Source: Plantactinospora sp. BC1
GTDB lineage: Bacteria > Actinomycetota > Actinomycetes > Mycobacteriales > Micromonosporaceae
Direction of reading: 5' to 3'
NCBI RefSeq assembly: GCF_003030345.1
Contig: NZ_CP028158.1
Span: 1,798,001-1,862,000 of the forward strand
Length of the DNA stretch: 64,000 nt
Below, in pieces: positions 1 to 64,000 of this stretch (positions within the stretch are counted from its first letter, which is position 1; each line of letters starts with the position of its first letter). The translations under genes were made by a program, and so were the position numbers. The notes beneath the pieces were generated by a model. That model searched no databases. It worked only from the letters and a program-made list of their open reading frames with translations, and had not been told where the DNA came from.

Positions 1-78
1 CACGCGTGCCGCGTACCCGCTGGCGGTGACGTCCTGTGGCGACCACGCCGCGCCCTCGGCGGGCGCCGCGCCGCTCAC
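1..78 (-). CDS. 5' end of an unidentified gene at the distal end of the sugar ABC operon (partial)
   Basis: A GTG codon at 78 overlaps the stop of the upstream permease as GTGA, the same coupling used at the other junctions of this operon. The frame stays open to the window edge, giving 26 residues that begin MSGAAPAEGAAWSPQDV. Too little is visible to name a family. By position it should be the fourth gene of the transporter operon, and such a slot is often filled by a glycoside hydrolase or sugar-processing enzyme, but that is inference only. Confidence 0.5.
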   Translation of the reverse strand, partial: MSGAAPAEGAAWSPQDVTASGYAARV

Positions 79-923
79 TTGACCGCTCCGGCGGTCAGCC
101 CGCCGACGAAGTAGCGGCCGGCGAAGAGGAACGGGACGATGGCGGGAATGACCGTGCAGACGGTACCGGCCATCAGCAGCCCCCAGTTCACGGTGTACTG
201 GCCCATGATCGCGCTGAGCCCGATCGGCAGCGTCTTGAGCTGGTCGCTGACGATGAGCTGCGAGGCGAAGACGAACTCGGTCCAGGAGAAGACGAAGGCG
301 TAGACGGCGACGGTCGAGATGCCCGGCGCGAGCAGCGGGAGCACGATCCGCAGCATCATCCGGACCGGGCCGGCCCCGTCGACGGCGGCGGCCTCGTCGA
401 TGTCCCGGGGGATCGCGAAGAAGAAGCCGCGCAGCAGCCAGGTGCAGAACGGTGCGGTGAACGCGACGTTCACGATCACCAGCGCGTTTCTGGTGTCGAT
501 CAGCTCCACCGCCGCGAACGCCTGGTAGAGCGGCACCAGCAGCAGCGTCCCCGGAATCATGTACGCCACCAGGATCGCCCCGGCCAGCTTGTTGCCGCCC
601 GGAATGCGCAGCCGGTAGAGCCCGTACGCCGCCGCGAACGACACCAGCACGGTGCAGAAGGCGGTGGAGAGGGCGATCACGAAGCTGTTGGTGAGATAGC
701 TCGGATAGTCCGTCGCGGTGAAGAGCTGCCGGAAGTTGTCCAGGGTCGGGTGGGTCGGGATCAGCGTCGGCGTCGTACGCAGGATCTCCTCGCGGTCCTT
801 GAACGCCGAGATCGTGATCCAGTAGAGCGGGCCGAGCACGATGGCGGTGAGCACGGTCCAGGTGACCAGGCGCGGCAGCCGCGCCCAGGACAGCCGGGAC
901 GTCACGGGTGGCGCGGATGTCAC
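75..923 (-). CDS. Carbohydrate ABC transporter permease, MalG type
   Basis: This 282-aa inner-membrane protein is the second permease of a CUT1-type sugar importer. One N-terminal membrane segment is followed by a long extracytoplasmic stretch and five more hydrophobic segments. The EAA loop that contacts the ATPase is seen as DEAAAVDGAGPVRMMLRIVLP at about two-thirds of the length. It starts with GTG at 923, overlapping the stop of the upstream permease by 4 bases, which implies translational coupling. No ATPase gene is present in this operon; actinomycete CUT1 importers commonly share one MsiK-type ATPase encoded elsewhere. The substrate is not readable from the permease itself. Confidence 0.9.
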   Translation of the reverse strand: MTSAPPVTSRLSWARLPRLVTWTVLTAIVLGPLYWITISAFKDREEILRTTPTLIPTHPTLDNFRQLFTATDYPSYLTNSFVIALSTAFCTVLVSFAAAYGLYRLRIPGGNKLAGAILVAYMIPGTLLLVPLYQAFAAVELIDTRNALVIVNVAFTAPFCTWLLRGFFFAIPRDIDEAAAVDGAGPVRMMLRIVLPLLAPGISTVAVYAFVFSWTEFVFASQLIVSDQLKTLPIGLSAIMGQYTVNWGLLMAGTVCTVIPAIVPFLFAGRYFVGGLTAGAVK

Positions 924-1882
924 GAGTCCTCCTTCGGCTTCGCGACGCGGATGTAGAAGAAGGCGACGGCGGCCAGCAGGATGATCGTGATCACGCTGAC
1001 GGCGGCGGCATCGCTCGCCTGGAACTGGTTGAAGGCCTTGTTGTAGATGAAGATCGGGGCCGTCGTCGTCGCGTCGGCGGGCCCGCCCTTGGTGACCAGG
1101 TAGATCGAGTCGACGATGTTGAACGACCAGAGCGACCCGACCAGCCCGAGCGCGAAGAGCACCGGCTGGAGCAGCGGGAAGGTGATCCGCCAGAAGATCC
1201 GCCAGGCGTCGGCGCCGTCCACCCGGGCGGCCTCGTAGATCTCGCCGGGAATCGTCCGCAGCGCGCCGAAGATGACGACCGCGCCGAGCGGGAACCAGTG
1301 CCAGCTGTTCATCAGGATCAGCGCCGGCATCGCCAGCGCGCTGTCCCCGAACGGGCTGCCCAGCCCGTCGATCCCGACCGCGGCGGCGAGCTTCGGCACG
1401 ATGCCGTAGTTGCTGTTGCTCAGCCACTGCCAGATGACCGCGACCGCGACGGTGGGGATCACCCAGGGGATGAGCACCCAGGTCCGGGAGGCCCGGGCCC
1501 AGCGCCCGGAGCGGCCGATCAGCAGCGCGGTGCCGAAGGCGATGAGGGTCTGCACCAGCAGGTTGCCGGCCAGCCAGATCCCGGACCGTCCGATCGCGGC
1601 CCAGAACGCGCCGTCGCCGAACGCCTCGGTGTAGTTGTCGAGGCCGACGAAGTTCGAGCTGCTGCCGACGACACCCTGGTCCTGGAGGCTGAGCAGCACC
1701 GTGTTCAGCAGCGGATAGCCGATCACGCCGAGCATCAGCAGCACCAGCGGCGCGACGAGGCCGTACCCGAGCAGGTGCGTGTGCCAGGGCCGGCGACGGC
1801 GGGCGGCCGTCGCCGGCCGCCCGGCCGCCCGGGTACCGGGGAGGACCTCCCCGGTACCCGGCACCGCGTTGCGGCTGCTCAC
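920..1882 (-). CDS. Carbohydrate ABC transporter permease, MalF type
   Basis: This 320-aa protein is the first permease of the CUT1 importer. A basic, proline-rich cytoplasmic N-terminus of about 35 residues precedes six hydrophobic segments. The EAA loop reads EIYEAARVDGADAWRIFWRITFP, close to the family consensus. The GTG start at 1882 overlaps the stop of the solute-binding protein gene by 4 bases, so binding protein, MalF and MalG types are tightly coupled. It should form the membrane channel with the neighbouring permease and an ATPase encoded elsewhere. Confidence 0.92.
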   Translation of the reverse strand: MSSRNAVPGTGEVLPGTRAAGRPATAARRRRPWHTHLLGYGLVAPLVLLMLGVIGYPLLNTVLLSLQDQGVVGSSSNFVGLDNYTEAFGDGAFWAAIGRSGIWLAGNLLVQTLIAFGTALLIGRSGRWARASRTWVLIPWVIPTVAVAVIWQWLSNSNYGIVPKLAAAVGIDGLGSPFGDSALAMPALILMNSWHWFPLGAVVIFGALRTIPGEIYEAARVDGADAWRIFWRITFPLLQPVLFALGLVGSLWSFNIVDSIYLVTKGGPADATTTAPIFIYNKAFNQFQASDAAAVSVITIILLAAVAFFYIRVAKPKEDS

Positions 1883-3201
1883 TTGGCGACCGCCGCACGC
1901 ATCTGCTCGTCACCCCACTTGGCCGCCGCCTCCGGCGACTCTCCGCTGCTGTACATCCGCTGCACGACCTGGGCCAGGATGTTCTGCCCGGAGATCTTGC
2001 CGACGGAGTCGACGTACTGGCCGTCGACGAAGCCGAACAGGGCGCCGGTCTTCGACTGTTCGAGCATGGCGTCGACACAGCCCCGGTACTTCTGGATGAC
2101 CTCGTTGCTGGTCCACGACTCGGCGGTGGCACCGTCGGCGGTCAGCGGCAGGAACAGCCCCGGCTCGGAGTTGAGCAGCGTGCCGTAGTTCTCCGGCTGG
2201 AGGACGTACTTCAGGAACGCCTCCGCACCGGCGGCCTTGGCGTCGTCGTTGGACATCACCATGGCGGCGTTGGAGTAGTAGATGCTGCCCGGCTTGCCGC
2301 CGGATTCCGCGACCGGGATCGGGGCGCAGCCCAGGTCGCTCGCCGGACGGCCGGACTCGGACTCGAACGGCGCCAGGTACTGCCCCTTCTCGATCGCCAT
2401 CGCCGCCGCGCCGCTGTTGAACGCCGCCTGCGGCTCGCCCCACGAGTAGTTGCCGCTGTCCGACGGCGACTGCTTGAGCAGGTCCCGGTAGAGGGTGAGG
2501 GCCCGGACGGTTTCCGGGGTGTTGAAGTTGATCTCACCGGTCGGACCGAAGAAGTTTCCGGCTCCGCTGGTCAGCATCAGGCTGTAGAGCACCTGGTCGG
2601 TGGCGAGGTTCTTGCCGGCCGGCAGCGCGATCCCCTTCTGGTTGCCCTGGGTGAGCTTCTGGGCGGCCTCCAGCAGCTCGGCGGTGGTCTTCGGCGGCTC
2701 GTTGATGCCGGCCTTGCCCAGCAGGTCCTTGCGGTACCAGAGCATCTGCACCATGCCGTAGAGCGGGACGGCCCAGTACTGGTCGTCGTCGCGGTACGGC
2801 GCCTTGGCCGCCTCGCCGAAGGTGTGCGCCTTGTCGAGTTCCTCCACCAGCGAGGTCACCGGCCGGACGGCGCCGAGCGGGCGTACGTAGGTGGTGAAGT
2901 CGGGGATGGTGAAGAGGATGTCGGGCTGCGTCTTCGACTGCACCGCGCCCGAGATCTTCGTGTAGATCTGGTTCCAGTCCTGGACCTGCGCCTGGACCTT
3001 GTATTCCGGGTTCGTGGCGTTGTAGCCGTCGATCAGCTTCTGGAAGCCCTCGACCCGGTTCGGTGGCTGTTCCATGTGCCACAGGATCAGTGTCTTGTCG
3101 TCACCGGCTGGCCCACTCGAACCGCCGCACGCGGCGGCCGAGAGCCCGACCACCGCGGCCACGGCCACGGCGGTCAGCCGCTTGACCTTCCCGTACCTCA
3201 T
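1879..3201 (-). CDS. Extracellular sugar-binding lipoprotein of an ABC importer
   Basis: This 440-aa protein is the solute-binding component of the importer and the first gene of its operon. The N-terminus is a lipoprotein signal (MRYGKVKRL followed by a hydrophobic run) ending in the lipobox SAAACGG near residue 26. The body has the family-1 binding-protein pattern, including VQDWNQIYTKISGAVQSKTQPDI and IEKGQYLAPF. An AGGAG ribosome site precedes the ATG. The dre-like operator 135 bases upstream suggests an amino-sugar or chito-oligosaccharide role, as for DasA in Streptomyces, but the protein alone does not prove the substrate. Confidence 0.9.
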   Translation of the reverse strand: MRYGKVKRLTAVAVAAVVGLSAAACGGSSGPAGDDKTLILWHMEQPPNRVEGFQKLIDGYNATNPEYKVQAQVQDWNQIYTKISGAVQSKTQPDILFTIPDFTTYVRPLGAVRPVTSLVEELDKAHTFGEAAKAPYRDDDQYWAVPLYGMVQMLWYRKDLLGKAGINEPPKTTAELLEAAQKLTQGNQKGIALPAGKNLATDQVLYSLMLTSGAGNFFGPTGEINFNTPETVRALTLYRDLLKQSPSDSGNYSWGEPQAAFNSGAAAMAIEKGQYLAPFESESGRPASDLGCAPIPVAESGGKPGSIYYSNAAMVMSNDDAKAAGAEAFLKYVLQPENYGTLLNSEPGLFLPLTADGATAESWTSNEVIQKYRGCVDAMLEQSKTGALFGFVDGQYVDSVGKISGQNILAQVVQRMYSSGESPEAAAKWGDEQMRAAVAK

Positions 3202-3335
3202 GAGCTGGTACTCCTCTCACGGCCTTCAGGTGTTCCGCGAGCTTCCGGATCGTCACGACTCTTCGTGCGGCTGACGACGACGCTGCGGACTAGACGGACC
3301 GAGCGGTGTTGGAATAATGTTCCGGACCATACCGA

Positions 3336-3351
3336 GGCGGTCTAGACCAGT
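3336..3351. promoter_or_regulatory. DasR/HutC-family dre-like operator
   Basis: The perfect palindrome GGTCTAGACC lies at 3339-3348, and 13 of 16 positions match the Streptomyces DasR site ACTGGTCTAGACCAGT, all mismatches being at the left edge. A weaker copy, GGTCTGGACC, is at 3371-3380. Both sit in the 228-bp divergent region between the binding protein and the GntR gene, so one regulator could control both directions. That the adjacent GntR protein binds here is inference from position and family. Confidence 0.7.
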
Positions 3352-3429
3352 CAAGAGCAAGGGAGTACCGGGTCTGGACCGGACCTGGCCGGGTACGGCC
3401 GCCAGCCGGAGATACGGGATGCTCACTTC

Positions 3430-4155
3430 ATGTCAACGCCGAAACACGTCGCGATCACGAACGCTCTCCGCGAGCAGTGCCGGAACCTGCCGGTCGGGTC
3501 CCGGCTGCCCTCGGAGAAGGATCTCGCCGTGCGCTTCGAGGTCAGCCGGATGACGGTCCGGCAGGCGCTCGACGCATTGGCCACCGACGGACGGGTGGAA
3601 CGGGTCCCCGGCCTCGGCACGTTCGTCCGCCGACCCACCGTGGCCATGGGCCCCAACCTCTCCTCCTTCACCGAGGACATGCGCTCCCGGGGGCTGCGGC
3701 CGAGCAGCCGGCTCGTCGCGATCGAGGAGGTCGCCGCCTCCCCCGAGGTCGCCGTCGACCTCGGCGTCGAGGTCGACAGCCCGGTCATCCGGCTGGAGCG
3801 GCTGCGCTTCGCCGACGACGAGCCCATGTGCCTGGAGGACGCCCACCTGCCGGCCCGGTTCCAGCGCATCCTGGAAACCGCCGAACTGGAGGGGTCGCTG
3901 CACGAGGTACTCGCCAGGGCCGGCGTGGTGGTCGCGGCGGCCCGACGTCGAGTACGCGCCGTGCCTGCACCGTCACGCGATGCTCAACTTCTCGGCCTGC
4001 CGGAACACGCCCCGGCGCTGGAGATCGTCGACATCTTCTACGACACCAACCGCCGCCCGGCGCAGCGTTCCCGGTCCCGTTACCGCCACGACCGCTACGA
4101 GGTCATGTCCGACCTGCACCGCCCCAGCACCGAACCGAGGGAGACCGTCAAGTGA
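3430..4155 (+). CDS. GntR-family regulator, HutC/DasR-like (winged helix plus UTRA)
   Basis: This 241-aa regulator has an N-terminal GntR winged helix at residues 1-70, with GSRLPSEKDLAVRFEVSRMT and VRQALDALATDG, and a C-terminal UTRA ligand domain at about 85-230. It is divergent from the sugar ABC operon and overlaps the RidA gene by GTGA. In this subfamily the effectors are often sugar phosphates such as glucosamine-6-phosphate. The dre-like sites in the shared upstream region make it the likely local repressor, but a genomic DasR could also act there. Confidence 0.9.
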   Translation: MSTPKHVAITNALREQCRNLPVGSRLPSEKDLAVRFEVSRMTVRQALDALATDGRVERVPGLGTFVRRPTVAMGPNLSSFTEDMRSRGLRPSSRLVAIEEVAASPEVAVDLGVEVDSPVIRLERLRFADDEPMCLEDAHLPARFQRILETAELEGSLHEVLARAGVVVAAARRRVRAVPAPSRDAQLLGLPEHAPALEIVDIFYDTNRRPAQRSRSRYRHDRYEVMSDLHRPSTEPRETVK

Positions 4156-4547
4156 CCTGGACCGCCCACACCAGCCCGGACCTGCCCGAACCGGCCGGAC
4201 CCTACAGTCACGTCGTCGACACGGGCACGCTGGTCTGGACGGCCGGTTTCGGACCGAAGAACCCGGCCACCGGCGTCGTCCCGGAGGGGATCACCGCGCA
4301 GACCGAGCAGGTGCTCGACAACGTCGAGGGCGCGCTGCGCACCGTCGGGCTGGGCCTCGGCGACGTCGTGAAGGCCACCGTGCACCTGCAACACCTCGAC
4401 CGGGACTTCGCCGCCTACAACGAGGTGTACGCCAGGCGCTTCCGGCCGCCCTACCCGGTACGCACCACCGTCGGCAGCACCCTCGCCGGGATCCTGGTCG
4501 AGGTCGACGTCGTGGCCGTACGCCGCGACCCGACCCAGGCGGGCTGA
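4152..4547 (+). CDS. RidA family protein (YjgF/YER057c/UK114)
   Basis: This 131-aa protein fits the length and pattern of RidA proteins, which hydrolyse reactive enamine/imine intermediates. Visible features are the N-terminal PAGPYSHVV, the VEGALRTVGLGLGDVVKATVHL helix-strand pair and the conserved basic PVRTTVG segment. The arginine of PVRTT is the residue that binds the substrate carboxylate in active members. The GTG start overlaps the regulator's stop as GTGA. An imine-clearing step would suit amino-sugar catabolism, but no partner enzyme is in the window. Confidence 0.88.
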   Translation: MTWTAHTSPDLPEPAGPYSHVVDTGTLVWTAGFGPKNPATGVVPEGITAQTEQVLDNVEGALRTVGLGLGDVVKATVHLQHLDRDFAAYNEVYARRFRPPYPVRTTVGSTLAGILVEVDVVAVRRDPTQAG

Positions 4548-4552
4548 GCGCG

Positions 4553-5302
4553 ATGGGCGCGGTCCCCCTGCTCGACTCCGTCTGGCTGGTCGGCAGCGGC
4601 AGCCACCCCGACGCCCGCACCGACCCGCACGACTGCCACTGCTACCTGATCTGGGACGGCGAGGACGGCGTACTTGTCGACACCGGGACCGGTCTCGGTG
4701 CGCGAGCCTGGCTGGCCGCCGTCGCCGAGGTCTGCGACCCGGCCGCGCTCACCGGCGTCATCGTCACGCACTACCACGCCGACCACGCCGGTGGTGCCGC
4801 CGCCGCGCAGGCCGCCGGGCTGCCCCTGCTGGCCAGCGCCGAGACCTCGGCCGCACTGGCCACCGCCGACGAGTCCCGCAGCTCGCTGGCGGTGGCCCGG
4901 GCGGCCGGCGTCTACCCGGCCGACTACCGGCTCGCACCGGCCACAGTGGACCGGGTACTGGCCGGCGGTGACGTCGTCCGGGCCGGCGACCTCGACCTCC
5001 GGATCGTCGACGCACCCGGCCACTGCGACGGCCACCTCGTCGTACTGCTGCGGCGCGCCGGCCGCACCATCCTGTTCAGCGGGGACTGCCTCTTCGCCGG
5101 CGGGCGGGTGAGCATCCAGGCGATCCACGACTGCCGGCTCGACCGGTACGCCGAGACGGTCGTCGCCCTCGCCGGACAGGAGGTCGACGTCCTGCTCCCC
5201 GGGCACGGCGAGCCGGTGCTGACCGACGCCGGGGTGGAGATCGCCCGGGCGGCCGAATCCTTCCGCCGGCTCGTCCCGCCGCCGAACGTCCTCGGTTCCT
5301 GA
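4553..5302 (+). CDS. Metallo-beta-lactamase-fold hydrolase
   Basis: This 249-aa protein has the full set of MBL-fold metal motifs: THYHADHAGG near residue 75, DAPGHCDGH near 150, SGDCLF near 177 and LLPGHGEPV near 218. This is the glyoxalase-II-like arrangement with two metal sites. It begins 5 bases after the RidA stop and is probably in the same transcript as the GntR and RidA genes. No signal peptide is seen, so it should be cytoplasmic. The substrate is unknown; the context suggests a sugar-derived ester, lactone or thioester. Confidence 0.85.
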   Translation: MGAVPLLDSVWLVGSGSHPDARTDPHDCHCYLIWDGEDGVLVDTGTGLGARAWLAAVAEVCDPAALTGVIVTHYHADHAGGAAAAQAAGLPLLASAETSAALATADESRSSLAVARAAGVYPADYRLAPATVDRVLAGGDVVRAGDLDLRIVDAPGHCDGHLVVLLRRAGRTILFSGDCLFAGGRVSIQAIHDCRLDRYAETVVALAGQEVDVLLPGHGEPVLTDAGVEIARAAESFRRLVPPPNVLGS

Positions 5303-5368
5303 CCGTCCGGTGCTCCTGGCGCTGCACGGCCGACGCTCTGTCGGTGGGCCGCCCTAGACTGCGGCGCC

Positions 5369-5761
5369 ATGGCGATGGTGAGTTTCGTCGACGAGACGAC
5401 CGCGGGCGAGCGCAGCGCCGCATGGCACCTGGAGATCTTCGAGGAGCGCCTGCCGCTGCGCGAGGTGATCCGCCGACGTGTCTTCCAGGAGGTCGCCGAG
5501 CACAACGCGAAGGGCGGCGACCTCTTCCGCGGCCTGGTGCAGCCGACCGACACCGAGCGGACGCTCAACGGTTTCAAGCTCCGGCAGCCCCGCCGGATCG
5601 ACCCGGAGGAGCAGGCCGACCGTGCCCTGGAGGCGTTCTCCCGCAACGGTTTCATCGTCCTCGTCGACGACCGGCAGGTCGACGAGCTGGACGCGGTGGT
5701 GGAGCTGACCCGGGGGACGCGGATCACCTTCCTCAAGCTCGTACCGCTGGTGGGTGGCTGA
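5369..5761 (+). CDS. Uncharacterised 130-aa protein coupled to a DUF4132 gene
   Basis: I do not recognise a named family. The protein is soluble, charged and has no signal peptide. It has an N-terminal MVSFVDETTAGERSAAWHLEI segment and ends in a beta-rich RGTRITFLKLVPLVGG. Its stop overlaps the start of the DUF4132 gene as TGATG, so the two are translationally coupled and probably work together. The ATG is the only good start, 67 bases past the previous gene. Confidence 0.7.
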   Translation: MAMVSFVDETTAGERSAAWHLEIFEERLPLREVIRRRVFQEVAEHNAKGGDLFRGLVQPTDTERTLNGFKLRQPRRIDPEEQADRALEAFSRNGFIVLVDDRQVDELDAVVELTRGTRITFLKLVPLVGG

Positions 5762-8256
5762 TGTCGACGCCGCTGCTCTTCCCCGAGTACGCCGAGCGGA
5801 TGGCGGCGCTGGCCCGGCACGGTGACGTCGAGGGCCTCGCCGACGAGACCATGGCCTACACCGCCAGATACACCGGCGACTGGGGCGCGGAGAGCCGGCA
5901 CGTGACCGACGCGCTCGGGCTCGTCGCCGCCGAACGCAAGCCCGAGCTGCTGATGGCGATCCTCGACCGTTGCTGCCTGGTCACCGGGGCCGAGCAGCGC
6001 GACGCCACCAACGAGCTGTTGAAGATCCTCATCAAGCCCTACAGCAAAATCCGCGGCCCGGAGTCGGCCGAGGTCGCGCTCGCCTTCGCCGCCCGGCACA
6101 CCGCCTACTTCGGCGGCGACGAGCTGCGGCGGATGGCCGAACTCCTGCTCGACGCCGGGCGGCCGTTGCCGCCGGAGGTCGTCGCCGTGATGCGCCGCAC
6201 CGTCGCGCACGGCTACTGGGGCTCGGCCGACGCGCTCAAGCCGCTGCTGGCCAGGCTGGACGCACCGGCGCTCAACCCCGGTGAGGCGTGGGCCGACCGC
6301 GCCCTCGCCGACGTCGCCGCGCTCGACCCGGACCAGGCCCGTCGCTGGCACGAGCTGTTCCGGCACGCGGCGACCGCGACCAGCGCCAGACCGTCGCGGA
6401 AGTGGGAGGCGACCGCCCGCGAACTCCTCGGTGGGCTGGCCGAGCGCGGTGACCGGCTACGGAGCTGGCTCGCCCTGGTCGGGCAGCCGCGCACCCTCCG
6501 GCTCAACCGCACCCAGTGGGAACACGACGTCAACGAGTCCTTCGACCAGTTCAACACCACCCCGCTGCGGGGACTGGTCTGGCTGCTCTCCTTCCTGCCC
6601 GACCACCCCGAGACCGCACGGCTGCTCGGCGCGCTCGTCGAGACGTCACTGCGCAAGGTCGCCGGGCTCGGCCCGCGCAACCCCAAGATCGCCAACGCGG
6701 CGGTCCACGCGCTGTCGCGGATCCCGACCGAGGAGGCGCTCGCCCAGATCGCCCGGCTCGCCGCCCGGGTCACCTTCAAGGGCACGCTCAAGGAGCTGAA
6801 CGCGGCGCTGGACGCCCGGGCGGCGGCGCTGGGCCTGACCCGGGACGAGGTCGAGGAGCTCGCCGTGCCGGCGTACGGGCTGACCGAGGTGGGTGTGCGG
6901 GTCGAACGCTTCGGCGACGCCTCGGCTACCCTGGACGCCACCTCCGGGACGGTCACGGTCACCTGGCGCAACGGCGCCGGAAAGACGGTCAAGTCCGTAC
7001 CGGCCTCGGTGCGGTCCGCCCACCCCGAGGAACTCGCCGACTTCAAAGCCGCCGTCAAGGACGTCGAGAAGATGCTCTCCGCCCAGGCGGAACGCCTCGA
7101 CCGGCAACTCCTCGCCCAGCGGGTCTGGCCGTTCGACGCCTGGCGCGCCCGCTACCTCGACCACCCGCTGGTCGGTACGCTGGCCCGCCGGCTGATCTGG
7201 CTCGTCGACGACGTGCCCTGCGCCTTCGCCGACGGCGCGCTGCGCACCCACGAGGAGAAGGAGATCGTGGCCGGCGAGACGGTCCGGCTCTGGCACCCGA
7301 TCGGCCGCGAGGTGGCCGAGGTGCTCGCCTGGCGCGGCTGGCTGGAGACCAACCGGATCACCCAGCCGTTCAAGCAGGCACACCGCGAGGTCTACCTGCT
7401 GACCGCCGCCGAGGAGAAGACCCGGGTCTACTCCAACCGGTACGCCGCGCACGTGCTGCGCCAGCACCAGTTCCACGCCCTCGCCGCGGCCCGCGGCTGG
7501 CGCAACAAACTGCGGATGATGGTCGACGACGCGTACGAGCCGGCCACCCGGGAGCTGCCGCAGTGGGGGCTGCGCGCGGAGTTCTGGATCGAGGGCATCG
7601 GCGACGAGTGGCAGGAAGACACCACCGAGTCGGGGGCGTACCTGCGGATCGCCACCGACCAGGTCCGGTTCTATCCGATCGACGCCCCGGAGCACTACGC
7701 GCACGCCGGTGGCGGCGGCTACGAGCAGTGGGTCTCCCAGGAGGCGCAACCGACCGAACCGCTACCGCTGACCGAGATCCCGCCGCTGGTGCTCAGCGAG
7801 ATCCTCCGCGACGTCGACCTCTTCGTCGGCGTCGCCAGTGTCGGCAACGACCCGACCTGGCAGGACGGCGGTCCCGGCGGACGGTTCCGCGAATACTGGG
7901 CGTCCTACAGCTTCGGCGAACTCAGCGGCACCGCGCAGACCCGCCGGGAGATGCTCGAACGCCTCGTCCCCCGGCTCGCCATCGCCGAGCGGGCGCAGGT
8001 CGACGGCCGTTTCCTCGTGGTCCGGGGCGACCTGCGCACCTACCGGATCCACCTCGGCTCGGGCAACATCCTGATGAGCCCGAACGACCAATATCTCTGC
8101 ATCGTGCCGAAGCAGACGGGCGGCTCCTCGACCGGCGACGTCTTCCTGCCGTTCGAGGGCGACCGGGTGCTCGCCGTCATCCTCAGCAAGGCGTTCATGC
8201 TGGCGAAGGACACCCAGATCACCGATCCCACCATCACTGGGCAGCTCCGGCGCTGA
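5761..8256 (+). CDS. DUF4132 domain-containing protein
   Basis: This 831-aa cytoplasmic protein has an alpha-helical N-terminal half with repeat-like hydrophobic and charged helices, and a C-terminal DUF4132-type region from about residue 430. The conserved tail reads GELSGTAQTRREMLERLVPRL, then RGDLRTYRIHLGSGNI and MSPNDQYLCIVP near residues 720-790. DUF4132 proteins (MolR/YehI relatives) often accompany MoxR-type ATPases and von Willebrand factor A proteins in poorly understood systems. None is adjacent here; only the coupled 130-aa gene is. Function unknown. Confidence 0.85.
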   Translation: MSTPLLFPEYAERMAALARHGDVEGLADETMAYTARYTGDWGAESRHVTDALGLVAAERKPELLMAILDRCCLVTGAEQRDATNELLKILIKPYSKIRGPESAEVALAFAARHTAYFGGDELRRMAELLLDAGRPLPPEVVAVMRRTVAHGYWGSADALKPLLARLDAPALNPGEAWADRALADVAALDPDQARRWHELFRHAATATSARPSRKWEATARELLGGLAERGDRLRSWLALVGQPRTLRLNRTQWEHDVNESFDQFNTTPLRGLVWLLSFLPDHPETARLLGALVETSLRKVAGLGPRNPKIANAAVHALSRIPTEEALAQIARLAARVTFKGTLKELNAALDARAAALGLTRDEVEELAVPAYGLTEVGVRVERFGDASATLDATSGTVTVTWRNGAGKTVKSVPASVRSAHPEELADFKAAVKDVEKMLSAQAERLDRQLLAQRVWPFDAWRARYLDHPLVGTLARRLIWLVDDVPCAFADGALRTHEEKEIVAGETVRLWHPIGREVAEVLAWRGWLETNRITQPFKQAHREVYLLTAAEEKTRVYSNRYAAHVLRQHQFHALAAARGWRNKLRMMVDDAYEPATRELPQWGLRAEFWIEGIGDEWQEDTTESGAYLRIATDQVRFYPIDAPEHYAHAGGGGYEQWVSQEAQPTEPLPLTEIPPLVLSEILRDVDLFVGVASVGNDPTWQDGGPGGRFREYWASYSFGELSGTAQTRREMLERLVPRLAIAERAQVDGRFLVVRGDLRTYRIHLGSGNILMSPNDQYLCIVPKQTGGSSTGDVFLPFEGDRVLAVILSKAFMLAKDTQITDPTITGQLRR

Positions 8257-8281
8257 CGGACCGGCGTCGTACGGTGGTGCG

Positions 8282-8593
8282 GTGATCACCTGCGTCGTGC
8301 ACTACACCATCGACCCCGCGCAGATCGAGGCGTTCGAACGCTTCGCCCGCGCGTGGATGCGACTCGTGGCCCGGCACGGGGGTGTGCACCACGGCTACTT
8401 CCTGCCGGCCGAGGGAGCCAGCGACCGGGCCGAAGCCCTGTTCAGCTTCGAGAGCCTGGCCGCCTACGAGCGTTACCGGGCGCGGTTCGGCGTCGATCCG
8501 GAGTTCGTCGCGGCCGACCGGATCCGCGACGAGTCGGGCTGTGTGCTGCGGTACGAGCGGACCTTCATGCGTCCACTCCTGCCGACCGACTGA
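8282..8593 (+). CDS. NIPSNAP family protein
   Basis: This 103-aa single-domain protein has the dimeric alpha/beta-barrel NIPSNAP pattern: VHYTIDPAQIEAFERFARAW at the start and ALFSFESLAAYERYRARFG in the middle. The residues HHGYFLP match the region after the first helix. It starts with GTG, without a strong ribosome site, 26 bases after the DUF4132 gene. Small NIPSNAP proteins are mostly of unknown function. Whether it belongs to the DUF4132 transcript cannot be told from sequence alone. Confidence 0.82.
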   Translation: MITCVVHYTIDPAQIEAFERFARAWMRLVARHGGVHHGYFLPAEGASDRAEALFSFESLAAYERYRARFGVDPEFVAADRIRDESGCVLRYERTFMRPLLPTD

Positions 8594-8718
8594 CCCTCGA
8601 CCGGTCGACGGCCCGCCCCGTCGGCCGGGCGTGATCCGCGTCGGCGTCCCCGGGCCACCACGCCAGCCGACCGGGCTTCGTAGAGTCTTCGCAGTCCACG
8701 GGGAATGGGGAGACGGGC

Positions 8719-9714
8719 ATGTTCGACGACACCGGGCTGCTGCGACCGCAGGAGGAGCGGGCGTACCGGCTGCTGCTGCGCCTCTCCGCGGCCCGGCCCG
8801 CCGATCTCGCCCGGCTGGCCGACGTGCCGCTCGACGAGGCCGCCGACGTGTTGGAGGCGCTGCGGAGCAAGGGACTGGCGGTGGCCCGCCCCGGCCCGGA
8901 CCCGGTGTTCGAGCCGCTGCCGCCGGACGTCGCGCTGGGCAACACCCTGCTGCGCCGGCAGGAGTCGCTGGAGAGCGCCCGCCAGGCGGTGGCGGCGCTG
9001 ACCGAGGAGTACCGGACCAGCGCCCGGCGCCGCAACGCCGACCATCTGGTGGAGGTGGTGGTCGGCGCGGCCGCGTTGCGCGACCGGCTGCGTGACCTCC
9101 AGGACTCGGCCCGGGAGGAGATCCTCTGGTTCTGCCGGGCCAATCCGCTGGCCATGTCCGGCTCGGAGAACGCCGAGGAGTCCGGGGCGCTGGCCCGTGG
9201 GGTGCGCTACCGGGCGATCTACGAGCGCGCCCTGCTGGAGACACCCGGTGAGCTGGAGAGCATCGCGGAGAGTGTCCGTGCCGGGGAGGAGGCCCGTACC
9301 CTGCCGACGTTGCCGGTCCGGATCGCCATCGCCGACCGGTCGACCGCGATCTGCCCGCTGGTGCCGGACGACGAGCGCGACGTCGGGGAGCCGACCGCCG
9401 CACTGATCCGGCGCAGCGAGCTGCTGGACGCGCTGCTGGCGCTCTTCGAGAGCCACTGGGACCGGGCGACGCCGATCCGCTGGGACGCCGACCAGGGTGG
9501 ACTCACCGACGCGGCACCCGACGACGCCCTGGACGACGGCGAGCGGTTCCTGCTGTCGCTCTTCGTGGCCGGCTTTCCCGACAAGTCGATCGCGTCGCAG
9601 CTCGGAGTCAGCCGGCGTACCGTGCAGCGCCGGCTGGAGCGGTTGATGGCCCTGGCCGGGGTGGACACCCGCACCGGGTTGGCCTTCCAGGCCGCCCGCC
9701 GGGGCTGGCTCTGA
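8719..9714 (+). CDS. Transcriptional regulator, TrmB-like N-terminus with LuxR-type C-terminal helix-turn-helix
   Basis: This 331-aa protein has a TrmB-like winged helix at residues 1-60 (LLLRLSAARPADLARLADVP), a coiled-coil stretch near 75-105, a phospholipase-D-like sensor region in the middle, and a C-terminal LuxR-type HTH near 280-330 (GFPDKSIASQLGVSRRTVQR). A GGGGAGA ribosome site precedes the ATG. Actinomycetes carry many such regulators beside genes for secreted peptidases. Here the subtilase gene is convergent and ends 46 bases away, so co-regulation is possible but unproven. Confidence 0.85.
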   Translation: MFDDTGLLRPQEERAYRLLLRLSAARPADLARLADVPLDEAADVLEALRSKGLAVARPGPDPVFEPLPPDVALGNTLLRRQESLESARQAVAALTEEYRTSARRRNADHLVEVVVGAAALRDRLRDLQDSAREEILWFCRANPLAMSGSENAEESGALARGVRYRAIYERALLETPGELESIAESVRAGEEARTLPTLPVRIAIADRSTAICPLVPDDERDVGEPTAALIRRSELLDALLALFESHWDRATPIRWDADQGGLTDAAPDDALDDGERFLLSLFVAGFPDKSIASQLGVSRRTVQRRLERLMALAGVDTRTGLAFQAARRGWL

Positions 9715-9719
9715 CCGGT

Positions 9720-9752
9720 CCGGGCGGGACGGCGCGCTGCCGTCCCGCCCGG
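9720..9752. terminator. Bidirectional terminator hairpin between convergent genes
   Basis: A perfect 14-bp GC-rich stem (arms 9720-9733 and 9739-9752, core GGGCGGGACGGC) with a 5-base loop lies between the stops of the regulator and the subtilase. It has no T-tract, as is common in actinomycetes. Confidence 0.8.
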
Positions 9753-9759
9753 TACCCGC

Positions 9760-12700
9760 TCAGCGCAGGCCGTACGCCCGGATCACCGTCTGGGTGACCG
9801 CGTTGCCGGACCGGTCGGCGGCCCGGACCCGCAGCGAGACCGTGCCCTTCCCGGCCGGAACACTCGCCCGGTAGCCGTTGCCGTGCCCGGTCACCCGGAC
9901 GGCCCGCCAGGTGGCGCCCTCGTCGAAGGAGACCTCGGCGGTCAGGCGGGTCCCCCGCGGAGTGGCGTGACCGTCCTGGTGCCGGACGGTCAGCCCGACG
10001 GTGTGCGGCCGGCCGCTGGCCCGGCCCGTCAGGTCCACCGGCGCGGCGTAGTCGACCTGCAACAACGGCAGCGGTCGGGCCTCGTCGCCGGGCCGCTGCC
10101 CGGACCGGAACTGCCACACCGTCTCGGTACGGGTGCCCCAGCTCCACTCCTCGCCGGTGCGTTCGGTCGTCAGGGCCAGCCGGTAGCCGGCCTCCGGCCC
10201 GGTGGTGGGTACGTCCCGGCGGGCGTCGGGCAGCTCGGCGAGGAGCTTCCCGTCGCGCCAGAGCGTAGCGGCGACCCGGGACGCCTCGCCGATCGTGTAG
10301 TGGCCCTCGGCGTCGACGAACTCGGGCACCCGCAGCTCGAGAGTGTTGCCGGTGCGGGTGGAGACCAGCTCCGGTATCCCGCGCGGCGAGGCGGGGCGGA
10401 CCACCGGGGCGAGCCAGGTCTGCTCGGCGCTACGGGCACGGTAGCTGGTGGGCCGCTCGGCCATCCCGCTCTGTAGCGCGCCGAAGTCGTTCCACGGCCA
10501 CTCGTGGCTCACCCGGTGCTGCCAGACCGAGTCGCCGGTGGTCACCCACTCCTCGCGCTCCTTCGGTGTCGCCACGAACCGGGACGTGTCGTTCCATGCA
10601 TAGGTCTGCCAGGGGCGCCATCCGAACCGCTGCTCCTTTGCCCAGGGGAATCCGCCGTTGTCGGCGTACCGGGTGGTGATCCGTGTCGAGTTGGCCGGGG
10701 TAACCCGGTAGACGATCCGGTCCGGGATCCGGTTCCGTTCCACGTGCTGTACGTCGTAGAGGTAGGGGCTGGAGGTGGTCAGGGTCAGGGCCAGCGTCGC
10801 CCGGCCGCGCTGCGCCCGCGCGATCAGCCGCTGGCCGTCGTCGTTCGCCACCGCCAGCATCGGGATCGGCTCGCGGTCGCCGGTGGGCCGCCACACCGTC
10901 CAGGCCGACCAGTCCGCCGGGCGCACCATCAGGGTCACCGCCGCACCGGCCCGGGCCGCCGCCGCGGTCACCTCGCTCTCGCTCGGCGCGTCCTCCCCGC
11001 CCGGCTCGTTGCTGGACTCGATGAGTACGGCCGCGCCGCGCACCTTCGCCTCGGCCAGCTCCGCCGGGGTGCCCCGGCCGGCGTACACGAGCGGGAAGCG
11101 GCGGGTGCCGTGGTACGCCGGGGACTGCCCGGTCAGGTTGACGTCGAGCGGGCCGGAGACCCCGGCGACCTCGGCGCGGACCATCGGCGCGACGAGCTGC
11201 CAGCGCGACGAGAACTCGTATCGGCCGCTGGTCAGCCTCCGGGTCGGGGTGACGTTGACCTGCTGGATCGTGCTGAAGTGCATGGTGCCGTGGCTGATCT
11301 GCCGGCCGGTGCCGGTGACCCGGTGCGAGTAGTAGCTGAGTACCGACTGCTGCTCGGCGGGTCGGGGCGTCTCGATCCGGATCGGGGTGCCCCGGCGGGC
11401 GTCGAGCAGTACCTCGACGTCCCGGTCGACCCGCAGTTCCGGGTCGGTGATCAGGGTGGCCTGCTCGTCGAGTACGCCGCCGTCCTCGATCAGCGCGTGC
11501 AGCAGGTAGGTACCCTCGCCGACCTCGACGGTCTTGCTCTCCCCCGCCCAGAGGAAGTCCAGGGTGTCCCAGCGGTAGCTGTCGCCCATCAGCGCGATGA
11601 CCGGCACCGACACCGGCTGGCCGGCCCGGCCGACGGCGCGGAGGGTGACCCGGTGCCGGGGGCCGTCCAGGCTGATCCCCAGCGCCGTGCTGACGAGCAG
11701 GCCGCCCGGACCGGTCGCGGTGATCGAGCCGCCGAAGAGTCCCCGGTCCAGCTTCGTCAGGTCGGCCGTGACCGGCACCTGCACCGAACCCCCGGCCGGC
11801 ACCGTCACGGTGCGGGAACCGGTGGTGACGGCGTCGGTCTCCGGCGCCTCGGTGGCGACGTTCTCCAGCTCGACGGCGAGGCTGAGGGTCACCGGCGCCG
11901 GCCCGTCGTTGGTGTACGTGACGACCTTGCCGACCGGCACCGCCGCCGCACCGGTACGGGCGGTGGCGGCGCCGTCCGGGTCGGTGTGCAGGCCGAAGTC
12001 GACCTGGCCGCTGGCGTACACCCGCTGGCCGGTCGCCCGGGCGACGTCCACCCGTCCGGTGCCCTCCTCGAACACCGACAGTTCCGGGTTGCTCCGGGCG
12101 GTGCTGACCAGCGCGTCCTTCAGCCGTTCCGGGGACCAGTCGGGATGTGCCTGGGCCAGCAGCGCCGCCGCGCCCGCGACGTGCGGGGTCGCCATCGAGG
12201 TACCGGAGGCGGCGGTGTACCGGTCGTCGACCGGGCGGCCCATGGTGGTGCCGGCGGCGCGGGCGGCCACGATATCCACCCCCGGGGCGGTGATCTCCGG
12301 CTTCAGCCCCTCGTCGCCGAGGCGCGGGCCCCGGCTGGAGAACTCGGCGAGCGACTCGTCCCGGTCCACCGCGCCGACGGTCAGCGCGGACGGGGCCGCG
12401 CCGGGCGTACCGACGCTGTAGTCCGCGCCCTCGTTGCCGGCGGCGACCACGAAGAGGGTGCCGGTGTCGGCGGTGATCCGGTCCAGTGCCTCGCTGAGCG
12501 GGTCGGTGCCGTCGGTCGGCCCGCCGCCGAGGCTCAGGTTGACCACCGCCGCGCCCTGCTCGGCGGCCCACTCCATCCCGGCGATGATCCAGGAGTCGTA
12601 GCCGCTGCCGTCGTCGCCGAGCACCTTGCCGGCGAGCAGGCGCGCGCCGGGCGCCACCCCCTTGTGGGTGCCGCCGGACCCGGCGCCGGTGCCGGCCACG

Positions 12701-13539
12701 GTCGCCGCGACGTGCGTGCCGTGGCCGTGCCGGTCGGTCGGGTCCGGGCTGTCGCTGAAGTTCCGGGCCGCGCTCACCCGGCCGGTCAGGTCCGGGTGGG
12801 TCTGGTCGACCCCGGTGTCCAGCACCGCCACCGTCACCCCGGTGCCGTCGAGGCCGGCCCGCCAGGCGGTCGGGGCGCCGATCTGGGCGACGCTGCGGTC
12901 GAGTACCGGCCGGACCCGGCCGTCCAGCCAGATCTGGCTGATCCCGGCACCGAGGGTGGCGGTGGAGCGGGCCGAGTCGGGGTCGACCGGGGCGACCGTC
13001 CGCCAGAGGCCGGCCAGCGAGTCCTTTTCGGCCGTCAGCGCGGCGCCGCCGATGCTGGGCAGTGGCCGGGCGTCGGTCGTACCGGCGAGGGCGCGGAGGG
13101 TGTCGGCGGTCGGGTTCCGGTAGCGGACGATCAGCGGCAGGCCGGCGGTGGCGCCGTCCGCGTACCCGTCGGCGATCAGCTCCTGCACGTCGAAGAGGTC
13201 CTCGTCCAGGGTGCCGGCCGAGACGTACGGCACGACGTCGCTGGGCAGCACCCGCAGCCCGCCGTCCACCTCCTGGGTGTGGAAGGTGATCCCCTCCCGT
13301 CCGGCCGCCGGGCGGACCGAGGCGGCGTACCGGCCGTCGCCGGCCGGCGATACCTCGACGACGTCGCCGGTGACCAGGGTGACCCGCGACCCCGCGCCGG
13401 CCGTACCGGGCGCGGCCGACGGTCCGGTCGCCCCCGGTACGGCGGTCGGCGGCCCGGCGCTCGCCGGTGGCGGCCCGGCTGCGGTGAGGGCGAGTACGGC
13501 GGCCAGCACGGCGGCGGTACGGCCCAGCGGAGATGACAT
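9760..13539 (-). CDS. Large secreted S8 (subtilisin-like) serine peptidase
   Basis: This 1259-aa protein has a Sec signal peptide with cleavage near residue 28 (PPPASA). An inhibitor-like propeptide follows, then a catalytic domain at about 210-500. The triad is visible as Asp241 (VAVLDTGVD), His273 (HGHGTHVA) and Ser448 (SGTSMATPHVAGAA), with oxyanion Asn369 in AAGNEG. A long beta-rich region of about 700 residues follows, with a PA-like segment near 830-900 and a C-terminal fibronectin/Ig-like part. The length is typical of large actinomycete extracellular subtilases. It should be secreted and self-processed. It is monocistronic. Confidence 0.93.
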   Translation of the reverse strand: MSSPLGRTAAVLAAVLALTAAGPPPASAGPPTAVPGATGPSAAPGTAGAGSRVTLVTGDVVEVSPAGDGRYAASVRPAAGREGITFHTQEVDGGLRVLPSDVVPYVSAGTLDEDLFDVQELIADGYADGATAGLPLIVRYRNPTADTLRALAGTTDARPLPSIGGAALTAEKDSLAGLWRTVAPVDPDSARSTATLGAGISQIWLDGRVRPVLDRSVAQIGAPTAWRAGLDGTGVTVAVLDTGVDQTHPDLTGRVSAARNFSDSPDPTDRHGHGTHVAATVAGTGAGSGGTHKGVAPGARLLAGKVLGDDGSGYDSWIIAGMEWAAEQGAAVVNLSLGGGPTDGTDPLSEALDRITADTGTLFVVAAGNEGADYSVGTPGAAPSALTVGAVDRDESLAEFSSRGPRLGDEGLKPEITAPGVDIVAARAAGTTMGRPVDDRYTAASGTSMATPHVAGAAALLAQAHPDWSPERLKDALVSTARSNPELSVFEEGTGRVDVARATGQRVYASGQVDFGLHTDPDGAATARTGAAAVPVGKVVTYTNDGPAPVTLSLAVELENVATEAPETDAVTTGSRTVTVPAGGSVQVPVTADLTKLDRGLFGGSITATGPGGLLVSTALGISLDGPRHRVTLRAVGRAGQPVSVPVIALMGDSYRWDTLDFLWAGESKTVEVGEGTYLLHALIEDGGVLDEQATLITDPELRVDRDVEVLLDARRGTPIRIETPRPAEQQSVLSYYSHRVTGTGRQISHGTMHFSTIQQVNVTPTRRLTSGRYEFSSRWQLVAPMVRAEVAGVSGPLDVNLTGQSPAYHGTRRFPLVYAGRGTPAELAEAKVRGAAVLIESSNEPGGEDAPSESEVTAAAARAGAAVTLMVRPADWSAWTVWRPTGDREPIPMLAVANDDGQRLIARAQRGRATLALTLTTSSPYLYDVQHVERNRIPDRIVYRVTPANSTRITTRYADNGGFPWAKEQRFGWRPWQTYAWNDTSRFVATPKEREEWVTTGDSVWQHRVSHEWPWNDFGALQSGMAERPTSYRARSAEQTWLAPVVRPASPRGIPELVSTRTGNTLELRVPEFVDAEGHYTIGEASRVAATLWRDGKLLAELPDARRDVPTTGPEAGYRLALTTERTGEEWSWGTRTETVWQFRSGQRPGDEARPLPLLQVDYAAPVDLTGRASGRPHTVGLTVRHQDGHATPRGTRLTAEVSFDEGATWRAVRVTGHGNGYRASVPAGKGTVSLRVRAADRSGNAVTQTVIRAYGLR

Positions 13540-13725
13540 GGCGGGTCTCCTTCGACTCTCACGAAGACGCCGTCAACGGCGACAGTCGGAGTCTGTGGCC
13601 GGAGCATTTGCCCGGTCAGCAACCTGGCGGTGCCGCAGAGGCGACATGGCGCCAAGTGGACACCGGGCCGCCACTGCGGGTACCCCCGGCGTGCACCCAG
13701 CGGGTATGCCATCCGGCAGCGGACA

Positions 13726-13743
13726 GTACAGCGGACGATGTAC
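13726..13743. promoter_or_regulatory. Inverted repeat operator at the CmtR-like gene
   Basis: GTACA at 13726-13730 and TGTAC at 13739-13743 form an 18-base inverted repeat with an 8-base spacer just before the proposed GTG start. It covers an alternative ATG at 13738. Position and symmetry suit an ArsR-type autoregulatory operator. Confidence 0.6.
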
Positions 13744-13752
13744 TATCGTGCC

Positions 13753-14082
13753 GTGCAGACGCTGACGCACGGACAGGTGCTGGCCCGGTTCGGTCACGCC
13801 CTCTCGGATCCGACCCGGGCACGACTCCTGCTCGCCCTGCGGGACGGCCCGGGTTACCCGGCCGAGCTGGCCGAGCTGCTCGGCACCACCCGGCAGAACC
13901 TCTCGAACCACCTCGCCTGCCTGCGCGGCTGCGGCCTGGTGGTCGCCGTACCCGAGGGTCGCCGGACCCGCTACGAGCTGGCCGACGCCCGGATGGCGCA
14001 CGCCCTCGGCGACCTGCTCGGCCTGGTGCTGGCGGTGGACCCGGCCGCCTGTCCCGACGCCGCGACCCGGGGTTGCTGCTGA
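13753..14082 (+). CDS. ArsR/SmtB metalloregulator, CmtR-like (Cd/Pb sensor)
   Basis: This 109-aa repressor resembles Mycobacterium tuberculosis CmtR along its length, with ALSDPTRARLLLAL, LGTTRQNLSNHLACLRGCGL and ALGDLLGLVLAVDPAACP. The two recognition-helix cysteines of CLRGCGL and the C-terminal cysteine after AVDP match the three CmtR Cd(II)/Pb(II) ligands. The GTG at 13753 gives an N-terminus of CmtR length; an ATG at 13738 would add five residues but lies inside the operator-like repeat. The stop overlaps the cation transporter ATG, so sensor and efflux pump are coupled. Confidence 0.85.
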   Translation: MQTLTHGQVLARFGHALSDPTRARLLLALRDGPGYPAELAELLGTTRQNLSNHLACLRGCGLVVAVPEGRRTRYELADARMAHALGDLLGLVLAVDPAACPDAATRGCC

Positions 14083-14816
14083 TGGCCGCGCCGCTGCGGT
14101 TGCGGCCGGCCGGCCCGACACCGGCCCGCCGCGCCCTGCTCGCCCGGCGGATCCGGCTGCTGGTCGCGGCGACGATCACCTACAACGTCGTCGAGGCGGT
14201 GGTGGCGATCACCGCCGGCACGCTCGCCTCGTCGACCGCCCTGATCGGATTCGGTCTGGACTCGGTGATCGAGGTTTCCTCGGCGGCGGCCGTGGCCTGG
14301 CAGTTCGCCGGCCGGGACCCGCAGTCGCGGGAGAGGGTCGCGCTGCGGATCATCGCGATCTCCTTCTTCGCCCTCGCCGGCTACGTCACGGTCGAGTCGG
14401 TACGCGCCCTCGTCGGCGGCGCCGAGGCGGCACACTCCACCGTCGGACTCGTACTGGCCGCGCTCTCGCTGGCCGTCATGCCACTGCTGTCTTACGCGCA
14501 GCGTCGCACCGGCCGGGAACTCGGCTCCCGATCGGCGGTCGCCGACTCCAAGCAGACCCTGCTCTGCACCTACCTCTCGGCGGTACTGCTGGTCGGGCTC
14601 GGCCTGAACAGCCTCTTCGGCTGGTCCTGGGCCGACCCGGTCGCCGCGCTGGTCATCGCCGCCGTCGCGGTCCGGGAGGGGCGGGAGGCCTGGCGCGGCG
14701 ACACCTGCTGCGCCGTACCGCTGAGCGCGCCGCCCGACCCCGACCCGGCCGTCGCCGCCGTCACCACCGGCGACGCGTGCGGTTGCCAACCCGGCTGCTC
14801 CGGATGCCGGGACTGA
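14082..14816 (+). CDS. Cation efflux membrane protein with a cysteine-rich tail
   Basis: This 244-aa protein has about six hydrophobic segments and the cation-diffusion-facilitator signature STALIGFGLDSVIEVSSA near residue 50. A second conserved Asp is in VADSKQT near 150. The usual C-terminal cytoplasmic domain is replaced by a short tail with CC (DTCCAV) and the cluster CGCQPGCSGC at the end, a likely soft-metal site. It starts at 14082 by TGATG overlap with the CmtR-like gene, so it should be induced by Cd/Pb-type ions and export them. Confidence 0.85.
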   Translation: MAAPLRLRPAGPTPARRALLARRIRLLVAATITYNVVEAVVAITAGTLASSTALIGFGLDSVIEVSSAAAVAWQFAGRDPQSRERVALRIIAISFFALAGYVTVESVRALVGGAEAAHSTVGLVLAALSLAVMPLLSYAQRRTGRELGSRSAVADSKQTLLCTYLSAVLLVGLGLNSLFGWSWADPVAALVIAAVAVREGREAWRGDTCCAVPLSAPPDPDPAVAAVTTGDACGCQPGCSGCRD

Positions 14817-14885
14817 CACCCCGGGGCGCGGAGGCCGACCTCGGTCGGTGACCGGGCCACCGGTCGGCTGCTAGCGTCAGACACC

Positions 14886-15260
14886 GTGACGGTTGACGAT
14901 CCGGCCGACCTGCGGGTGACAGTGGACGGCAGCCTCGACGAGGTGCTGTCGCTACAGCGGTGGCTCGGCGAGCAGGACGACTTCGCCGGCCGGACCCGGT
15001 TGCTGCGGCCCGACCCGGGGCCGGGGCAGATGGGCGCGGTGCTCGACACGATCACCATCGCCGCGGGCGGCGGCGGTGCGGTGACCGCTCTGCTCGGCAC
15101 GATGTCGGTGTGGATGCGCCACCGTGGCGCCAAGATCACCGCGACCGTCAAGAAGGGCAACCGGAGCGTCACGATCAACGCGGACCGGGTCCGGGCGGCG
15201 GACATCGCCCAGTTGAGGGAGATGGTGGCGGAGTTCTCCCGCACCCTGGACGAGAGCTGA
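14886..15260 (+). CDS. Effector-associated constant component EACC1-like protein
   Basis: This 124-aa protein matches the EACC1 pattern: an N-terminal beta-alpha unit (DGSLDEVLSLQRWLGEQ), a Gly-rich hydrophobic helix near residues 55-80 (AAGGGGAVTALLGTMSVWM), and a C-terminal strand-helix (KITATVKKGNRSVTI). EACC1 proteins were described by comparative genomics as the constant small partner of caspase, trypsin or other effectors in NTP-dependent bacterial conflict systems. The caspase gene starts 8 bases downstream, which is the expected arrangement. The start is GTG at 14886. Confidence 0.8.
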   Translation: MTVDDPADLRVTVDGSLDEVLSLQRWLGEQDDFAGRTRLLRPDPGPGQMGAVLDTITIAAGGGGAVTALLGTMSVWMRHRGAKITATVKKGNRSVTINADRVRAADIAQLREMVAEFSRTLDES

Positions 15261-15268
15261 GCCGGGCG

Positions 15269-16561
15269 ATGCCGACCAGGGACCTCCGGCTCGCCGACCC
15301 GGACCGGTCCCGGGTGATCCTCGTCGGCACGGCGAACTACCGGTACGGGCTGCCGGAGATCCCGCCGGTGGCCGGCAACGTGGACGGTCTGGCCCGGGTC
15401 TTCCGCGACCCCCGGCTGGGTGGTCTCGGCGAGCAGAGCTGCCACACCCTGGTCGACCCGAGCAAGGATCTCGCGATCCGGCAGGTCGCGGCGTGGTGCC
15501 GGGAAGCCGACGACGTACTCCTCGTCTACTTCTCCGGGCACGGCCTGGTTGGCGAGGACGGCGAACTGCTGCTCGCCTGCGCCGACACCGACCCGGAGAT
15601 GGCGGAGTACACGGCGCTGCCGATCAGCCTGCTGCGCAGGGCCGTACAGGCGAGTCCGGCCCGGACCAGGGTGCTCGTCCTGGACTGCTGCTACTCCGGC
15701 CGGGCGATCCGGGCGCTCGGCGGTGCCGACGCCGACCTGCTGGGCCAGGTGGAGGTCTCCGGCACCTACACCCTCGCCTCGGTACCGGGCGACCTCCAGG
15801 CGCTGTTCCACGAGGGCGAGCGCTACACCGTCTTCACCGGAGAGCTGATCGCCACGCTGCGGAACGGCATCCCCGACGGGGCCCCGCTGTTGTCGGTCGA
15901 CGCGGTATACCGGCACCTGCTGCGCAGGATGCGCGGCAGCGGCCTGCCGGCACCCAAGCAGGTGCACAGCGACACGGCCAGCGACCTCGCGCTCGTGCAG
16001 AACGTCGCCTACCTCGGCGCCGACCCGGTGCCACCGTCCACGGGACCGCAGGGTGATCCGTTCCGGCACGTCGACCTGCTGGTACGCCGGGCCGGCGAGG
16101 AGGGCCGGGACCGGTTCGTGCTCCGCGAGGCCGCCCGGGACCGGCGCTGGCCGGCACTGGCCCGGCTGCGCATGGCGGCCGAACTCGACCACCTCGGCGA
16201 GACCGGAAGCGCCCTGGAGACGCTCCGCGACCTCGGCGTCGACGGCGATCCGCACCAGGCGCTGAAGAGGATGCGCGAGTTCAGCTCGCTGGTGGCGGAG
16301 AACCGGATCTGGGCGGCGGAACTGGTCGACTCCTGGGACGTCGGCAGCACCGACGACCCGGAAGTCCTCTGGGGACTGATGATGGCGATCTGGTTGTCCG
16401 CGAGCGGGTTGCCGGTGCCCGACCAGACCGCCGCGGCGACCGAACTCGCCGGTCACGGGTACGCCGATCAGGCGCGCAGCGTACTCAGGGGGATGGTGCG
16501 CAGACGTGGCCTGCCGGTCTCCGACCGCCGCGCGGTACAGGCCGCGATGAAGGACCTCTGA
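15269..16561 (+). CDS. Caspase-family protease, putative conflict effector
   Basis: This 430-aa protein carries a C14 caspase/metacaspase domain at residues 1-250. The catalytic His is H91 in VYFSGHG and the Cys is in VLDCCYSG, most likely C141. Residues 258-430 are helical, with repeat-like helices such as WPALARLRMAAELDHLG, and may sense or bind a partner. It has no signal peptide or membrane segment, so it is cytoplasmic. It follows EACC1 in one operon and is convergent with two membrane protein genes 6 bases away. By analogy it would be activated on a threat and cleave host proteins. Confidence 0.88.
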   Translation: MPTRDLRLADPDRSRVILVGTANYRYGLPEIPPVAGNVDGLARVFRDPRLGGLGEQSCHTLVDPSKDLAIRQVAAWCREADDVLLVYFSGHGLVGEDGELLLACADTDPEMAEYTALPISLLRRAVQASPARTRVLVLDCCYSGRAIRALGGADADLLGQVEVSGTYTLASVPGDLQALFHEGERYTVFTGELIATLRNGIPDGAPLLSVDAVYRHLLRRMRGSGLPAPKQVHSDTASDLALVQNVAYLGADPVPPSTGPQGDPFRHVDLLVRRAGEEGRDRFVLREAARDRRWPALARLRMAAELDHLGETGSALETLRDLGVDGDPHQALKRMREFSSLVAENRIWAAELVDSWDVGSTDDPEVLWGLMMAIWLSASGLPVPDQTAAATELAGHGYADQARSVLRGMVRRRGLPVSDRRAVQAAMKDL

Positions 16562-16567
16562 CCGGCC

Positions 16568-17521
16568 TCAGTCGCGATCGCCGCCCAACCCGGGCAGCAG
16601 CCGGTAGACGGGCTCCTCCAGCGCCCGGTCCCGGACGGCGGCGGAGCCCGGACCGGCCAGCGCGTTGCGGCGTTGCCGGAGCGCCTCACGCCGGATCGCC
16701 CGCATGACGTTCGACACCCCGGCCACGACGACGGCGCCGCTCATCCAACTCAGCACACTCACCCACTCGGGGTCGCCACCCAGTGCCCGCGCGATCCCGG
16801 GCAGGGCGACGCTCGGGGAGAGCAGCAGAACCCCGCCGAGCAGGGCGCCCCGGACGTCGATCCGGGTCTGGGACATCGGCACCGCGTACGCCCCGGCGAA
16901 CCCGGGGTGGCGCCACATCAGCCCGATGGTGTAGCCGATCGTCGACGCCGCGATCCCGGCCGCGGTCGACGCGGTCACCAGCAGCACCATCGCCCAGCCC
17001 GGCATGGTCTGCTGCCACAGCGCGACGACGCCGACGGCCAACAGCAACGTCCACATCATTGCGGTCGTCCAGAGCGCGTGCACGCTCCTCGCCGCCTGCG
17101 CTTCTTCGCGGTGCAGTACGTACCGCACCAGCGGGATGTGCACGGCCACCCCGGCCGCCACCACGGCGAGCACCGCCGCAGCCATGATCAGCGAGGACCG
17201 GTGCTCGCCGACGTCGTACCGCAGCAGCGCGCCGGTGACCGCCGCCGCGCCGAGCAGCGCCACCCAGGCCCGCCAGCGGTCGTCGCTGCGCATGCTGATC
17301 ATGATCGCCACCGTCGCCGACCCCACCAGGGTCACGGCGGAGTTCAGCAGCGCGGGCCGCAGGTCCGGCGGCATCCAGGGCGAGACGGACTCCCAGAGCA
17401 GCCCGCCGGTGGCCAGGGCCACCGACAGCCCGGCCTGCACGACGGCGTCGCCACGGAACAGGGCAGCTATCAGCAGCCACGCCACCAGCACCAGCGTGCC
17501 GGTCTGGATCGCGTCACGCAC
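16568..17521 (-). CDS. Polytopic membrane protein with C-terminal EPVYRLLPG motif (paralogue A)
   Basis: This 317-aa protein has about eight hydrophobic segments followed by a basic cytoplasmic tail (RAIRREALRQRRNALAG) ending in LEEPVYRLLPGLGGDRD. I do not recognise a named family. The next gene upstream in the operon encodes a similar membrane protein with the same C-terminal EPVYRLLPG motif, so the two are probably diverged paralogues. The gene converges on the caspase gene with only 6 bases between stops. Function unknown; a link to the EACC1/caspase module is plausible from position only. Confidence 0.72.
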   Translation of the reverse strand: MRDAIQTGTLVLVAWLLIAALFRGDAVVQAGLSVALATGGLLWESVSPWMPPDLRPALLNSAVTLVGSATVAIMISMRSDDRWRAWVALLGAAAVTGALLRYDVGEHRSSLIMAAAVLAVVAAGVAVHIPLVRYVLHREEAQAARSVHALWTTAMMWTLLLAVGVVALWQQTMPGWAMVLLVTASTAAGIAASTIGYTIGLMWRHPGFAGAYAVPMSQTRIDVRGALLGGVLLLSPSVALPGIARALGGDPEWVSVLSWMSGAVVVAGVSNVMRAIRREALRQRRNALAGPGSAAVRDRALEEPVYRLLPGLGGDRD

Positions 17522-17527
17522 CGACCC

Positions 17528-18490
17528 TCACCACCTTCGCGCGATGCCCGGCAGCAGCCGGTAGACCGGCTCCGACTCGACGAGTCCGCGCAGCGCCGAG
17601 GCGACCTGCGGGCTCTCCGGTGGCTCCGGACCGTACCGGTGCGAAGCGGCCCGGTCCAATATCCTGCGCAGCATCTCGCCGCCGGCCACCACACACCCCG
17701 CGCCGAGGACGAGGAGCGCAACCGTGACCGGTGTGGGTGGCCGGAGAACGTCCGGGACGGCCACCGGAATCCCCAGCATCGTCAACGCACCGGCGCCCGC
17801 CGCGCCCCAGCCGACCAGCTCGGTGTTGGCCGCTCGCCGGGTCCGCGACCACCGCCGGGCCCACGCCTTCGCGAACGCGCCGTTGCGGACGAGGATCACC
17901 ACGAAGGTCGCGAGCTGCGACGCGACGACGAAGCAGGTGAAGCTGAGAAACAGCAGGCCGAGCGCGAGCCAGAGGTGTGGCGCCAGCAGACTGGCGGCGT
18001 TGACGAGGATTCCGGCCAGCGCGGTCAGCATCACCCCCCGGCACAACCGCCGGATCGGCAGGTACGTCCCCACGGCGGCGTACGGCCGCAGCACCCGCAC
18101 CTCGGCGAAGATGTGCAGCGCGATCAGCACCAGGGCGGCGGTCAGCGCCCCCAGTACGACCCGTAGTGCCGGGTCGGGGTCGGCGAACCGCGATGCGCCG
18201 AGCGCGGCCAGCGCGAACACCAGAGCCACCACGATGCCGCCGACACCGTCGAGGCGGCGACGCAGGCCGAACGGGATGGCGACGGCCGCCGCCACGACGA
18301 CCACCCCGAGCTGATAGCTCAGCACCGCCTCCCGGTCGGCGGGCATCCATCCGACGGTCTCCTGGAGGACCAGTCCGACACCGGCCAGGAGCAGGCAGGC
18401 GCCACCGACGCTGGCCGCCCGGTATCCGGTCCAGCCGACGAACGCCAGCAGCACCAACACGAAGCCGATCCCAAGCGACGTCCCCGACAT
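17528..18490 (-). CDS. Polytopic membrane protein with C-terminal EPVYRLLPG motif (paralogue B)
   Basis: This 320-aa protein has about eight hydrophobic segments; its tail (HRYGPEPPESPQVASALRG) leads to SEPVYRLLPGIARRW at the end. It starts at the ATG at 18490 (MSGTSLGIG), which begins the first membrane segment directly; the frame is open further upstream but that part is low-complexity and basic. The stop lies 7 bases before paralogue A, so both are one transcript. Topology resembles actinomycete membrane proteins of the MAB_1171c-like transporter type, but I cannot confirm that. Confidence 0.7.
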   Translation of the reverse strand: MSGTSLGIGFVLVLLAFVGWTGYRAASVGGACLLLAGVGLVLQETVGWMPADREAVLSYQLGVVVVAAAVAIPFGLRRRLDGVGGIVVALVFALAALGASRFADPDPALRVVLGALTAALVLIALHIFAEVRVLRPYAAVGTYLPIRRLCRGVMLTALAGILVNAASLLAPHLWLALGLLFLSFTCFVVASQLATFVVILVRNGAFAKAWARRWSRTRRAANTELVGWGAAGAGALTMLGIPVAVPDVLRPPTPVTVALLVLGAGCVVAGGEMLRRILDRAASHRYGPEPPESPQVASALRGLVESEPVYRLLPGIARRW

Positions 18491-18696
18491 CGGGTCTCCA
18501 CGTCCTCTCGGACAGCCCACCGCGACGATGCGCTCATCCACGGCCGATCGTATCGCCCGGCAACGGTCGCCGGAGACCCCGACACGGCCGTGGAACCGAC
18601 GGCTCCGGGACAGTGCCCGGTGACGGGTCCCGCACCTCCCCACCCCGCGCCCGCCCGGGCACTGTCGAGCCGCTCAGCCGGCGCCGCCCGATCCGC

Positions 18697-19884
18697 TCAG
18701 CCGCTGCCGCCCTCGTCGGGACGCCGGTTGGCACCGGTCGGATTCGCCGTACCACCGGTGGAGTCGGTGGCCTCGAAGCTGTCTCCCGGCCTGCCGCCGG
18801 CCCGGCGTACCTCCCGCTCCGCCTCGTCGTGCGGCAGCCCGGTCGTGCCGAGCAGGTCGGTGCCGATCGCGCGGACCTGCGCCACCACCACGCTGCCGGA
18901 GAAGCCGAGACCCTGCCGGTAGGCCACGCTCGCCTGCTCGACGGCGTGGCAGACCAGCTTCGACGCCTTCGGCAGCGAACCGCGACGAAGATCGCGTTGC
19001 ACCACCCTGGCCGCCTCGGCCAGCGCGCAGAGCGAGGCCACGAGTTCGGCCGGCGCCGGCTCGTCGTCGCGGAGCAGCGTCACCGCCCGCCGGGTGAGCA
19101 CCCGGGCGTTGCGTACCGCCCGTTCGAGGTATTCGGCGGCCTTCACGTACCGCTGCAACGCGGCCCGCGACCGCCAGCGCAGGGGTGCGATGGTGGCCGC
19201 CTCCCTGCCCTCGGGCAGCACGTCGTAGAACTCGTCGAGCTTCTCCTCGCCACGGGTCAACGCGGCCAGCGCCTCCTGCACGCGGTCCTGGTCGCGCTCC
19301 GCGAGGCCGCGCGCCGTCCCGGTCAGGCTGTCGACGAGTACGTCGAGTGCCGGCCGAGCCACCCGCGACACCACGGTCACCGGGTTCACCGGCAGCAGCA
19401 GGGCCATCACCGCCAACGCCACGGTGCCGCCGATCAACGCGTCGATCAGGCGGGTGAAGTAGATCCCCTCGGTCGGCGGACGCAGCGTGGCCACCAGTAC
19501 CGACGAGGTGGCCGCCTGGGAGACCACGCCCGCCGACCCACCGGCCAGGATCGTCACCGTCATGGCCAGGACGGCGCCCACGCCGATCTGCCACGAGCCG
19601 GTCCCGATCAGATAGATGAGCCCGTCGCCGACGGCGATGCCGGCGGTCACCCCGAGCACCAGCTCCACCGCCCGGCGCAGGCGCTGACCGGAGGAGATCC
19701 CGAGGGTGACCATGGCCGCGATCGGGGCGAACACCGGCTGTGGGTTGCCGACCAGTTCCGCGGCGAGGAACCAGGCCAGCGCCGCCGCCACGGCGCTCTG
19801 CACCACGACGATCTCGACCGCCCGCAGTTGGCGCCACCGTTCGACCAGCGCGCCGCGAACCTTGCCGACCCGCTGGGTGCTCAT
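18697..19884 (-). CDS. FUSC-family (aromatic acid exporter-like) membrane protein
   Basis: This 395-aa protein has an N-terminal membrane domain of about six segments at residues 20-165 with the FUSC motif NPQPVFAPIAAMVTLG. A long helical cytoplasmic region follows (PALDVLVDSLTGTARGL onward). The C-terminal 40 residues are acidic and disordered. FUSC proteins resemble half-size AaeB/YccS transporters for aromatic acids. The ATG at 19884 was chosen because the membrane domain begins soon after. It is monocistronic and divergent from the SDR gene; the substrate is unknown. Confidence 0.82.
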   Translation of the reverse strand: MSTQRVGKVRGALVERWRQLRAVEIVVVQSAVAAALAWFLAAELVGNPQPVFAPIAAMVTLGISSGQRLRRAVELVLGVTAGIAVGDGLIYLIGTGSWQIGVGAVLAMTVTILAGGSAGVVSQAATSSVLVATLRPPTEGIYFTRLIDALIGGTVALAVMALLLPVNPVTVVSRVARPALDVLVDSLTGTARGLAERDQDRVQEALAALTRGEEKLDEFYDVLPEGREAATIAPLRWRSRAALQRYVKAAEYLERAVRNARVLTRRAVTLLRDDEPAPAELVASLCALAEAARVVQRDLRRGSLPKASKLVCHAVEQASVAYRQGLGFSGSVVVAQVRAIGTDLLGTTGLPHDEAEREVRRAGGRPGDSFEATDSTGGTANPTGANRRPDEGGSG

Positions 19885-20274
19885 CACCGTCGCCCGGACG
19901 GTCTGCGGGCCACCACAGTGCCACGATAGGAAGGAAGTACGGCGACGGCGGGCGGATCCGGCATATGCCAATCGCGGGTACGCGGGAGCCCGCCCGACCC
20001 GGTCGACTGGCGCGTTTCCGGACGCTGGGTCGAAATCTTCGCGCCCCGCCACGGGAGGCCAACCGCCGAAGCAGCGCCCGGCGCTTGAAGTCGTGCCGGA
20101 CGGGAATGCTGGGGCCGACAGGCGGACGATCATGGGGAGCGAAGCGTGGGCGCGACCGGTACCGGCACCGCCACGCGGACCGCCCGTCGCGCGGCGCACG
20201 GGGAGCGCGCTGCGGCGGGTACGGACGGTTGCCGGGCGGGACCACCCGAGAGTGAACCAACCGAGAGACGGATC
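19885..20274. other. Intergenic region without a supported gene
   Basis: This 390-base divergent region must hold the promoters of the FUSC and SDR genes. I see no convincing gene, hairpin or palindromic operator. Open frames here are short or lack ribosome sites. Confidence 0.6.
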
Positions 20275-21201
20275 ATGGCACGGATCGTCACACCGTTCGG
20301 GCGGCACTCCACCGCCGAGGAGGTCGTCGCCGGAATCGACCTGTCCGGACGCCGGGCCATCGTCACCGGCGGAGTCTCCGGCATCGGCCTGGAGACGGCG
20401 CGGGCGCTGGCCGGCGCCGGGGCGCAGGTGACGGTGACCGCCCGGGACGACAACGCCGGCCAGGTGGCCGCCGACATCGCGGCGTCGACCGGAAACCCCG
20501 ACGTGCGGGTGGTCCCCCTCGAACTGACCAGCGTCTCGTCGATCCGGACCTTCGTCGACGCCTGGGACGGGCCGTTGCACATCCTGGTCAACAACGCCGG
20601 CATCATGGCCCTGCCCGAGCTGCGCCGCACCTCGCAGGGCTGGGAGGAACAGTTCGCCGTCAACCACCTCGGGCACTACCTGCTCGCCGTCGGACTGCGT
20701 GACGCGCTGGCCCGGGCCGAGGGCGCCCGCATCGTGTCGGTCAGTTCGAGTGCCCACCACCTCTCCCCCGTGATCTTCCAGGACATCCACTACCTCTCCC
20801 GCCCCTATCACCCGCAGCAGGCGTACGGGCAGGCCAAGACCGCGGTGGCGCTCTTCGCCGTCGCCGCCGGCAGCCGCTGGGCCCGGCTGGGGATAACGGC
20901 CAACGCCCTCAACCCGGGCGCCATCCCGACCGGGCTCCAGCAGTACATCGGCGGCGACCTGGGTGTTCCCGTGGAGCTACAGAAGAGTCCGCAGCAGGGC
21001 GCGGCCACCTCCGTGCTGCTGGCCACCTCGCCGCTGCTCTCCGGCGTCACCGGTCGCTACTTCAACGACTGCGCCGAGGCCACCCCGGTCGCCATCCAGC
21101 CCACGGACCAGGCGGAACTCGCTTCGTCCGTCGCCGACTACGCGATCGACCCGGAGAGGGCCGACCGGCTGTGGCGGATGTGCGACCGGATGGTCGGCTG
21201 A
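20275..21201 (+). CDS. Short-chain dehydrogenase/reductase
   Basis: This 308-aa cytoplasmic enzyme has the NAD(P) site TGGVSGIG near residue 38, NNAG near 105, a catalytic Ser in IVSVSSSAHH near 158 and YGQAK (YxxxK) near 182. The length and the HPQQAYGQAKTA segment are like the WWOX/retinol-dehydrogenase-type SDRs common in actinomycetes. The Arg in TARDD after the second strand favours NADPH. The ATG at 20275 is preceded by GAGAGACGGATC. The substrate is unknown. Confidence 0.88.
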   Translation: MARIVTPFGRHSTAEEVVAGIDLSGRRAIVTGGVSGIGLETARALAGAGAQVTVTARDDNAGQVAADIAASTGNPDVRVVPLELTSVSSIRTFVDAWDGPLHILVNNAGIMALPELRRTSQGWEEQFAVNHLGHYLLAVGLRDALARAEGARIVSVSSSAHHLSPVIFQDIHYLSRPYHPQQAYGQAKTAVALFAVAAGSRWARLGITANALNPGAIPTGLQQYIGGDLGVPVELQKSPQQGAATSVLLATSPLLSGVTGRYFNDCAEATPVAIQPTDQAELASSVADYAIDPERADRLWRMCDRMVG

Positions 21202-21238
21202 CCCGGGACAGCCTGTGGTCACCGCGCTGACGGGCCGG

Positions 21239-21973
21239 TCAGCCGACCCGGCCGCCGGGCCGGTCGCCGTCGTCGGACGCGGCGGCGGCGTGGCTGCCGT
21301 GCAGCATCGCCTCGATCGCCTCCACCAACTGGTCCGCGCTCCGCAGCGGTACCGGAAAACGCAGCCGGACGTCGGAGTCGTGGCCCGGATGTTCCAGCCG
21401 GAGCACGATGCCGAACCGGTCCAGCGCCAGCGGACGGACCTGGCGTACCCCGTGCAGCCGGCGTGGCGGCACCAGCCTGGACAACCGCGCGAGCGTCTCG
21501 GGGTGGTGGTCGTTGAGATGGCAGAGCAGGTCGGCCTCGCTGTCGGCCAGCGGATCGGGCCGGGCGGCGGCGAACTCCGCCGGGTCGATCGGGATGGTCG
21601 TGTCGGCGGTGACCAGTTCGACCGTGGCCGGCTCGAGTACGGCCGGCAGCTCCGCGTCGGCGGCGCCCTCGGCCACGGTCAACCAGCCGGTGAGGGTGGC
21701 GCGGGCCCGGATCCGGTCACGAATCGGGACGGGTGCCAGATCCGTCGCCTCGACCAGTGCCGCCAGCTCGCCCGACTGGCGCAGGTGCCGGGCGAGGCAG
21801 CTTGCCGGGGGCAGCTCGACGATCAACCGTCCGGATGCCAGGCGGTGCCGTCCGATCAGCTCCGCCCGGTGTCCGGGCGTACGCAGGCTCAGCGAGCCTG
21901 CCGCGACGAGCAGCGAGTGCAGGCGTTCGGCCGGGGTCGCGGCCGGTGCGGGAGCGGGCTGGTTGCCAGACAT
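21239..21973 (-). CDS. DUF2470 domain-containing protein under an iron box
   Basis: This 244-aa soluble protein has an N-terminal split-barrel-like half (RAELIGRHRLASGRLIVELP) and a C-terminal DUF2470 domain at about 140-225 (SEADLLCHLNDHHPETLARL, GVRQVRPLALDRFGIVLRL). DUF2470 occurs at the end of HugZ/HutZ-like haem-handling proteins and in stand-alone actinomycete proteins. A GGAGG ribosome site precedes the ATG. The IdeR-type box starts 12 bases upstream of the start, so iron-dependent repression is strongly suggested. It is divergent from the S4 gene and shares its regulatory region. Confidence 0.85.
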   Translation of the reverse strand: MSGNQPAPAPAATPAERLHSLLVAAGSLSLRTPGHRAELIGRHRLASGRLIVELPPASCLARHLRQSGELAALVEATDLAPVPIRDRIRARATLTGWLTVAEGAADAELPAVLEPATVELVTADTTIPIDPAEFAAARPDPLADSEADLLCHLNDHHPETLARLSRLVPPRRLHGVRQVRPLALDRFGIVLRLEHPGHDSDVRLRFPVPLRSADQLVEAIEAMLHGSHAAAASDDGDRPGGRVG

Positions 21974-21984
21974 GACGCCTCCAG

Positions 21985-22003
21985 TTAGGTTAGGCTCACC
22001 TTA
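21985..22003. promoter_or_regulatory. IdeR/DtxR-type iron box
   Basis: TTAGGTTAGGCTCACCTTA matches 17 of 19 positions of the iron-box consensus TTAGGTTAGSCTAACCTAA. It lies in the 47-base gap between the divergent DUF2470 and S4 genes, so iron-loaded IdeR could repress both. Confidence 0.85.
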
Positions 22004-22020
22004 CACAGGAGAGATCACGG

Positions 22021-22629
22021 ATGAACCAGACACGCCCCAAGGTCAGACGCTCCCGCGCCCTCGGCATCCCGCTCACGCCCAAGTGCGTGCGGTACTTCGA
22101 GAACCGCCCCTTCCCACCCGGGCAACACGGCCGCGCACGGCGCAAGGAGAGCGACTACAAGGTCCGACTGCTGGAGAAGCAGCGGCTCAAGGCGCAGTAC
22201 GACCTGCGCGAGGGGCAACTGCGGCGTGCGTTCGACCGGGCGGCGCACCGCCCCGGCAAGACCGGTGAGGAACTCCTGATCGACCTGGAGACCCGGCTCG
22301 ACGCACTCGTGCTGCGGGCCGGCTTCGCCCGGACCATCTACCAGGCCCGCCAGACCGTCACCCACCAGCACGTCACGGTCAACGGCCGGCGCGTCGACCG
22401 ACCCTCCGCCCGGCTGCGCCCCGGTGACACCATCGCGATCGCCGAGCGGAGCCGCGACAAGACGCCGTTCCTCGCCGCCGCGGCCGGCGCACACGCCCCG
22501 GCACGCCCCGCGCCCTACCTCGAGGTCAACCTGGCGGGCCTGACCGCCCGCCTCGACCGGCTGCCGGTCCGCGCCGAGATACCCGTCGTCTGCGACGAGC
22601 AACTGATCGTCGAGTACTACTCACGCTGA
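22021..22629 (+). CDS. rpsD: 30S ribosomal protein S4 (non-zinc type) under an iron box
   Basis: This 202-aa protein is a full-length S4: an N-terminal region with [20 protein letters not shown] and [17 protein letters not shown], an S4 RNA-binding domain at about 95-160 ([20 protein letters not shown]) and the C-terminal [10 protein letters not shown]. The N-terminus lacks the CxxC zinc motif and resembles the S4 form that Streptomyces encodes outside the alpha operon. An AGGAGA ribosome site precedes the ATG. No other ribosomal gene is nearby. Whether this is the only S4 or a paralogue cannot be told from the window. The iron box upstream is unusual for a ribosomal gene. Confidence 0.93.
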
Positions 22630-22647
22630 CCGGCTCCGGGCGGCGCA

Positions 22648-22679
22648 ACGGGGGCGGCACCGAACGGTGCCACCCCCGT
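22648..22679. terminator. Bidirectional terminator hairpin between rpsD and LPMO gene
   Basis: Arms at 22648-22662 and 22665-22679 form a 15-bp stem with one mismatch, centred between convergent stops. Inner pairs would open to give a normal loop. Confidence 0.75.
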
Positions 22680-22690
22680 CACGGTTGCTG

Positions 22691-23752
22691 CTACCTGGCC
22701 GTACAGGTCAGGGTCGGTGCGGTGTTCGTGCCGTTCCAGGAACCGTTGAACCCGAAACTGGTGCTGCCGTTGGCGCTCAACGCGCCGTTGTGACCGGCGT
22801 TCGTGGCGGTCACCGATGACCCGGACGAGGTTATCGTCGCGTTCCACGAGTTGGTGATGCTCTGGCTGTTGGGCCAGGTCCAGCCCACCGTCCATCCGGA
22901 GATCGCGGCGTTGCCGGCCCGAACGGTGACCTGGGCGCCGAAGCCACCCGCCCACTCGTTCGTCTTCGCGTACGTCGCGGTGCAGCCGCCGTTGCCCGAC
23001 GGCGGCGGGGTGGTCGGCGGCGGAGTGGTCGGGGGCGGGTTCGTCGGCGGCGGGTTCGTCGGCGGCGGGTTGGTCGGGTCGCCGCCACCGCCGAAGATCA
23101 CGTCACTGCACAGGTAGTACGGCTGGTCGAGGTGGCTCGCCTGCCAGATGGTGTAGACGACGTGCCGGCCGGTGCGGTTGCCCGCGTTCACCTGCGCCTC
23201 GTACAGCCCGGTGGTCGGGTAGCTGCCGGTACGCAGCACCAGGTCCAGGTTGCCCCAGGTGAGCGGCTGGCGGGTCGGGTCGAAGCCCTGCTTGGTGATG
23301 TAGATCAGCATGTAGTCGGCACCGTGCCGGGCCCCGTCGGTCAGCGTCAGCGTGAAGTTGTTCGGCATCGGCTTCGCGACCCAGGCGCCGACCGCGTCGA
23401 GCGAGGCGTACAGCCCGCCCTGGGTACGGCCGCCGCTACAGAGCTGCCCGTCCGGGACGGCGGCCTGGTGGTTGCCGCCGACGTTCTCCCGGAACAGGCC
23501 GTTCCAGTTCCACATCGTGTTCGGGTTGGCCTGCCAGGCCTGGGCGCACATCGGGTCGGTCTGCGCCATGTTGGGGTTGAGGTGGTCGTCACCCCAGCGC
23601 TCCCAGCACCCGTAGTTCCGGGACGGCGGGTTGGTGACCGATCCGTGCGCCGAGGCCGGGCCGGCCTGGTTGATCACGACCATCGTGAGCCCGGTGACGA
23701 GTACGGCGACCGCACCGAAAATCAGACGGCGGGCTCTTCGTGCAGCTTTCAT
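22691..23752 (-). CDS. Lytic polysaccharide monooxygenase (AA10) with a C-terminal CBM2
   Basis: This 353-aa secreted copper enzyme cleaves crystalline cellulose or chitin oxidatively. The signal peptide ends at ASA so that the mature protein starts with His36 (HGSVTNPPSRNYGCW), the first ligand of the copper histidine brace. The catalytic domain runs to about 225 and includes NRTGRHVVYTIWQASHLDQPYYLCSDV; a repetitive Pro/Thr linker at about 228-252 leads to a family-2 binding module with Trp residues (WNATITSSG, FNGSWNG). The ATG at 23752 begins a standard signal peptide. Confidence 0.93.
   Translation of the reverse strand: MKAARRARRLIFGAVAVLVTGLTMVVINQAGPASAHGSVTNPPSRNYGCWERWGDDHLNPNMAQTDPMCAQAWQANPNTMWNWNGLFRENVGGNHQAAVPDGQLCSGGRTQGGLYASLDAVGAWVAKPMPNNFTLTLTDGARHGADYMLIYITKQGFDPTRQPLTWGNLDLVLRTGSYPTTGLYEAQVNAGNRTGRHVVYTIWQASHLDQPYYLCSDVIFGGGGDPTNPPPTNPPPTNPPPTTPPPTTPPPSGNGGCTATYAKTNEWAGGFGAQVTVRAGNAAISGWTVGWTWPNSQSITNSWNATITSSGSSVTATNAGHNGALSANGSTSFGFNGSWNGTNTAPTLTCTAR
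23001..23075 (-). repeat. Five 15-bp tandem repeats encoding the LPMO linker
   Basis: Five direct copies of a 15-base unit like GGCGGCGGGTTCGTC encode the PPPTN/PPPTT linker between catalytic and binding modules. Such repeats can change copy number by slippage and so vary linker length. Confidence 0.8.
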
Positions 23753-24015
23753 CTGTGCTCCAGCATTCCGTCGACGCCTGCGTCGCTCGACGGGATGCCC
23801 TGGCCCACGAGGAAACACGCGCCGACACCAACGTCAATGATCTCGGAACCGCAGGCAGGACTCGTGTGCTGCCCGCGGTGGCTGGGTGGCTCCCGCGGTG
23901 AGCGTACTCGACGCATCCAAATATGTGAATCTCATTGCGGGAGTTTCCCCGGCCGGCCGCCCGGGTGGGAACCGGTCGCGCGGGCTCCGGGGCTTGTCAG
24001 ATCATCCCGGCGATG

Positions 24016-24029
24016 TGCAATATATTGCA
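24016..24029. promoter_or_regulatory. Perfect palindromic operator at the GntR/ACC deaminase operon
   Basis: TGCAATATATTGCA is a perfect 14-base palindrome whose last base is the A of the GntR gene's ATG. It is AT-rich in an otherwise GC-rich context. The placement suits autorepression by the encoded FadR/FCD-type regulator. Confidence 0.75.
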
Positions 24030-24679
24030 TGCCCGTCCCCAGCCACGCGCCCGCGATCGACCGTCGACTGCTGCGCGACGACGTCTACCACCGGCTCCGG
24101 GACGTCATCGTCGACGGCAGCCTCGCACCCGGCGAGCAGCTCCGCGACGTGGAACTCGCCGCCTGGCTCGGAGTCAGCCGCACCCCGGTCCGAGAGGCGC
24201 TGCTGCGACTGGCGGAAGCGGGGCTGGTCGTGGCCCGGCCGGGACGCTCCACGACGGTCAGTTCACTGGACCTGCGCGCCGTCCGGGACGCCCGCGACGT
24301 GGTCGCGGCAATGCACGAGCTGGCCGTACGCGAGGCGGTGGGCAGCCTGACCCGGGCCGACCTGGAGGCGATGCGCGAGGCCAACCACCGGTTCGGCGCC
24401 GCGATCGAGCAGGGCGACGTCGAGGCCGCCCTGCGGGCCGACGACGACCTGCACGCCGTCCCGGTGAGCGTCACCTCGAACCGGGCGCTGACCGCCGTCC
24501 TCGAACAGTTCACCCCGGTGCTGCGGCGAGCCGAACGGCTGCGCTTCTCCTCGCTCGCCGGCCGCGCCTCGCTCGACCGACACGACGAGCTGATCCGGCT
24601 CTGCGCCGCCGGAGACGCGGACCGGGCCGCAGCCGTCGCCTTCGACACCTGGCGCACCCTGCCGACCACCGAGGAGTGA
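24029..24679 (+). CDS. GntR-family regulator (FadR/FCD type) of ACC deaminase
   Basis: This 216-aa regulator has an N-terminal GntR winged helix at residues 10-75 ([42 protein letters not shown]) and an FCD-type all-helical ligand domain at about 85-205 with metal-site-like residues D and H ([25 protein letters not shown]). It lies 2 bases upstream of the ACC deaminase gene and is clearly co-transcribed with it. It likely controls its own operon in response to ACC or a related amino acid. The perfect palindrome overlapping its start is the probable operator. Confidence 0.85.
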
Positions 24680-24681
24680 CG

Positions 24682-25722
24682 ATGGCCCTCTCCGACTTCC
24701 CCCGCCACCCGCTGACCTTCGGGCCGAGCCCGGTCCACCCGCTGCCGCGCCTGACCGCCCACCTCGGGGGCGCGTCGATCTGGGCCAAGCGCGAGGACTG
24801 CAACGCGGGGCTCGCCTACGGCGGCAACAAGACCCGCAAGCTGGAGTACATCGTCCCGGACGCGCTGGCGCAGGGCGCCGACACGCTGGTGTCGATCGGC
24901 GGCTACCAGTCCAACCACACCCGGCAGGTCGCCGCCGTCGCCGCGTCGCTGGGGATGAAGGCGGTGCTGGTGCAGGAGAACTGGGTCGACTGGCCCGACT
25001 GCGTCAGCGACCGCGTCGGCAACATCATGTTGAGTCGGATCATGGGCGCCGAGGTCCGGCTCGACCCGGCCGGCTTCGGCATCGGGTTCAAGGACTCGTG
25101 GAAGCGCGCGATCGAGGACGTACGGGACCGTGGCGGCAGGCCGTACCCGATCCCGGCGGGCGCCTCCGACCACCGGCTCGGCGGCCTCGGGTTCGCGAAC
25201 TGGGCGTACGAGGTCGAGCAGCAGGAGCGTGAACTCGGCGTCTTCTTCGACACCATCGTGGTCTGCGCGGTGACCGGCTCGACCCAGGCCGGCATGATCG
25301 CCGGGTTCGCCGCCGCCGAGCAGGCCGGTGCCCGGCCACGCCGGGTGATCGGGATCGACGCCAGCGCCAAGCTCGACGAGACCCGGGCCCAGGTCGCCCG
25401 GATCGCGCGGGCCACCGCGGAGTTGATCGGCGTCACCCGGCCGCTGCGCGACGACGAGATCACCGTCCTGCCCGGGTGGGCCGGCGACCGCTACGGGATC
25501 CCGGTGGAGTCCACCCTGGAGGCGATCCTGCTCACCGGCCAGCTCGAAGGCATGATCATCGACCCGGTCTACGAGGGCAAGTCGATGGCCGGGCTGATCG
25601 ACCTCGTCACCAGCGGCGAGATCCCCGAGCAGTCCACCGTCCTCTACGCCCACCTGGGCGGCCAGCCGGCCCTGAACGCCTACAGCGGCCTGTTCACCCA
25701 GACCCGTCCGGTCACCCGCTGA
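24682..25722 (+). CDS. acdS: 1-aminocyclopropane-1-carboxylate deaminase
   Basis: This 346-aa PLP enzyme converts ACC, the plant ethylene precursor, to 2-oxobutyrate and ammonia. The PLP lysine is K50 in [11 protein letters not shown]; Ser77 in [10 protein letters not shown] matches the nucleophile-positioning serine. The pair Tyr297-Glu298 in DPVYEGKSM and Leu325 in YAHLGG correspond to residues that separate ACC deaminase from D-cysteine desulfhydrase, which has Thr at the Leu position. It is coupled to the FCD-type GntR gene. Its presence suggests a plant-associated life style. Confidence 0.92.
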
Positions 25723-25811
25723 GGCACCCGGGTCACGCCGGCCGGACAGACCGACAACCCTGGACGGCGGGTCGGTGGTGCCAGGAACCGCAGGCTGTCA
25801 GGATCACCGCC

Positions 25812-27197
25812 ATGGGCATCACCCGCCGTACCCTGGTCAGCGCCGGTCTCGCCGCCGCCACCGCCACCCTCGCCGGCTGCGATCGCCCCGACGGCACCGC
25901 ACCCGACGCGGCGTGGAGCGGCGGAGGCGGCCGGACGCGCACGACCGGGAGCGGAAGCGCGGACGTCGCCGGTACCGCGCCGACCGGTACGCCGACCCCC
26001 GGCGGCGCCCCGGGACCGGCGGGGGCGCCGGAACCGGTGCCCGGCAACCGCCTCGGGTACGCGGCGGAGGTGACCGCCCTGCTCAAGCGGCAGCTACCCG
26101 CCACCGCGAGCACCTTCCAGCACAGCGGCTTTCCCGGCGCGATCGCCACGGTCCTGGTCCGAGGGGTCGCCACCGTGCACACGGCGGTCGGCGAGGCGCT
26201 GCGCTACGGCGCCGGGCCGAAGCTCCTGCCGGCCGGTCAACGGGTCCCGATGCGCCCCGACTCGATCTTCGACCTCGCCTCGGTCACCAAGGTCTACACC
26301 GCGATCCTGCTGCTCCAGCAGGTGGAGCGGGGCCGGGTCGACCTCGATGCCCCGGTCCGCCGCTACCTGCCGGGTTTCACCGGTACCGGCAAGGACAGCG
26401 TCACCGTCGAGATGCTGCTCACCCACACCAGTGGCCTCCCGGTCGGCGCCAAGGTCACCGGCCTGCCGGACAACACGGCCCGCTGGAACGCCGTGCTGAG
26501 CACCCCGCTGCTCGCCGGTGCGACACCCGGCGACACGTTCCGCTATTCCAGCGTCGGTCTGATGGTCGCCGGCAAGATCGTGGAGAAGGTCACCGGACAG
26601 CGCCTCGACCAGGCCCTGAAGAGCAACCTCACCGGGCCGCTCGGCCTGCGCGACACCGGCTTCGTCCCCAACACCTGGCTCTCGGCCACCGCCAGGGCCA
26701 CCCGGCTGGTCGCCACCGACGCCCGATCCTCCCGAGGCCTGTTGCGCGGCACCGTGCACGACGACGTCGCCAACCACCTCGGCGGGATCGCCGGACACGC
26801 CGGCATCTTCGCCTCCGCCACCGACGTCGCCGCGATCGGCCAACTCCTGCTGGGCGGCGGCAGCTACCGGGGGACCCGGATCCTGGCCGCCGAGACCGTG
26901 GCCCGGATGCTCCGCAACCACAACGCCGGCAAACCGGCCGTCGACCCGGACCGCCCGCACCGCAGCTCCGCGCACGGCCTCGGCGTGGTCCTCGACCAGC
27001 CCTGGTTCATGGGCCGGCTCTCCTCCCCGCACACCTTCGGCCACACCGGTTTCGCCGGACCCTCGCTGCTGGTCGACCCCGCCCGCAAACTCGTGCTGGC
27101 CCTGCTCACCAACCGGGCCCACCCCAACTGGAGCTGGGCGGACCCCGATCCGGTACGCGCCGCCGTGGCAGACCTGCTCGCCCGGTCCGTGAGGTGA
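25812..27197 (+). CDS. Serine hydrolase lipoprotein (class C beta-lactamase / esterase family)
   Basis: This 461-aa protein has a twin-arginine-like lipoprotein signal (MGITRRTLVSAG... LAGC) with the lipid cysteine near residue 23. A disordered Gly/Pro/Thr stretch to about 75 is followed by a beta-lactamase-related domain. The catalytic SxxK is SVTK near 158, the YxN-equivalent tyrosine is in YSSVG near 246, and the KTG-equivalent triad is HTG in FGHTGFAG near 415. It should act on the outer face of the membrane as an esterase, peptidase or transpeptidase-like enzyme. It is monocistronic. Confidence 0.88.
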   Translation: MGITRRTLVSAGLAAATATLAGCDRPDGTAPDAAWSGGGGRTRTTGSGSADVAGTAPTGTPTPGGAPGPAGAPEPVPGNRLGYAAEVTALLKRQLPATASTFQHSGFPGAIATVLVRGVATVHTAVGEALRYGAGPKLLPAGQRVPMRPDSIFDLASVTKVYTAILLLQQVERGRVDLDAPVRRYLPGFTGTGKDSVTVEMLLTHTSGLPVGAKVTGLPDNTARWNAVLSTPLLAGATPGDTFRYSSVGLMVAGKIVEKVTGQRLDQALKSNLTGPLGLRDTGFVPNTWLSATARATRLVATDARSSRGLLRGTVHDDVANHLGGIAGHAGIFASATDVAAIGQLLLGGGSYRGTRILAAETVARMLRNHNAGKPAVDPDRPHRSSAHGLGVVLDQPWFMGRLSSPHTFGHTGFAGPSLLVDPARKLVLALLTNRAHPNWSWADPDPVRAAVADLLARSVR

Positions 27198-27267
27198 TCG
27201 GCAGGTCCGGCGCAACCCGGCCGGGACCCGCCAGCGCCCGGAACCGCCGCACGCCCACCTGACGCGA

Positions 27268-27307
27268 CGTGGCGGCCACGGTACCCGGAGGTGCCGTGGC
27301 CGCCACG
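27268..27307. terminator. Long bidirectional terminator hairpin
   Basis: Arms at 27268-27285 and 27290-27307 make an 18-bp stem with one mismatch and a 4-base loop, midway between the convergent serine hydrolase and M14 peptidase genes. Confidence 0.85.
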
Positions 27308-27327
27308 CGGTCGGGTCGGAGCCGTCG

Positions 27328-29772
27328 TCACCGCCGGGGCGGGATGGCGACGCCCTTGCGATAGTTCTTGCCCCGACCGTCCGGACGGTAGTTGTTCTCC
27401 ACGTTGCCGGCCGCGTCCACCGAGAACCAGTGGATCCTGGTGCCGTACCGCACGGTCAGGGTCTCGCCGCCCTCCCGGATGCCGGCCGAGCCGTAGAGCG
27501 TGGACGAGTACGTCGGCTTGCGGCCGTCCAGGGTGTAGAAGACCGCCGCCGGCTCGCTCACCTCGAACCTGACGTCCACCATCCCGGGCGTGGCGCTGCG
27601 GGTGACCGAGAGGCCGCTCTCCGGCCGCCTGCGGTCGGTGTCGAAGTCCCGGGCCACCCGCATCAGCTCGACGAGTCCGTTGGCGAACTCCATCGTCTCG
27701 TCGTGCGCCTCGGCCCACTCCGGCTGGAACGAGGTGCCGACCTCGAAGTTCCAGGCGTAGATGCCGTACCTGTACCAGAGCATGTCGCCGGAGTTCCCGG
27801 CGGCCGAGTAGAGCACGTCGGAGATCGGGCCGGTACGGGCCGGCGTGACCGCCATGTTCCGGTGCCGCTTGATCGAGGTCAGGATCCGGGACGAGGCGCC
27901 CCAGAAGAACGACTCCTCGCCGAGGGTCGGCCGGGGTGCCGAGATCCGGCCCGGCGTCGCGTACGCGCCCGGCGACCACATGAAGTAGTTGCCGGAGGAG
28001 TGCAGGTTCATCGAGAACTTGATGTTCGGTCGGGAGGCGAGCCAGTCGAGGTTCCGGTTCTCCGGCTCGGACAGCTCGCCGGGTCCCGCGTAGGTGCCGC
28101 TGGTGCAGCTCGACGAGGCGCCCGAGTAGCCGTCGAAGAGGCTGTACTCGGTGTAGTTCCGGTTGTTGTCCACGCCCCAGGAGTTGCGGCCGAGAGCGTC
28201 CGCCGACCCGGTCTGCGGGCAGTGGTTCGTCATGTTCTTGCGCTGCGAGTTGAAGTCGTAGAACGAGTAGTGCCCGCCGTCGGGGTTGATCGACGGCGCG
28301 ATCCAGATGTCGAGGTTGTCGAGCAGGTCCCTGGTCTTGCGGTCGTGACCGTAGTTGCGCAGCAGCCGTTCGGCGGTCTCGATCGTGACCAGCGGCGGCA
28401 CCCACTCCCGGGCGTGCTCCTGGGCGTACGCGAGGACACCCAGTTTCCTGGTGCTGCGGTCCTTGCCGATCCTGATCGCGTACACCGGATGCGGGTCACG
28501 CGAGACGCTGGCCGGCGCGCTCAGCCCGTCGGTCAGCGGCGTCGAGGCGGCCGGCGCGACCACACCGGCGCCGGTGTCGCCCCGGTAGGTGTAGGCGACG
28601 ACGAGCGATCCGGCGGTGGCGTTCAACGCCGCGACGACCTCGGCGGCGGTGCTGGTCACCGTGCCGGAGGCGTCGGTACCGAGGCTGACCCGGATGGCGT
28701 TGCCGGTCACCTGCACCGACAGCTGGTCGGAGGCGCCGGGGTCGGCGAACTCGACGGTGATGTCGTTGCCGCCCTCGTGTCCCCACGCCCTGGAGTCGAC
28801 CGCGACCCGGCTCGGGTTCGCGGTGCCGAGCACCGCCTGCGCCTTACGCCGGTAGCCGTTCGTCTTGTACGGCAACTCGACGATCTCGGCCAGCCTCGGG
28901 TACTGCTCCGCGAGCTGGTGGATCCGATCGTAGAGTTCGGTCGGGGTCAGGTAGCTGGAGACGAAGTCCTTCTGGTAGCCGGGACCTTCCGGGTTCTCCC
29001 TCGGGATGGGCAGCCACTGGTTCACCTTGGCCACCGCCACGTCGCCGCTCGGGCTGGTGATCTGGATGTAGTTCGGCCGGGCCGTCACCGTCGAGGCGCC
29101 ACGGTGGTAGAGGTACACCCCGGCGTCCACGAAGCGGGCGATGGTCTGGGTACCGCCGGAGCCCATCGGCGTACCGGGGCCGCTGTCCCGGGTGACGGTG
29201 AGGACGTCGGTGGCGGTCTGCCCCTGCGCCCACTTCGCCTCCACCGACAGCACCTGGTCGGTGCCGGAGGTGTAGTAGTCGGCCCGGATGATTTTGACGT
29301 CGGCGGGCGCCTGGGCGTCCCGGCGGGACTGGGTCTCGCGCAGCGCCTCGTTCTCGGCCGTGTGGGCCGCGATGGTCGCCTCGCGCTCGGCGATCCGGCG
29401 GGCCGAGTCGGCGGGGGTGAAGAGTACGTCGCCGAGCCGGTAGCCGCCGGCCCGCAGCGTGGCGACCTCGTTCGGGGTGACGACGGCGTGCACCACGATG
29501 CCGCTCGCGGTGCGGCTCACGTGGTGGTCGAGGTCGACGCCGGTGGCGACCAGCCTGTCCAGCTCACCGCTGTCGGCGAGCAGGACCTCCACGACGCTCG
29601 CCGCCTCGCCCGCGAGCCGGCCGAGATCGAGGTGTTCGCCGGTGTCGGAACCGGCTGGGGTCGGGGTCGGCGCGCCCGCCGTGGCCGGGCTGACCAGGAG
29701 CAGGCCGGCGAGGGCGGCCGACGCGGCGACGAGGACGCGGCGGCGCCAGCCGGGGCCAGGAAGATCTGACAT
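27328..29772 (-). CDS. Secreted M14 zinc carboxypeptidase with an inserted beta-rich domain
   Basis: This 814-aa protein has a signal peptide (cleavage near residue 32), a long N-terminal region, and an M14 domain from about 275. Zinc ligands are His453 and Glu456 in QEHAREW and His591 in MNLHSSG; the catalytic base is Glu677 in NFEVGTS. VDNNRNY and SINPDGG are typical substrate-site motifs. Between GYRRKAQAV and VYAIRIG, residues about 318-425 form an extra domain (NDITVEFADPGASDQ, TVTSTAAEVVAALNA). The tail has an SEPAAVFYTLDG chitobiase/Ig-like module. It is monocistronic. Confidence 0.92.
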   Translation of the reverse strand: MSDLPGPGWRRRVLVAASAALAGLLLVSPATAGAPTPTPAGSDTGEHLDLGRLAGEAASVVEVLLADSGELDRLVATGVDLDHHVSRTASGIVVHAVVTPNEVATLRAGGYRLGDVLFTPADSARRIAEREATIAAHTAENEALRETQSRRDAQAPADVKIIRADYYTSGTDQVLSVEAKWAQGQTATDVLTVTRDSGPGTPMGSGGTQTIARFVDAGVYLYHRGASTVTARPNYIQITSPSGDVAVAKVNQWLPIPRENPEGPGYQKDFVSSYLTPTELYDRIHQLAEQYPRLAEIVELPYKTNGYRRKAQAVLGTANPSRVAVDSRAWGHEGGNDITVEFADPGASDQLSVQVTGNAIRVSLGTDASGTVTSTAAEVVAALNATAGSLVVAYTYRGDTGAGVVAPAASTPLTDGLSAPASVSRDPHPVYAIRIGKDRSTRKLGVLAYAQEHAREWVPPLVTIETAERLLRNYGHDRKTRDLLDNLDIWIAPSINPDGGHYSFYDFNSQRKNMTNHCPQTGSADALGRNSWGVDNNRNYTEYSLFDGYSGASSSCTSGTYAGPGELSEPENRNLDWLASRPNIKFSMNLHSSGNYFMWSPGAYATPGRISAPRPTLGEESFFWGASSRILTSIKRHRNMAVTPARTGPISDVLYSAAGNSGDMLWYRYGIYAWNFEVGTSFQPEWAEAHDETMEFANGLVELMRVARDFDTDRRRPESGLSVTRSATPGMVDVRFEVSEPAAVFYTLDGRKPTYSSTLYGSAGIREGGETLTVRYGTRIHWFSVDAAGNVENNYRPDGRGKNYRKGVAIPPRR

Positions 29773-30018
29773 GGCGTTGCAACCTTTCTGCGCAGTTCTC
29801 CCCTTGCGGGGCCGGCCGTCGGGGACACGACGGGCCGCTGGATGACACGCAGGATGCAACAGCCACCTGGAGCGGCGGCGATCGTTGCCTACTGCCCGGG
29901 CTGGATAATCTTGAAGCCGTCGTGATCGTTCTGTCAATCACCGACCACAGAGGAACGGTTACGCTCCGTCAGCTCGCTCGGCGCCGGCCCGGCTGGGCAA
30001 CGTTCCGGAAAAACTGAA

Positions 30019-30045
30019 CCGGCCCAGGACGATGTCCTGGGCCGG
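30019..30045 (-). terminator. Intrinsic terminator of the CebR-box LPMO gene
   Basis: A perfect 12-bp stem (CCGGCCCAGGAC arm at 30019-30030, partner at 30034-30045) with a 3-base loop is followed on the minus strand by a run of five T. This is a classical rho-independent terminator 28 bases past the stop. Confidence 0.88.
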
Positions 30046-30072
30046 GTCAGACTCGACTGTCGGTCTTGCCGA

Positions 30073-30753
30073 TCAGGCGATGTTGATGTCGCTGCACCAC
30101 ATGTAGGCCTGGTCGAGGTGCGACGCCTGCCAGATCACGAAGAGGATGTGGTGTCCCGTGCGTCCCGAGGTCGAGACGTTGAACGAGATGTTCTGGGCGG
30201 GCGCGTACCGGCCGGTCGTGGTGATCAGGTCGAGGTTCCCCCAACCGAGGCGCTGGGTGGCCGGGTTGAACCCCTGCTTGGTGACGTAGACCCGGAAGTA
30301 GTCAGCGCCGTGGCTGGCCTGGTCGTAGAGCTGGACGGTGAAGCTGCGGCCGACGTTGGTCGTCTTCCACGCTCCGGGCTGGTTCAGGCTGTTGTTCCTG
30401 GAGAGGCCGTTGCTGCACAGCTGGCCGTCCGGGGTGCTGCCCTGGAAGTTGGCGCGCAGACCGTCCCGCAGCGCGCTCATCCAGTTCCACATGGTGTCGG
30501 GGTTGGCCTGGAACGCCTGGTAGCACATCGGGTCCTGTTGCTGCATGGCCGGGTTGGTGTGGTTGCTTCCCCAGGCCTGCCAGCACTTGTAGGCGCGAGA
30601 TGCCGGGTTGACGATGGTGCCGTGAGCTTGGGCCGCTCCGGTCCAGGCCAGCGAGCCGGCCACCATGGCGAGCACCAGGACGAGCGCTCGGAGGGACTGG
30701 TGGGCGGCGGACCGGGGTCGCCGGCCAGACTGGTCGTGGTGGTGTGAACGCAC
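30073..30753 (-). CDS. Single-domain lytic polysaccharide monooxygenase (AA10)
   Basis: This 226-aa secreted copper oxidase has a signal peptide ending AAQA, so the mature N-terminus is His44 (HGTIVNPASRAYKCW), which forms the histidine brace. The second brace His is in the HGADYFRVYVTKQGF or TGHHILFVIWQASHLD region. It lacks a binding module, unlike the LPMO gene 7 kb away. The GTG start at 30753 is preceded by AAGGAGGA at ideal spacing; the upstream ATG in the same frame would put the ribosome site inside the gene. The CebR-like box upstream points to cellulose-linked induction. Confidence 0.92.
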   Translation of the reverse strand: MRSHHHDQSGRRPRSAAHQSLRALVLVLAMVAGSLAWTGAAQAHGTIVNPASRAYKCWQAWGSNHTNPAMQQQDPMCYQAFQANPDTMWNWMSALRDGLRANFQGSTPDGQLCSNGLSRNNSLNQPGAWKTTNVGRSFTVQLYDQASHGADYFRVYVTKQGFNPATQRLGWGNLDLITTTGRYAPAQNISFNVSTSGRTGHHILFVIWQASHLDQAYMWCSDINIA

Positions 30754-30788
30754 TGTGCATCCTCCTTCATCGGCGCTCAAGATCCGTC

Positions 30789-30802
30789 TGGGAGCGCTTC
30801 CA
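30789..30802. promoter_or_regulatory. CebR-like operator (cellulose response)
   Basis: TGGGAGCGCTTCCA differs by one base from the CebR site TGGGAGCGCTCCCA known from Streptomyces cellulolytic genes. It lies 36 bases upstream of the LPMO start, where a LacI-family repressor would block transcription until cello-oligosaccharides appear. Confidence 0.75.
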
Positions 30803-31096
30803 GAAGTATTACAGCTACGAAACGAAATATCAACGATCGTCTATTAGTGCCGCCGGGAGTCCAGTTCGCCGGAGTCGCCGCTAGTGCAGCCTAGTTTGTT
30901 GAGTTGCGACGGTCTGTGGCGATCCGGCGAGCAGCGACGCTGCCAGACATAACCCCAGGTCACAGCCGACTACCACCATCGCCGGGGCACCTGGACCCGA
31001 CCCCGCGCGAGGAAAATCCCGACGCGGCGACCATCCGACCGTACCCTCCCGGCTGCTGCCGCGCTCGGCTGGCCGAGCCTCGCCTGCTACCCACGG
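30803..31096. other. Non-coding stretch upstream of the LPMO promoter
   Basis: The part next to the CebR-like box is AT-rich (about 30803-30845) and should include the LPMO promoter. The rest has no gene I can support. Confidence 0.5.
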
Positions 31097-31387
31097 TCAC
31101 CCCTGGGGGCGGGACGTGCGCCGGAACTCGTACTGCCGCTGGAGTGCACCGTACTGCACGAACCGGTGCTGGAACGTCGCGCCGGTGCGCTCCAGGAGCC
31201 TCGTCGATCGCTCGTTGGCGTCCTGTGTCACCGCAATGAGGATCTCCTCTTCCATGTGCGAAAAGAACCATTCGACCAGGGCGTTGATCATCGCCGATGC
31301 CAGGCCGCCACCCCAGAACGACGGCCGCAATTGATAGGAGATCTCCCACTGTCCCCAGGCCGCATCGAGATGCGCCGATCTGCGGCG
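31097..31387 (-). pseudogene. GNAT acetyltransferase C-terminal remnant
   Basis: About 96 codons encode the C-terminal part of a RimJ/RimL-type GNAT: WEISYQLRPSFWGGGLASAM is the acetyl-CoA-binding strand and loop, and AVTQDANERSTRLLERTGAT is the following helix. The first half of the fold, including any start codon with a ribosome site, is missing; upstream the frame continues only as low-complexity shadow of the + strand gene. The Q/RxxGxG/A loop is altered to FWGGGL. It appears to be a 5'-truncated relic. Confidence 0.65.
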
Positions 31388-31446
31388 TCCGGGATGGTGA
31401 CCGGGGTTATGCTCGCCGCAAGATCCTTCGGAGGGCAGGGGCACGG

Positions 31447-32025
31447 ATGCGGGTGGGGATCTCCGGGACGCACGGGACCGGGAAGACGACGCTGGTCGAG
31501 GCGCTGTGCGCGCACCTACCGGGGCATGTCGCGGCGGACGAGCCGTACTACCTGCTGGAGGAGGAAGGATACGAGTTCCAGTTTCCACCGTCGCTGGAGG
31601 ACTATCGGGCGCTGCTGATCCGCTCGGTGCGGAGCCTGCGCTCGTCGCCGTCGTCGCCGCCACCGCCGCCGTCGGGGATGATCTTCGATCGGACGCCGTT
31701 GGACTACCTCGCATACCTGGCCGCGACCGGCGCCGACCCCTCGGAGGAGGCCGACGTCAGCACGCTCCGGCCGGCCTTCGCGAGCCTCGACCTGCTGGTC
31801 GTCACGGTCATCACGCCCGAGACGGAAGAGGTTCTGCCGGCGGCGGAGTTGCCCGGCCTGCGTTCTCGGATGAACGACGCGCTGCTGGAACTGGCCTACG
31901 ACGATCCGCTGGATGCCTGGGCGGAGACACCGATCCTGGAGCTGACCGGACCGCTCGACGGTCGACTGGACGTGGTCCTCGCCGCCCTCGGCCAGGCCCG
32001 GCGACCGAGCCCGGACCGGGTGTAG
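31447..32025 (+). CDS. Small P-loop NTPase / kinase-like protein
   Basis: This 192-aa cytoplasmic protein begins directly with a P-loop (MRVGISGTHGTGKTTLVEAL). A Walker-B-like acidic segment, FDRTPLDYLAYLAATG, lies near residue 80, as in thymidylate/nucleoside-kinase-like AAA_28 proteins. The ATG follows an AGGGCAGGGGCACGG leader. The family includes NadR-like and phage-type nucleoside kinases; the substrate is unknown. It stands alone between a GNAT remnant and a convergent regulator gene. Confidence 0.8.
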   Translation: MRVGISGTHGTGKTTLVEALCAHLPGHVAADEPYYLLEEEGYEFQFPPSLEDYRALLIRSVRSLRSSPSSPPPPPSGMIFDRTPLDYLAYLAATGADPSEEADVSTLRPAFASLDLLVVTVITPETEEVLPAAELPGLRSRMNDALLELAYDDPLDAWAETPILELTGPLDGRLDVVLAALGQARRPSPDRV

Positions 32026-32073
32026 CGGAAGGCTGGGGCCAGCGGCAACGCCCCGGAAAATCGGCCGGCGGGG

Positions 32074-32940
32074 TCACGCCGGCTCGGCGAATCCAGCGGC
32101 CTCCCGTCGGCGTACGGTCCGGGTCGGCGGGCGCGGCAGGTGCCGGTGCGGTGGATGCTCCGGCCGGTACCGGGGCAGCTGGCCCAGCTCGCTCGGAAGC
32201 CTGCGGTGCAGGATCGCCCGGTGCAGGGCGGTCAGCTCGTCGCCCGGCTCCATCCCGTACCCGGTGATCAGTGCGACCCGCGCGCTCCGGTAGGCGGCCA
32301 GCGCCCCCGCCAGGTCGCCACCGCGATAGCAGGCGACCATGAGCTGCCCCCAGGCGCGCTCCCGGTGCGGATGGTCGCCGAGAAACTCGTGCAGCATCGC
32401 CCGAGCCGCCTCGTACTCTCCCGTCCGGACCAGCAGGTCCGCGTACTCCTCGGTGGCGGCGAACCGCTCCGCCTCCAGTACGGCGGCGCGGGCGGCCAGC
32501 GGGCCACCCTGCGGCACGTCCTGCAACGGCGCTCCCCGCCAGTACCCGACGGCGCGGCGCAGGTGTCCGCCCGCCCCCGCCAGATCACCGGCCTGGGCCG
32601 CGCGCCGCCCCTGCGCCAGCGCGGCCTGGAAGCTGGTCACGTCGAGGGTGAACCGGACCCGGGCCGGCGGGACGATCCGCCAACCAGAATCGTCACGTAC
32701 CAGGTCGGCGCGGTCGGCCAGCCACGCCCGCAGCCCGGACAGGTAGGTGCGCAGGTTGGCCGGTGCCGATCGTGGTGCCGCCCGGCCCCACAGTTCGGCC
32801 GCCAACCTGGTACGCGACACGGCGCCGCCGTCGAGCAGCATCAGGGCGAGGATGCGGCGCCGGTTGCCGACCGGCGCCGTAACCGGCTCCCCGTCCTGAC
32901 GGATGTCCAACGGCCCCAACAGTCCGACCGCGAGTTCCAC
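32074..32940 (-). CDS. AfsR/SARP-type regulator (OmpR-like DNA-binding domain plus BTAD)
   Basis: This 288-aa protein starts with a trans-reg-C winged helix (LLGPLDIRQDGEPV, ANLRTYLSGLRAWLADR) at residues 1-95 and a bacterial transcription activator domain of TPR-like helices at 100-245 (FQAALAQGRRAAQAGDLAGA). The last 40 residues are basic and Pro/His/Arg-rich. The GTG at 32940 has a good GGAGGGAG ribosome site; an ATG at 32991 in the same frame is less likely. SARPs often activate antibiotic clusters, but no biosynthetic genes are in the window. It is divergent from the larger SARP gene. Confidence 0.85.
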   Translation of the reverse strand: MELAVGLLGPLDIRQDGEPVTAPVGNRRRILALMLLDGGAVSRTRLAAELWGRAAPRSAPANLRTYLSGLRAWLADRADLVRDDSGWRIVPPARVRFTLDVTSFQAALAQGRRAAQAGDLAGAGGHLRRAVGYWRGAPLQDVPQGGPLAARAAVLEAERFAATEEYADLLVRTGEYEAARAMLHEFLGDHPHRERAWGQLMVACYRGGDLAGALAAYRSARVALITGYGMEPGDELTALHRAILHRRLPSELGQLPRYRPEHPPHRHLPRPPTRTVRRREAAGFAEPA

Positions 32941-33092
32941 CGCGACCGCTCCCTCCCCCGTTGCCGCAGAGCACCGTCCGTTCAGGATCACACGGGGGGC
33001 GTGGAAGAAGCGTGGAAGGGACGTGGAGCCGCCCCGATAACATCAACAAGTTCCACTGCCGGGCCGAGAAGCCGTCGAAGTGCGAGGTCGCG

Positions 33093-36089
33093 ATGCTGTT
33101 GGTTTCGGTGCTGGGACCGCTGCGGGTGCTGCGCGACGGCGTCCCGGTCCGGCTCGGGCCGCGACAGGTCGAGGTGCTGTCGATCCTGCTGCTCAACCGG
33201 GGTACGTCGGTGCCGGCCAACCGGATGGTGAACCTGCTCTGGGGCGACGCGGTTCCGCCCGGTGCGCCGGCCACGCTGCGCAGCCACGTGTCGCACGTAC
33301 GCCGGGCGCTCCGGGCGGACTCCCCCGGCGCCGCCGGCATCATCGGTGGCGCCGGCAACGCCTCCGGCCGGGGGTACCGGCTGGACCTGGCTCCGGAGCG
33401 GATCGACGCACACCGGTTCGAGCAGGAATACGCCCGGGCCCGGCAGCTCCTGCGGGCGAACGACACCGAGGCGACGACCCGGGCGGTGGCCGTACTGCAC
33501 GACGCCCTGGGACTCTGGCGTGGCCCGGCCTTCGCCGACGTGGCCGACCGGCCGTTCGCGCTGAACGAGGTCGCCCGACTCGACGCACTGCACCGCTCGG
33601 CCCGGCTCGCCCACGCCGAGGCGCTCGCCTCGCTCGGCCGGTACGGCGAGGTGGTCATCGAGCTCTCCGGTGTGGTGGCCGAGGAGCCGTACGACGAGGG
33701 GTTGCGCCGGCTGCTCGCCGTCGCCCTCTATGCCGAGCAGCGGGTCGACGAGGCCGCCCAGCTCTGCCGGGCCGGTCTGCTCCTGCTGCGCCAGCGCGGC
33801 ATCGACGCTCCGGGCCTCCAGGAGTTGCAGCGCCAGATCCTGCGGCGTGACGTGCCGCTGCACCGACCGCCGCACCGACGGCCGGGCAGCGCCGCCGGCA
33901 CCGCTCCGGCGGTCCGGGACCCCGCCGCGAGCGGACCGTCGCCGACCTCCGCCACCGAGCCGGCTCCGGCCGCCGGGCCAGCTCCGGCCACCGGGTCCGT
34001 TTCGCCGAATCGACCGGATCGCCGGGGCGCAGCCGGCGCAGCCGAGACCGACGGACGGGGGCCGGCCGGGTCGGTCGCGCCGCATCTGCTGCCGCCGGAC
34101 CCGGCCCGCTTCGTCGGCCGCGAGGCGGAACTCGACGACATCCGGCGCCGGCTCGACGACCTGACCGACCGGGCCGAGACCATCGTCATCACCGGGCCGC
34201 CGGGGGTGGGCAAGTCCAGCCTGGCGATCCGGGCCGGGCACGCGGTGACGGAGCGGTTTCCCGACGGCCAGTTGTACGTCAACCTGCGCGGCTTCGACCA
34301 GACCGGCTCGGCGCTCGGCCCCGGTGAGGCGATCCGGGGTTTCCTCGACGCGCTCGGCGTACCGCAGCAGCAGTTTCCGGTCACCGAGGCGGCCCAGGCC
34401 GGCCTCTACCGGGCGAGGCTGGCCGGCCGGCGGATGCTGGTGGTGCTGGACAACGCCCGCGACGCCGACCAGGTACGCCCGCTGCTCGTCGGGTCGCCGG
34501 GCTGCGCCGTACTCGTCACCAGCCGCAACCAGCTCGCCGACCTGGTCGCCGCCGAGGGAGCGCATCCGCTCGGCCTGGATCTGCTCTCCGAACCGGAGGC
34601 CCGGCGGTTGCTGGCCCGTCGCCTCGGCGACCGGCGGGTGGCCGACGAACCGGTGGCGGTGGCGGAGATCGTCAGCCGGTGCAGCCGGCTCCCGCTGGCG
34701 CTGGCGATCGTGGCCGCCCGGGCGGCCGGCAACCCGCGCTTCCCGCTCGAATCCTTCGCCGACGAGCTGCGCCACGCCGACCAGGGTCTGGACGGGTTCC
34801 GGGCGGCCAGTCCGGCCACCAACATCCGTACCGTCTTCTCCTGGTCCTACCACACCCTCAGCCCGGCGGCGGCCCGGCTGTTCCGGCTGCTCGCCCTGAC
34901 GCCCGGCCCCAGCATCACCGCGCCGGCCGCGGCGAGTCTCGCCGCCGAGCCAGTCGACCGGCTCCGACCGGTCCTCGCCGAGCTGGCCGCCGCGCACCTG
35001 GTCGCCGAGGTGGCCCCCGGCCGGTACGCCTGGCACGACCTGCTGCGGGCGTACGCCGTCGAGCTGGCCGGCGGCGACCCGGCGGAGGAACGACGGGCCG
35101 CCGAACGCCGGCTGCTCGACCACTACCTGCACACGGCCCGCGCCGCCGACCGGCTGATCTGGCCGCAGCGGGACCCGATCGCCATCGCGCCACCCGGCGA
35201 CGGGGTTACCCCCGAGCGGCTCGCCGACCAGCAGTCGGCGCTGGCCTGGTTCGCCGCCGAGCACGCCGTACTGCTGGACGTGGTGGCCCGGGCGGTCGAC
35301 ACCGGATCCGACGCCCCCGCCTGGCAACTCGCCTGGACGCTGGTGAACTTCTTCGACCATCGTGGACACTGGGACGACTGGTTGGCCACCGTCGGCCGGG
35401 TGATGCCGGCGCTCGACCGCCTCGGTGACCGGTCCGCCCAGGCGCACGCGCACCGGCTCCTCGGTGCCGCGTACGTGCGGTTGCAGCGCCACGACGACGC
35501 GCGGGCGGCGTACCGGCGGGCCCTGGACCTCTTCGGCGAACTCGGTCACACCGTCGGCGAAGCCTTTACCCACCGCAGCCTGGGCTGGCTGGCCGAACGG
35601 CAGGGCGATCCGGCGGGCGCGCTCCGCAGCGACCTGCGGGCGCTGCGGTTGTTCCAGCAGGTGGGTCACCTGGACGGGCAGGCCAGCGCGCTCAACTCGG
35701 TCGGCTGGTGTCAGGCGTTGCTGGGCCGGCACCGCGAGGCGATCGAGCACTGCGAGCAGGCGCTGCTGCTGCACCGCAAGAACGGCAACCGGGGCGGCGA
35801 GGCCAGTGCGCTGGACAGCCTCGGCTACGCCCACCACCTCCTCGGCGACCACGGCGCGGCGATCGGCTATCTGCGGCAGGCGGTCGCGCTGTGCCGGGAA
35901 CTCGGCCAGTGGACACAGGAGGCGGAATCCCTGCACCGCCTCGGTGACGCCCAGTACGCCGCCGGAGCCGTACCCGAAGCCAGGGTGGCCTGGCGGGCGG
36001 CGCTGGCCGTTCTCGACCGCCTCGGCCGTCCGGAGGCCGAGACGGTCCGGCACAAGCTCGACCGCGAACCTTTTCGGCGGGAGCCGTAG
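33093..36089 (+). CDS. AfsR-type SARP regulator with NB-ARC ATPase and TPR repeats
   Basis: This 998-aa regulator has a trans-reg-C domain (LLVSVLGPLRVLRDG, ATLRSHVSHVRRALR) at 1-100, BTAD at 105-250, and a Pro/Ala-rich linker at 255-330. An NB-ARC ATPase follows, with P-loop ITGPPGVGKSSL near 367 and the RNBS/GLPL-like SRLPLALAIVAARA near 532. C-terminal TPRs from about 770 carry the repeat pattern G-x-A-x-x-x-L/ALxxLG. This is the AfsR layout: ATP-dependent activation, often after phosphorylation. It is divergent from the smaller SARP gene. No target is evident. Confidence 0.92.
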   Translation: MLLVSVLGPLRVLRDGVPVRLGPRQVEVLSILLLNRGTSVPANRMVNLLWGDAVPPGAPATLRSHVSHVRRALRADSPGAAGIIGGAGNASGRGYRLDLAPERIDAHRFEQEYARARQLLRANDTEATTRAVAVLHDALGLWRGPAFADVADRPFALNEVARLDALHRSARLAHAEALASLGRYGEVVIELSGVVAEEPYDEGLRRLLAVALYAEQRVDEAAQLCRAGLLLLRQRGIDAPGLQELQRQILRRDVPLHRPPHRRPGSAAGTAPAVRDPAASGPSPTSATEPAPAAGPAPATGSVSPNRPDRRGAAGAAETDGRGPAGSVAPHLLPPDPARFVGREAELDDIRRRLDDLTDRAETIVITGPPGVGKSSLAIRAGHAVTERFPDGQLYVNLRGFDQTGSALGPGEAIRGFLDALGVPQQQFPVTEAAQAGLYRARLAGRRMLVVLDNARDADQVRPLLVGSPGCAVLVTSRNQLADLVAAEGAHPLGLDLLSEPEARRLLARRLGDRRVADEPVAVAEIVSRCSRLPLALAIVAARAAGNPRFPLESFADELRHADQGLDGFRAASPATNIRTVFSWSYHTLSPAAARLFRLLALTPGPSITAPAAASLAAEPVDRLRPVLAELAAAHLVAEVAPGRYAWHDLLRAYAVELAGGDPAEERRAAERRLLDHYLHTARAADRLIWPQRDPIAIAPPGDGVTPERLADQQSALAWFAAEHAVLLDVVARAVDTGSDAPAWQLAWTLVNFFDHRGHWDDWLATVGRVMPALDRLGDRSAQAHAHRLLGAAYVRLQRHDDARAAYRRALDLFGELGHTVGEAFTHRSLGWLAERQGDPAGALRSDLRALRLFQQVGHLDGQASALNSVGWCQALLGRHREAIEHCEQALLLHRKNGNRGGEASALDSLGYAHHLLGDHGAAIGYLRQAVALCRELGQWTQEAESLHRLGDAQYAAGAVPEARVAWRAALAVLDRLGRPEAETVRHKLDREPFRREP

Positions 36090-36380
36090 TCGATTCCACT
36101 GCTCAACTTGATGAGGAAAAGCATCCATTGATGTTGGTCGAAGCATTGCCGAAAAGGTTTTCGTCCGTCATGGTGTGATGTGAGATCCGCGACCGCGCAT
36201 CCGGACCGCCGGGTGCCGACAGCGCCCCGACGACGACACAGCCCGGTGACCGCCCCCATCGGACCGTCTCGTCGCCGGTGCCCGGTCGCTGCCTCCAGGA
36301 CGCCGGGGAGTGTCGAGGCAGATCTGCCACACCGTCCCGCCTCCGCCACCTCCGGCCCGGACAACGGAAGGACGAACGAG

Positions 36381-37100
36381 ATGGCAACCGAACAGAGGCG
36401 ACCACCGACGCGGTCGAGACGTCGTGGCTGGCGCATCGGCCTGGCGATCGGCGTGGTGGTGGCGACCGTCCTCGCCGCGGCCACCGTCGCACCGCCGGCC
36501 GCGTCCGCCGCCCCGCCGAACGGGACCGTACGCGTCTTCTGGCTCAAGCCCGCCGACGTGGCGTACGACCAGCGCTATCCGGACGGCATCGCCAACGTGA
36601 TGCGCGAGGCGCAACGGTACTACCGGCAGGAGCTGGGCCGGACGTTCCGGCTCAACGACCCGGTGGTCGAGGTCGTCACCGGCGACCAGCTGCGCACCTG
36701 GTACGAGAACACCCCGGCCTGCGGCGCGAAATACTGGTGGACCGTCTGCAACATGCAGGCCGAACTCAGGCGCAAGTTCGGGCTCGGCGCACCCGACAGC
36801 CGCTGGATCAACGTCGGCGAGATCAGCGCCGAGGGTGAGGGCGCCGGAGGCGGCGGCGGCAACGGCTGGGTCATCCTCAGCGGCCACGACGCCGACGGGG
36901 CGGCGGGCATCAACGGCAACATGAACCGCTGGTACGGCGGCATGGTGCACGAACTCGGCCACGCCCTGGGCCTGCCGGACTCCACCTACACCGACGGCAC
37001 ACCGATGTCGGCGTCCTTCTACAACTACCCGAACACCCACTTCAGCCAGGCGCAGAAGGACAGAATCCTCAACGGACGGTACGGCTCCTTCCTCTCCTGA
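36381..37100 (+). CDS. Small secreted zinc metalloprotease (metzincin, snapalysin-like motif)
   Basis: This 239-aa protein has a basic, long signal peptide with cleavage near residue 43 (PPAASA). The zinc site is MVHELGHALGLPD near 190-202, i.e. HExxHxxGxxD with Asp as the third ligand as in snapalysin (M7); most metzincins have His. PMSASF near 215 is a candidate Met-turn. Two Cys (CGAKYWWTVC) may form a disulfide. The overall sequence is not clearly snapalysin, so it could be another M10/M12-like branch. The start is preceded by GGAAGGACGAACG. Confidence 0.85.
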   Translation: MATEQRRPPTRSRRRGWRIGLAIGVVVATVLAAATVAPPAASAAPPNGTVRVFWLKPADVAYDQRYPDGIANVMREAQRYYRQELGRTFRLNDPVVEVVTGDQLRTWYENTPACGAKYWWTVCNMQAELRRKFGLGAPDSRWINVGEISAEGEGAGGGGGNGWVILSGHDADGAAGINGNMNRWYGGMVHELGHALGLPDSTYTDGTPMSASFYNYPNTHFSQAQKDRILNGRYGSFLS

Positions 37101-37277
37101 GAACGGCGATCGAGACGGTACGCGGGCGGTGCCGCCGCCCCGAGCGGCCGAAGCCCGACGCGCCGCTCATCGACGAGGTGAAGCCGATCCGCAGAGCCGA
37201 CGCACGTCACGAGCCCGCCCCCGGTCCGATCCCGGAGGCGGGCCCGCTCGCCAGGTCGATTCGGCTTTAATGGTCCC

Positions 37278-38543
37278 GTGCCGACGCGCCGTACCCCGAT
37301 CGTGGCGTACCTCGCCGCAGCCGCTGCCCTGGCCGCCACCGCTGCCCTCGTCGTCGCCGCGGCGCAGGCGCCCGGCTGGCTCGCCGCGCGCCGCGACGCC
37401 GCCCCGGCCGAGATCGTCCCTGGCCAGGTGCGGAACCCGTGGCTCTGGCAGGCGACCGTCGACCAACATCCGGTCGGCCCCGCCTCGGTGCTCTTCTTCA
37501 CCGCGAACACCCGCTATTTCGAGTCCACCGGTGTCGTGGTCGGCCGGGACGGCGGCTACCGGCTGCTGCCGATCAACATCGGCGAGGAGCACGGACTCCT
37601 CTCACCGGACGGCCGCTGGTATCTGCGTCCCGGCACCGGCGGCCTGCTCGACCTGCGCAGCGGCGACGAACGGCGTACCCACCCGCCGGGGTTGCGCCCG
37701 CTGGCCTGGTCTCCGGACGGCAGGTCGGTCGTCGCCACCCGGAACAACGACGACCAGGTGATCACGTACGGGCCGGACAACCGGCAGCTCAACGATCCGG
37801 CGAAGCCGGACGACCTGCTCGTCGTCGACCCGTGGAGCGGGGTGCAGCGGGTACTGCCGGTCGGCGTTTTCGCCAGCCACAGTGCGGCGGCCTGGTCGCC
37901 CGACGGCTCGGCGCTGGCGGTGACCGGCCCGGCGGACCCGGCCGCGCAACTGGCCGAGCGGGAGCGGCTGATGGTGGTCGACCCGGTCAGTGGCGCGGTG
38001 CGCTGGCGGGTCGAGTTGGGCGAGCGGCAACGGCTCGCCGGCCGGGCCGCCTGGACACCGGACGGCGGGCGAATCGCCCTGCTGACCCACGACGGCTGCA
38101 CGACCCGCTGCGCAGACATCGCCGAGACGCTGCGCCGCTCGTGGCGGATCGAGTTCCTCGACGCCGCCACCGGCCGCCCGGCAGGCGCCCCGGTCCCGGT
38201 CACCGGCTCGGCCACCGAACTCGTCTCCTGGCGCGGCACGGACCCGGTGGTGGAGCGGCAGTCGCCGGAGACGGACCACGAGAAGCGGCAGACGGCACTC
38301 GCGGCGGTCACCGCAGGCGGTGCGGAGCAGGTGCTGCTGACCGCCCCGGCCGGGGTCAGCGACCTGGAGGTACCCGGTGACCTGCTGGCCCGGGCCGCGT
38401 TCGGCGGTTCGGATCCGCGTCCGTCCCCGTTCGCCGCGCCGCCGTGGCTGATCGCCGCTTTCGCCGTGGCGCTGCTGCTCGCCGTCCTGTTGCTGCTGCG
38501 CTGGCGGCGCCGGAGCGCAGCCGCGGTGCACTCGATCGACTAG
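37278..38543 (+). CDS. Membrane-anchored beta-propeller (TolB/WD40-like) protein
   Basis: This 421-aa protein has an N-terminal hydrophobic anchor at residues 9-32, a periplasmic-type region with propeller repeats (LLSPDGRWYLRPG, LAWSPDGRSVVATRNN, AAWSPDGSALAVTG, AAWTPDGGRIALLTHDG), and a C-terminal membrane segment at about 388-410 followed by RWRRRS. WSPDG is the TolB/PD40 repeat signature. The two membrane segments place the propeller outside the cell. Binding partner unknown. It is monocistronic with a GTG start. Confidence 0.8.
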   Translation: MPTRRTPIVAYLAAAAALAATAALVVAAAQAPGWLAARRDAAPAEIVPGQVRNPWLWQATVDQHPVGPASVLFFTANTRYFESTGVVVGRDGGYRLLPINIGEEHGLLSPDGRWYLRPGTGGLLDLRSGDERRTHPPGLRPLAWSPDGRSVVATRNNDDQVITYGPDNRQLNDPAKPDDLLVVDPWSGVQRVLPVGVFASHSAAAWSPDGSALAVTGPADPAAQLAERERLMVVDPVSGAVRWRVELGERQRLAGRAAWTPDGGRIALLTHDGCTTRCADIAETLRRSWRIEFLDAATGRPAGAPVPVTGSATELVSWRGTDPVVERQSPETDHEKRQTALAAVTAGGAEQVLLTAPAGVSDLEVPGDLLARAAFGGSDPRPSPFAAPPWLIAAFAVALLLAVLLLLRWRRRSAAAVHSID

Positions 38544-39082
38544 CGCGGTGTCCTGCCGATCTTGTAGTGGTTGGCCGTTGACGATGTGCTGGCAATACGT
38601 CAAGATCCCAACGTTTAGCGAGATCGCTGATCGTCGCGTACTCCTCGCCTGTCAGCCGCACCCGATGGTCGCCCCGAAGCGCCTCGACCAGACGCTGAAA
38701 GCACGGGCGATCCTCGGTCCAGTACACGGCCGAAACATGTCATGACCAGAACTGCCCAATCCATGATCGGCAGGACAGGCCTTAGGCCACCGACTACCAC
38801 CCGACCGAAACAAAGATCACACCGAGGCGGGCGTTCCGGGTGGTACGCGAAGTCGTCGGCACGGACCGCGCGACCGACGAGCGTCGACCGGGAGGGACAG
38901 GCCACGGTCCGGCGGGTGCCGAGTCGGTAACGGCCGACGATCCCTGGGTCTGACCAGCGGGTAGGCGCGCAGTAGACCGGGCCTGACCGACCGCACTCGA
39001 TCACATGCCGCGACCGGGCAGTGACCTAGGTGTATTTGCCGCTAGGGTGGGCGCTCGTCGGTTCAACTCGAACGAGGACGCC
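38544..39082. other. Intergenic region with no supported gene
   Basis: This 539-base stretch is less GC-rich than its flanks. Open frames on the minus strand (38356-38727 and 38615-39004) lack ribosome sites, actinomycete third-position bias and recognisable motifs. It may be decayed DNA marking the left border of the WXG cassette. Confidence 0.5.
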
Positions 39083-40177
39083 GTGAGCGAGTTCTACGTC
39101 GATGTGACAGGCCTGAACGGTCTGTACAACCTGCTGCACCGGGCATCGGGGGATGCCGGCGACACCCTGCGGTATACCCAGACGCACTGCGACCTTTCGT
39201 TTCCTGATAGGGGTGTGCTGCTCGACCTGATGGGGCCGCACGAGATCGCCTACGACCAGATGACCGGCGCGCTGCAACGGCTCGGCGAGTTGTCGCAGGG
39301 AGCAGCCACCCAGGTCAATCGCGCCCAGCGGTCATACACGAGCACCGACGAGGCCGCGGCCGGCCGACTGGACCGTACCTACCCCGGGGCGAAGAACGCC
39401 GCCGAGGTCTTCGGCCTCCTCAGCCAGGGCCGGCCTGATCTGCTGCCAACTCGGTCCGCCTTCGCCACCGTCGCGGAGCCTGCGGACCATCTGGTACCGC
39501 CGGAATACGCCTCCCCCATCGAGATGTTCAAAATCAACCCGCTGTCGGATCTGATCAGTCCGGCGGCATGGCTCCGCCAGGTCAGCGTCTGGTTGTTCGA
39601 CCACGACCCGTTCGAAGGCTGGGGCCAGTTCTTCAGCGGTGACTGGGACGCGTACGTGCACTGCGGCGCCGCCTGGAGCAAGATCGGCAATGCCGCCTTC
39701 GCCATCGGCCGCAACCTGAGCGCCGGAGCCGCCGACGTCTCCACGGTGTGGCGCGGCAACGCAGCCGAAGCCGAGCAGGAGTTCCAACTCGCGCTGGCCC
39801 GCGCCGCGATGGCGCTGGAGCCCGTCTGCAACCAGTACGCCGATCTCTACCGGCAGGCGGCCGAGGCGGCCAAGAACCTGTTCTCGGCCGTCACCGGCCT
39901 CATCTCGAAGCTCCTCGACACGCTCATCATCATCAACGCTGCCGCCATAGTGGGCACCGCAGCCATCGAGACCGGCATCGGTCCGGTCATCGGCTACAGC
40001 GTGGCCGCCTACTACGCCTGGCAGGCGTACGACCTGTACAAGGAAATCTCCACCCTCTACGGCAACGCCGAGGCCATCATCAAGGCAGTGGCGGGCAGCA
40101 TCAGCGCGGTCAAGGCCCAGCTCGATGTCGCCGGGATCCCGTCACTCGCGCCGTACCATCATCCGGCCGTCAGCTAG
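39083..40177 (+). CDS. WXG-type (type VII secretion) target protein
   Basis: This 364-aa protein has two helical, WXG100-like halves. The first is about 1-105 (SEFYVDVTGLNGLYNLLHRA, GALQRLGELSQGAATQVNRA). The second is about 215-285, with VSTVWRGNAAEAEQEFQLAL holding the W-x-G turn. A hydrophobic segment at about 295-335 (TLIIINAAAIVGTAAIETGIG) follows. The start is GTG at 39083 after GAGGACGCC; the upstream frame is not coding-like. No toxin domain is seen, so it may be a structural or carrier substrate. Two small genes follow in the same direction. Confidence 0.75.
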   Translation: MSEFYVDVTGLNGLYNLLHRASGDAGDTLRYTQTHCDLSFPDRGVLLDLMGPHEIAYDQMTGALQRLGELSQGAATQVNRAQRSYTSTDEAAAGRLDRTYPGAKNAAEVFGLLSQGRPDLLPTRSAFATVAEPADHLVPPEYASPIEMFKINPLSDLISPAAWLRQVSVWLFDHDPFEGWGQFFSGDWDAYVHCGAAWSKIGNAAFAIGRNLSAGAADVSTVWRGNAAEAEQEFQLALARAAMALEPVCNQYADLYRQAAEAAKNLFSAVTGLISKLLDTLIIINAAAIVGTAAIETGIGPVIGYSVAAYYAWQAYDLYKEISTLYGNAEAIIKAVAGSISAVKAQLDVAGIPSLAPYHHPAVS

Positions 40178-40185
40178 GGAGCACC

Positions 40186-40518
40186 ATGACCGAGCCGTAC
40201 CGTGATGAGGTCGGCCAGCAGCCGCTGGCGCGCGCCGTCCTCGCGAAGCTCGCCGCGACGAGGAACGCCGATGACGCCGTCGGCTCCTTCGCCCGTGCCG
40301 TGCTCAACGGCGACGCGAGTCTGCGTACCGCAGCCGCCCACTCCTGGCACGGCCAGGCGCTCGGCCCGGCATTCGATCAAGCACTCAAGACGCTCCGCGA
40401 GCTGCCCGCAGACGAGCGTGATGCCATCGAACGCCAGGCCCAACGGATACGCGACCACGGAGACGCGGATATCGTCAACGAAGCGATCTCAGGCAACGGC
40501 ACCGAAGAGGATCAGTGA
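40186..40518 (+). CDS. Small hydrophilic protein of the WXG cassette
   Basis: This 110-aa soluble helical protein (ARAVLAKLAATRNADDAVGSF, TLRELPADERDAIERQAQRI) starts 8 bases after the WXG-type gene, behind a GGGAGCACC leader. Its stop overlaps the next start by GTGA. I do not recognise a family. The length and context are like small chaperones or partner proteins next to WXG substrates. Confidence 0.68.
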   Translation: MTEPYRDEVGQQPLARAVLAKLAATRNADDAVGSFARAVLNGDASLRTAAAHSWHGQALGPAFDQALKTLRELPADERDAIERQAQRIRDHGDADIVNEAISGNGTEEDQ

Positions 40519-40787
40519 GCACTTGGAACCGGTGGCGGCTCGCCATCCCCCTGATCGGTTTCTCTGCGCTCTTCTTTGCTGCCTCGCTGACCGGCACGGT
40601 CGTCTGGTGGTCACTCAGCACTCCGGGTGATCGCGCCGTCCGGATCGCGACTTCCGTGCTGAGCGCGGTAAGCCTCGCCGCCAGCGTCTCCATCGGTGCG
40701 ATGCGCGCCGAGGACGTACCCTGGGTGCGCATTGGCGTCGTCGCCGGCGGGCTCGCGCTCTGCTGCGGTCTCGCCGCCGTGTTCTGA
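40515..40787 (+). CDS. Small membrane protein of the WXG cassette
   Basis: This 90-aa protein has three hydrophobic segments (LIGFSALFFAASLTGTVVWW, VLSAVSLAASVSIGA, IGVVAGGLALCCGLAAVF). It overlaps the preceding gene by GTGA and is therefore coupled to it. No family is recognised. It could anchor the two upstream proteins, but this is inference. Confidence 0.65.
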   Translation: MSTWNRWRLAIPLIGFSALFFAASLTGTVVWWSLSTPGDRAVRIATSVLSAVSLAASVSIGAMRAEDVPWVRIGVVAGGLALCCGLAAVF

Positions 40788-40818
40788 GCAGACGAGGACG
40801 CCGGGTGACAACCCCAAG

Positions 40819-41020
40819 CTAACTGTCACGCCAGCGGACCCGGGTCGGGCGGAGGCCGGTGACCGCGTACTCCAGGGCAGCGTCGCGGACCGCGCCCGGG
40901 GTCACGCTGGCCAGCTCGGACCGCAGGCGACCCGATCGCCGCCGTGATCGAACTCGATTCGTTCCACCTCGGCCGGCCATGACGGCAACTCCAGCTCGTA
41001 GCCCAAACTGGGTTGAGGCC
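40819..41020 (-). pseudogene. Decayed gene, C-terminus resembling Imm1-type immunity proteins
   Basis: On the minus strand a coding-like stretch (LGYELELPSWPAEVERIEFDHGG) changes frame near 40920 and continues as LRSELASVTPGAVRDAALEYA and then TGLRPTRVRW before a TAG at 40819-40821. The ending pattern, a helix followed by TGxRPTxVxW, is like the C-terminus of Imm1-family immunity proteins. No start codon survives. It lies just past a WXG secretion cassette, where toxin/immunity genes are expected. The call rests on a short motif. Confidence 0.38.
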
Positions 41021-41263
41021 CGGTCGAGTTGAGCGACGTAGCCAGTACCTGCTGGATCTCGCCAGCGCGCATGCGTGGCGGGCGATGACGGCCAAGCCTG
41101 CGTAACGCTGCTGGAAGCCCAGAATCTCGCGCCGCAGGAGTTCCGTCACAACCCGGACGCCGGCAAACTGATCAACGAACTGCTCCGGCGCGGACGTACC
41201 GGCGCAGAGCAGCGCCTACGGGACCTGGCTACCCGGACAGCCGTTGCAGAGTGGGGAGATTCA
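41021..41263 (+). pseudogene. C-terminal remnant of an XRE-type regulator
   Basis: The phrase RRSQYLLDLASAHA in one frame and GDDGQACVTLLEAQNLAPQEF in the next, followed by NPDAGKLINELLRRGR, reproduce the C-terminal TPR-like end of actinomycete XRE regulators that usually sit directly upstream of a flavoprotein gene. The N-terminal DNA-binding domain is absent and a frameshift near 41075 separates the two pieces. The flavoprotein downstream is intact. Confidence 0.6.
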
Positions 41264-41824
41264 GTGGTGGATGTGGCGGGCAAGCGCGTGCTCTACGTCA
41301 TCGCCTGCGGTGGCCGGCCTGCCGGTGACCTCGCCCCTTTCATCGCACGTTGTCAAGAGTCGGGGTGGGACGTCTGCATGATCGCCACCCCATCGGCACT
41401 GAAGTTCATGAACACCAGCGCGCTGGCCGCACAGACCGGCCACCCCGTTCGTTCCGACTACAAGCAGCCGGACGAACCCGATGTCCTGCCGGCTGCCGAC
41501 GCCATGGTCATCGCTCCAGCCACCTTCAACACCATAAACAAGCTGGCGTACGGCAGCAGCGACACGCTGGCTCTTGGGCTCCTCAACGAGGCGATCGGCC
41601 TCGGCCTCCCGATCATCGCCGTTCCCACGGCAAACACCGCTCTTGCGCGGCACCCCGCCTTCCTCGAAGCGGTGATCCGCCTGCGCTCGTGGGGCGTGAC
41701 GATTCTTCTGGACCCCGACCTGTATCCCCTGCCCGCCCCCAACCAGGGACCGACAGCCGCCGACCTCTTCCCCTGGGAGGCCCTGCACTCGGCGGTCGCA
41801 GACCTGGCGGGTCAGCATGGCTGA
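41264..41824 (+). CDS. Flavoprotein (phosphopantothenoylcysteine decarboxylase-like)
   Basis: This 186-aa protein has the flavoprotein fold: a first strand and loop VLYVIACGGRPAGDLAPFI, MIATPSALKFMN near residue 45, and AMVIAPATFNTINKLAYG near 80-97 that binds FMN in HFCD-type enzymes. The GTG at 41264 follows GGGGAGA and gives a family-typical length; the open frame upstream is the tail of a broken regulator. Catalytic His of true PPC decarboxylases is not obvious. Substrate unknown. Confidence 0.78.
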   Translation: MVDVAGKRVLYVIACGGRPAGDLAPFIARCQESGWDVCMIATPSALKFMNTSALAAQTGHPVRSDYKQPDEPDVLPAADAMVIAPATFNTINKLAYGSSDTLALGLLNEAIGLGLPIIAVPTANTALARHPAFLEAVIRLRSWGVTILLDPDLYPLPAPNQGPTAADLFPWEALHSAVADLAGQHG

Positions 41825-41944
41825 CCACCTCTGGCTCGGCTGACGCCGCCGTGACTTCTCGAATCACTTCGGGCTGCCTCGGCTGACGTGTTCGGGACAG
41901 CTCGGCGATACCCGTCCGGCTCTCGGTTCGACGATGATGGCCCG

Positions 41945-44900
41945 GTGGCTGACACGTACTCGTATACCGACGCCGTACGTCTGCTCGGCGGCGGGCGCAG
42001 CCGGGTTGTCACCGCCCTGGACAACCTGGCCGGGGGGCTGCTGCTCGGCGGGTCGCTGCTGGTGCCCGGACTACTCGCGCTCTTCGATGCCAAGGCGGAG
42101 TTCGCCCGGCTGAGCCGGGAACTGGTCGGCAAGGCCAGCGAGCAGTGGCACGGGCTGGGCAGGTACGACCGTACCGAGCGGCTGGCCGCCGCGCACTCGG
42201 TGCTCGTGGTCACCGCCTATTTCGAGGCACTGGCCGAACTCGACCTGCCGATCTCCTTCGCCGAACTGGAGTTGACCCGCGACGAGCAGTTGCTCCTCAC
42301 CGGCCACAAGATCGAGAGCACCGTACGCTCGCCACTCAGGGCGTTGTTCTCCTCGCCGGTGCCTCGGCCGGCGCCGCACGAACCGTACGGGGAATTCCGC
42401 GGCGCACTCCGACTGATGTACGAGGTCGTCACGGTACGACTGGAGGGTTTCCTGCCCGGTCTCGCCGCCTGGGAGCGGCTGCCACCCTCGGATCGGACCG
42501 CCTTCCTGACAAGCGTGGAGCCGCTGCCCGAGCAGGCGATACGCCGGTACGACGAGTTGTTCGGGCGGCTCGCGGCCGACTTCCCCGAGGTGGCGTTCTG
42601 GGCGCAGCTCCGCGAGCACGAGGGAACTCGGGCCGAGGTGCGCGGGGTGCTGGCGGTGCTGCGCGACGCGCGGGCCGACGTACGGGAGTTGGGCATCTCA
42701 CTCGCCGGGCTGGAACGGACGCTCGCGCGGATCGCGGCCGGCCGGACCGCCGCCGACCTGCCGGAGGCGCTGCGTCGGGCCTACGCCGACACTCTCGACG
42801 ACTCCGTCGTCGAGTCCGGTGAGGTGCCGGACTGGCTCTCGGTGCCGACCCTCGGCCAGGCGTACGTGCCGCCGCTGTGTCGGGTCGCCGAGTTGGTCGG
42901 TGACGACGCCAGGCCCAGCGACGAGTGGTGGTGGACGCAGCAGCCGGTCCGGGACGACCTGCCGGAGTTCCTGTTGGGCTATCTCACCTCGCCGCGAGCC
43001 ACCCGGACGCCGCTGCTGGTGCTGGGCCAGCCCGGCTCGGGCAAGTCCGTGCTGACCCGGACGCTCGCGGCACGGCTACCGGCCGCCGACTTCCTGGTGG
43101 TCCGGGTCGAGCTGCGGAACGTGTCGGCCCTCACCGACCTCCAGGACCAGATCGAGCGCGCGGTCCGGGACGTCACCGGTGAGCGGATGGACTGGCCGGC
43201 GCTGGCCGGCGCGGCCGGTGGCGCCCTGCCGGTGGTGCTGCTCGACGGTTTCGACGAGCTGTTGCAGGCGACCGGGATCAGCCAGACCGACTATCTGGAC
43301 CGGGTGGCCCGGTTCCAGCGTCGGGAGGCGGTCCAGGGCCGGCCGGTGGTCGTCGTGGTGACCAGCCGGACCAGCGTGGCGGACCGGGCGGTGCCGCCGG
43401 ACGGTACGGTCGCGGTCCGGCTGGAGCCGTTCGACGCCGAGCGGGTGTCGGCCTGGCTGGAGGTGTGGAACGCCGTGAACGCCGAGAACTTCGCCCGGCG
43501 CGACGTGGCACCGCTGGCCCCCGACACCGTGCTCGCGCACGGGAGGCTGGCCGAGCAACCCCTGCTGCTGCTCATGCTCGCGCTCTACGACGCGGACGGC
43601 AACGCGCTGCGCGCTGCGGGCCAGCTCCGCCGCGACGAGTTGTACGAGCGGCTGCTGGACCGGTTCGCCCGCCGCGAGGTGACCAAGCACCGGGCGGGAC
43701 TGGACCGGTCGGAGTTGGACGCGGCGGTCGCCGCCGAGCTGTACCGGTTGTCGGTGGTCGCGTTCGCACTCTTCAACCGGGGTGCGCAGTGGGTCACCAA
43801 GAAGGAGTTGGACGACGACCTCGGCGCGCTGCTCGGCCCGACTCCGTCCAGCCCACCCGCCGAGCACCGTCGCACGCCGCTGCGCCCGGCCGAGATCGTG
43901 CTCGGCCGGTTCTTCTTCGTGCACCGCTCCCGGGTGGCCGACAACGCGGCGGCCGGCGACGACGAGCTGGAGACGTACGAGTTTCTGCACGCGACCTTCG
44001 GCGAATATCTGGTCGCGCGCCTCGTCTGGCACGTCCTGGCCGGCATGGTGGCAGCGCGGCAGGCGGCGGCCGTCGCACCCTTCGGGATGCCGTTCGGCGA
44101 CCCGCAGCCGGTGGACGACGGCCGGCTGCACGCGCTCACCTCGTGGGCCGCGCTCTGCGGCCGGGCGCCGGTGGTGGAGTTCCTGACCGGGATGATGTCC
44201 ACGTTGGATCAGGAGCGCCGGGACTGCCTGGTCGAGCTGCTGATCGGGCTGTTCCGGGCGGCGAACTGGGCGCGCGCCGAGCACCGGTACGACCGTTACC
44301 AGCCCCGCCCGGTGCCGGTGCCGGCCCGGCACGCGGCGTACTCGGTCAACCTGTTGCTGCTCGCCGTCTGCGCCGCCGGTACCCTCCCCGGCAGCACCCT
44401 CTACGGCGCCGGCACCAACGTCGTGCCCTCCTGGCACCGGCACGTGTTGCTGTGGCGCTCACAACTGCTCTCGGCCGACTGGACCAGTTTCGTCCGGACC
44501 GTCGCGCTCGACCGGGTCGGCATGGGCGAGCACCGGGACGTCCAGCTCCGGCTGGCCGGTCCGGAAGACGAGACGCCGCCGCCGATCGACCTGGGCTGGA
44601 CGATGGGCCAGGTCTGGCCGGACCAGCAGCCGGAGCACGTTCCCCGGGTTGTCACCTTCCGGTGGGGGGCCCGGGAGGTCAACCTGCTCTGCGGGGTCGG
44701 CGAGGACATGACCCAACACGCGCTGGACCCGCTGATCGCGCGCCAACCCGACGCCGTCAAGGTGGCGCGGGTCGGGCCCGCGGCGCAGTTGCGGTCCGAG
44801 GCGCACGAGCTGGTCGCGCTCCTGCTGACCCCGCTCTCCGAAACCACCCCGACCGAGCGGCTCTCCGTCTATCGGCGGTGGCTCCGGCTGTGCGAGTTCC

Positions 44901-45325
44901 GACCCTTCGAAACGCTGCCGCTGACGCTGCTGCTGGAGCGGCTCGCCGCCGACACCGACCTGCCGGCGCCGGTCGCGGCCGGAATCCTCTCCAGCGCCAC
45001 CGGGCAGGCGCGCCAGGGGTACTTCCAGGCGCGTCCGCTGCCACCCGAGCCGTACCTGCGCTGTGTCCGGGTGTGGCTGGGTCGGGACGAGGACGCCGAC
45101 CGGGAGCTGGCCCGGCTGCTACGGCACCTGCTGCCGGACCTGCTGGTCGCGTCGGATCGTCCAGGGCCGGGGACAACGACGGCGAAGCATCTGATTGCCG
45201 TCCTCGACGAGCTGGAACGACTCGACCTGCTCGACGAGGCCGGCGTGGACCCGACCCTGCCACCGATTCTGCGGGCCACCGCCACGATGGCCGGCGACCC
45301 GGCCGAGCCCGCCCCGCCCGGCTGA
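41945..45325 (+). CDS. NACHT-domain STAND ATPase with NNH7-like N-terminal helical domain
   Basis: This 1126-aa cytoplasmic protein begins with a helical domain (YSYTDAVRLLGGG, LFDAKAEFARLSRELV, RYDRTERLAAAHSVLVV) that matches NACHT N-terminal helical domain 7. The NACHT ATPase has P-loop LVLGQPGSGKSVLTRTL near 360, Walker B VVLLDGFDELL near 430 and the winged-helix sensor YEFLHATFGEYLVARLV near 680. The C-terminal 400 residues have no clear repeats. GTG at 41945 is the chosen start because NNH7 begins there; a GTG at 41888 is possible. Such proteins are counted among NLR-like conflict or defence ATPases. Confidence 0.85.
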   Translation: MADTYSYTDAVRLLGGGRSRVVTALDNLAGGLLLGGSLLVPGLLALFDAKAEFARLSRELVGKASEQWHGLGRYDRTERLAAAHSVLVVTAYFEALAELDLPISFAELELTRDEQLLLTGHKIESTVRSPLRALFSSPVPRPAPHEPYGEFRGALRLMYEVVTVRLEGFLPGLAAWERLPPSDRTAFLTSVEPLPEQAIRRYDELFGRLAADFPEVAFWAQLREHEGTRAEVRGVLAVLRDARADVRELGISLAGLERTLARIAAGRTAADLPEALRRAYADTLDDSVVESGEVPDWLSVPTLGQAYVPPLCRVAELVGDDARPSDEWWWTQQPVRDDLPEFLLGYLTSPRATRTPLLVLGQPGSGKSVLTRTLAARLPAADFLVVRVELRNVSALTDLQDQIERAVRDVTGERMDWPALAGAAGGALPVVLLDGFDELLQATGISQTDYLDRVARFQRREAVQGRPVVVVVTSRTSVADRAVPPDGTVAVRLEPFDAERVSAWLEVWNAVNAENFARRDVAPLAPDTVLAHGRLAEQPLLLLMLALYDADGNALRAAGQLRRDELYERLLDRFARREVTKHRAGLDRSELDAAVAAELYRLSVVAFALFNRGAQWVTKKELDDDLGALLGPTPSSPPAEHRRTPLRPAEIVLGRFFFVHRSRVADNAAAGDDELETYEFLHATFGEYLVARLVWHVLAGMVAARQAAAVAPFGMPFGDPQPVDDGRLHALTSWAALCGRAPVVEFLTGMMSTLDQERRDCLVELLIGLFRAANWARAEHRYDRYQPRPVPVPARHAAYSVNLLLLAVCAAGTLPGSTLYGAGTNVVPSWHRHVLLWRSQLLSADWTSFVRTVALDRVGMGEHRDVQLRLAGPEDETPPPIDLGWTMGQVWPDQQPEHVPRVVTFRWGAREVNLLCGVGEDMTQHALDPLIARQPDAVKVARVGPAAQLRSEAHELVALLLTPLSETTPTERLSVYRRWLRLCEFRPFETLPLTLLLERLAADTDLPAPVAAGILSSATGQARQGYFQARPLPPEPYLRCVRVWLGRDEDADRELARLLRHLLPDLLVASDRPGPGTTTAKHLIAVLDELERLDLLDEAGVDPTLPPILRATATMAGDPAEPAPPG

Positions 45326-45347
45326 CCGGGCTGCGGTCGACCGAGGC

Positions 45348-46238
45348 TCAACCGGCAGTGGTCGAGGCCGTCGACGTCGTGGCCCGCTGCATCAGCGCGA
45401 CGTAACCGTCCTCAAGGGAGGGTGCCACCGGCTTCGCGTCCGGACTCGGCCGGGTCGGGCTGACCACCCGGTAGTGCGTACCGTCGGTCCGGCCGATCGC
45501 CGACACCACCACCCCGACCGTCGGCGCCGGACCGGAACTGGTCACCTCCCAGGTGGCACCCTCACCGACCCGGACCAGGTCGGTGACCATCCCGGTGTAG
45601 ACCACCCGACCGGACGCCATCACCGCCGCGTGCTGACAGGTCTGCGCCACGTCCTCGACGATGTGCGTACTCAGCAGCACCGTACGATGCCCGGCCAGCC
45701 TGGCCAGCAGGGTCCGGAAGCGTACCCGCTCCTCGGGGTCCAGCCCGGCGGTCGGCTCGTCCACCACGATCAGGGCGGGGTCGCCGAGCAACGCCTGCGC
45801 GATGCCGACCCGCCGTCGCATGCCGCCGGAGAAGCCCTTCATCCGCCGGCCGGCGACGTCGGTCAACGCCACCAGCTCCAGCAGCTCGTCGACCTGCCGG
45901 CGCCGTGCCCGGGTGTCGTCGAGTCCCTTGAGCAGCCCGACGTAGTCCAGGAACTCCCGAGGTGACAGGTCGGGATAGAGGCCGAGGTCCTGCGGCAGGT
46001 AACCGAGCCGGCGCTGCACCGCCAGCCGGCCCGCGCCGGTGGTCAGGTCGTGGCCGCCGACCCGCACCTGCCCGCCGCTCGGTGGCAGTACCCCGGCGAG
46101 GATCCGCATCAGCGTGGTCTTGCCGGCGCCGTTCGCGCCGAGCAGGCCGTACATGCCGCCGGGGATGTCGAGGTCGACCGAGTGCAGCGCGGTGACCCGG
46201 CCGAACCGGCGGGTCAGACCGGTGGTCTGGATGTCCAT
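45348..46238 (-). CDS. ABC transporter ATP-binding protein
   Basis: This 296-aa ATPase has Walker A GANGAGKTT near 39, signature FSGGMRRRVGIAQ near 135, Walker B LIVVDEPTAGLDPEE near 157 and the switch His in LLSTHIVED. A C-terminal extension of about 80 residues follows. It is the DrrA/NatA/antibiotic-export type. It lies 30 bases after the permease gene on the same strand, at the distal end of the ABC group governed by the ECF-type promoter. The substrate is unknown. Confidence 0.92.
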   Translation of the reverse strand: MDIQTTGLTRRFGRVTALHSVDLDIPGGMYGLLGANGAGKTTLMRILAGVLPPSGGQVRVGGHDLTTGAGRLAVQRRLGYLPQDLGLYPDLSPREFLDYVGLLKGLDDTRARRRQVDELLELVALTDVAGRRMKGFSGGMRRRVGIAQALLGDPALIVVDEPTAGLDPEERVRFRTLLARLAGHRTVLLSTHIVEDVAQTCQHAAVMASGRVVYTGMVTDLVRVGEGATWEVTSSGPAPTVGVVVSAIGRTDGTHYRVVSPTRPSPDAKPVAPSLEDGYVALMQRATTSTASTTAG

Positions 46239-46268
46239 GCGAGGTGAGCCTTTCGACAGGCGGACGCG

Positions 46269-47060
46269 TCAGGCGGCGTGCCGGCGACGGGACAGGAGGG
46301 TGTGCGTGACCAGCAGGGGCACGACGCCGAGCAGGACGAGCAGGGCGACGCTGAGCAGCGCGCTGCCGGCACCCGGCTCGGGGCGCAGGAAGAAGAGCCA
46401 GCCGGGTGCGCCGGCGAAGAAGGCCAGCTCGCCGGAGAGCCAGCTCGCCTGGTAGTCGCCGATCGGGGTGATCAGCGTGCCGGTCAGCGAGGGCAGGAAG
46501 TCCGGGGCGAGCATGTTGCCCCAGAACCAGTAGCCGACGAAGAGCACCCGGAACAGTGGCGCGGAGATCGCCAGCGGGCAGGTGAGGGCGAACCCGGCGA
46601 CGAAGGCGAGTCCGGGCAACATGATCACGGCGAACGCGAGTACCGCCCAGCCGAGCATCAGCGGGTCGCCCCGGTGCAGTGTTTCGTAGCCACCGGCGAC
46701 CAGCATCGCCAGCAGCGCCGGCAACGCGGTCGCGGCGAGCCCGCCGAGATACTTCCCGGCCAGCAGCAGACCCGGCCGGACCGGCAGGCTCTCCAGCAGC
46801 GCGGCGGTGCCGAGCCGGCGGTCCCGGACCAGCCGGTCCGCCAGCACCATCCCGAAGCCGAGCGGCACGACGATGCCGAAGAGCAGCGCCCAGCCGGCCA
46901 TCACCTCCGGCGCGGTGGCGTCCGCCGGCAGGTAGCGGGGCCCGCGCGGCCCCTGGAAGAGCGCGATCACCGCCGCCAGGAGCAGCGTCGTCAGCCACAG
47001 CGACCGCTTGCGGGCCTGCATCCGGAACTCGTACCGGCCGACCGCGAGCAGTTCCGACAT
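46269..47060 (-). CDS. ABC-2 type membrane permease
   Basis: This 263-aa protein has six hydrophobic segments and the ABC-2 layout, with an N-terminal cytoplasmic ARYEFR-like start (VGRYEFRMQARKRSLWL). VRDRRLGTAALLESLPVRPG is the coupling helix region. The ATG at 47060 sits 9-10 bases from GGAGGAG; a GTG at 47069 would overlap the upstream stop but is too close to that ribosome site. It pairs with the ATPase downstream and the membrane protein upstream. Confidence 0.85.
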   Translation of the reverse strand: MSELLAVGRYEFRMQARKRSLWLTTLLLAAVIALFQGPRGPRYLPADATAPEVMAGWALLFGIVVPLGFGMVLADRLVRDRRLGTAALLESLPVRPGLLLAGKYLGGLAATALPALLAMLVAGGYETLHRGDPLMLGWAVLAFAVIMLPGLAFVAGFALTCPLAISAPLFRVLFVGYWFWGNMLAPDFLPSLTGTLITPIGDYQASWLSGELAFFAGAPGWLFFLRPEPGAGSALLSVALLVLLGVVPLLVTHTLLSRRRHAA

Positions 47061-47065
47061 CCCGT

Positions 47066-47791
47066 TCACTCCTCCTCCTCGGACAACAGCAGATGGGGCC
47101 GGCGCAGCAGCAGCTCGACGGCACCGGCGAGCAGCAGCCCGGTGAGCGTCAGCGTCAGCCGGTTCGTCAGCCAGCCCTCCCCGGTCCCCACCCGGCTGGT
47201 GGTGAAGAGGTAGAGCGGGCGGGTCCAGTCGTGACCGACCAGCAGGCTCGCCAGGACCTGCTCGCAGAGCCACAGCCCGGCGACCGCACTGGTGGCCAGT
47301 ACGACGCTGCGGCCGAGTACGGCGAGCAGCACCGCCAGCGCGCCGAGCCAGAGCGTCGGCGGCGCCCAGACCAGTACCGAGGCGAGCGGGTTCGGCCCGG
47401 TCCACCAACCGGTGATTCCGACCCCGGCGGAGTAGACCAGCGCGGAGAGCACGGTGGCCAGTGCCAGTACCCCGAGCCGGCGGCCGAGCGTGCGGGCGTA
47501 CCGGGTGGGGAGCGCGAGTTGCAGTTCGCGGCAGCCGTCCCGGGCCACCAGGGTCACCGCGCTCATCGCCACGGCCAGCGGCAGCACGGCCTCCAGGCCG
47601 GTGAGCAGCAGGTCGCCGATCTGCCGTCGCCCGGCCCCGCCGTTGCCGGCGAACAGGGCCATGGTCACCGCGACCAGCAGTGCCGCCGGTGGGGTGGCGA
47701 CGGCCGCCCAGCCGGCGCGCCTCGCCTCGTACCGCCACAGTTGGCGGGACTCGGCCCGCCGCAGTGGAACGTGCCAGGAATGTTGGGCCAT
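47066..47791 (-). CDS. Membrane subunit of the ABC group, first gene behind an ECF-type promoter
   Basis: This 241-aa protein has six hydrophobic segments after a basic N-terminus (RAESRQLWRYEARRAGW). ARDGCRELQLALPTRYART resembles the coupling region of ABC-2 permeases. It is probably the second permease half of the exporter. The ATG at 47791 is 7 bases after the -10-like CACCCAG, so the mRNA may be leaderless; a GTG at 47794 directly precedes it. No ribosome site is visible, which fits. Confidence 0.78.
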   Translation of the reverse strand: MAQHSWHVPLRRAESRQLWRYEARRAGWAAVATPPAALLVAVTMALFAGNGGAGRRQIGDLLLTGLEAVLPLAVAMSAVTLVARDGCRELQLALPTRYARTLGRRLGVLALATVLSALVYSAGVGITGWWTGPNPLASVLVWAPPTLWLGALAVLLAVLGRSVVLATSAVAGLWLCEQVLASLLVGHDWTRPLYLFTTSRVGTGEGWLTNRLTLTLTGLLLAGAVELLLRRPHLLLSEEEE

Positions 47792-47798
47792 CACGCAA

Positions 47799-47829
47799 CT
47801 GGGTGGGCCGGCGGGCCGCCCGGGTTCAC
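47799..47829 (-). promoter_or_regulatory. Candidate ECF sigma promoter of the ABC exporter genes
   Basis: On the minus strand GTGAACC (47829-47823), a 17-base spacer and CACCCAG (47805-47799) repeat the arrangement in front of the sigma gene; 13 bases around the -35 are identical. The -10 end lies 7 bases before the ATG. Confidence 0.6.
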
Positions 47830-47866
47830 GGTGCGGCCGGTGACCCGGACCACATTCCGGGGCCGG

Positions 47867-48775
47867 TCACCCCGGGTGGGCGCGGCGTCCGACCGCCGGC
47901 AGGTGCGGCAGCAGTACGACGGTGCCGGCGATCAGCAGCGCCGCCACCAGCAGCTGCGGTCCGCTGGTCCGCCAGAGCGGTTCGACCAGCCGGTCCACCG
48001 TCCCGTCCAGGGCGCTGGAGCCGGCGAGCAGCCGGAGCACCCAGAGACCCATGGCGACCCCGATCCCGACCGCCGGTCGCCAGAGCACCGACAGCGCGAA
48101 GCTGACCGCCGAGAGCAGCGCCATCGGCCCGAGCCAGGCGGCGAAGAGGGCCAGTGGTGCCCCGGCGTCGACCCAGACCAGGCCGAGGGAGGCGAGCGAG
48201 GAGGCGCCGAAGATCGCCCCGAGCACCAGGGTGAGCCGGGCCAGCAGCACCGCGCGTACCCCGGTCAGGCTCGCCGCGACCAGTTCGCCGGCCGGGTCGG
48301 CGCCGCTGCCGCAGGCGCCGGCCACGCCGAGGGCCGCGACCAGGGGTACCACGATGGCCAGGACCTGTTCGGAGATCCCCGGCGGTGCCCAGCCGGCGAT
48401 GCCGGTGCCGACCGCCAGCACCACGGCGGCGACCAGCCAGATCCGCCGGTCGACCAGGCGGCGCTGCGCGGCCAGGATCCGCGCCGCGCGGCGGGCGGCG
48501 GCGCCGCCGAGCGGTGCCGCATACCGGGGTACCGCCGACGCGTCGACCGCCGGCCGGGCCGACGCGATCCGGGACAGCAGCGTGTCGCGCAGTCTGGCCG
48601 GCGGTGCCGCAACCGCCGCGACACGGTCGCCGACGGCGTCGGCCACCCGTCGCCAGGCCGCCAGCTCGGCGGCGCAGCCGGGGCATTGCGCGACGTGCCG
48701 GGCCACCTGGTCGGCCCGGTCGGCTGCGAGCGTGCCGGCGGCGAAGGCCGCCAGCAGGTCACCCGGGTGGGTCAT
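47867..48775 (-). CDS. Membrane anti-sigma factor with zinc-finger (zf-HC2) domain
   Basis: This 302-aa protein starts with a ZAS-type zinc finger at residues 1-45 (ARHVAQCPGCAAELAAW, i.e. HxxxCxxC). A linker to about 105 leads to six hydrophobic segments. It starts with an ATGA overlap with the sigma factor stop, the usual coupling of an ECF sigma and its anti-sigma. It should hold the sigma factor inactive at the membrane until a signal, perhaps the substrate of the ABC exporter. Confidence 0.88.
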   Translation of the reverse strand: MTHPGDLLAAFAAGTLAADRADQVARHVAQCPGCAAELAAWRRVADAVGDRVAAVAAPPARLRDTLLSRIASARPAVDASAVPRYAAPLGGAAARRAARILAAQRRLVDRRIWLVAAVVLAVGTGIAGWAPPGISEQVLAIVVPLVAALGVAGACGSGADPAGELVAASLTGVRAVLLARLTLVLGAIFGASSLASLGLVWVDAGAPLALFAAWLGPMALLSAVSFALSVLWRPAVGIGVAMGLWVLRLLAGSSALDGTVDRLVEPLWRTSGPQLLVAALLIAGTVVLLPHLPAVGRRAHPG

Positions 48776-49350
48776 CGTGCCGCCTCCCGTCCGGAGAGCC
48801 CGACCGCCGCGGCGTCGTCGGGCAGCGCCCGGGCGAGCCCCGCCCGGGCGTGGAACAGCCGACTCTTCACGGTGCCGACCGGGATGCCGAGTACCTCGGC
48901 GATCTCGGCGTGCGCGAGCCCGGCGCCGAACGCGAGGTCCAGCACCTCCCGGTGCGCCGGAGCCAGCTCGGCCAGCGCGGCGGCCACCGCCCGGGCGTCG
49001 GCCCGGGCCAGGGCCACCGCCTCCGGCCCCGGCTCGCCGGCCGGCACCTCGGCGGCGGCCTCCATCGGCAGCGGCGCCGGCCGGTGTGCGGTCATCCGGC
49101 CGAGCGCCTGCCGTCGGCAAATGCCGAAGAGCCAGGTACGCACCGTGGACCGCCCCTCGAACGAGCCGGCGCCCCGCCAGGTGGCCAGGAAGGTGTCCTG
49201 GAGCGCCTCCTCGGCCCGCCCACGGTCGCCGCCGAGCAGCCCCTCGGCGTACGCCAGCAGCGGCTGGCCGTGCCGGGTGTACAGCTCCTCGAAGGCCCGC
49301 TGGTCACCGGCGGCCACCCGCTGCAACAGCGCGCGGTCGACGTCATCCAT
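48772..49350 (-). CDS. ECF-type RNA polymerase sigma factor
   Basis: This 192-aa sigma factor has region 2 at about 10-80 (ELYTRHGQPLLAYAEGLLG, AEEALQDTFLATWRG, TVRTWLFGICRRQALGR) and region 4 at about 120-175 (LAPAHREVLDLAFG, HAEIAEVLGIPVGTVKSRLFHAR). The ATG at 49350 directly follows a candidate -10 element, so the transcript may be leaderless. It is coupled to the anti-sigma gene and very likely drives its own promoter and the one before the ABC genes. Confidence 0.93.
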   Translation of the reverse strand: MDDVDRALLQRVAAGDQRAFEELYTRHGQPLLAYAEGLLGGDRGRAEEALQDTFLATWRGAGSFEGRSTVRTWLFGICRRQALGRMTAHRPAPLPMEAAAEVPAGEPGPEAVALARADARAVAAALAELAPAHREVLDLAFGAGLAHAEIAEVLGIPVGTVKSRLFHARAGLARALPDDAAAVGLSGREAAR

Positions 49351-49356
49351 CCCGTC

Positions 49357-49387
49357 CTGGGTAGCCGGCCGACCCGCCCGGGTTCAC
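49357..49387 (-). promoter_or_regulatory. Candidate autoregulated ECF sigma promoter
   Basis: On the minus strand GTGAACC (49387-49381), a 17-base spacer and TACCCAG (49363-49357) match the second site at 47799-47829. The TGAAC core is a common ECF -35. The -10 end is 6 bases from the ATG. Confidence 0.62.
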
Positions 49388-49603
49388 GTCCCGGCGCGGA
49401 ATGTGCCGCTCGTCACAGTGGGCTTTACCGAATCCGGCGCCGAAGGCGGTCGAACCGGCGGTTACCACCCCGGAAGATCGATCAACATCGGCGGTCGACC
49501 GGGTGCGTTCCGAAAGGCGGCAACGAGAAATGATCTTGTAACGCCGAGGAAAACCGGGGCTCGCACCATCGCCGTCACCCCCATCCCGCAACTGGAGGTC
49601 GCA

Positions 49604-50905
49604 TTGTCCAGCCTTCCCGGTCGACTCCGGCCGACACCTCGGCGCCTGACCGCCGTACTGGTTCCGGTCCTCACCGCGGCACTCACCGCCACCGTCGTCT
49701 CGGTCGTCAACCGCGCCCCCGCACCGACGGCGGTGGCGCTCCCCCCGATCAGCGGCGCCGTCTCCGGGGTCACCGGACCGACCGAGATCAGCAGCGTCGC
49801 GTACGCCCAGGCGGTGGCCGGGGCGAGGGCGAAGAAGCCCAGGGTCACCGTGATCGGCACCGGCGGTACGATCTCCGGCGTCGCCACCTCGCGGAGCAGC
49901 TTCACCGACTACCAGTCCGGCCGGATCGCCATCGGTGACCTGGTCGCCCGGCTCCAGCCGGAGATCGGCCAGGTCGCCGACGTCTCGACGGTGCAGTTCG
50001 GCAACAAGGGCTCCGGCGGCTACACCATCGCCGAGTTCCACGCCCTCACCCTGGCCGTCGAGGCGGCCCTGAAGAAGTCGGACGCGGTGGTGGTGACCAG
50101 CGGCACCGACACCATGGAGGAGTTCGCGTACTGGCTGGACCTGACCGTGCAGAGCCGCAAGCCGGTGGTGCTCACCGGTGCCATGCGCCCGTGGGCGGCC
50201 GTCACCCCGGACGGGCCGCAGGTGATCGGCGCCGACGGACCCGCCAACCTCTACAACTCGATCGTGCTGGCGGCCAGCCAGTCCACCTACTGCTACGGCA
50301 CGGTACTGCTGCTCGGCGACGAGTTCCACGCCGCCCGGGACGTCACCAAGACCAGCTCCTACCGGATGGACACCTTCCAGTCCCGCGAACTGGGCGTACT
50401 GGGCTGGGTCGACGGGCCGAACATCAAGGTCGGCCGGGCACCGGCCCGGGTCGAGGAGTGTGACACGAAGAAGCGCTGGCTGACCCCGTTCGACCTGTCG
50501 AGGATCGCGCCGACCTCGGTGCCCCGGGTCGAGGTGGTCTACGGCTACCAGCAGGCCGGCGGGGAGGCGATCACCGCCTTCGCGGACGCCGGGGTGAAGG
50601 GCATCGTCACCGCCGGTACCGGTGCCGGCGGCATCTCCTCGGCGCAGAGCAGCGCCCGGAGCGCGGCGGCGGCGAAGGGAGTCGTCTTCGTCAGCACCAC
50701 CCGGACCGGCTCCGGCTCCGTCTACGGCGGCAGCACCACCGCGCCGATCATCGCCGGGGACGACCTGCTGCCGCAGAAGGCGCGACTGCTGCTGATGCTC
50801 AGCCTCGCCTTCGCCCCGGCCGACGTGGCCAAGGTGCGCAGCTGGGTCGGCACGCTCGGAAACCCGGAGTGGAACACCGCCCCCAAGGGCAGCCCGAAGG
50901 ACTGA
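49604..50905 (+). CDS. Type II L-asparaginase, membrane-anchored or secreted, with a TTG start
   Basis: This 433-aa enzyme hydrolyses L-asparagine to aspartate and ammonia. A basic N-terminus and a hydrophobic segment at 18-38 form a signal peptide or anchor. The first catalytic Thr is in VIGTGGTISG near 88 and the second in TSGTDTMEE near 167, both canonical. VLTGAMRPW and VTAGTGAGGIS are further family motifs. No ATG or GTG is suitable; TTG at 49604 follows GGAGG by 5 bases. It is monocistronic. Annotation starting at later codons would lose the signal segment. Confidence 0.88.
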   Translation: MSSLPGRLRPTPRRLTAVLVPVLTAALTATVVSVVNRAPAPTAVALPPISGAVSGVTGPTEISSVAYAQAVAGARAKKPRVTVIGTGGTISGVATSRSSFTDYQSGRIAIGDLVARLQPEIGQVADVSTVQFGNKGSGGYTIAEFHALTLAVEAALKKSDAVVVTSGTDTMEEFAYWLDLTVQSRKPVVLTGAMRPWAAVTPDGPQVIGADGPANLYNSIVLAASQSTYCYGTVLLLGDEFHAARDVTKTSSYRMDTFQSRELGVLGWVDGPNIKVGRAPARVEECDTKKRWLTPFDLSRIAPTSVPRVEVVYGYQQAGGEAITAFADAGVKGIVTAGTGAGGISSAQSSARSAAAAKGVVFVSTTRTGSGSVYGGSTTAPIIAGDDLLPQKARLLLMLSLAFAPADVAKVRSWVGTLGNPEWNTAPKGSPKD

Positions 50906-51073
50906 CCGGCGCACCGGCGGTGCCGGGCGGACGAGCGGTGGTCACCGGAGTCCGCCCGGCACCGGTGCCGCCGCGCAAACCGCGATCTCCGTCCGGTCGC
51001 GCCGGTCGGCCGAGCCGGAGCACGGTGCGGCGACCGTGGACATCAGCGCCCCCGACCGGTTCAATTCGGGACC

Positions 51074-52447
51074 ATGGGTGAGCCGAGCAAGATTCTGCTG
51101 GACGAGTCGGAGATGCCGCGTCGCTGGTACAACATCGTGCCCGACCTGCCCGCCGCGCCGCCCCCGGTGCTGCACCCGGGCACGCTGGCGCCGGTCGGGC
51201 CGGACGACCTGGCCCCGCTCTTCCCGATGGCGTTGATCGAGCAGGAGGTCACCGCCGAGCGCTACGTGGAGATCCCCGAAGAGGTCCTGGACGTCTACCG
51301 GCTCTGGCGGCCCTCTCCGCTGTTCCGGGCGCACCGGCTGGAGCGGGCGCTCGACACCCCGGCCAAGATCTTCTACAAGTACGAGGGGGTGTCGCCGGCC
51401 GGCTCGCACAAGCCGAACACGGCGGTGCCGCAGGCGTACTACAACGCGGCAGCGGGGATCCGCCGGCTGACCACGGAGACCGGCGCCGGCCAGTGGGGCA
51501 CCGCCCTCGCCTTCGCCTGCTCGCAGTACGGCCTGGAGTGCGAGGTGTGGCAGGTGCGCGCCTCCTACGACCAGAAGCCGTACCGGAAGATCATGATCGA
51601 GACGTTCGGCGGGACCATCCATCCGTCACCGTCCGAACTCACCGCCGCCGGCCGGGCCGTACTGGCCAGCCAGCCCGACTCGCCCGGCTCGCTGGGCATC
51701 GCGATCTCCGAGGCGGTCGAGGTGGCCGCCGGGAGCCCGGACACCAACTACGCGCTGGGCAGCGTGCTCAACCACGTACTGCTGCACCAGACCGTGATCG
51801 GCGAGGAGGCGATCGCCCAGTTCGGCAAGGTCGGGCTGACCCCGGACGTGATCGTCGGCTGCACCGGCGGCGGCTCCAACTTCGGCGGCCTGGCGTTCCC
51901 GTTCCTCCGGGAGAAGCTGGCCGGCCGGATGGAGGTGACGATCCGGGCCGTCGAGCCGGCGAGCTGCCCGTCGCTGACCCGGGGCGTCTACGCGTACGAC
52001 TTCGGCGACACCGCCGGGATGACCCCGCTGATGAAGATGCACACCCTCGGACACGACTTCATCCCCGACCCGATCCACGCCGGCGGGCTGCGCTACCACG
52101 GCATGTCACCGCTGATCTCGCACATCTACGAGCTGGGGCTGATCGAGGCGGTGGCAAAGAGCCAGCGGGAGTGCTTCGAGGCGGGGGTGCGGTTCGCGCG
52201 TACCGAAGGGATCGTGCCGGCCCCCGAGCCCACCCACGCGCTGGCCGCCTGCATCGAGGAGGCGTTGCGGTGCAGGGAGACCGGCGAGGAGAAGGTCATC
52301 CTGACCGCGCTCTGCGGGCACGGGCACCTGGACCTCGCCGCCTACGGGGCCTATCTGGCCGGCGACCTCACCGACCACGAACTCGCCGAGTCGCAGCTGC
52401 ACGCCGCCACCGCCGGGCTGCCGGCGGTACCGGCCGGGCCGGCGTAG
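51074..52447 (+). CDS. TrpB2-type pyridoxal-phosphate enzyme (TrpB-like)
   Basis: This 457-aa fold-type II PLP enzyme resembles the TrpB2 group. The PLP lysine is K113 in [16 protein letters not shown] and the phosphate loop is [16 protein letters not shown] near 262. The N-terminal WYNIVPDLP and [12 protein letters not shown] motifs are typical of TrpB2. No trpA or other tryptophan gene is nearby, so it may act as a stand-alone tryptophan synthase beta-type or serine deaminase-like enzyme. The start has no strong ribosome site. Monocistronic. Confidence 0.92.
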
Positions 52448-52481
52448 CCGCAGCCCACCCGTGATCCGTCAGATCGGGAGG

Positions 52482-52892
52482 CTAGCCCCGCGAGGAGATC
52501 TGCTGCACGGCCCAGCCGTTGCCGTCCGGGTCGCTGAAGAAGACGAATCCGACGTTGTCCAGCGGCTCCGGGACGGGGCGCGGGTTCTCGCCGAGCACCT
52601 GGATCTCGCTGACCTCGACACCCCGCGCGACGAGCTGGGCACGCGCCTTGGCCAGGTCGGCGACGACCAGTTGCAGCCCGCGCAGCGAGCCGGGCGGCGG
52701 CATGTCCGGTACGACCCCGGTGCCGATCACGACCGAGCAGCCCGAGCCCGGCGGGGTGAGCTGGACGATGCGTACGTCGTCGCCGACCCGGGTGTCGTGG
52801 TCGACGTGGAAGCCGAGCTGGTCGGCGTAGAAGGTCTTGGCCCGGTCCACGTCGGAGACGGGTACCACCACCACTTCCAGGGTCCAGTTCAC
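52482..52892 (-). CDS. VOC family (glyoxalase/bleomycin-resistance fold) protein
   Basis: This 136-aa protein has two beta-alpha-beta-beta-beta modules: VVVPVSDVDRAKTFYADQLGFHV at the start and GFVFFSDPDGNGWAVQQI at the end. The pattern FxDPDGNxW is a VOC signature. The GTG start overlaps the stop of the SRPBCC gene by 4 bases, making it the last gene of an ArsR-SRPBCC-VOC operon common in actinomycetes. Substrate unknown. Confidence 0.88.
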   Translation of the reverse strand: MNWTLEVVVVPVSDVDRAKTFYADQLGFHVDHDTRVGDDVRIVQLTPPGSGCSVVIGTGVVPDMPPPGSLRGLQLVVADLAKARAQLVARGVEVSEIQVLGENPRPVPEPLDNVGFVFFSDPDGNGWAVQQISSRG

Positions 52893-53470
52893 GGTTGCTG
52901 CCTCTCTGCGTCTGTGGAGTTCGGTCTCCGGCCGGTGCCGGCACGATCGCCGGGCACCGTGGTCATCGGGGTGGTCACAGGGGCCGCGACCCGCTCCGCG
53001 AGCAGGTCGTCGAGCCGGTGGTAGCCCTCGGACACGCCGCGCCGCATCGGATAGCGGAGCACCCGGTCCCGACCTTCCGGGGTCGCGTACCGGATCGTGC
53101 TGGTCAGGGTGGTCACGCCGGCCCGTTCGACGAGCCGGTGGTCGATCAGGGTCTCGCCGGGGTAGGACTGGTCGTCGTACCGCTCGGTGTAGACCAGCCG
53201 CCGGGCCGGCTCGATCACCTGGTAGATCCCGCCGTGCGCCATCTCCTCGTCCCCCGGGCCCCGGGAGACGAACCGCCACGCGCCGCCGACCCGCAGGTCG
53301 ATCCGGCAGCCGACGAGCTGCCAGCCTCGCGCGCCGAACCAGCGGCGGAGCAGTTCGGGGCGGGTGAGCGCGTCGAAGACCAGCCCGGCCGGGGCGTCGA
53401 AGGCCCGGGTCAGCACGATCTCCCGGTCCGTCGGGGTGGTGACGGTCAACTCCCGGCCGCCGTCGCTCAT
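52889..53470 (-). CDS. SRPBCC (AHSA1-type) domain protein
   Basis: This 193-aa protein has the AHSA1/START-like pattern: VLTRAFDAPAGLVFDALTRPELLRRWFG, GGAWRFVSRGPGDEEMAHGG and a C-terminal helix (GVSEGYHRLDDLLAERV). A hydrophobic ligand cavity is expected. It overlaps both neighbours by ATGA/GTGA and lies between an ArsR regulator and a VOC protein. Its N-terminal extension of about 10 residues is normal. Confidence 0.9.
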   Translation of the reverse strand: MSDGGRELTVTTPTDREIVLTRAFDAPAGLVFDALTRPELLRRWFGARGWQLVGCRIDLRVGGAWRFVSRGPGDEEMAHGGIYQVIEPARRLVYTERYDDQSYPGETLIDHRLVERAGVTTLTSTIRYATPEGRDRVLRYPMRRGVSEGYHRLDDLLAERVAAPVTTPMTTVPGDRAGTGRRPNSTDAERQQP

Positions 53471-53814
53471 CAGGCCCGCCCCTCGTCGCCCTCGTCCTGG
53501 AGTTCGGCGAGCAGTCCGTCGAGCCGCTGGTAGCTCTCCGCCCAGTAGTCGCGGTAGTTCTCCAGCCAGTCCAGGGCGGCCTTGAGCGGTCGCGCCTCCA
53601 ACCGGCAGGGCCGGCGTTGCGCGTCCCGCCCCCGGGAGACGAGCCCGGCCCGTTCCAGCACCTTGAGGTGCTTGGAGACGGCGGGTTGGCTCATCGCGAA
53701 CGGCGCGGCCAGCTCGGTGACGCTCGCCTCGCCGGCCGCCAGGCGGGCGAGGATGGCCCGCCGGGTCGGGTCGGCCAGGGCCGCGAAGGTCGCGTCGAGC
53801 AGATCCGCAGTCAT
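53470..53814 (-). CDS. ArsR-family transcriptional regulator of the SRPBCC/VOC operon
   Basis: This 114-aa winged-helix protein has AALADPTRRAILARLAAGEASV and AMSQPAVSKHLKVLERAGLV, typical of ArsR-type regulators coupled to AHSA1 proteins. No metal-binding Cys cluster is present, so the signal is probably not a metal. It is the first gene of the operon; two AACC-N4-GGTT repeats just upstream are likely operators. Confidence 0.9.
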   Translation of the reverse strand: MTADLLDATFAALADPTRRAILARLAAGEASVTELAAPFAMSQPAVSKHLKVLERAGLVSRGRDAQRRPCRLEARPLKAALDWLENYRDYWAESYQRLDGLLAELQDEGDEGRA

Positions 53815-53821
53815 CTTTCGT

Positions 53822-53849
53822 AACCTCTCGGTTCTATAACCATGTGGTT
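53822..53849. promoter_or_regulatory. Tandem AACC-N4-GGTT operators of the ArsR operon
   Basis: AACCTCTCGGTT (53822-53833) and AACCATGTGGTT (53838-53849) are two inverted repeats spaced 16 bases centre to centre, immediately upstream of the ArsR start. The surrounding ATAT-rich bases may be the -10. Confidence 0.62.
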
Positions 53850-54010
53850 TATATCGTCACCCGGCGCGGACGTCAAGCCGCCGCGCCCGACCTGTCCGGT
53901 GTGGACAGCGTGTCCCGGGTGGACAGCGTGGACGGCCGGTCGGGCCATACACGTGGACGGCGCCGGATCATGACCGGCGCTGACGACGATCCGGATGGAT
54001 ACCATGGGCC

Positions 54011-55033
54011 ATGGCCAGACCCCGGATCGACCCCGTCGTGTGGCGACCGGAGCGGGCACCGGCCCGGGCCCGGCAGCGCGGCGGGACCGACCCGATGCCA
54101 CCGGTACGCCTGCACGCCGTGCCCGGCCACGGGCCGGAGGACGTCGCGGTCGACTCCGCCGGCCGGATCCACACCGGCCTCGCCGACGGCCGACTCGTCC
54201 GACTCGCGGCGGACGGCAGCGGAGCACAGGTGGTCGCCGAGACCGGCGGCCGGCCGCTCGGCGTCGAGGTGGATCCCGACGGCCGACTCGTGGTCTGCGA
54301 CGCCTCGCGCGGGCTGCTCCGGGTCGATCCCGACACCGGCCGGATCGACACCCTGGTCGCCGCCGGCACCCCGGTCGGGTCGGCGCCGCTGCGGCTCTGC
54401 AACAACGCGGCGGTGGCCGGCGACGGCTCGGTCTGGTTCAGCGACTCCTCCCAGCGCTTCGCCCTGGCGCACTGGAAGGCGGACCTGCTCGAACACTCCG
54501 GCACCGGGCGGCTGCTCCGGTGGCATCCGGACGGGCACACCGAGGAGGTGCTGACCGGGCTGCACTTCGCCAACGGGGTGGCGCTGGCCGCCGACGGGTC
54601 GTACGTGGTGGTGGCCGAGACCGGAGCGTACCGGCTCACCCGGCGGTGGCTGGCCGGGCCGCGTACCGGCGAGGTGGACCGGCTGGCCGAGAACCTGCCG
54701 GCCTTCCCCGACAACCTCGCCCGGGACGACGACGGACTGCTCTGGATCGCGATGGGTTCGCCCCGCAACGCGCTGCTGGACCTGGTCTCCGCGTGGCATC
54801 CCGCCGTGCGCCGGGCGGTCTGGGCCCTGCCGGACCCGCTGCAACCGAAACCGGCGAACACCGCCTGGGTGCAGGCGCTCGACGCCGAGGGCCGGATCCG
54901 GTACGACCTCCAGGCCACGATCCCGGGCTTCTCGATGGTCACCGGAGTACGCAGACACGGCGACACCGTCTGGCTGGGCAGCCTGCACGGCGGTGCCGTC
55001 GCGGAGTTCGCCCTGCCGACCGTGGCCCGCTAG
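54011..55033 (+). CDS. SMP-30/strictosidine-synthase-like beta-propeller protein
   Basis: This 340-aa protein has six-bladed propeller repeats: GPEDVAVDSAGRIHTG, PLGVEVDPDGRLVVCD and HFANGVALAADGSYVVVAET. The strictosidine-synthase-like segment FPDNLARDDDGLLWIAMGSPR lies near residue 240. No signal peptide is seen. Members are lactonases or calcium-dependent hydrolases; acidic residues in the blade centres fit metal binding. The ATG at 54011 is used; an ATG at 54095 (MPPVRLHAVPGHG) would also start before the propeller. Confidence 0.85.
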   Translation: MARPRIDPVVWRPERAPARARQRGGTDPMPPVRLHAVPGHGPEDVAVDSAGRIHTGLADGRLVRLAADGSGAQVVAETGGRPLGVEVDPDGRLVVCDASRGLLRVDPDTGRIDTLVAAGTPVGSAPLRLCNNAAVAGDGSVWFSDSSQRFALAHWKADLLEHSGTGRLLRWHPDGHTEEVLTGLHFANGVALAADGSYVVVAETGAYRLTRRWLAGPRTGEVDRLAENLPAFPDNLARDDDGLLWIAMGSPRNALLDLVSAWHPAVRRAVWALPDPLQPKPANTAWVQALDAEGRIRYDLQATIPGFSMVTGVRRHGDTVWLGSLHGGAVAEFALPTVAR

Positions 55034-55067
55034 ACCTGGCGGGAGGCAGCCGAAGCCGGGCAGGAGG

Positions 55068-55802
55068 TCACCCGGCCGCGCGGAGGCGTTCGACGGCCTT
55101 CGCCGCCAGGTCCCGGACGTAGGGCTCGGCGCCGCTGGCGCTCTCCCAGCCGAGGTCGGCGACGACCGTGACATGGTCGCCGACCCGGGCCAGCACGGCC
55201 GGGGTGGTGGACACGACATCCTCGTCGCCATAGCTGAACCGGGCGGAGACCCGCAGGAGCATCGACTCGTCGCCGGCCACCCCGGTCTCGGCGACCTCCC
55301 ACCGGTGCTGCCCCGCGCCCAGGCCGCCCGGACACCGCCGTACCGCCGCCGTGATCTCCGCGAAGGCCGCTCCGCCGTGCCCCGGGTGCAACCCCACGTA
55401 CTGCAACACCACCCGGGGTGTCTCGTTCTGGCCGGGGCTGACGTACGCCCGCATGGCCACGGCCGCGCTCCGGGTCGCGTCGCTCGGGTACGGTTCGGCG
55501 CACGGCCGCGCCGGCCGCAGGTGTGCGTTGTCGCCCTCCGGTAGCGGTTCGAGCCGCGCCCCGCCGAGATCCTCGGGTTGGAGCAGTGCCGACGAGGCGA
55601 TCACCTGCCCGGCGCTCGGCGACGGCGAGCCGGCCGGCCGGCTCGGCGCGCTCGTGGCCGGCCCGGTCGACGCCGTCACCGGACCGCCGCCCGGGCTCGT
55701 CCCCGCGCTGCCGTCGCCGTCGCTGTCGCCGTCGGCCGAGCAGCCGACCAGCAGGGCGAGCGCCGCCACCGCGGCGGGAAGGGCTCGTCGAGAACGGCGC
55801 AT
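55068..55802 (-). CDS. Secreted lipoprotein, function unknown
   Basis: This 244-aa protein has a lipoprotein signal with lipobox LLVGC (Cys21), an acidic Gly/Ser/Thr-rich spacer to about 70, and a globular domain with two Cys (RPARPCAEPY, VRRCPGGLG). It resembles actinomycete PknH-type extracellular sensor domains in layout, but I cannot confirm the family. It is convergent with the SMP-30 gene and has no operon partner. Confidence 0.72.
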   Translation of the reverse strand: MRRSRRALPAAVAALALLVGCSADGDSDGDGSAGTSPGGGPVTASTGPATSAPSRPAGSPSPSAGQVIASSALLQPEDLGGARLEPLPEGDNAHLRPARPCAEPYPSDATRSAAVAMRAYVSPGQNETPRVVLQYVGLHPGHGGAAFAEITAAVRRCPGGLGAGQHRWEVAETGVAGDESMLLRVSARFSYGDEDVVSTTPAVLARVGDHVTVVADLGWESASGAEPYVRDLAAKAVERLRAAG

Positions 55803-55902
55803 GGCATCCCCCGTCGTGATCCGGTCGCTCCGTCAGGACTGCCCGGCCGGCAGATCGGACAAACCTCACGTCGAGGAGGCGATACCTGGCCGCCGCGTGC
55901 CC

Positions 55903-56676
55903 TCAGGTGGCGTGGTGGAAGCTCCGGACCAGGTCCTCGACCCGGGCCCGCAGCGTCAGGAACTCCGGTGTCCGCTTCAGGTCGAGATCCCGATCGTCCG
56001 GCAGCTCCAGGGTGAGGTCGGCGGCGACCCGACCCGGATCGCTGGCCAGCACCACCACCCGCTGGCCGAGGAAGACCGCCTCCTCCACGTCGTGCGTGAC
56101 CATCAGCACCGTGGTGCCGGTGTCCCGCCACACCCGCCGGATGAAGAGCTGCATGTCCTCCTTGGTCTGCACGTCCAGTGCGCCGAACGGCTCGTCGAGC
56201 AGCAGCACGTCGGGCTCGCAGGCGAGCGCCCGGGCGATCGCGACCCGCTGCCGCTGCCCGCCGGAGAGCTGCTTCGGCAGCGCCGAGCGGAGTCCGGTCA
56301 GCCCGGTCTCCGCCAGATACCAGGCGACCCGGCGGGCCCGCTCCGCCCGGTCGATCCGGAGCAGTTCAAGACCGAAGGCGACGTTGCGCTCGACCGTCCG
56401 CCACGGATAGACCGCACCGCCCTGCGACACCAGGCCCCGGTCCGGGCCGGGCCCGAGCACCGGGTTGCCGTCGAGCAGGATCTCCCCCGCCGACGGGCGG
56501 TCGAGGCCGGCGACCAGGGCGAGCAGGGTGGACTTGCCGGAGCCGCTGGCGCCGACGACGCAGACGAACGACGTACGGGCGATCCGCAGGTCGACGTCGG
56601 CCAGCGCGGGCACGTCCCGGCCGTGCCGCCGGAACACCCGGTTGACGCCGACGAGTTCGAGCAGTCCGGTGGTCAC
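55903..56676 (-). CDS. ATP-binding protein of a NitT/TauT-type ABC importer (guanidine operon)
   Basis: This 257-aa ATPase has Walker A VGASGSGKST near 42, signature LSGGQRQRV near 143, Walker B LLLDEPFGALD near 165 and the switch His in MVTHDVEEA. The Q-loop reads LVSQGGAVYPW, a usual NitT/TauT form. The GTG start at 56676 overlaps the permease stop by 4 bases. It is the last gene of the guanidine-I riboswitch operon and should power guanidine uptake. Confidence 0.9.
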   Translation of the reverse strand: MTTGLLELVGVNRVFRRHGRDVPALADVDLRIARTSFVCVVGASGSGKSTLLALVAGLDRPSAGEILLDGNPVLGPGPDRGLVSQGGAVYPWRTVERNVAFGLELLRIDRAERARRVAWYLAETGLTGLRSALPKQLSGGQRQRVAIARALACEPDVLLLDEPFGALDVQTKEDMQLFIRRVWRDTGTTVLMVTHDVEEAVFLGQRVVVLASDPGRVAADLTLELPDDRDLDLKRTPEFLTLRARVEDLVRSFHHAT

Positions 56677-57560
56677 GGCACCCACCGCCCGAGCCGGTCG
56701 CGCACCATTCGGAGTACGACGTCGGCGGTCACCCCGATCAGCCCGATCACCACCAGGATGGCGAAGATCTTGTCCGTCTGGGTGAACCGCTGGGCGAGCA
56801 GGATCCGCTTGCCCAGCCCCTCCTGGCTGTTCACCAGCTCGGCGACGACCACCAGCCCCCACGCGGCGGCGAAGTTGACCCGTACCGCGTCGACGATCCC
56901 CGGCAGCGCGTACGGCAGGATCACCTTGCGCAGCACCTCACCGCCCCGGGCACCGAGCGTGTACGAGACGTTGACCAGCTCGATCGGCACCTGCCGGACC
57001 GCGTCGGCCACCATCAGCATGTTGAAGAAGACGGTGCCGATGAAGATCAACGCGATCTTCGGTGCCTCGCCGATGCCGAGCCAGATCAGCAGCAGCGGCG
57101 TGAACGCGGCCGCCGGCAGATAGCGCAGCAGCCCGCTCGCCGGCTCCAGGGCGGAGCGGGCGGCCGCGAAGCTGCCCATCGCCACCCCGAGCGGCACCGC
57201 CACGGCGACGCCGAGCCCGTACCCGTAGAGGATCCGGCGGACGGTGGCCCAGGCGTCGGTGAAGAGTTCCCCGCTGGCCGCCATCTCGATCCCGGCCGCC
57301 CAGACCGCACCCGGCGGCGGCAGGAACCGGGGCTCGACCGCCCCGGTCGCGCCGAGCAGCAGCCAGGTCAGCAGCGGCAGCGCGACGGAGGCGAGCACCA
57401 GCAGGGTACGGGTCCGGCCGCGCAGCGGTGCGCGCAACGCCAGTACGCTGCCCGGCGGCCGGGCCGGGCGGCGTCGGGGCAGCGAGCCGAAGAGTTGCCG
57501 GGCGGTCGGCGGGCGCGGAGTCGTCCGCTCCGGAGCGTCGGAGCTGATCAGGCGCTCCAT
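56673..57560 (-). CDS. Permease of a NitT/TauT-type ABC importer (guanidine operon)
   Basis: This 295-aa protein has six hydrophobic segments after a basic N-terminus, and an EAA-like loop VNVSYTLGARGGEVLRKVILPYALP near 205. It is like SsuC/TauC. Overlaps on both sides (ATGA with the binding protein, GTGA with the ATPase) show strict coupling. It should form the channel for the substrate delivered by the adjacent binding protein. Confidence 0.9.
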   Translation of the reverse strand: MERLISSDAPERTTPRPPTARQLFGSLPRRRPARPPGSVLALRAPLRGRTRTLLVLASVALPLLTWLLLGATGAVEPRFLPPPGAVWAAGIEMAASGELFTDAWATVRRILYGYGLGVAVAVPLGVAMGSFAAARSALEPASGLLRYLPAAAFTPLLLIWLGIGEAPKIALIFIGTVFFNMLMVADAVRQVPIELVNVSYTLGARGGEVLRKVILPYALPGIVDAVRVNFAAAWGLVVVAELVNSQEGLGKRILLAQRFTQTDKIFAILVVIGLIGVTADVVLRMVRDRLGRWVP

Positions 57561-58564
57561 CAGGTCACCGCGTGCACGAACTTCGGCTCCAGCAACCCGT
57601 CCAGCGACGGCTTGCCCGGAGCCAGCCCGGTACGGACCAGGAAGTCGGCGATCCGGTCGGCCTGAAAGTCCAGGTGGGTCGCGTCGCCGCCGGGGCTGAA
57701 CGCGGCGATGTTCCGTTCCCGGTCGAAGATCGTGGTCCCGGCGTCGTACGTCCGGTAGTCGGCCTCGCTCACCCCGCCCCGACGGGCCATGATGGCGACC
57801 GCCTCGGCCTCGTTGGCCGCGATCCAGTCCAGGGTGTCGAACCAGGTCTGCACCACCTTCTGCACCTGCTCCGGATGTTTGCGGAGATAGCCGCTGTCGA
57901 AGGCGAGGTGGTCCGGGATCGCCCCCGGGAAGTCCTTCGAGGTGGCGACGGCCCGGCTGCCCGCCCGGCCCAGCGCGGTGGTGGTGAACGGCGCGAACGC
58001 CCCGACCGCGTCGACCTGCCCGGCCACGAAGGCCGCCGCCGCGGCGTCGGTCAGCAGCGGGGTCAGCACGATGTCCCGCTCGGAGAGCCCCGCCCTCTCC
58101 AGGGCGAGCAGTAGCAGGTAGTGGTCGACGGTGCCCTGCTCCACCGCGACCTTCCGGCCGCGCAGCCCGGCGACGTCGGCGATGCCGGGCGCCGCGATGA
58201 CCTGGTCGTTGCCGGTCGAGTTGTCGTTGACCAGCACGATGGTCTGCTCCGCCCCACCGCTGACCGAGGTGAGGGTGTCGTTCAGGGTCTGGCTGTTGGC
58301 GTCGAGGTTGCCGGTGCTCAGCGCCTGGAGGCTGTCGGTGTAGCTGTCGAACCAGGTCAGTTCGACGTCGACGCCGTTCGCCTCGAACAGCCCCTTCTCC
58401 TGCGCGACCTGCCAGGGAAACCAGCCCGGCCAGGCGCTGAAACCGAGGCGTACCGTGGTCGACCCGGCGCCGCCGGAGTCCCCGCCGTCGCCGCAGCCGG
58501 CGGTACCGAGCAGGGTCGCGCAGGCCGCCACCGCCAACAGTCGGGTCAGCCGTCGTCGTCTCAT
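57560..58564 (-). CDS. Substrate-binding lipoprotein of the guanidine-operon ABC importer
   Basis: This 334-aa lipoprotein has a signal sequence ending GTAGC near residue 28 and an SsuA/THI5-like binding domain (VRLGFSAWPGWFPWQVAQEKGLF, GLRGRKVAVEQGTVDHYLL, KHPEQVQKVVQTWFDTLDWIA). It starts by ATGA overlap with the guanidinase gene. In ykkC-controlled operons this type of ABC transporter is known to import guanidine, so that assignment is made from context and family. Confidence 0.88.
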   Translation of the reverse strand: MRRRRLTRLLAVAACATLLGTAGCGDGGDSGGAGSTTVRLGFSAWPGWFPWQVAQEKGLFEANGVDVELTWFDSYTDSLQALSTGNLDANSQTLNDTLTSVSGGAEQTIVLVNDNSTGNDQVIAAPGIADVAGLRGRKVAVEQGTVDHYLLLLALERAGLSERDIVLTPLLTDAAAAAFVAGQVDAVGAFAPFTTTALGRAGSRAVATSKDFPGAIPDHLAFDSGYLRKHPEQVQKVVQTWFDTLDWIAANEAEAVAIMARRGGVSEADYRTYDAGTTIFDRERNIAAFSPGGDATHLDFQADRIADFLVRTGLAPGKPSLDGLLEPKFVHAVT

Positions 58565-59757
58565 GCTTTCCTCCCGGGGAGGTGACCGGCGCGCACCAGG
58601 CAGCCGAGGGTGTCGCAGATGACCCGGGTGGCGATCAGCGAGGTGATCTCCGCGTTGTCGTACGGCGGGGAGCACTCGACCACCTCGATGCCGGCGAGCG
58701 GCCGTTCGGCGACGAGTTGGATGAACTTGAGCACCTCGCGCGGGAGGAAGCCGCCCGGCTCTGGCCAGCCGGTGCCCGGGACGAACGCGGCGTCGAGGCA
58801 GTCGACGTCGAAGGAGAGCCAGACCGCCTCCGCACCGTCCCAGGCGACCTCGAGGGCCCGCTCGGCGGCGGCCTCGATGCCCATCTCGACGCAGTCGGTG
58901 ACGGTCATGATGGTGGTGCCGCGCTCCCGGCCGACCCGCACCCCGGGCCGGGGCGCCTGCCAACCGCCGATGCCGATCTGCACCAGGTTCTTCGGCGGCA
59001 CGTTCGGAATGTCGGTGGCGTGGAACCACGGCGTGGTGTGCATCCGCTCGTCGAGATCGGTCTCCTGGGTGTCGACGTGCCGGTCGAAGTGGATGATGCC
59101 CAGGTTGCCGGCCAGATGCTCGGCGACGCCGCGTACGGTGGGGTAGCCGATCGAGTGGTCGCCGCCGAGCACCACCGGGAAGGCGCCCGAGGCGTAGACG
59201 TGGCTGACCGCCTTGGAGATCTGGTCGAAGGTCTTCTCGATGTTGCCCGGGATGGTGAAGACGTCACCGAGGTCGGCGATCGTGATCGACTCCCGCAGGT
59301 CGACGCCGAGTTCGAAGCTGTACGGCCCGTAGAGCGCGGAGATCTTCCGGATGCCCTGCGGGCCGAACCGGGTCCCCGACCGGTACGTCGTACCGCCGTC
59401 GAACGGGGCGCCGAGCACGGCCACGTCGTACTCGCCGCAGGTGGTGACGTCCTCGACGTAGGGCGCTTTGAGGAACGTGTTGATGCCGGCGAAGTGCGGC
59501 AGTTCGCCCCGGGAGAAGGTCGGAATCCGCCGGTCCACTATGGAGTCGGCACCGGGCAGCCCGAGCCGCAGGCCGCGCTCGACCTCGGCCTCCCAGCGGG
59601 TGGTCGGCAGCTCCGCCTCGCGCCGCACCGCGTAGCGGGCCTCGGGGCCGTAGTTGTCGCGCGACAGCGGGTCGGGCTCGTCGGCGGTGTTCCCGCCGGG
59701 GTGGGCGTGCTGGTGCTGCGGCCGACCGGGGTGGTCGTGTGCGAAACCCATGGGCAC
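58561..59757 (-). CDS. gdmH: Arginase-family hydrolase, probable Ni-dependent guanidinase (often labelled agmatinase)
   Basis: This 398-aa ureohydrolase has binuclear metal motifs GGDHS (198-202), HFDRHVDTQE (223-232) and SFDVDCLD (315-322). It is about 90 residues longer than typical agmatinases, with an N-terminal extension like guanidine hydrolase GdmH. Residues 7-19 contain five His (HDHPGRPQHQHAH). The guanidine-I riboswitch directly upstream and the ABC importer downstream support hydrolysis of guanidine to urea and ammonia. No HypA/HypB-like nickel chaperone is in the window. The symbol is by inference. Agmatinase activity is the alternative. Confidence 0.82.
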   Translation of the reverse strand: MPMGFAHDHPGRPQHQHAHPGGNTADEPDPLSRDNYGPEARYAVRREAELPTTRWEAEVERGLRLGLPGADSIVDRRIPTFSRGELPHFAGINTFLKAPYVEDVTTCGEYDVAVLGAPFDGGTTYRSGTRFGPQGIRKISALYGPYSFELGVDLRESITIADLGDVFTIPGNIEKTFDQISKAVSHVYASGAFPVVLGGDHSIGYPTVRGVAEHLAGNLGIIHFDRHVDTQETDLDERMHTTPWFHATDIPNVPPKNLVQIGIGGWQAPRPGVRVGRERGTTIMTVTDCVEMGIEAAAERALEVAWDGAEAVWLSFDVDCLDAAFVPGTGWPEPGGFLPREVLKFIQLVAERPLAGIEVVECSPPYDNAEITSLIATRVICDTLGCLVRAGHLPGRKA

Positions 59758-59797
59758 CTCCGGGGAGGGTCGCCCGGCCGGGAACAGCCGGGTGGTG

Positions 59798-59912
59798 GCT
59801 GTCTCCCGGGCTTTTGTCCCGCCGTGGAACGACGCCGACCGCGCCGCCGGCCTCGCCTGCGCCTCTCGGACCAGTCCCGCCCCTGGCAGGGGCGACGGAA
59901 CCCTAGGCGCGC
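59798..59912 (-). ncRNA. Guanidine-I (ykkC) riboswitch
   Basis: Read on the minus strand, the region contains the conserved ykkC elements in order: CCTAGGGTTCCG (about 59906-59895), ACTGGTCCGAGAGGCGCA (about 59875-59858) and GGCGGGACAAAAGCCCGGGAGA (about 59823-59802). After the aptamer, a hairpin that pairs TCCCGG-side bases of the aptamer end with CCGGGA, and a CCTC/GAGG stem over the ribosome site of the guanidinase gene, are candidate expression-platform structures. Guanidine binding should turn on the hydrolase/importer operon. Confidence 0.93.
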
Positions 59913-60100
59913 CTCACTGGATGAGTCGCATCGAAACGTAAGGGCCGTCGGTTTCCCGCGTTTTGCCCGCCGGTTGCCGGCAGGTATCGGCCGCGATCGA
60001 CATCTCTCCCGCCCGCCGCCGCGCGCGGTCCAGCCGGGTGCCGACGATCTGGAGCCGCCTCGACCGGCTCGACCTACCGGCGTGACGGTGGCAACAAACT

Positions 60101-60118
60101 TCCCTATCACTCCCTATC
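60101..60118. promoter_or_regulatory. Direct repeat TCCCTATC upstream of the HTH/DUF4180 operon
   Basis: TCCCTATC occurs at 60101-60108 and 60111-60118, one helical turn apart, 20 bases before the start of a BldC/excisionase-type HTH gene. Small MerR-like proteins of this type can bind direct repeats, so autoregulation is plausible. Confidence 0.45.
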
Positions 60119-60137
60119 GTGGGTAGGTTAGGTGCTG

Positions 60138-60593
60138 ATGAGTGAGGAGATGTACTCGGTCGAGCAGGTGGCCGACCGGCTCGGCCTGCACGTCCGGACC
60201 GTACGCGGCTACATCCGCTCCGGCCGGCTCAGGGCGGTACGGATCGGCAAGCAGTACCGGATCGCCCGGGCCGACCTGGACGCGCTGACCGGCGGCGCCG
60301 GCCCGCCCCGACCCGGCGGCCGTGCCACGGTCGAGGTGTCGAGCATCGTGCAGGTCGACGGCATCGACCGGTCCGGAGCCGACCGGCTCGGCACCCTCCT
60401 GCTGGCCGGGGCGAACACCAACCACACTCCGGGGCATCCGCTGCGGGTGCAGATCGTGCACGACGGGGAACGAGGCCGGATGAAGATCGTGATACTCGGC
60501 GACGCCGCCGCCACCGCCGAGCTGCTACAGCTGCTCGACGCCGTGCTGCACGGCGACAACGGCCTGCTCGGCGGGGAGGTGCCGGATGCCTGA
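60138..60593 (+). CDS. Helix-turn-helix (BldC/excisionase-type MerR fold) protein
   Basis: This 151-aa protein has an N-terminal winged HTH at residues 3-52 (YSVEQVADRLGLHVRTVRGYI, GRLRAVRIGKQYRIARADLD). A C-terminal alpha/beta domain follows at about 65-150 (VSSIVQVDGIDRSGADRLGTL, GRMKIVILGDAAATAELLQLL). The ATG at 60138 is used; a GTG at 60132 is in frame. It overlaps the DUF4180 gene by 8 bases, and the two are a known pairing. It probably regulates the pair; the C-terminal domain may sense a ligand. Confidence 0.85.
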   Translation: MSEEMYSVEQVADRLGLHVRTVRGYIRSGRLRAVRIGKQYRIARADLDALTGGAGPPRPGGRATVEVSSIVQVDGIDRSGADRLGTLLLAGANTNHTPGHPLRVQIVHDGERGRMKIVILGDAAATAELLQLLDAVLHGDNGLLGGEVPDA

Positions 60594-60978
60594 CGAGATC
60601 CAGGACCGGGCCGGCGCGTCGGTGCTGGTCTGCGACCCGGCCGGCCCGCCGGTCCGCACCGAGCAGGACGCGCTGGACCTGATCGGCGCGGCCTTCCTCG
60701 GTGCCACGGTGGTGGCGGTGCCGGCGAGCCGGCTCGACCCGAGCTTCTTCACCCTCGGCACCCGCTTCGCCGGTGAGGTGATGCAGAAGTTCGTCAACTA
60801 CCGGCTGCGGCTGGTGGTGGTCGGCGACATCTCCGGGCACCTCGCGGCCAGTTCCGCGCTGCGCGCCCTGGTCCAGGAGTCGAACCGGGCCGACCACATC
60901 TGGTTCGTACCGGATCTCGACGCCCTCGACGACCGGCTCCGCGCCCTGGCCGACCGGCCGGACCGCCGACCGGCCTGA
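60586..60978 (+). CDS. DUF4180 domain-containing protein
   Basis: This 130-aa protein has the DUF4180 pattern: QDALDLIGAAFLGATVVAVPASRLDPSFF and LGTRFAGEVMQKFVNYRLRL followed by VVVGDISGHLAASSALRALVQESNR. The fold is STAS-like (anti-anti-sigma-like), so it could switch a partner by binding. Function unknown. It is translationally coupled to the HTH gene. A new frame overlap of 8 bases and shared transcript suggest a regulatory pair. Confidence 0.88.
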   Translation: MPDEIQDRAGASVLVCDPAGPPVRTEQDALDLIGAAFLGATVVAVPASRLDPSFFTLGTRFAGEVMQKFVNYRLRLVVVGDISGHLAASSALRALVQESNRADHIWFVPDLDALDDRLRALADRPDRRPA

Positions 60979-61110
60979 CCGAGCGCAGCCACCGGTTCCG
61001 GCCCGCAGCCGCCGGTTCCGGCCCGGCGCTTCCGGGGCGGAACCGCGCGGACGCCGATGCCGGGCGCCGGGGGGCGGTGGCCGTCGTACCGGGCCGGTAG
61101 CCTGCCCGGC

Positions 61111-62124
61111 GTGCACAGCCAGGCGGGGGCCGGACCGGGCCTGACCGACGAGCGGGCGGCCCGACTCGCCGTGCTCGACCACATACTCGCGCTGGTCGCG
61201 GCGGCACCCTGCGGCGACGCCCTGGTGCTGCGCGGCAGCATGACGATGCGGTCCTGGGTCGGTGACCGGGCGCGCGAGCCCGGCGACCTCGACTGGGTGG
61301 TGCGGCCCGGCGCGCCGGTCCCGCTGGACGACCTGCACCCGCACCCCTACGTCGACCGCCTCGACCCGGTCCGGCTCTGGCCGGAGGCGGTGCACGGGGT
61401 GCCCCGGGACGAGCCCTGGATGTTCGAGGACTTCGACACCGGCGGCCTGCCGGCGCGGCTGCCACCGGAGGGGCTGCACTGGGTCGAGGCCGCCGAGACC
61501 GCGCTGCTGCCGAGCCCGCACCGGGACGTCGTCGAGCTGCTGCGCCACCACCCCACGGCCGTCGGCGACCTCCGGGTCGACCCGGCGGGGATCGTCGAGG
61601 ACAGCACCTGGGGCTACTCGTACGACTCGGACTACCGCGCCGGGGAGGGCGGCGGGGGAAGCCGGCTCGTCGTGCCCTGGCGGGCCGGCGACGCGCTCGC
61701 CGGCACGGTCCAGCTCGATTTCGCGTACGACGAGCGGCTGCCCGAGCCGCCCCGACTGCTCGCGGTGCCCCGGCAGGACGGCACCGACCCGCCGACGGTG
61801 GTGTGGGCGGCGACGCCGCAGCTCTCGCTCGCCTGGAAACTCCAGTGGCTCTGCACCGACCAGGCGACCGACGGGCACTGCACCGGAAAGGACCTCTACG
61901 ACGCGGTGCTGCTCGCCGAGCTGCCCGGGGTACGCCTCCCGGCCCGGCTGCTCCGTACGCTGCTGCGCCGCATTCCCGACCCGGAGCTGCTGCGACCGGC
62001 GGCGGTCCGGGGCTGGGCGGTGGACTGGTCCGACCTGTCCGACGGGCATCCGCCGGCCGGGACCGACCCGACGCCCTGGCTCGACCGGCTGGCCGTGGCG
62101 CTCACGCCGGACCTGCCGCCGTAG
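61111..62124 (+). CDS. Nucleotidyltransferase, AbiEii/AbiGii toxin-like family
   Basis: This 337-aa protein has the minimal nucleotidyltransferase pattern ALVLRGSMTMRSW followed by REPGDLDWVV near residue 55, the G-S...DxD site. AWKLQWLCTDQ with GKDLYDAVLL near 240 is a typical AbiEii C-terminal motif. AbiEii proteins are toxins that modify tRNA, normally paired with AbiEi. No antitoxin gene is next to it. It could be an orphan toxin, a housekeeping relative, or part of an unrecognised pair. GTG start. Confidence 0.75.
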   Translation: MHSQAGAGPGLTDERAARLAVLDHILALVAAAPCGDALVLRGSMTMRSWVGDRAREPGDLDWVVRPGAPVPLDDLHPHPYVDRLDPVRLWPEAVHGVPRDEPWMFEDFDTGGLPARLPPEGLHWVEAAETALLPSPHRDVVELLRHHPTAVGDLRVDPAGIVEDSTWGYSYDSDYRAGEGGGGSRLVVPWRAGDALAGTVQLDFAYDERLPEPPRLLAVPRQDGTDPPTVVWAATPQLSLAWKLQWLCTDQATDGHCTGKDLYDAVLLAELPGVRLPARLLRTLLRRIPDPELLRPAAVRGWAVDWSDLSDGHPPAGTDPTPWLDRLAVALTPDLPP

Positions 62125-62227
62125 TCGGCGCTGCGGACGCTCCGCCTCGACGACCACGAGTGTGTCCTCGGGCGGCTCTTGCGGCGTCGAACGTCGGACG
62201 CCCCGGCCAGGTGGGCGGGTGTCGGGA

Positions 62228-63541
62228 TCATCCCCGGGCGCTCTGGTCCCGCTCCTGGTAGACGTCCGGCACCCCGTCGGCGTCGGCGTCGTGCTCCTCC
62301 ACCGTGCGGATGCGCTGGTAGTGCCGGTTGCGGGCCCGGAGTACGACCGCGGCCAGCAGCGCCGAGAGGAGTGAGCCGACGAGTACGCCGATCTTGGTGT
62401 GGTCGTCGCGTTCGCTGCCGGCGCCGAACGCCAGCTCGCCGATCAGCAACGACACGGTGAAGCCGATCCCGGCCAGCAGCGCCAGCCCGAACACGTCCCA
62501 CCAGCTGAGCCCCTCGGCGAGCCTGGCCCGGGTGAACCGCTGCACCAGCCAGGTCGCGCCGAAGACCCCGACGGCCTTGCCCACGACCAGCCCGACCACC
62601 ACCCCGACGGCGACCGAGTCGGTGAGGGACGCACCCAGGCCGCCCGCGCCGACCACCGAGACCCCGGCGGCGAAGAACGCGAAGACCGGCACCGCGATCC
62701 CGGCGGAGAGTGGCCGGAACCGGTGCTCGAAGTGCTCGGCCAGCCCCGGTCCGGGCCCGGGCTTGCGCCGCAATACCGGTACGGTGAAGGCGAGCGCCAC
62801 CCCGGCGACCGTGGCGTGCACCCCGGAGGCGTGCACCAGCGCCCAGGTCACCGCCGCCAGCGGGAGCAGCAGCCACCAGGATCGCACCCGCCGCTGGACC
62901 AGCAGGCCGAACAGCGCCAGTGGGACCAGCGCCAGCAGCAGCCAGCCGAGGTGCAGCGCGCTGGTGTAGAAGAACGCGATGATCATGATCGCCAGCAGGT
63001 CGTCGACGACCGCGAGGGTCAGCAGGAACGTCCGCATCGCCGAAGGCAGATGTGTGTTGATCACGCTGAGTACGGCGAGCGCGAACGCGATGTCGGTGGC
63101 GGTCGGGATCGCCCAACCGGCCAGCGCCCCGTCCCCGGTCCGCAGGTTGAACGCCACGTAGATCAGGGCCGGCACCGCCATGCCGCCGACGGCCGCCGCG
63201 ACCGGCAGCACCGCCCGGCGGGGTTCCCGAAGGTCCCCCGCGACGAACTCGCGTTTGAGTTCCAGCCCGGCGACGAAGAAGAAGATCGCCAGCAGGCCGT
63301 CGGCCGCCCAGGTCGCCAGGGAGAGGTCCAGGTGCAGGGCGGCGGGGCCGATCGTGAGGTCACCGAGCGACCGGTACGCCCCGGACCACGGCGAGTTCGC
63401 CCAGGCCAGCGCGAGTACGGCGGCGACCAGCAGCAACACGCCGCCGACGGTCTCGGCACGCAGGATGTCACCGATGCGGCGAACCTCGGGCCAACTGCCC
63501 CGGTCGAAGAGGTTCGGCATACGGCTGCCGGGGGTGGCCAT
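62228..63541 (-). CDS. nhaA: Na+/H+ antiporter NhaA
   Basis: This 437-aa integral membrane antiporter exchanges Na+ for H+. It has about 12 hydrophobic segments; the essential Asp pair is Asp180-Asp181 in [11 protein letters not shown], and GLELKREFV near 93 and [15 protein letters not shown] near 146 are hallmark motifs. A C-terminal acidic tail ([19 protein letters not shown]) extends beyond the E. coli protein. The ATG at 63541 is 7 bases from GGAGG; a GTG at 63544 directly precedes it. Monocistronic. Confidence 0.95.
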
Positions 63542-63732
63542 CACAGTGCCTCCGGTGGGTCGACGAATGAACCGCCGACCAGACTTCCCGGCACACCGGG
63601 TCCCACCCTACCGAACCCGCGATCACCGCCCCAGCCGAGTACGGATTCCACCTTCGTGGAGCGCCCGTACCGGGGCTGACCGGCAACTCCGAACGGAAGC
63701 GGGACGACAATTGCCGCTGCTAGGTTGAAAAC

Positions 63733-64000
63733 ATGTTCATCCGGGCCAGAGGTATCGCCCGGTCCCTGCTGCTCTACCACTGCCGGCCGGCCACCCAGCG
63801 CCGGGCCGCGCGACTCTACGGGCAGTTCCTGCGCCCGGGAGATGTCGGCTTCGACATCGGCGCGCACGTCGGCGGCCGGGTGCGGATCTGGCGGCGGCTG
63901 GGCGCCCGGGTCGTCGCCGTCGAACCGCAGCCGGACTGCCTGCGCGTGCTGCGCTGGGCGTTCCGCCGGGACCACGGCGTCACCATCGTCCCGGCGGCGC
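63733..64000 (+). CDS. FkbM-type SAM-dependent methyltransferase (N-terminal part)
   Basis: The first 89 residues are visible before the window ends. They include the SAM-binding motif DVGFDIGAHVGGRVRIWRRLG near residue 38 and VVAVEPQPDCLRVL, typical of FkbM-family methyltransferases. The N-terminus is basic and somewhat hydrophobic (LLLYHCRP). The ATG has only a weak upstream AGGTTG signal. The substrate cannot be told. Confidence 0.8.
   Translation, partial: MFIRARGIARSLLLYHCRPATQRRAARLYGQFLRPGDVGFDIGAHVGGRVRIWRRLGARVVAVEPQPDCLRVLRWAFRRDHGVTIVPAA

Follow-up and report, generated by a model that had tools for sequence, protein, structure and literature searches.

The window, the 64-kb stretch of DNA analyzed here, contains a gene for the ribosomal protein uS4 (rpsD) and, in the short intergenic region between it and a divergent DUF2470 gene, a sequence resembling the operator of the iron-dependent repressors IdeR and DtxR. 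uS4 is an early assembly and fidelity protein of the ribosome. The locus raises the question of whether an S4 gene is placed under the control of iron, what such control would achieve, and which of the two genes the site serves.

A cysteine-free uS4 paralogue and its partner

The rpsD open reading frame of the window (22021 to 22629, plus strand) is intact and encodes a protein of 202 amino acids. It matches the S4 models TIGR01017 (197 bits, cut-off 177.2) and NF003717 (223.2 bits, cut-off 116), with both uS4 domains, the S4 N-terminal and the S4 RNA-binding domain, above the curated cut-offs. The CxxC...CxxxxC motif is absent from the protein, which is, as the original prediction had stated, an S4 of the zinc-free type, designated C- (Cys4-free) below. 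That prediction had left the number of rpsD copies to be counted; the genome holds two S4 genes, the second being a C+ gene with cysteines 9, 12, 26, and 31 (G000:C1:6028127-6028666), so that the gene of the window is a paralogue. The open reading frames flanking the C+ gene, recognized by eye, are presumably rpsK and rpoA of the alpha operon. The window rpsD is the C- paralogue outside the ribosomal operon, and the alpha-operon copy is the C+ form. Crude pairwise dN/dS values of 0.11 to 0.13 between the window rpsD and three relatives are consistent with purifying selection. Neither rpsD nor the DUF2470 gene has a match in PHROGs. Elsewhere in the genome, a weak S4-like match (L003, G000:C1:8206183-8206437; E value of 9e-4) lies in a frame with one TGA and is probably due to chance or to another S4-domain protein.

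Within its genus, the C- gene is found in one of the seven genomes searched, the window's own, and is an accessory gene there. Across the family, 207 of 300 genomes match the C- gene at an E value of 1e-60 or better, and 272 of 300 contain the C+ gene. The motif C9-C12-C26-C31 is found in 49 of the 51 C+ loci checked, the two misses being out of frame at the start, and the first 45 residues of the C- proteins contain at most one cysteine in all 204 counted. The alpha-operon S4 of two genomes, G094 and G113 (L330 and L331), matches the C+ form only from about residue 37, with the preceding stretch in another frame, and is either a broken gene or an assembly error; both genomes were tallied as C+ genomes.

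The iron box and its surroundings

The predicted IdeR/DtxR (DmdR1-type) iron box TTAGGTTAGGCTCACCTTA (21985 to 22003, assigned to neither strand) matches the DtxR/IdeR consensus TTAGGTTAGGCTAACCTAA at 17 of 19 positions and would act as an operator common to both divergent genes. The match had been the starting point of the original prediction and stands up to a chance control, in which 100 dinucleotide-shuffled versions of the 64 kb yielded no match with three or fewer mismatches. The box ends 17 nt before the rpsD ATG at 22021, which agrees with its predicted place just before the S4 start, and lies 11 nt from the start of the DUF2470 gene (21239 to 21973, minus strand). The 244-amino-acid product of the latter carries a domain of haem-related proteins (PF10615, 35.8 bits, cut-off 22).

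Throughout the 8.33-Mb genome, contained in one contig, this box is the sole match to the pattern TWAGGTWAGSCTNACCTWA at zero mismatches. Six places are found at one mismatch or fewer, compared to none for the reversed control pattern. The other five, with one mismatch each, are each flanked by at least one Peripla_BP_2, FecCD, or Lys/Orn monooxygenase gene; the presence of these families fits a working iron regulon. A single gene of the genome encodes an IdeR-type repressor, with Fe_dep_repress, Fe_dep_repr_C, FeoA, and DtxR-SH3 domains. Since the genome has an IdeR-type gene and the 19-bp box lies close to a start codon, the locus has the appearance, at the level of sequence, of a member of an IdeR/DmdR1 regulon. 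Zur control of the C- rpsD was considered as well and rejected, since the best Zur-like sites reach 7 to 10 of 15 positions of the consensus in 143 loci and in a further 39 loci.

A candidate -35 element of rpsD, TTGCCA (21963 to 21968, plus strand), lies 17 nt before TAGGTT, the candidate -10 element (21986 to 21991) inside the box. All 26 close relatives inspected, the window included, show a TTG 22 to 24 nt upstream of the box, leaving a spacer of 17 to 18 nt to a TAGGTT or TAAGGT inside it, so that the operator would sit on the candidate rpsD promoter. The TTG overlaps the DUF2470 start, and DUF2470 coding constraint could also explain its conservation. A sigma-70 consensus scan and a terminator scan of 21850 to 22720 found none. 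The ribosome-binding site of rpsD (AGGAGAGA, 22007 to 22014, plus strand) is recognized by eye, and nothing in Rfam reaches the gathering score between 21000 and 23000, which speaks against a known RNA leader in this region. Downstream of rpsD and convergent with it lies the gene of an ordinary polysaccharide enzyme, an LPMO_10 protein with a CBM_2 domain (22694 to 23752, minus strand).

Conservation of the box among C- loci

The box was scored over 250 bases upstream of the C- gene at 211 loci of Actinomycetes and called at 15 or more of 19 positions; these loci are a nonrandom sample, consisting mostly of the best-scoring matches of each search. We take the class searched to be Actinomycetes, the family to be Micromonosporaceae, and genus g49 to be Streptomyces, as judged from sequence and size. 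Dactylosporangium, Catelliglobosispora, and Glycomyces are among the counted taxa, as shown by named records that contain the same gene. The presence of a C+ gene was determined by a search with a C+ query or, for 13 g49 genomes, by a second S4 match. L059 to L073, from a search of the phylum, are S4 genes of other groups with at best 7 to 10 of 19 positions and do not enter any count; L046 and L074, which duplicate L088 and L043, were removed, and L265 is a region without S4.

Conservation upstream of orthologous genes, by which the original prediction could be judged, is found in several families. The box is present at 138 of 143 C- loci in genomes with a C+ gene (87 of 91 in family f1 and 25 of 25 in g49, the remainder in other families) and at 24 of 68 in genomes without one (14 of 38 in g49). 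Null windows of 250 bp inside the gene score 8 to 11 (204 windows), and of the 198 windows far upstream, a single one reaches at least 15 and five others score 14. The distance from the end of the box to the rpsD start codon is 8 to 50 nt at 134 of the 138 two-S4 box loci. A C+ gene in the operon, a C- gene outside it without the Cys motif, and a metal-sensor box conserved at 138 of 143 loci have, judging from the sequences, the makeup of a metal-responsive C+/C- pair.

A rule by which the box is present if and only if a C+ gene is present was dropped, as 24 of the 68 genomes without C+ retain it (14 of g49, 3 of f74, 5 of f76, and 2 of f1). Some of these genomes are complete, such as G573 in one contig. 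The DUF2470 gene adjoins the box in all 24, and the box ends 22 to 42 nt before rpsD. The box is missing from five C+ genomes (L045, L084, L106, L125, and L325). Three of these loci, L084, L106, and L125, belong to genus g23, and the gene divergent from C- rpsD is ferritin-like by Pfam at L106 and the same by eye at L084 and L125, another link to iron without the box.

A second box-like site with at least 13 of 19 positions occurs at 57 of the box loci, including L076, L078, L086, and L089. It is spaced 20 nt (33 loci), 15 nt (23 loci), or 16 nt (1 locus) from the first box, and the constancy of this distance hints that the operators serve more than a single repressor dimer pair. Five f76 loci without C+ or DUF2470 (L251, L252, L254, L255, and L257) carry box-like remnants of 12 to 14 of 19 positions before the sole S4, which look as if an operator were decaying. 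Twenty named loci, L268 to L287, stand outside the 211; of the first eight, five hold the same gene as the counted loci L028, L030, L035, L107, and L129. Among the 20, the box is present in three Dactylosporangium records, Modestobacter, Goekera, Catelliglobosispora, and one MAG and absent from 12 of 12 Glycomyces records and a Syntrophobacteraceae record.

The box in relation to the DUF2470 gene and the C+ partner

By profile search, a divergent DUF2470-like open reading frame accompanies 156 of the 162 box loci; over all 211 scored loci there are 157 such matches, every one on the strand opposite to rpsD. An early count of many box loci without DUF2470, obtained by tblastn with one DUF2470 query, is not used here, as the profile search removed most of these cases. 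Where a DUF2470 neighbor is lacking, 6 of 10 C+ genomes have the box, compared to 0 of 43 genomes without C+ (Fisher p of 9e-6, uncorrected for kinship); adding L325 to these loci gives 6 of 11 C+ genomes. Five of the six loci (L107, L128, L143, L156, and L159) have an upstream neighbor that runs in the direction of rpsD and show no recognizable divergent gene, so that the box faces rpsD alone there. The upstream genes are, by Pfam, TetR at L107, a methyltransferase at L128, and MgsA/RarA at L143, with L156 and L159 resembling L143 by eye. Roughly three lineages are represented by the five loci, of which the three in g49 are close kin. The sixth, L250, has a divergent open reading frame other than DUF2470.

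These six loci weaken the rule that the box belongs to the DUF2470 gene only. The same possibility had been set against the original prediction at the outset; it could hold in genomes with a sole C- S4 and fails at the five loci with neither a DUF2470 gene nor any other recognized divergent gene. In one sole-S4 genome (L124), a 16 of 19 box is located around -461, on the DUF2470 side and some 440 bases away from rpsD.

Kinship was taken into account by independent pairs on a FastTree tree. Over all rows, the box paired with DUF2470 gives 8:0:3 (median p of 0.008), and the box paired with C+ gives 4:0:3 (p of 0.125). For C+, rows without DUF2470 give 3:0:1 (p of 0.25, too few pairs for a test) and rows with DUF2470 give 1:0:4 (p of 1); the kinship-corrected comparisons for C+ are low in statistical power. 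The box tracks DUF2470 more tightly than it does the C+ S4, and C+ has no effect on the presence of the box among the rows with DUF2470. Since the box precedes an essential sole S4 in 24 genomes, it cannot switch S4 fully off there; the possible explanations in these genomes are incomplete repression, a further promoter for rpsD, or a box that works for the DUF2470 gene.

Proposed mechanism and rival explanations

For Thermus uS4, an Fe4S4 cluster has been assigned to the Cys site, which had earlier been modeled as zinc (PMC6555806, PMC10450194), and CxxC-CxxxxC is the pattern used for uS4 C+ (PMC10450194). The actinobacterial C+ copies have this same Cys4 spacing at 49 of 51 loci, and by analogy, their uS4 may hold an Fe4S4 cluster. 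A Cys-free spare under an iron repressor would make the same sense as the Zur-controlled spares of zinc proteins.

In the proposed mechanism, IdeR:Fe(II) would bind the box overlapping the divergent promoters when iron is sufficient and repress both the C- rpsD and the DUF2470 gene. Ribosomes would then use the alpha-operon C+ uS4, with its four cysteines holding Fe4S4 as in Thermus. As iron falls, IdeR would leave the box, and C- uS4, which has no Cys4 site, would be made together with the haem-related DUF2470 protein. The C- uS4 would support 30S assembly, save iron, and escape failed cluster loading.

That the window rpsD is an iron-sparing spare of uS4, the iron counterpart of the Zur-controlled zinc paralogues, is the best-supported reading and probably correct. 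It is based on the box, the C+/C- pair, their conservation, and the IdeR-type gene, and, by analogy with published work, on the Thermus uS4 cluster and the IdeR control of the M. tuberculosis DUF2470 operon. From these elements, we infer IdeR binding, the repression of rpsD, a cluster in the actinobacterial C+ uS4, and the incorporation of C- uS4 into ribosomes. The original prediction had offered a remodeling of ribosomes under iron limitation if the gene were a paralogue, and this branch is retained, given two S4 genes, a conserved box, and one IdeR-type gene; the likely reason, which it had missed, is Fe4S4 rather than zinc in the Cys4 uS4 of Thermus. A wider claim has about even chances of being true: many actinobacteria would swap an Fe4S4-bearing uS4 for a cluster-free uS4 under IdeR/DmdR1 when iron is scarce, and where C+ is missing (Glycomyces and most g49 genomes), the former spare would be the only S4, with the iron box often gone or moved away.

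The chief rival takes the box as the operator of the DUF2470 gene alone, with rpsD merely sharing the short intergenic region and independent of iron. The joint occurrence of the two at 156 of 162 box loci supports this explanation, and the 24 sole-S4 genomes that keep the box beside DUF2470, together with the lack of a C+ effect among DUF2470 rows (1:0:4), point the same way, as do reports that the DUF2470 operon rv3839-rv3840 of M. tuberculosis is IdeR regulated (PMC13258150) and that a DmdR1-like motif is predicted for a DUF2470 gene of S. griseus (PMC8914203). It leaves out, however, the six two-S4 loci with a box but no DUF2470, including five whose upstream gene shares the strand of rpsD, and the absence of the box from all 43 genomes that have neither C+ nor DUF2470. 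The box, moreover, ends within 8 to 50 nt of rpsD at 134 of 138 two-S4 box loci, where it should overlap the core promoter. An operator for DUF2470 alone is, on this evidence, unlikely, if by no means negligible.

Two further explanations accept the control of rpsD by iron and part from the iron-sparing reading in its purpose. The C+ protein may bind zinc or nothing, and the C- uS4 may alter ribosome assembly, fidelity, or stability under iron or oxidative stress. A 2009 study took C+ S4 as zinc binding (PMC3087516) and the Fe4S4 assignment comes from Thermus only, whereas the four cysteines fit the CxxC-CxxxxC pattern of uS4 C+ (PMC10450194) and the box, where DUF2470 is absent, occurs only in C+ genomes; this explanation appears improbable. 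Alternatively, iron would tune total S4 and hence the supply of ribosomes, which had been the second branch of the original prediction and may hold in genomes with a sole C- S4 and a box, of which there are 24. In the window's genome, however, the 3.5 kb surrounding the C+ copy of the alpha operon contain no box (best, 11 of 19), and such a tuning of supply is very improbable as the explanation of this locus.

Comparison with known systems

Chen, Roberts, and Luthey-Schulten reported in 2009 that 26 of 660 genomes contain multiple S4 genes and treated the C+ S4 as a zinc-binding protein (PMC3087516). As far as the accessible text of that study goes, no Zur site was found near S4 paralogues, including those of Salinispora, and their control was left open. 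The pairs described there, including those of two Salinispora species, resemble the present one in having C+ in the alpha operon and C- outside it; they differ in that the main text is without the word "iron," whereas an iron box is present here at 138 of 143 two-S4 loci (PMC3087516). The box is a possible answer to this question and ties the control of C- S4 to the Fe4S4 cluster at the Cys4 site of Thermus uS4. An iron-controlled S4 paralogue is described in none of the literature matches listed, which cover few subscription papers.

The DUF2470 cases of M. tuberculosis and S. griseus share with the window a DUF2470 gene behind an IdeR/DmdR1-type site; unlike here, the accessible passages of both reports mention no S4 gene alongside it (PMC13258150, PMC8914203). 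In C. diphtheriae, rpsD is likewise under predicted DtxR control, in a predicted operon from secY to rpsD (PMC524172). That gene, in contrast, is adjacent to rpsK and rpoA, eight genes after secY, and the accessible text describes no paralogue with a box of its own (PMC524172).

If the iron-sparing reading is true, the response that spares iron extends to the ribosomes themselves, translation in these bacteria could change with iron status, and a metal-sparing swap of ribosomal proteins is driven by iron instead of zinc. The closest parallel is the Zur-controlled C- paralogues, such as S14 and L31 of B. subtilis and the sets of S. coelicolor and M. tuberculosis, in which a metal-binding C+ copy is likewise accompanied by a Cys-free paralogue under a metal-sensing repressor site (PMC3087516). 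The present system differs from these in its IdeR/DtxR iron box in place of a Zur-like site and in the protein concerned, uS4, whose cofactor in Thermus is Fe4S4 and whose C- gene has a divergent, haem-related partner.
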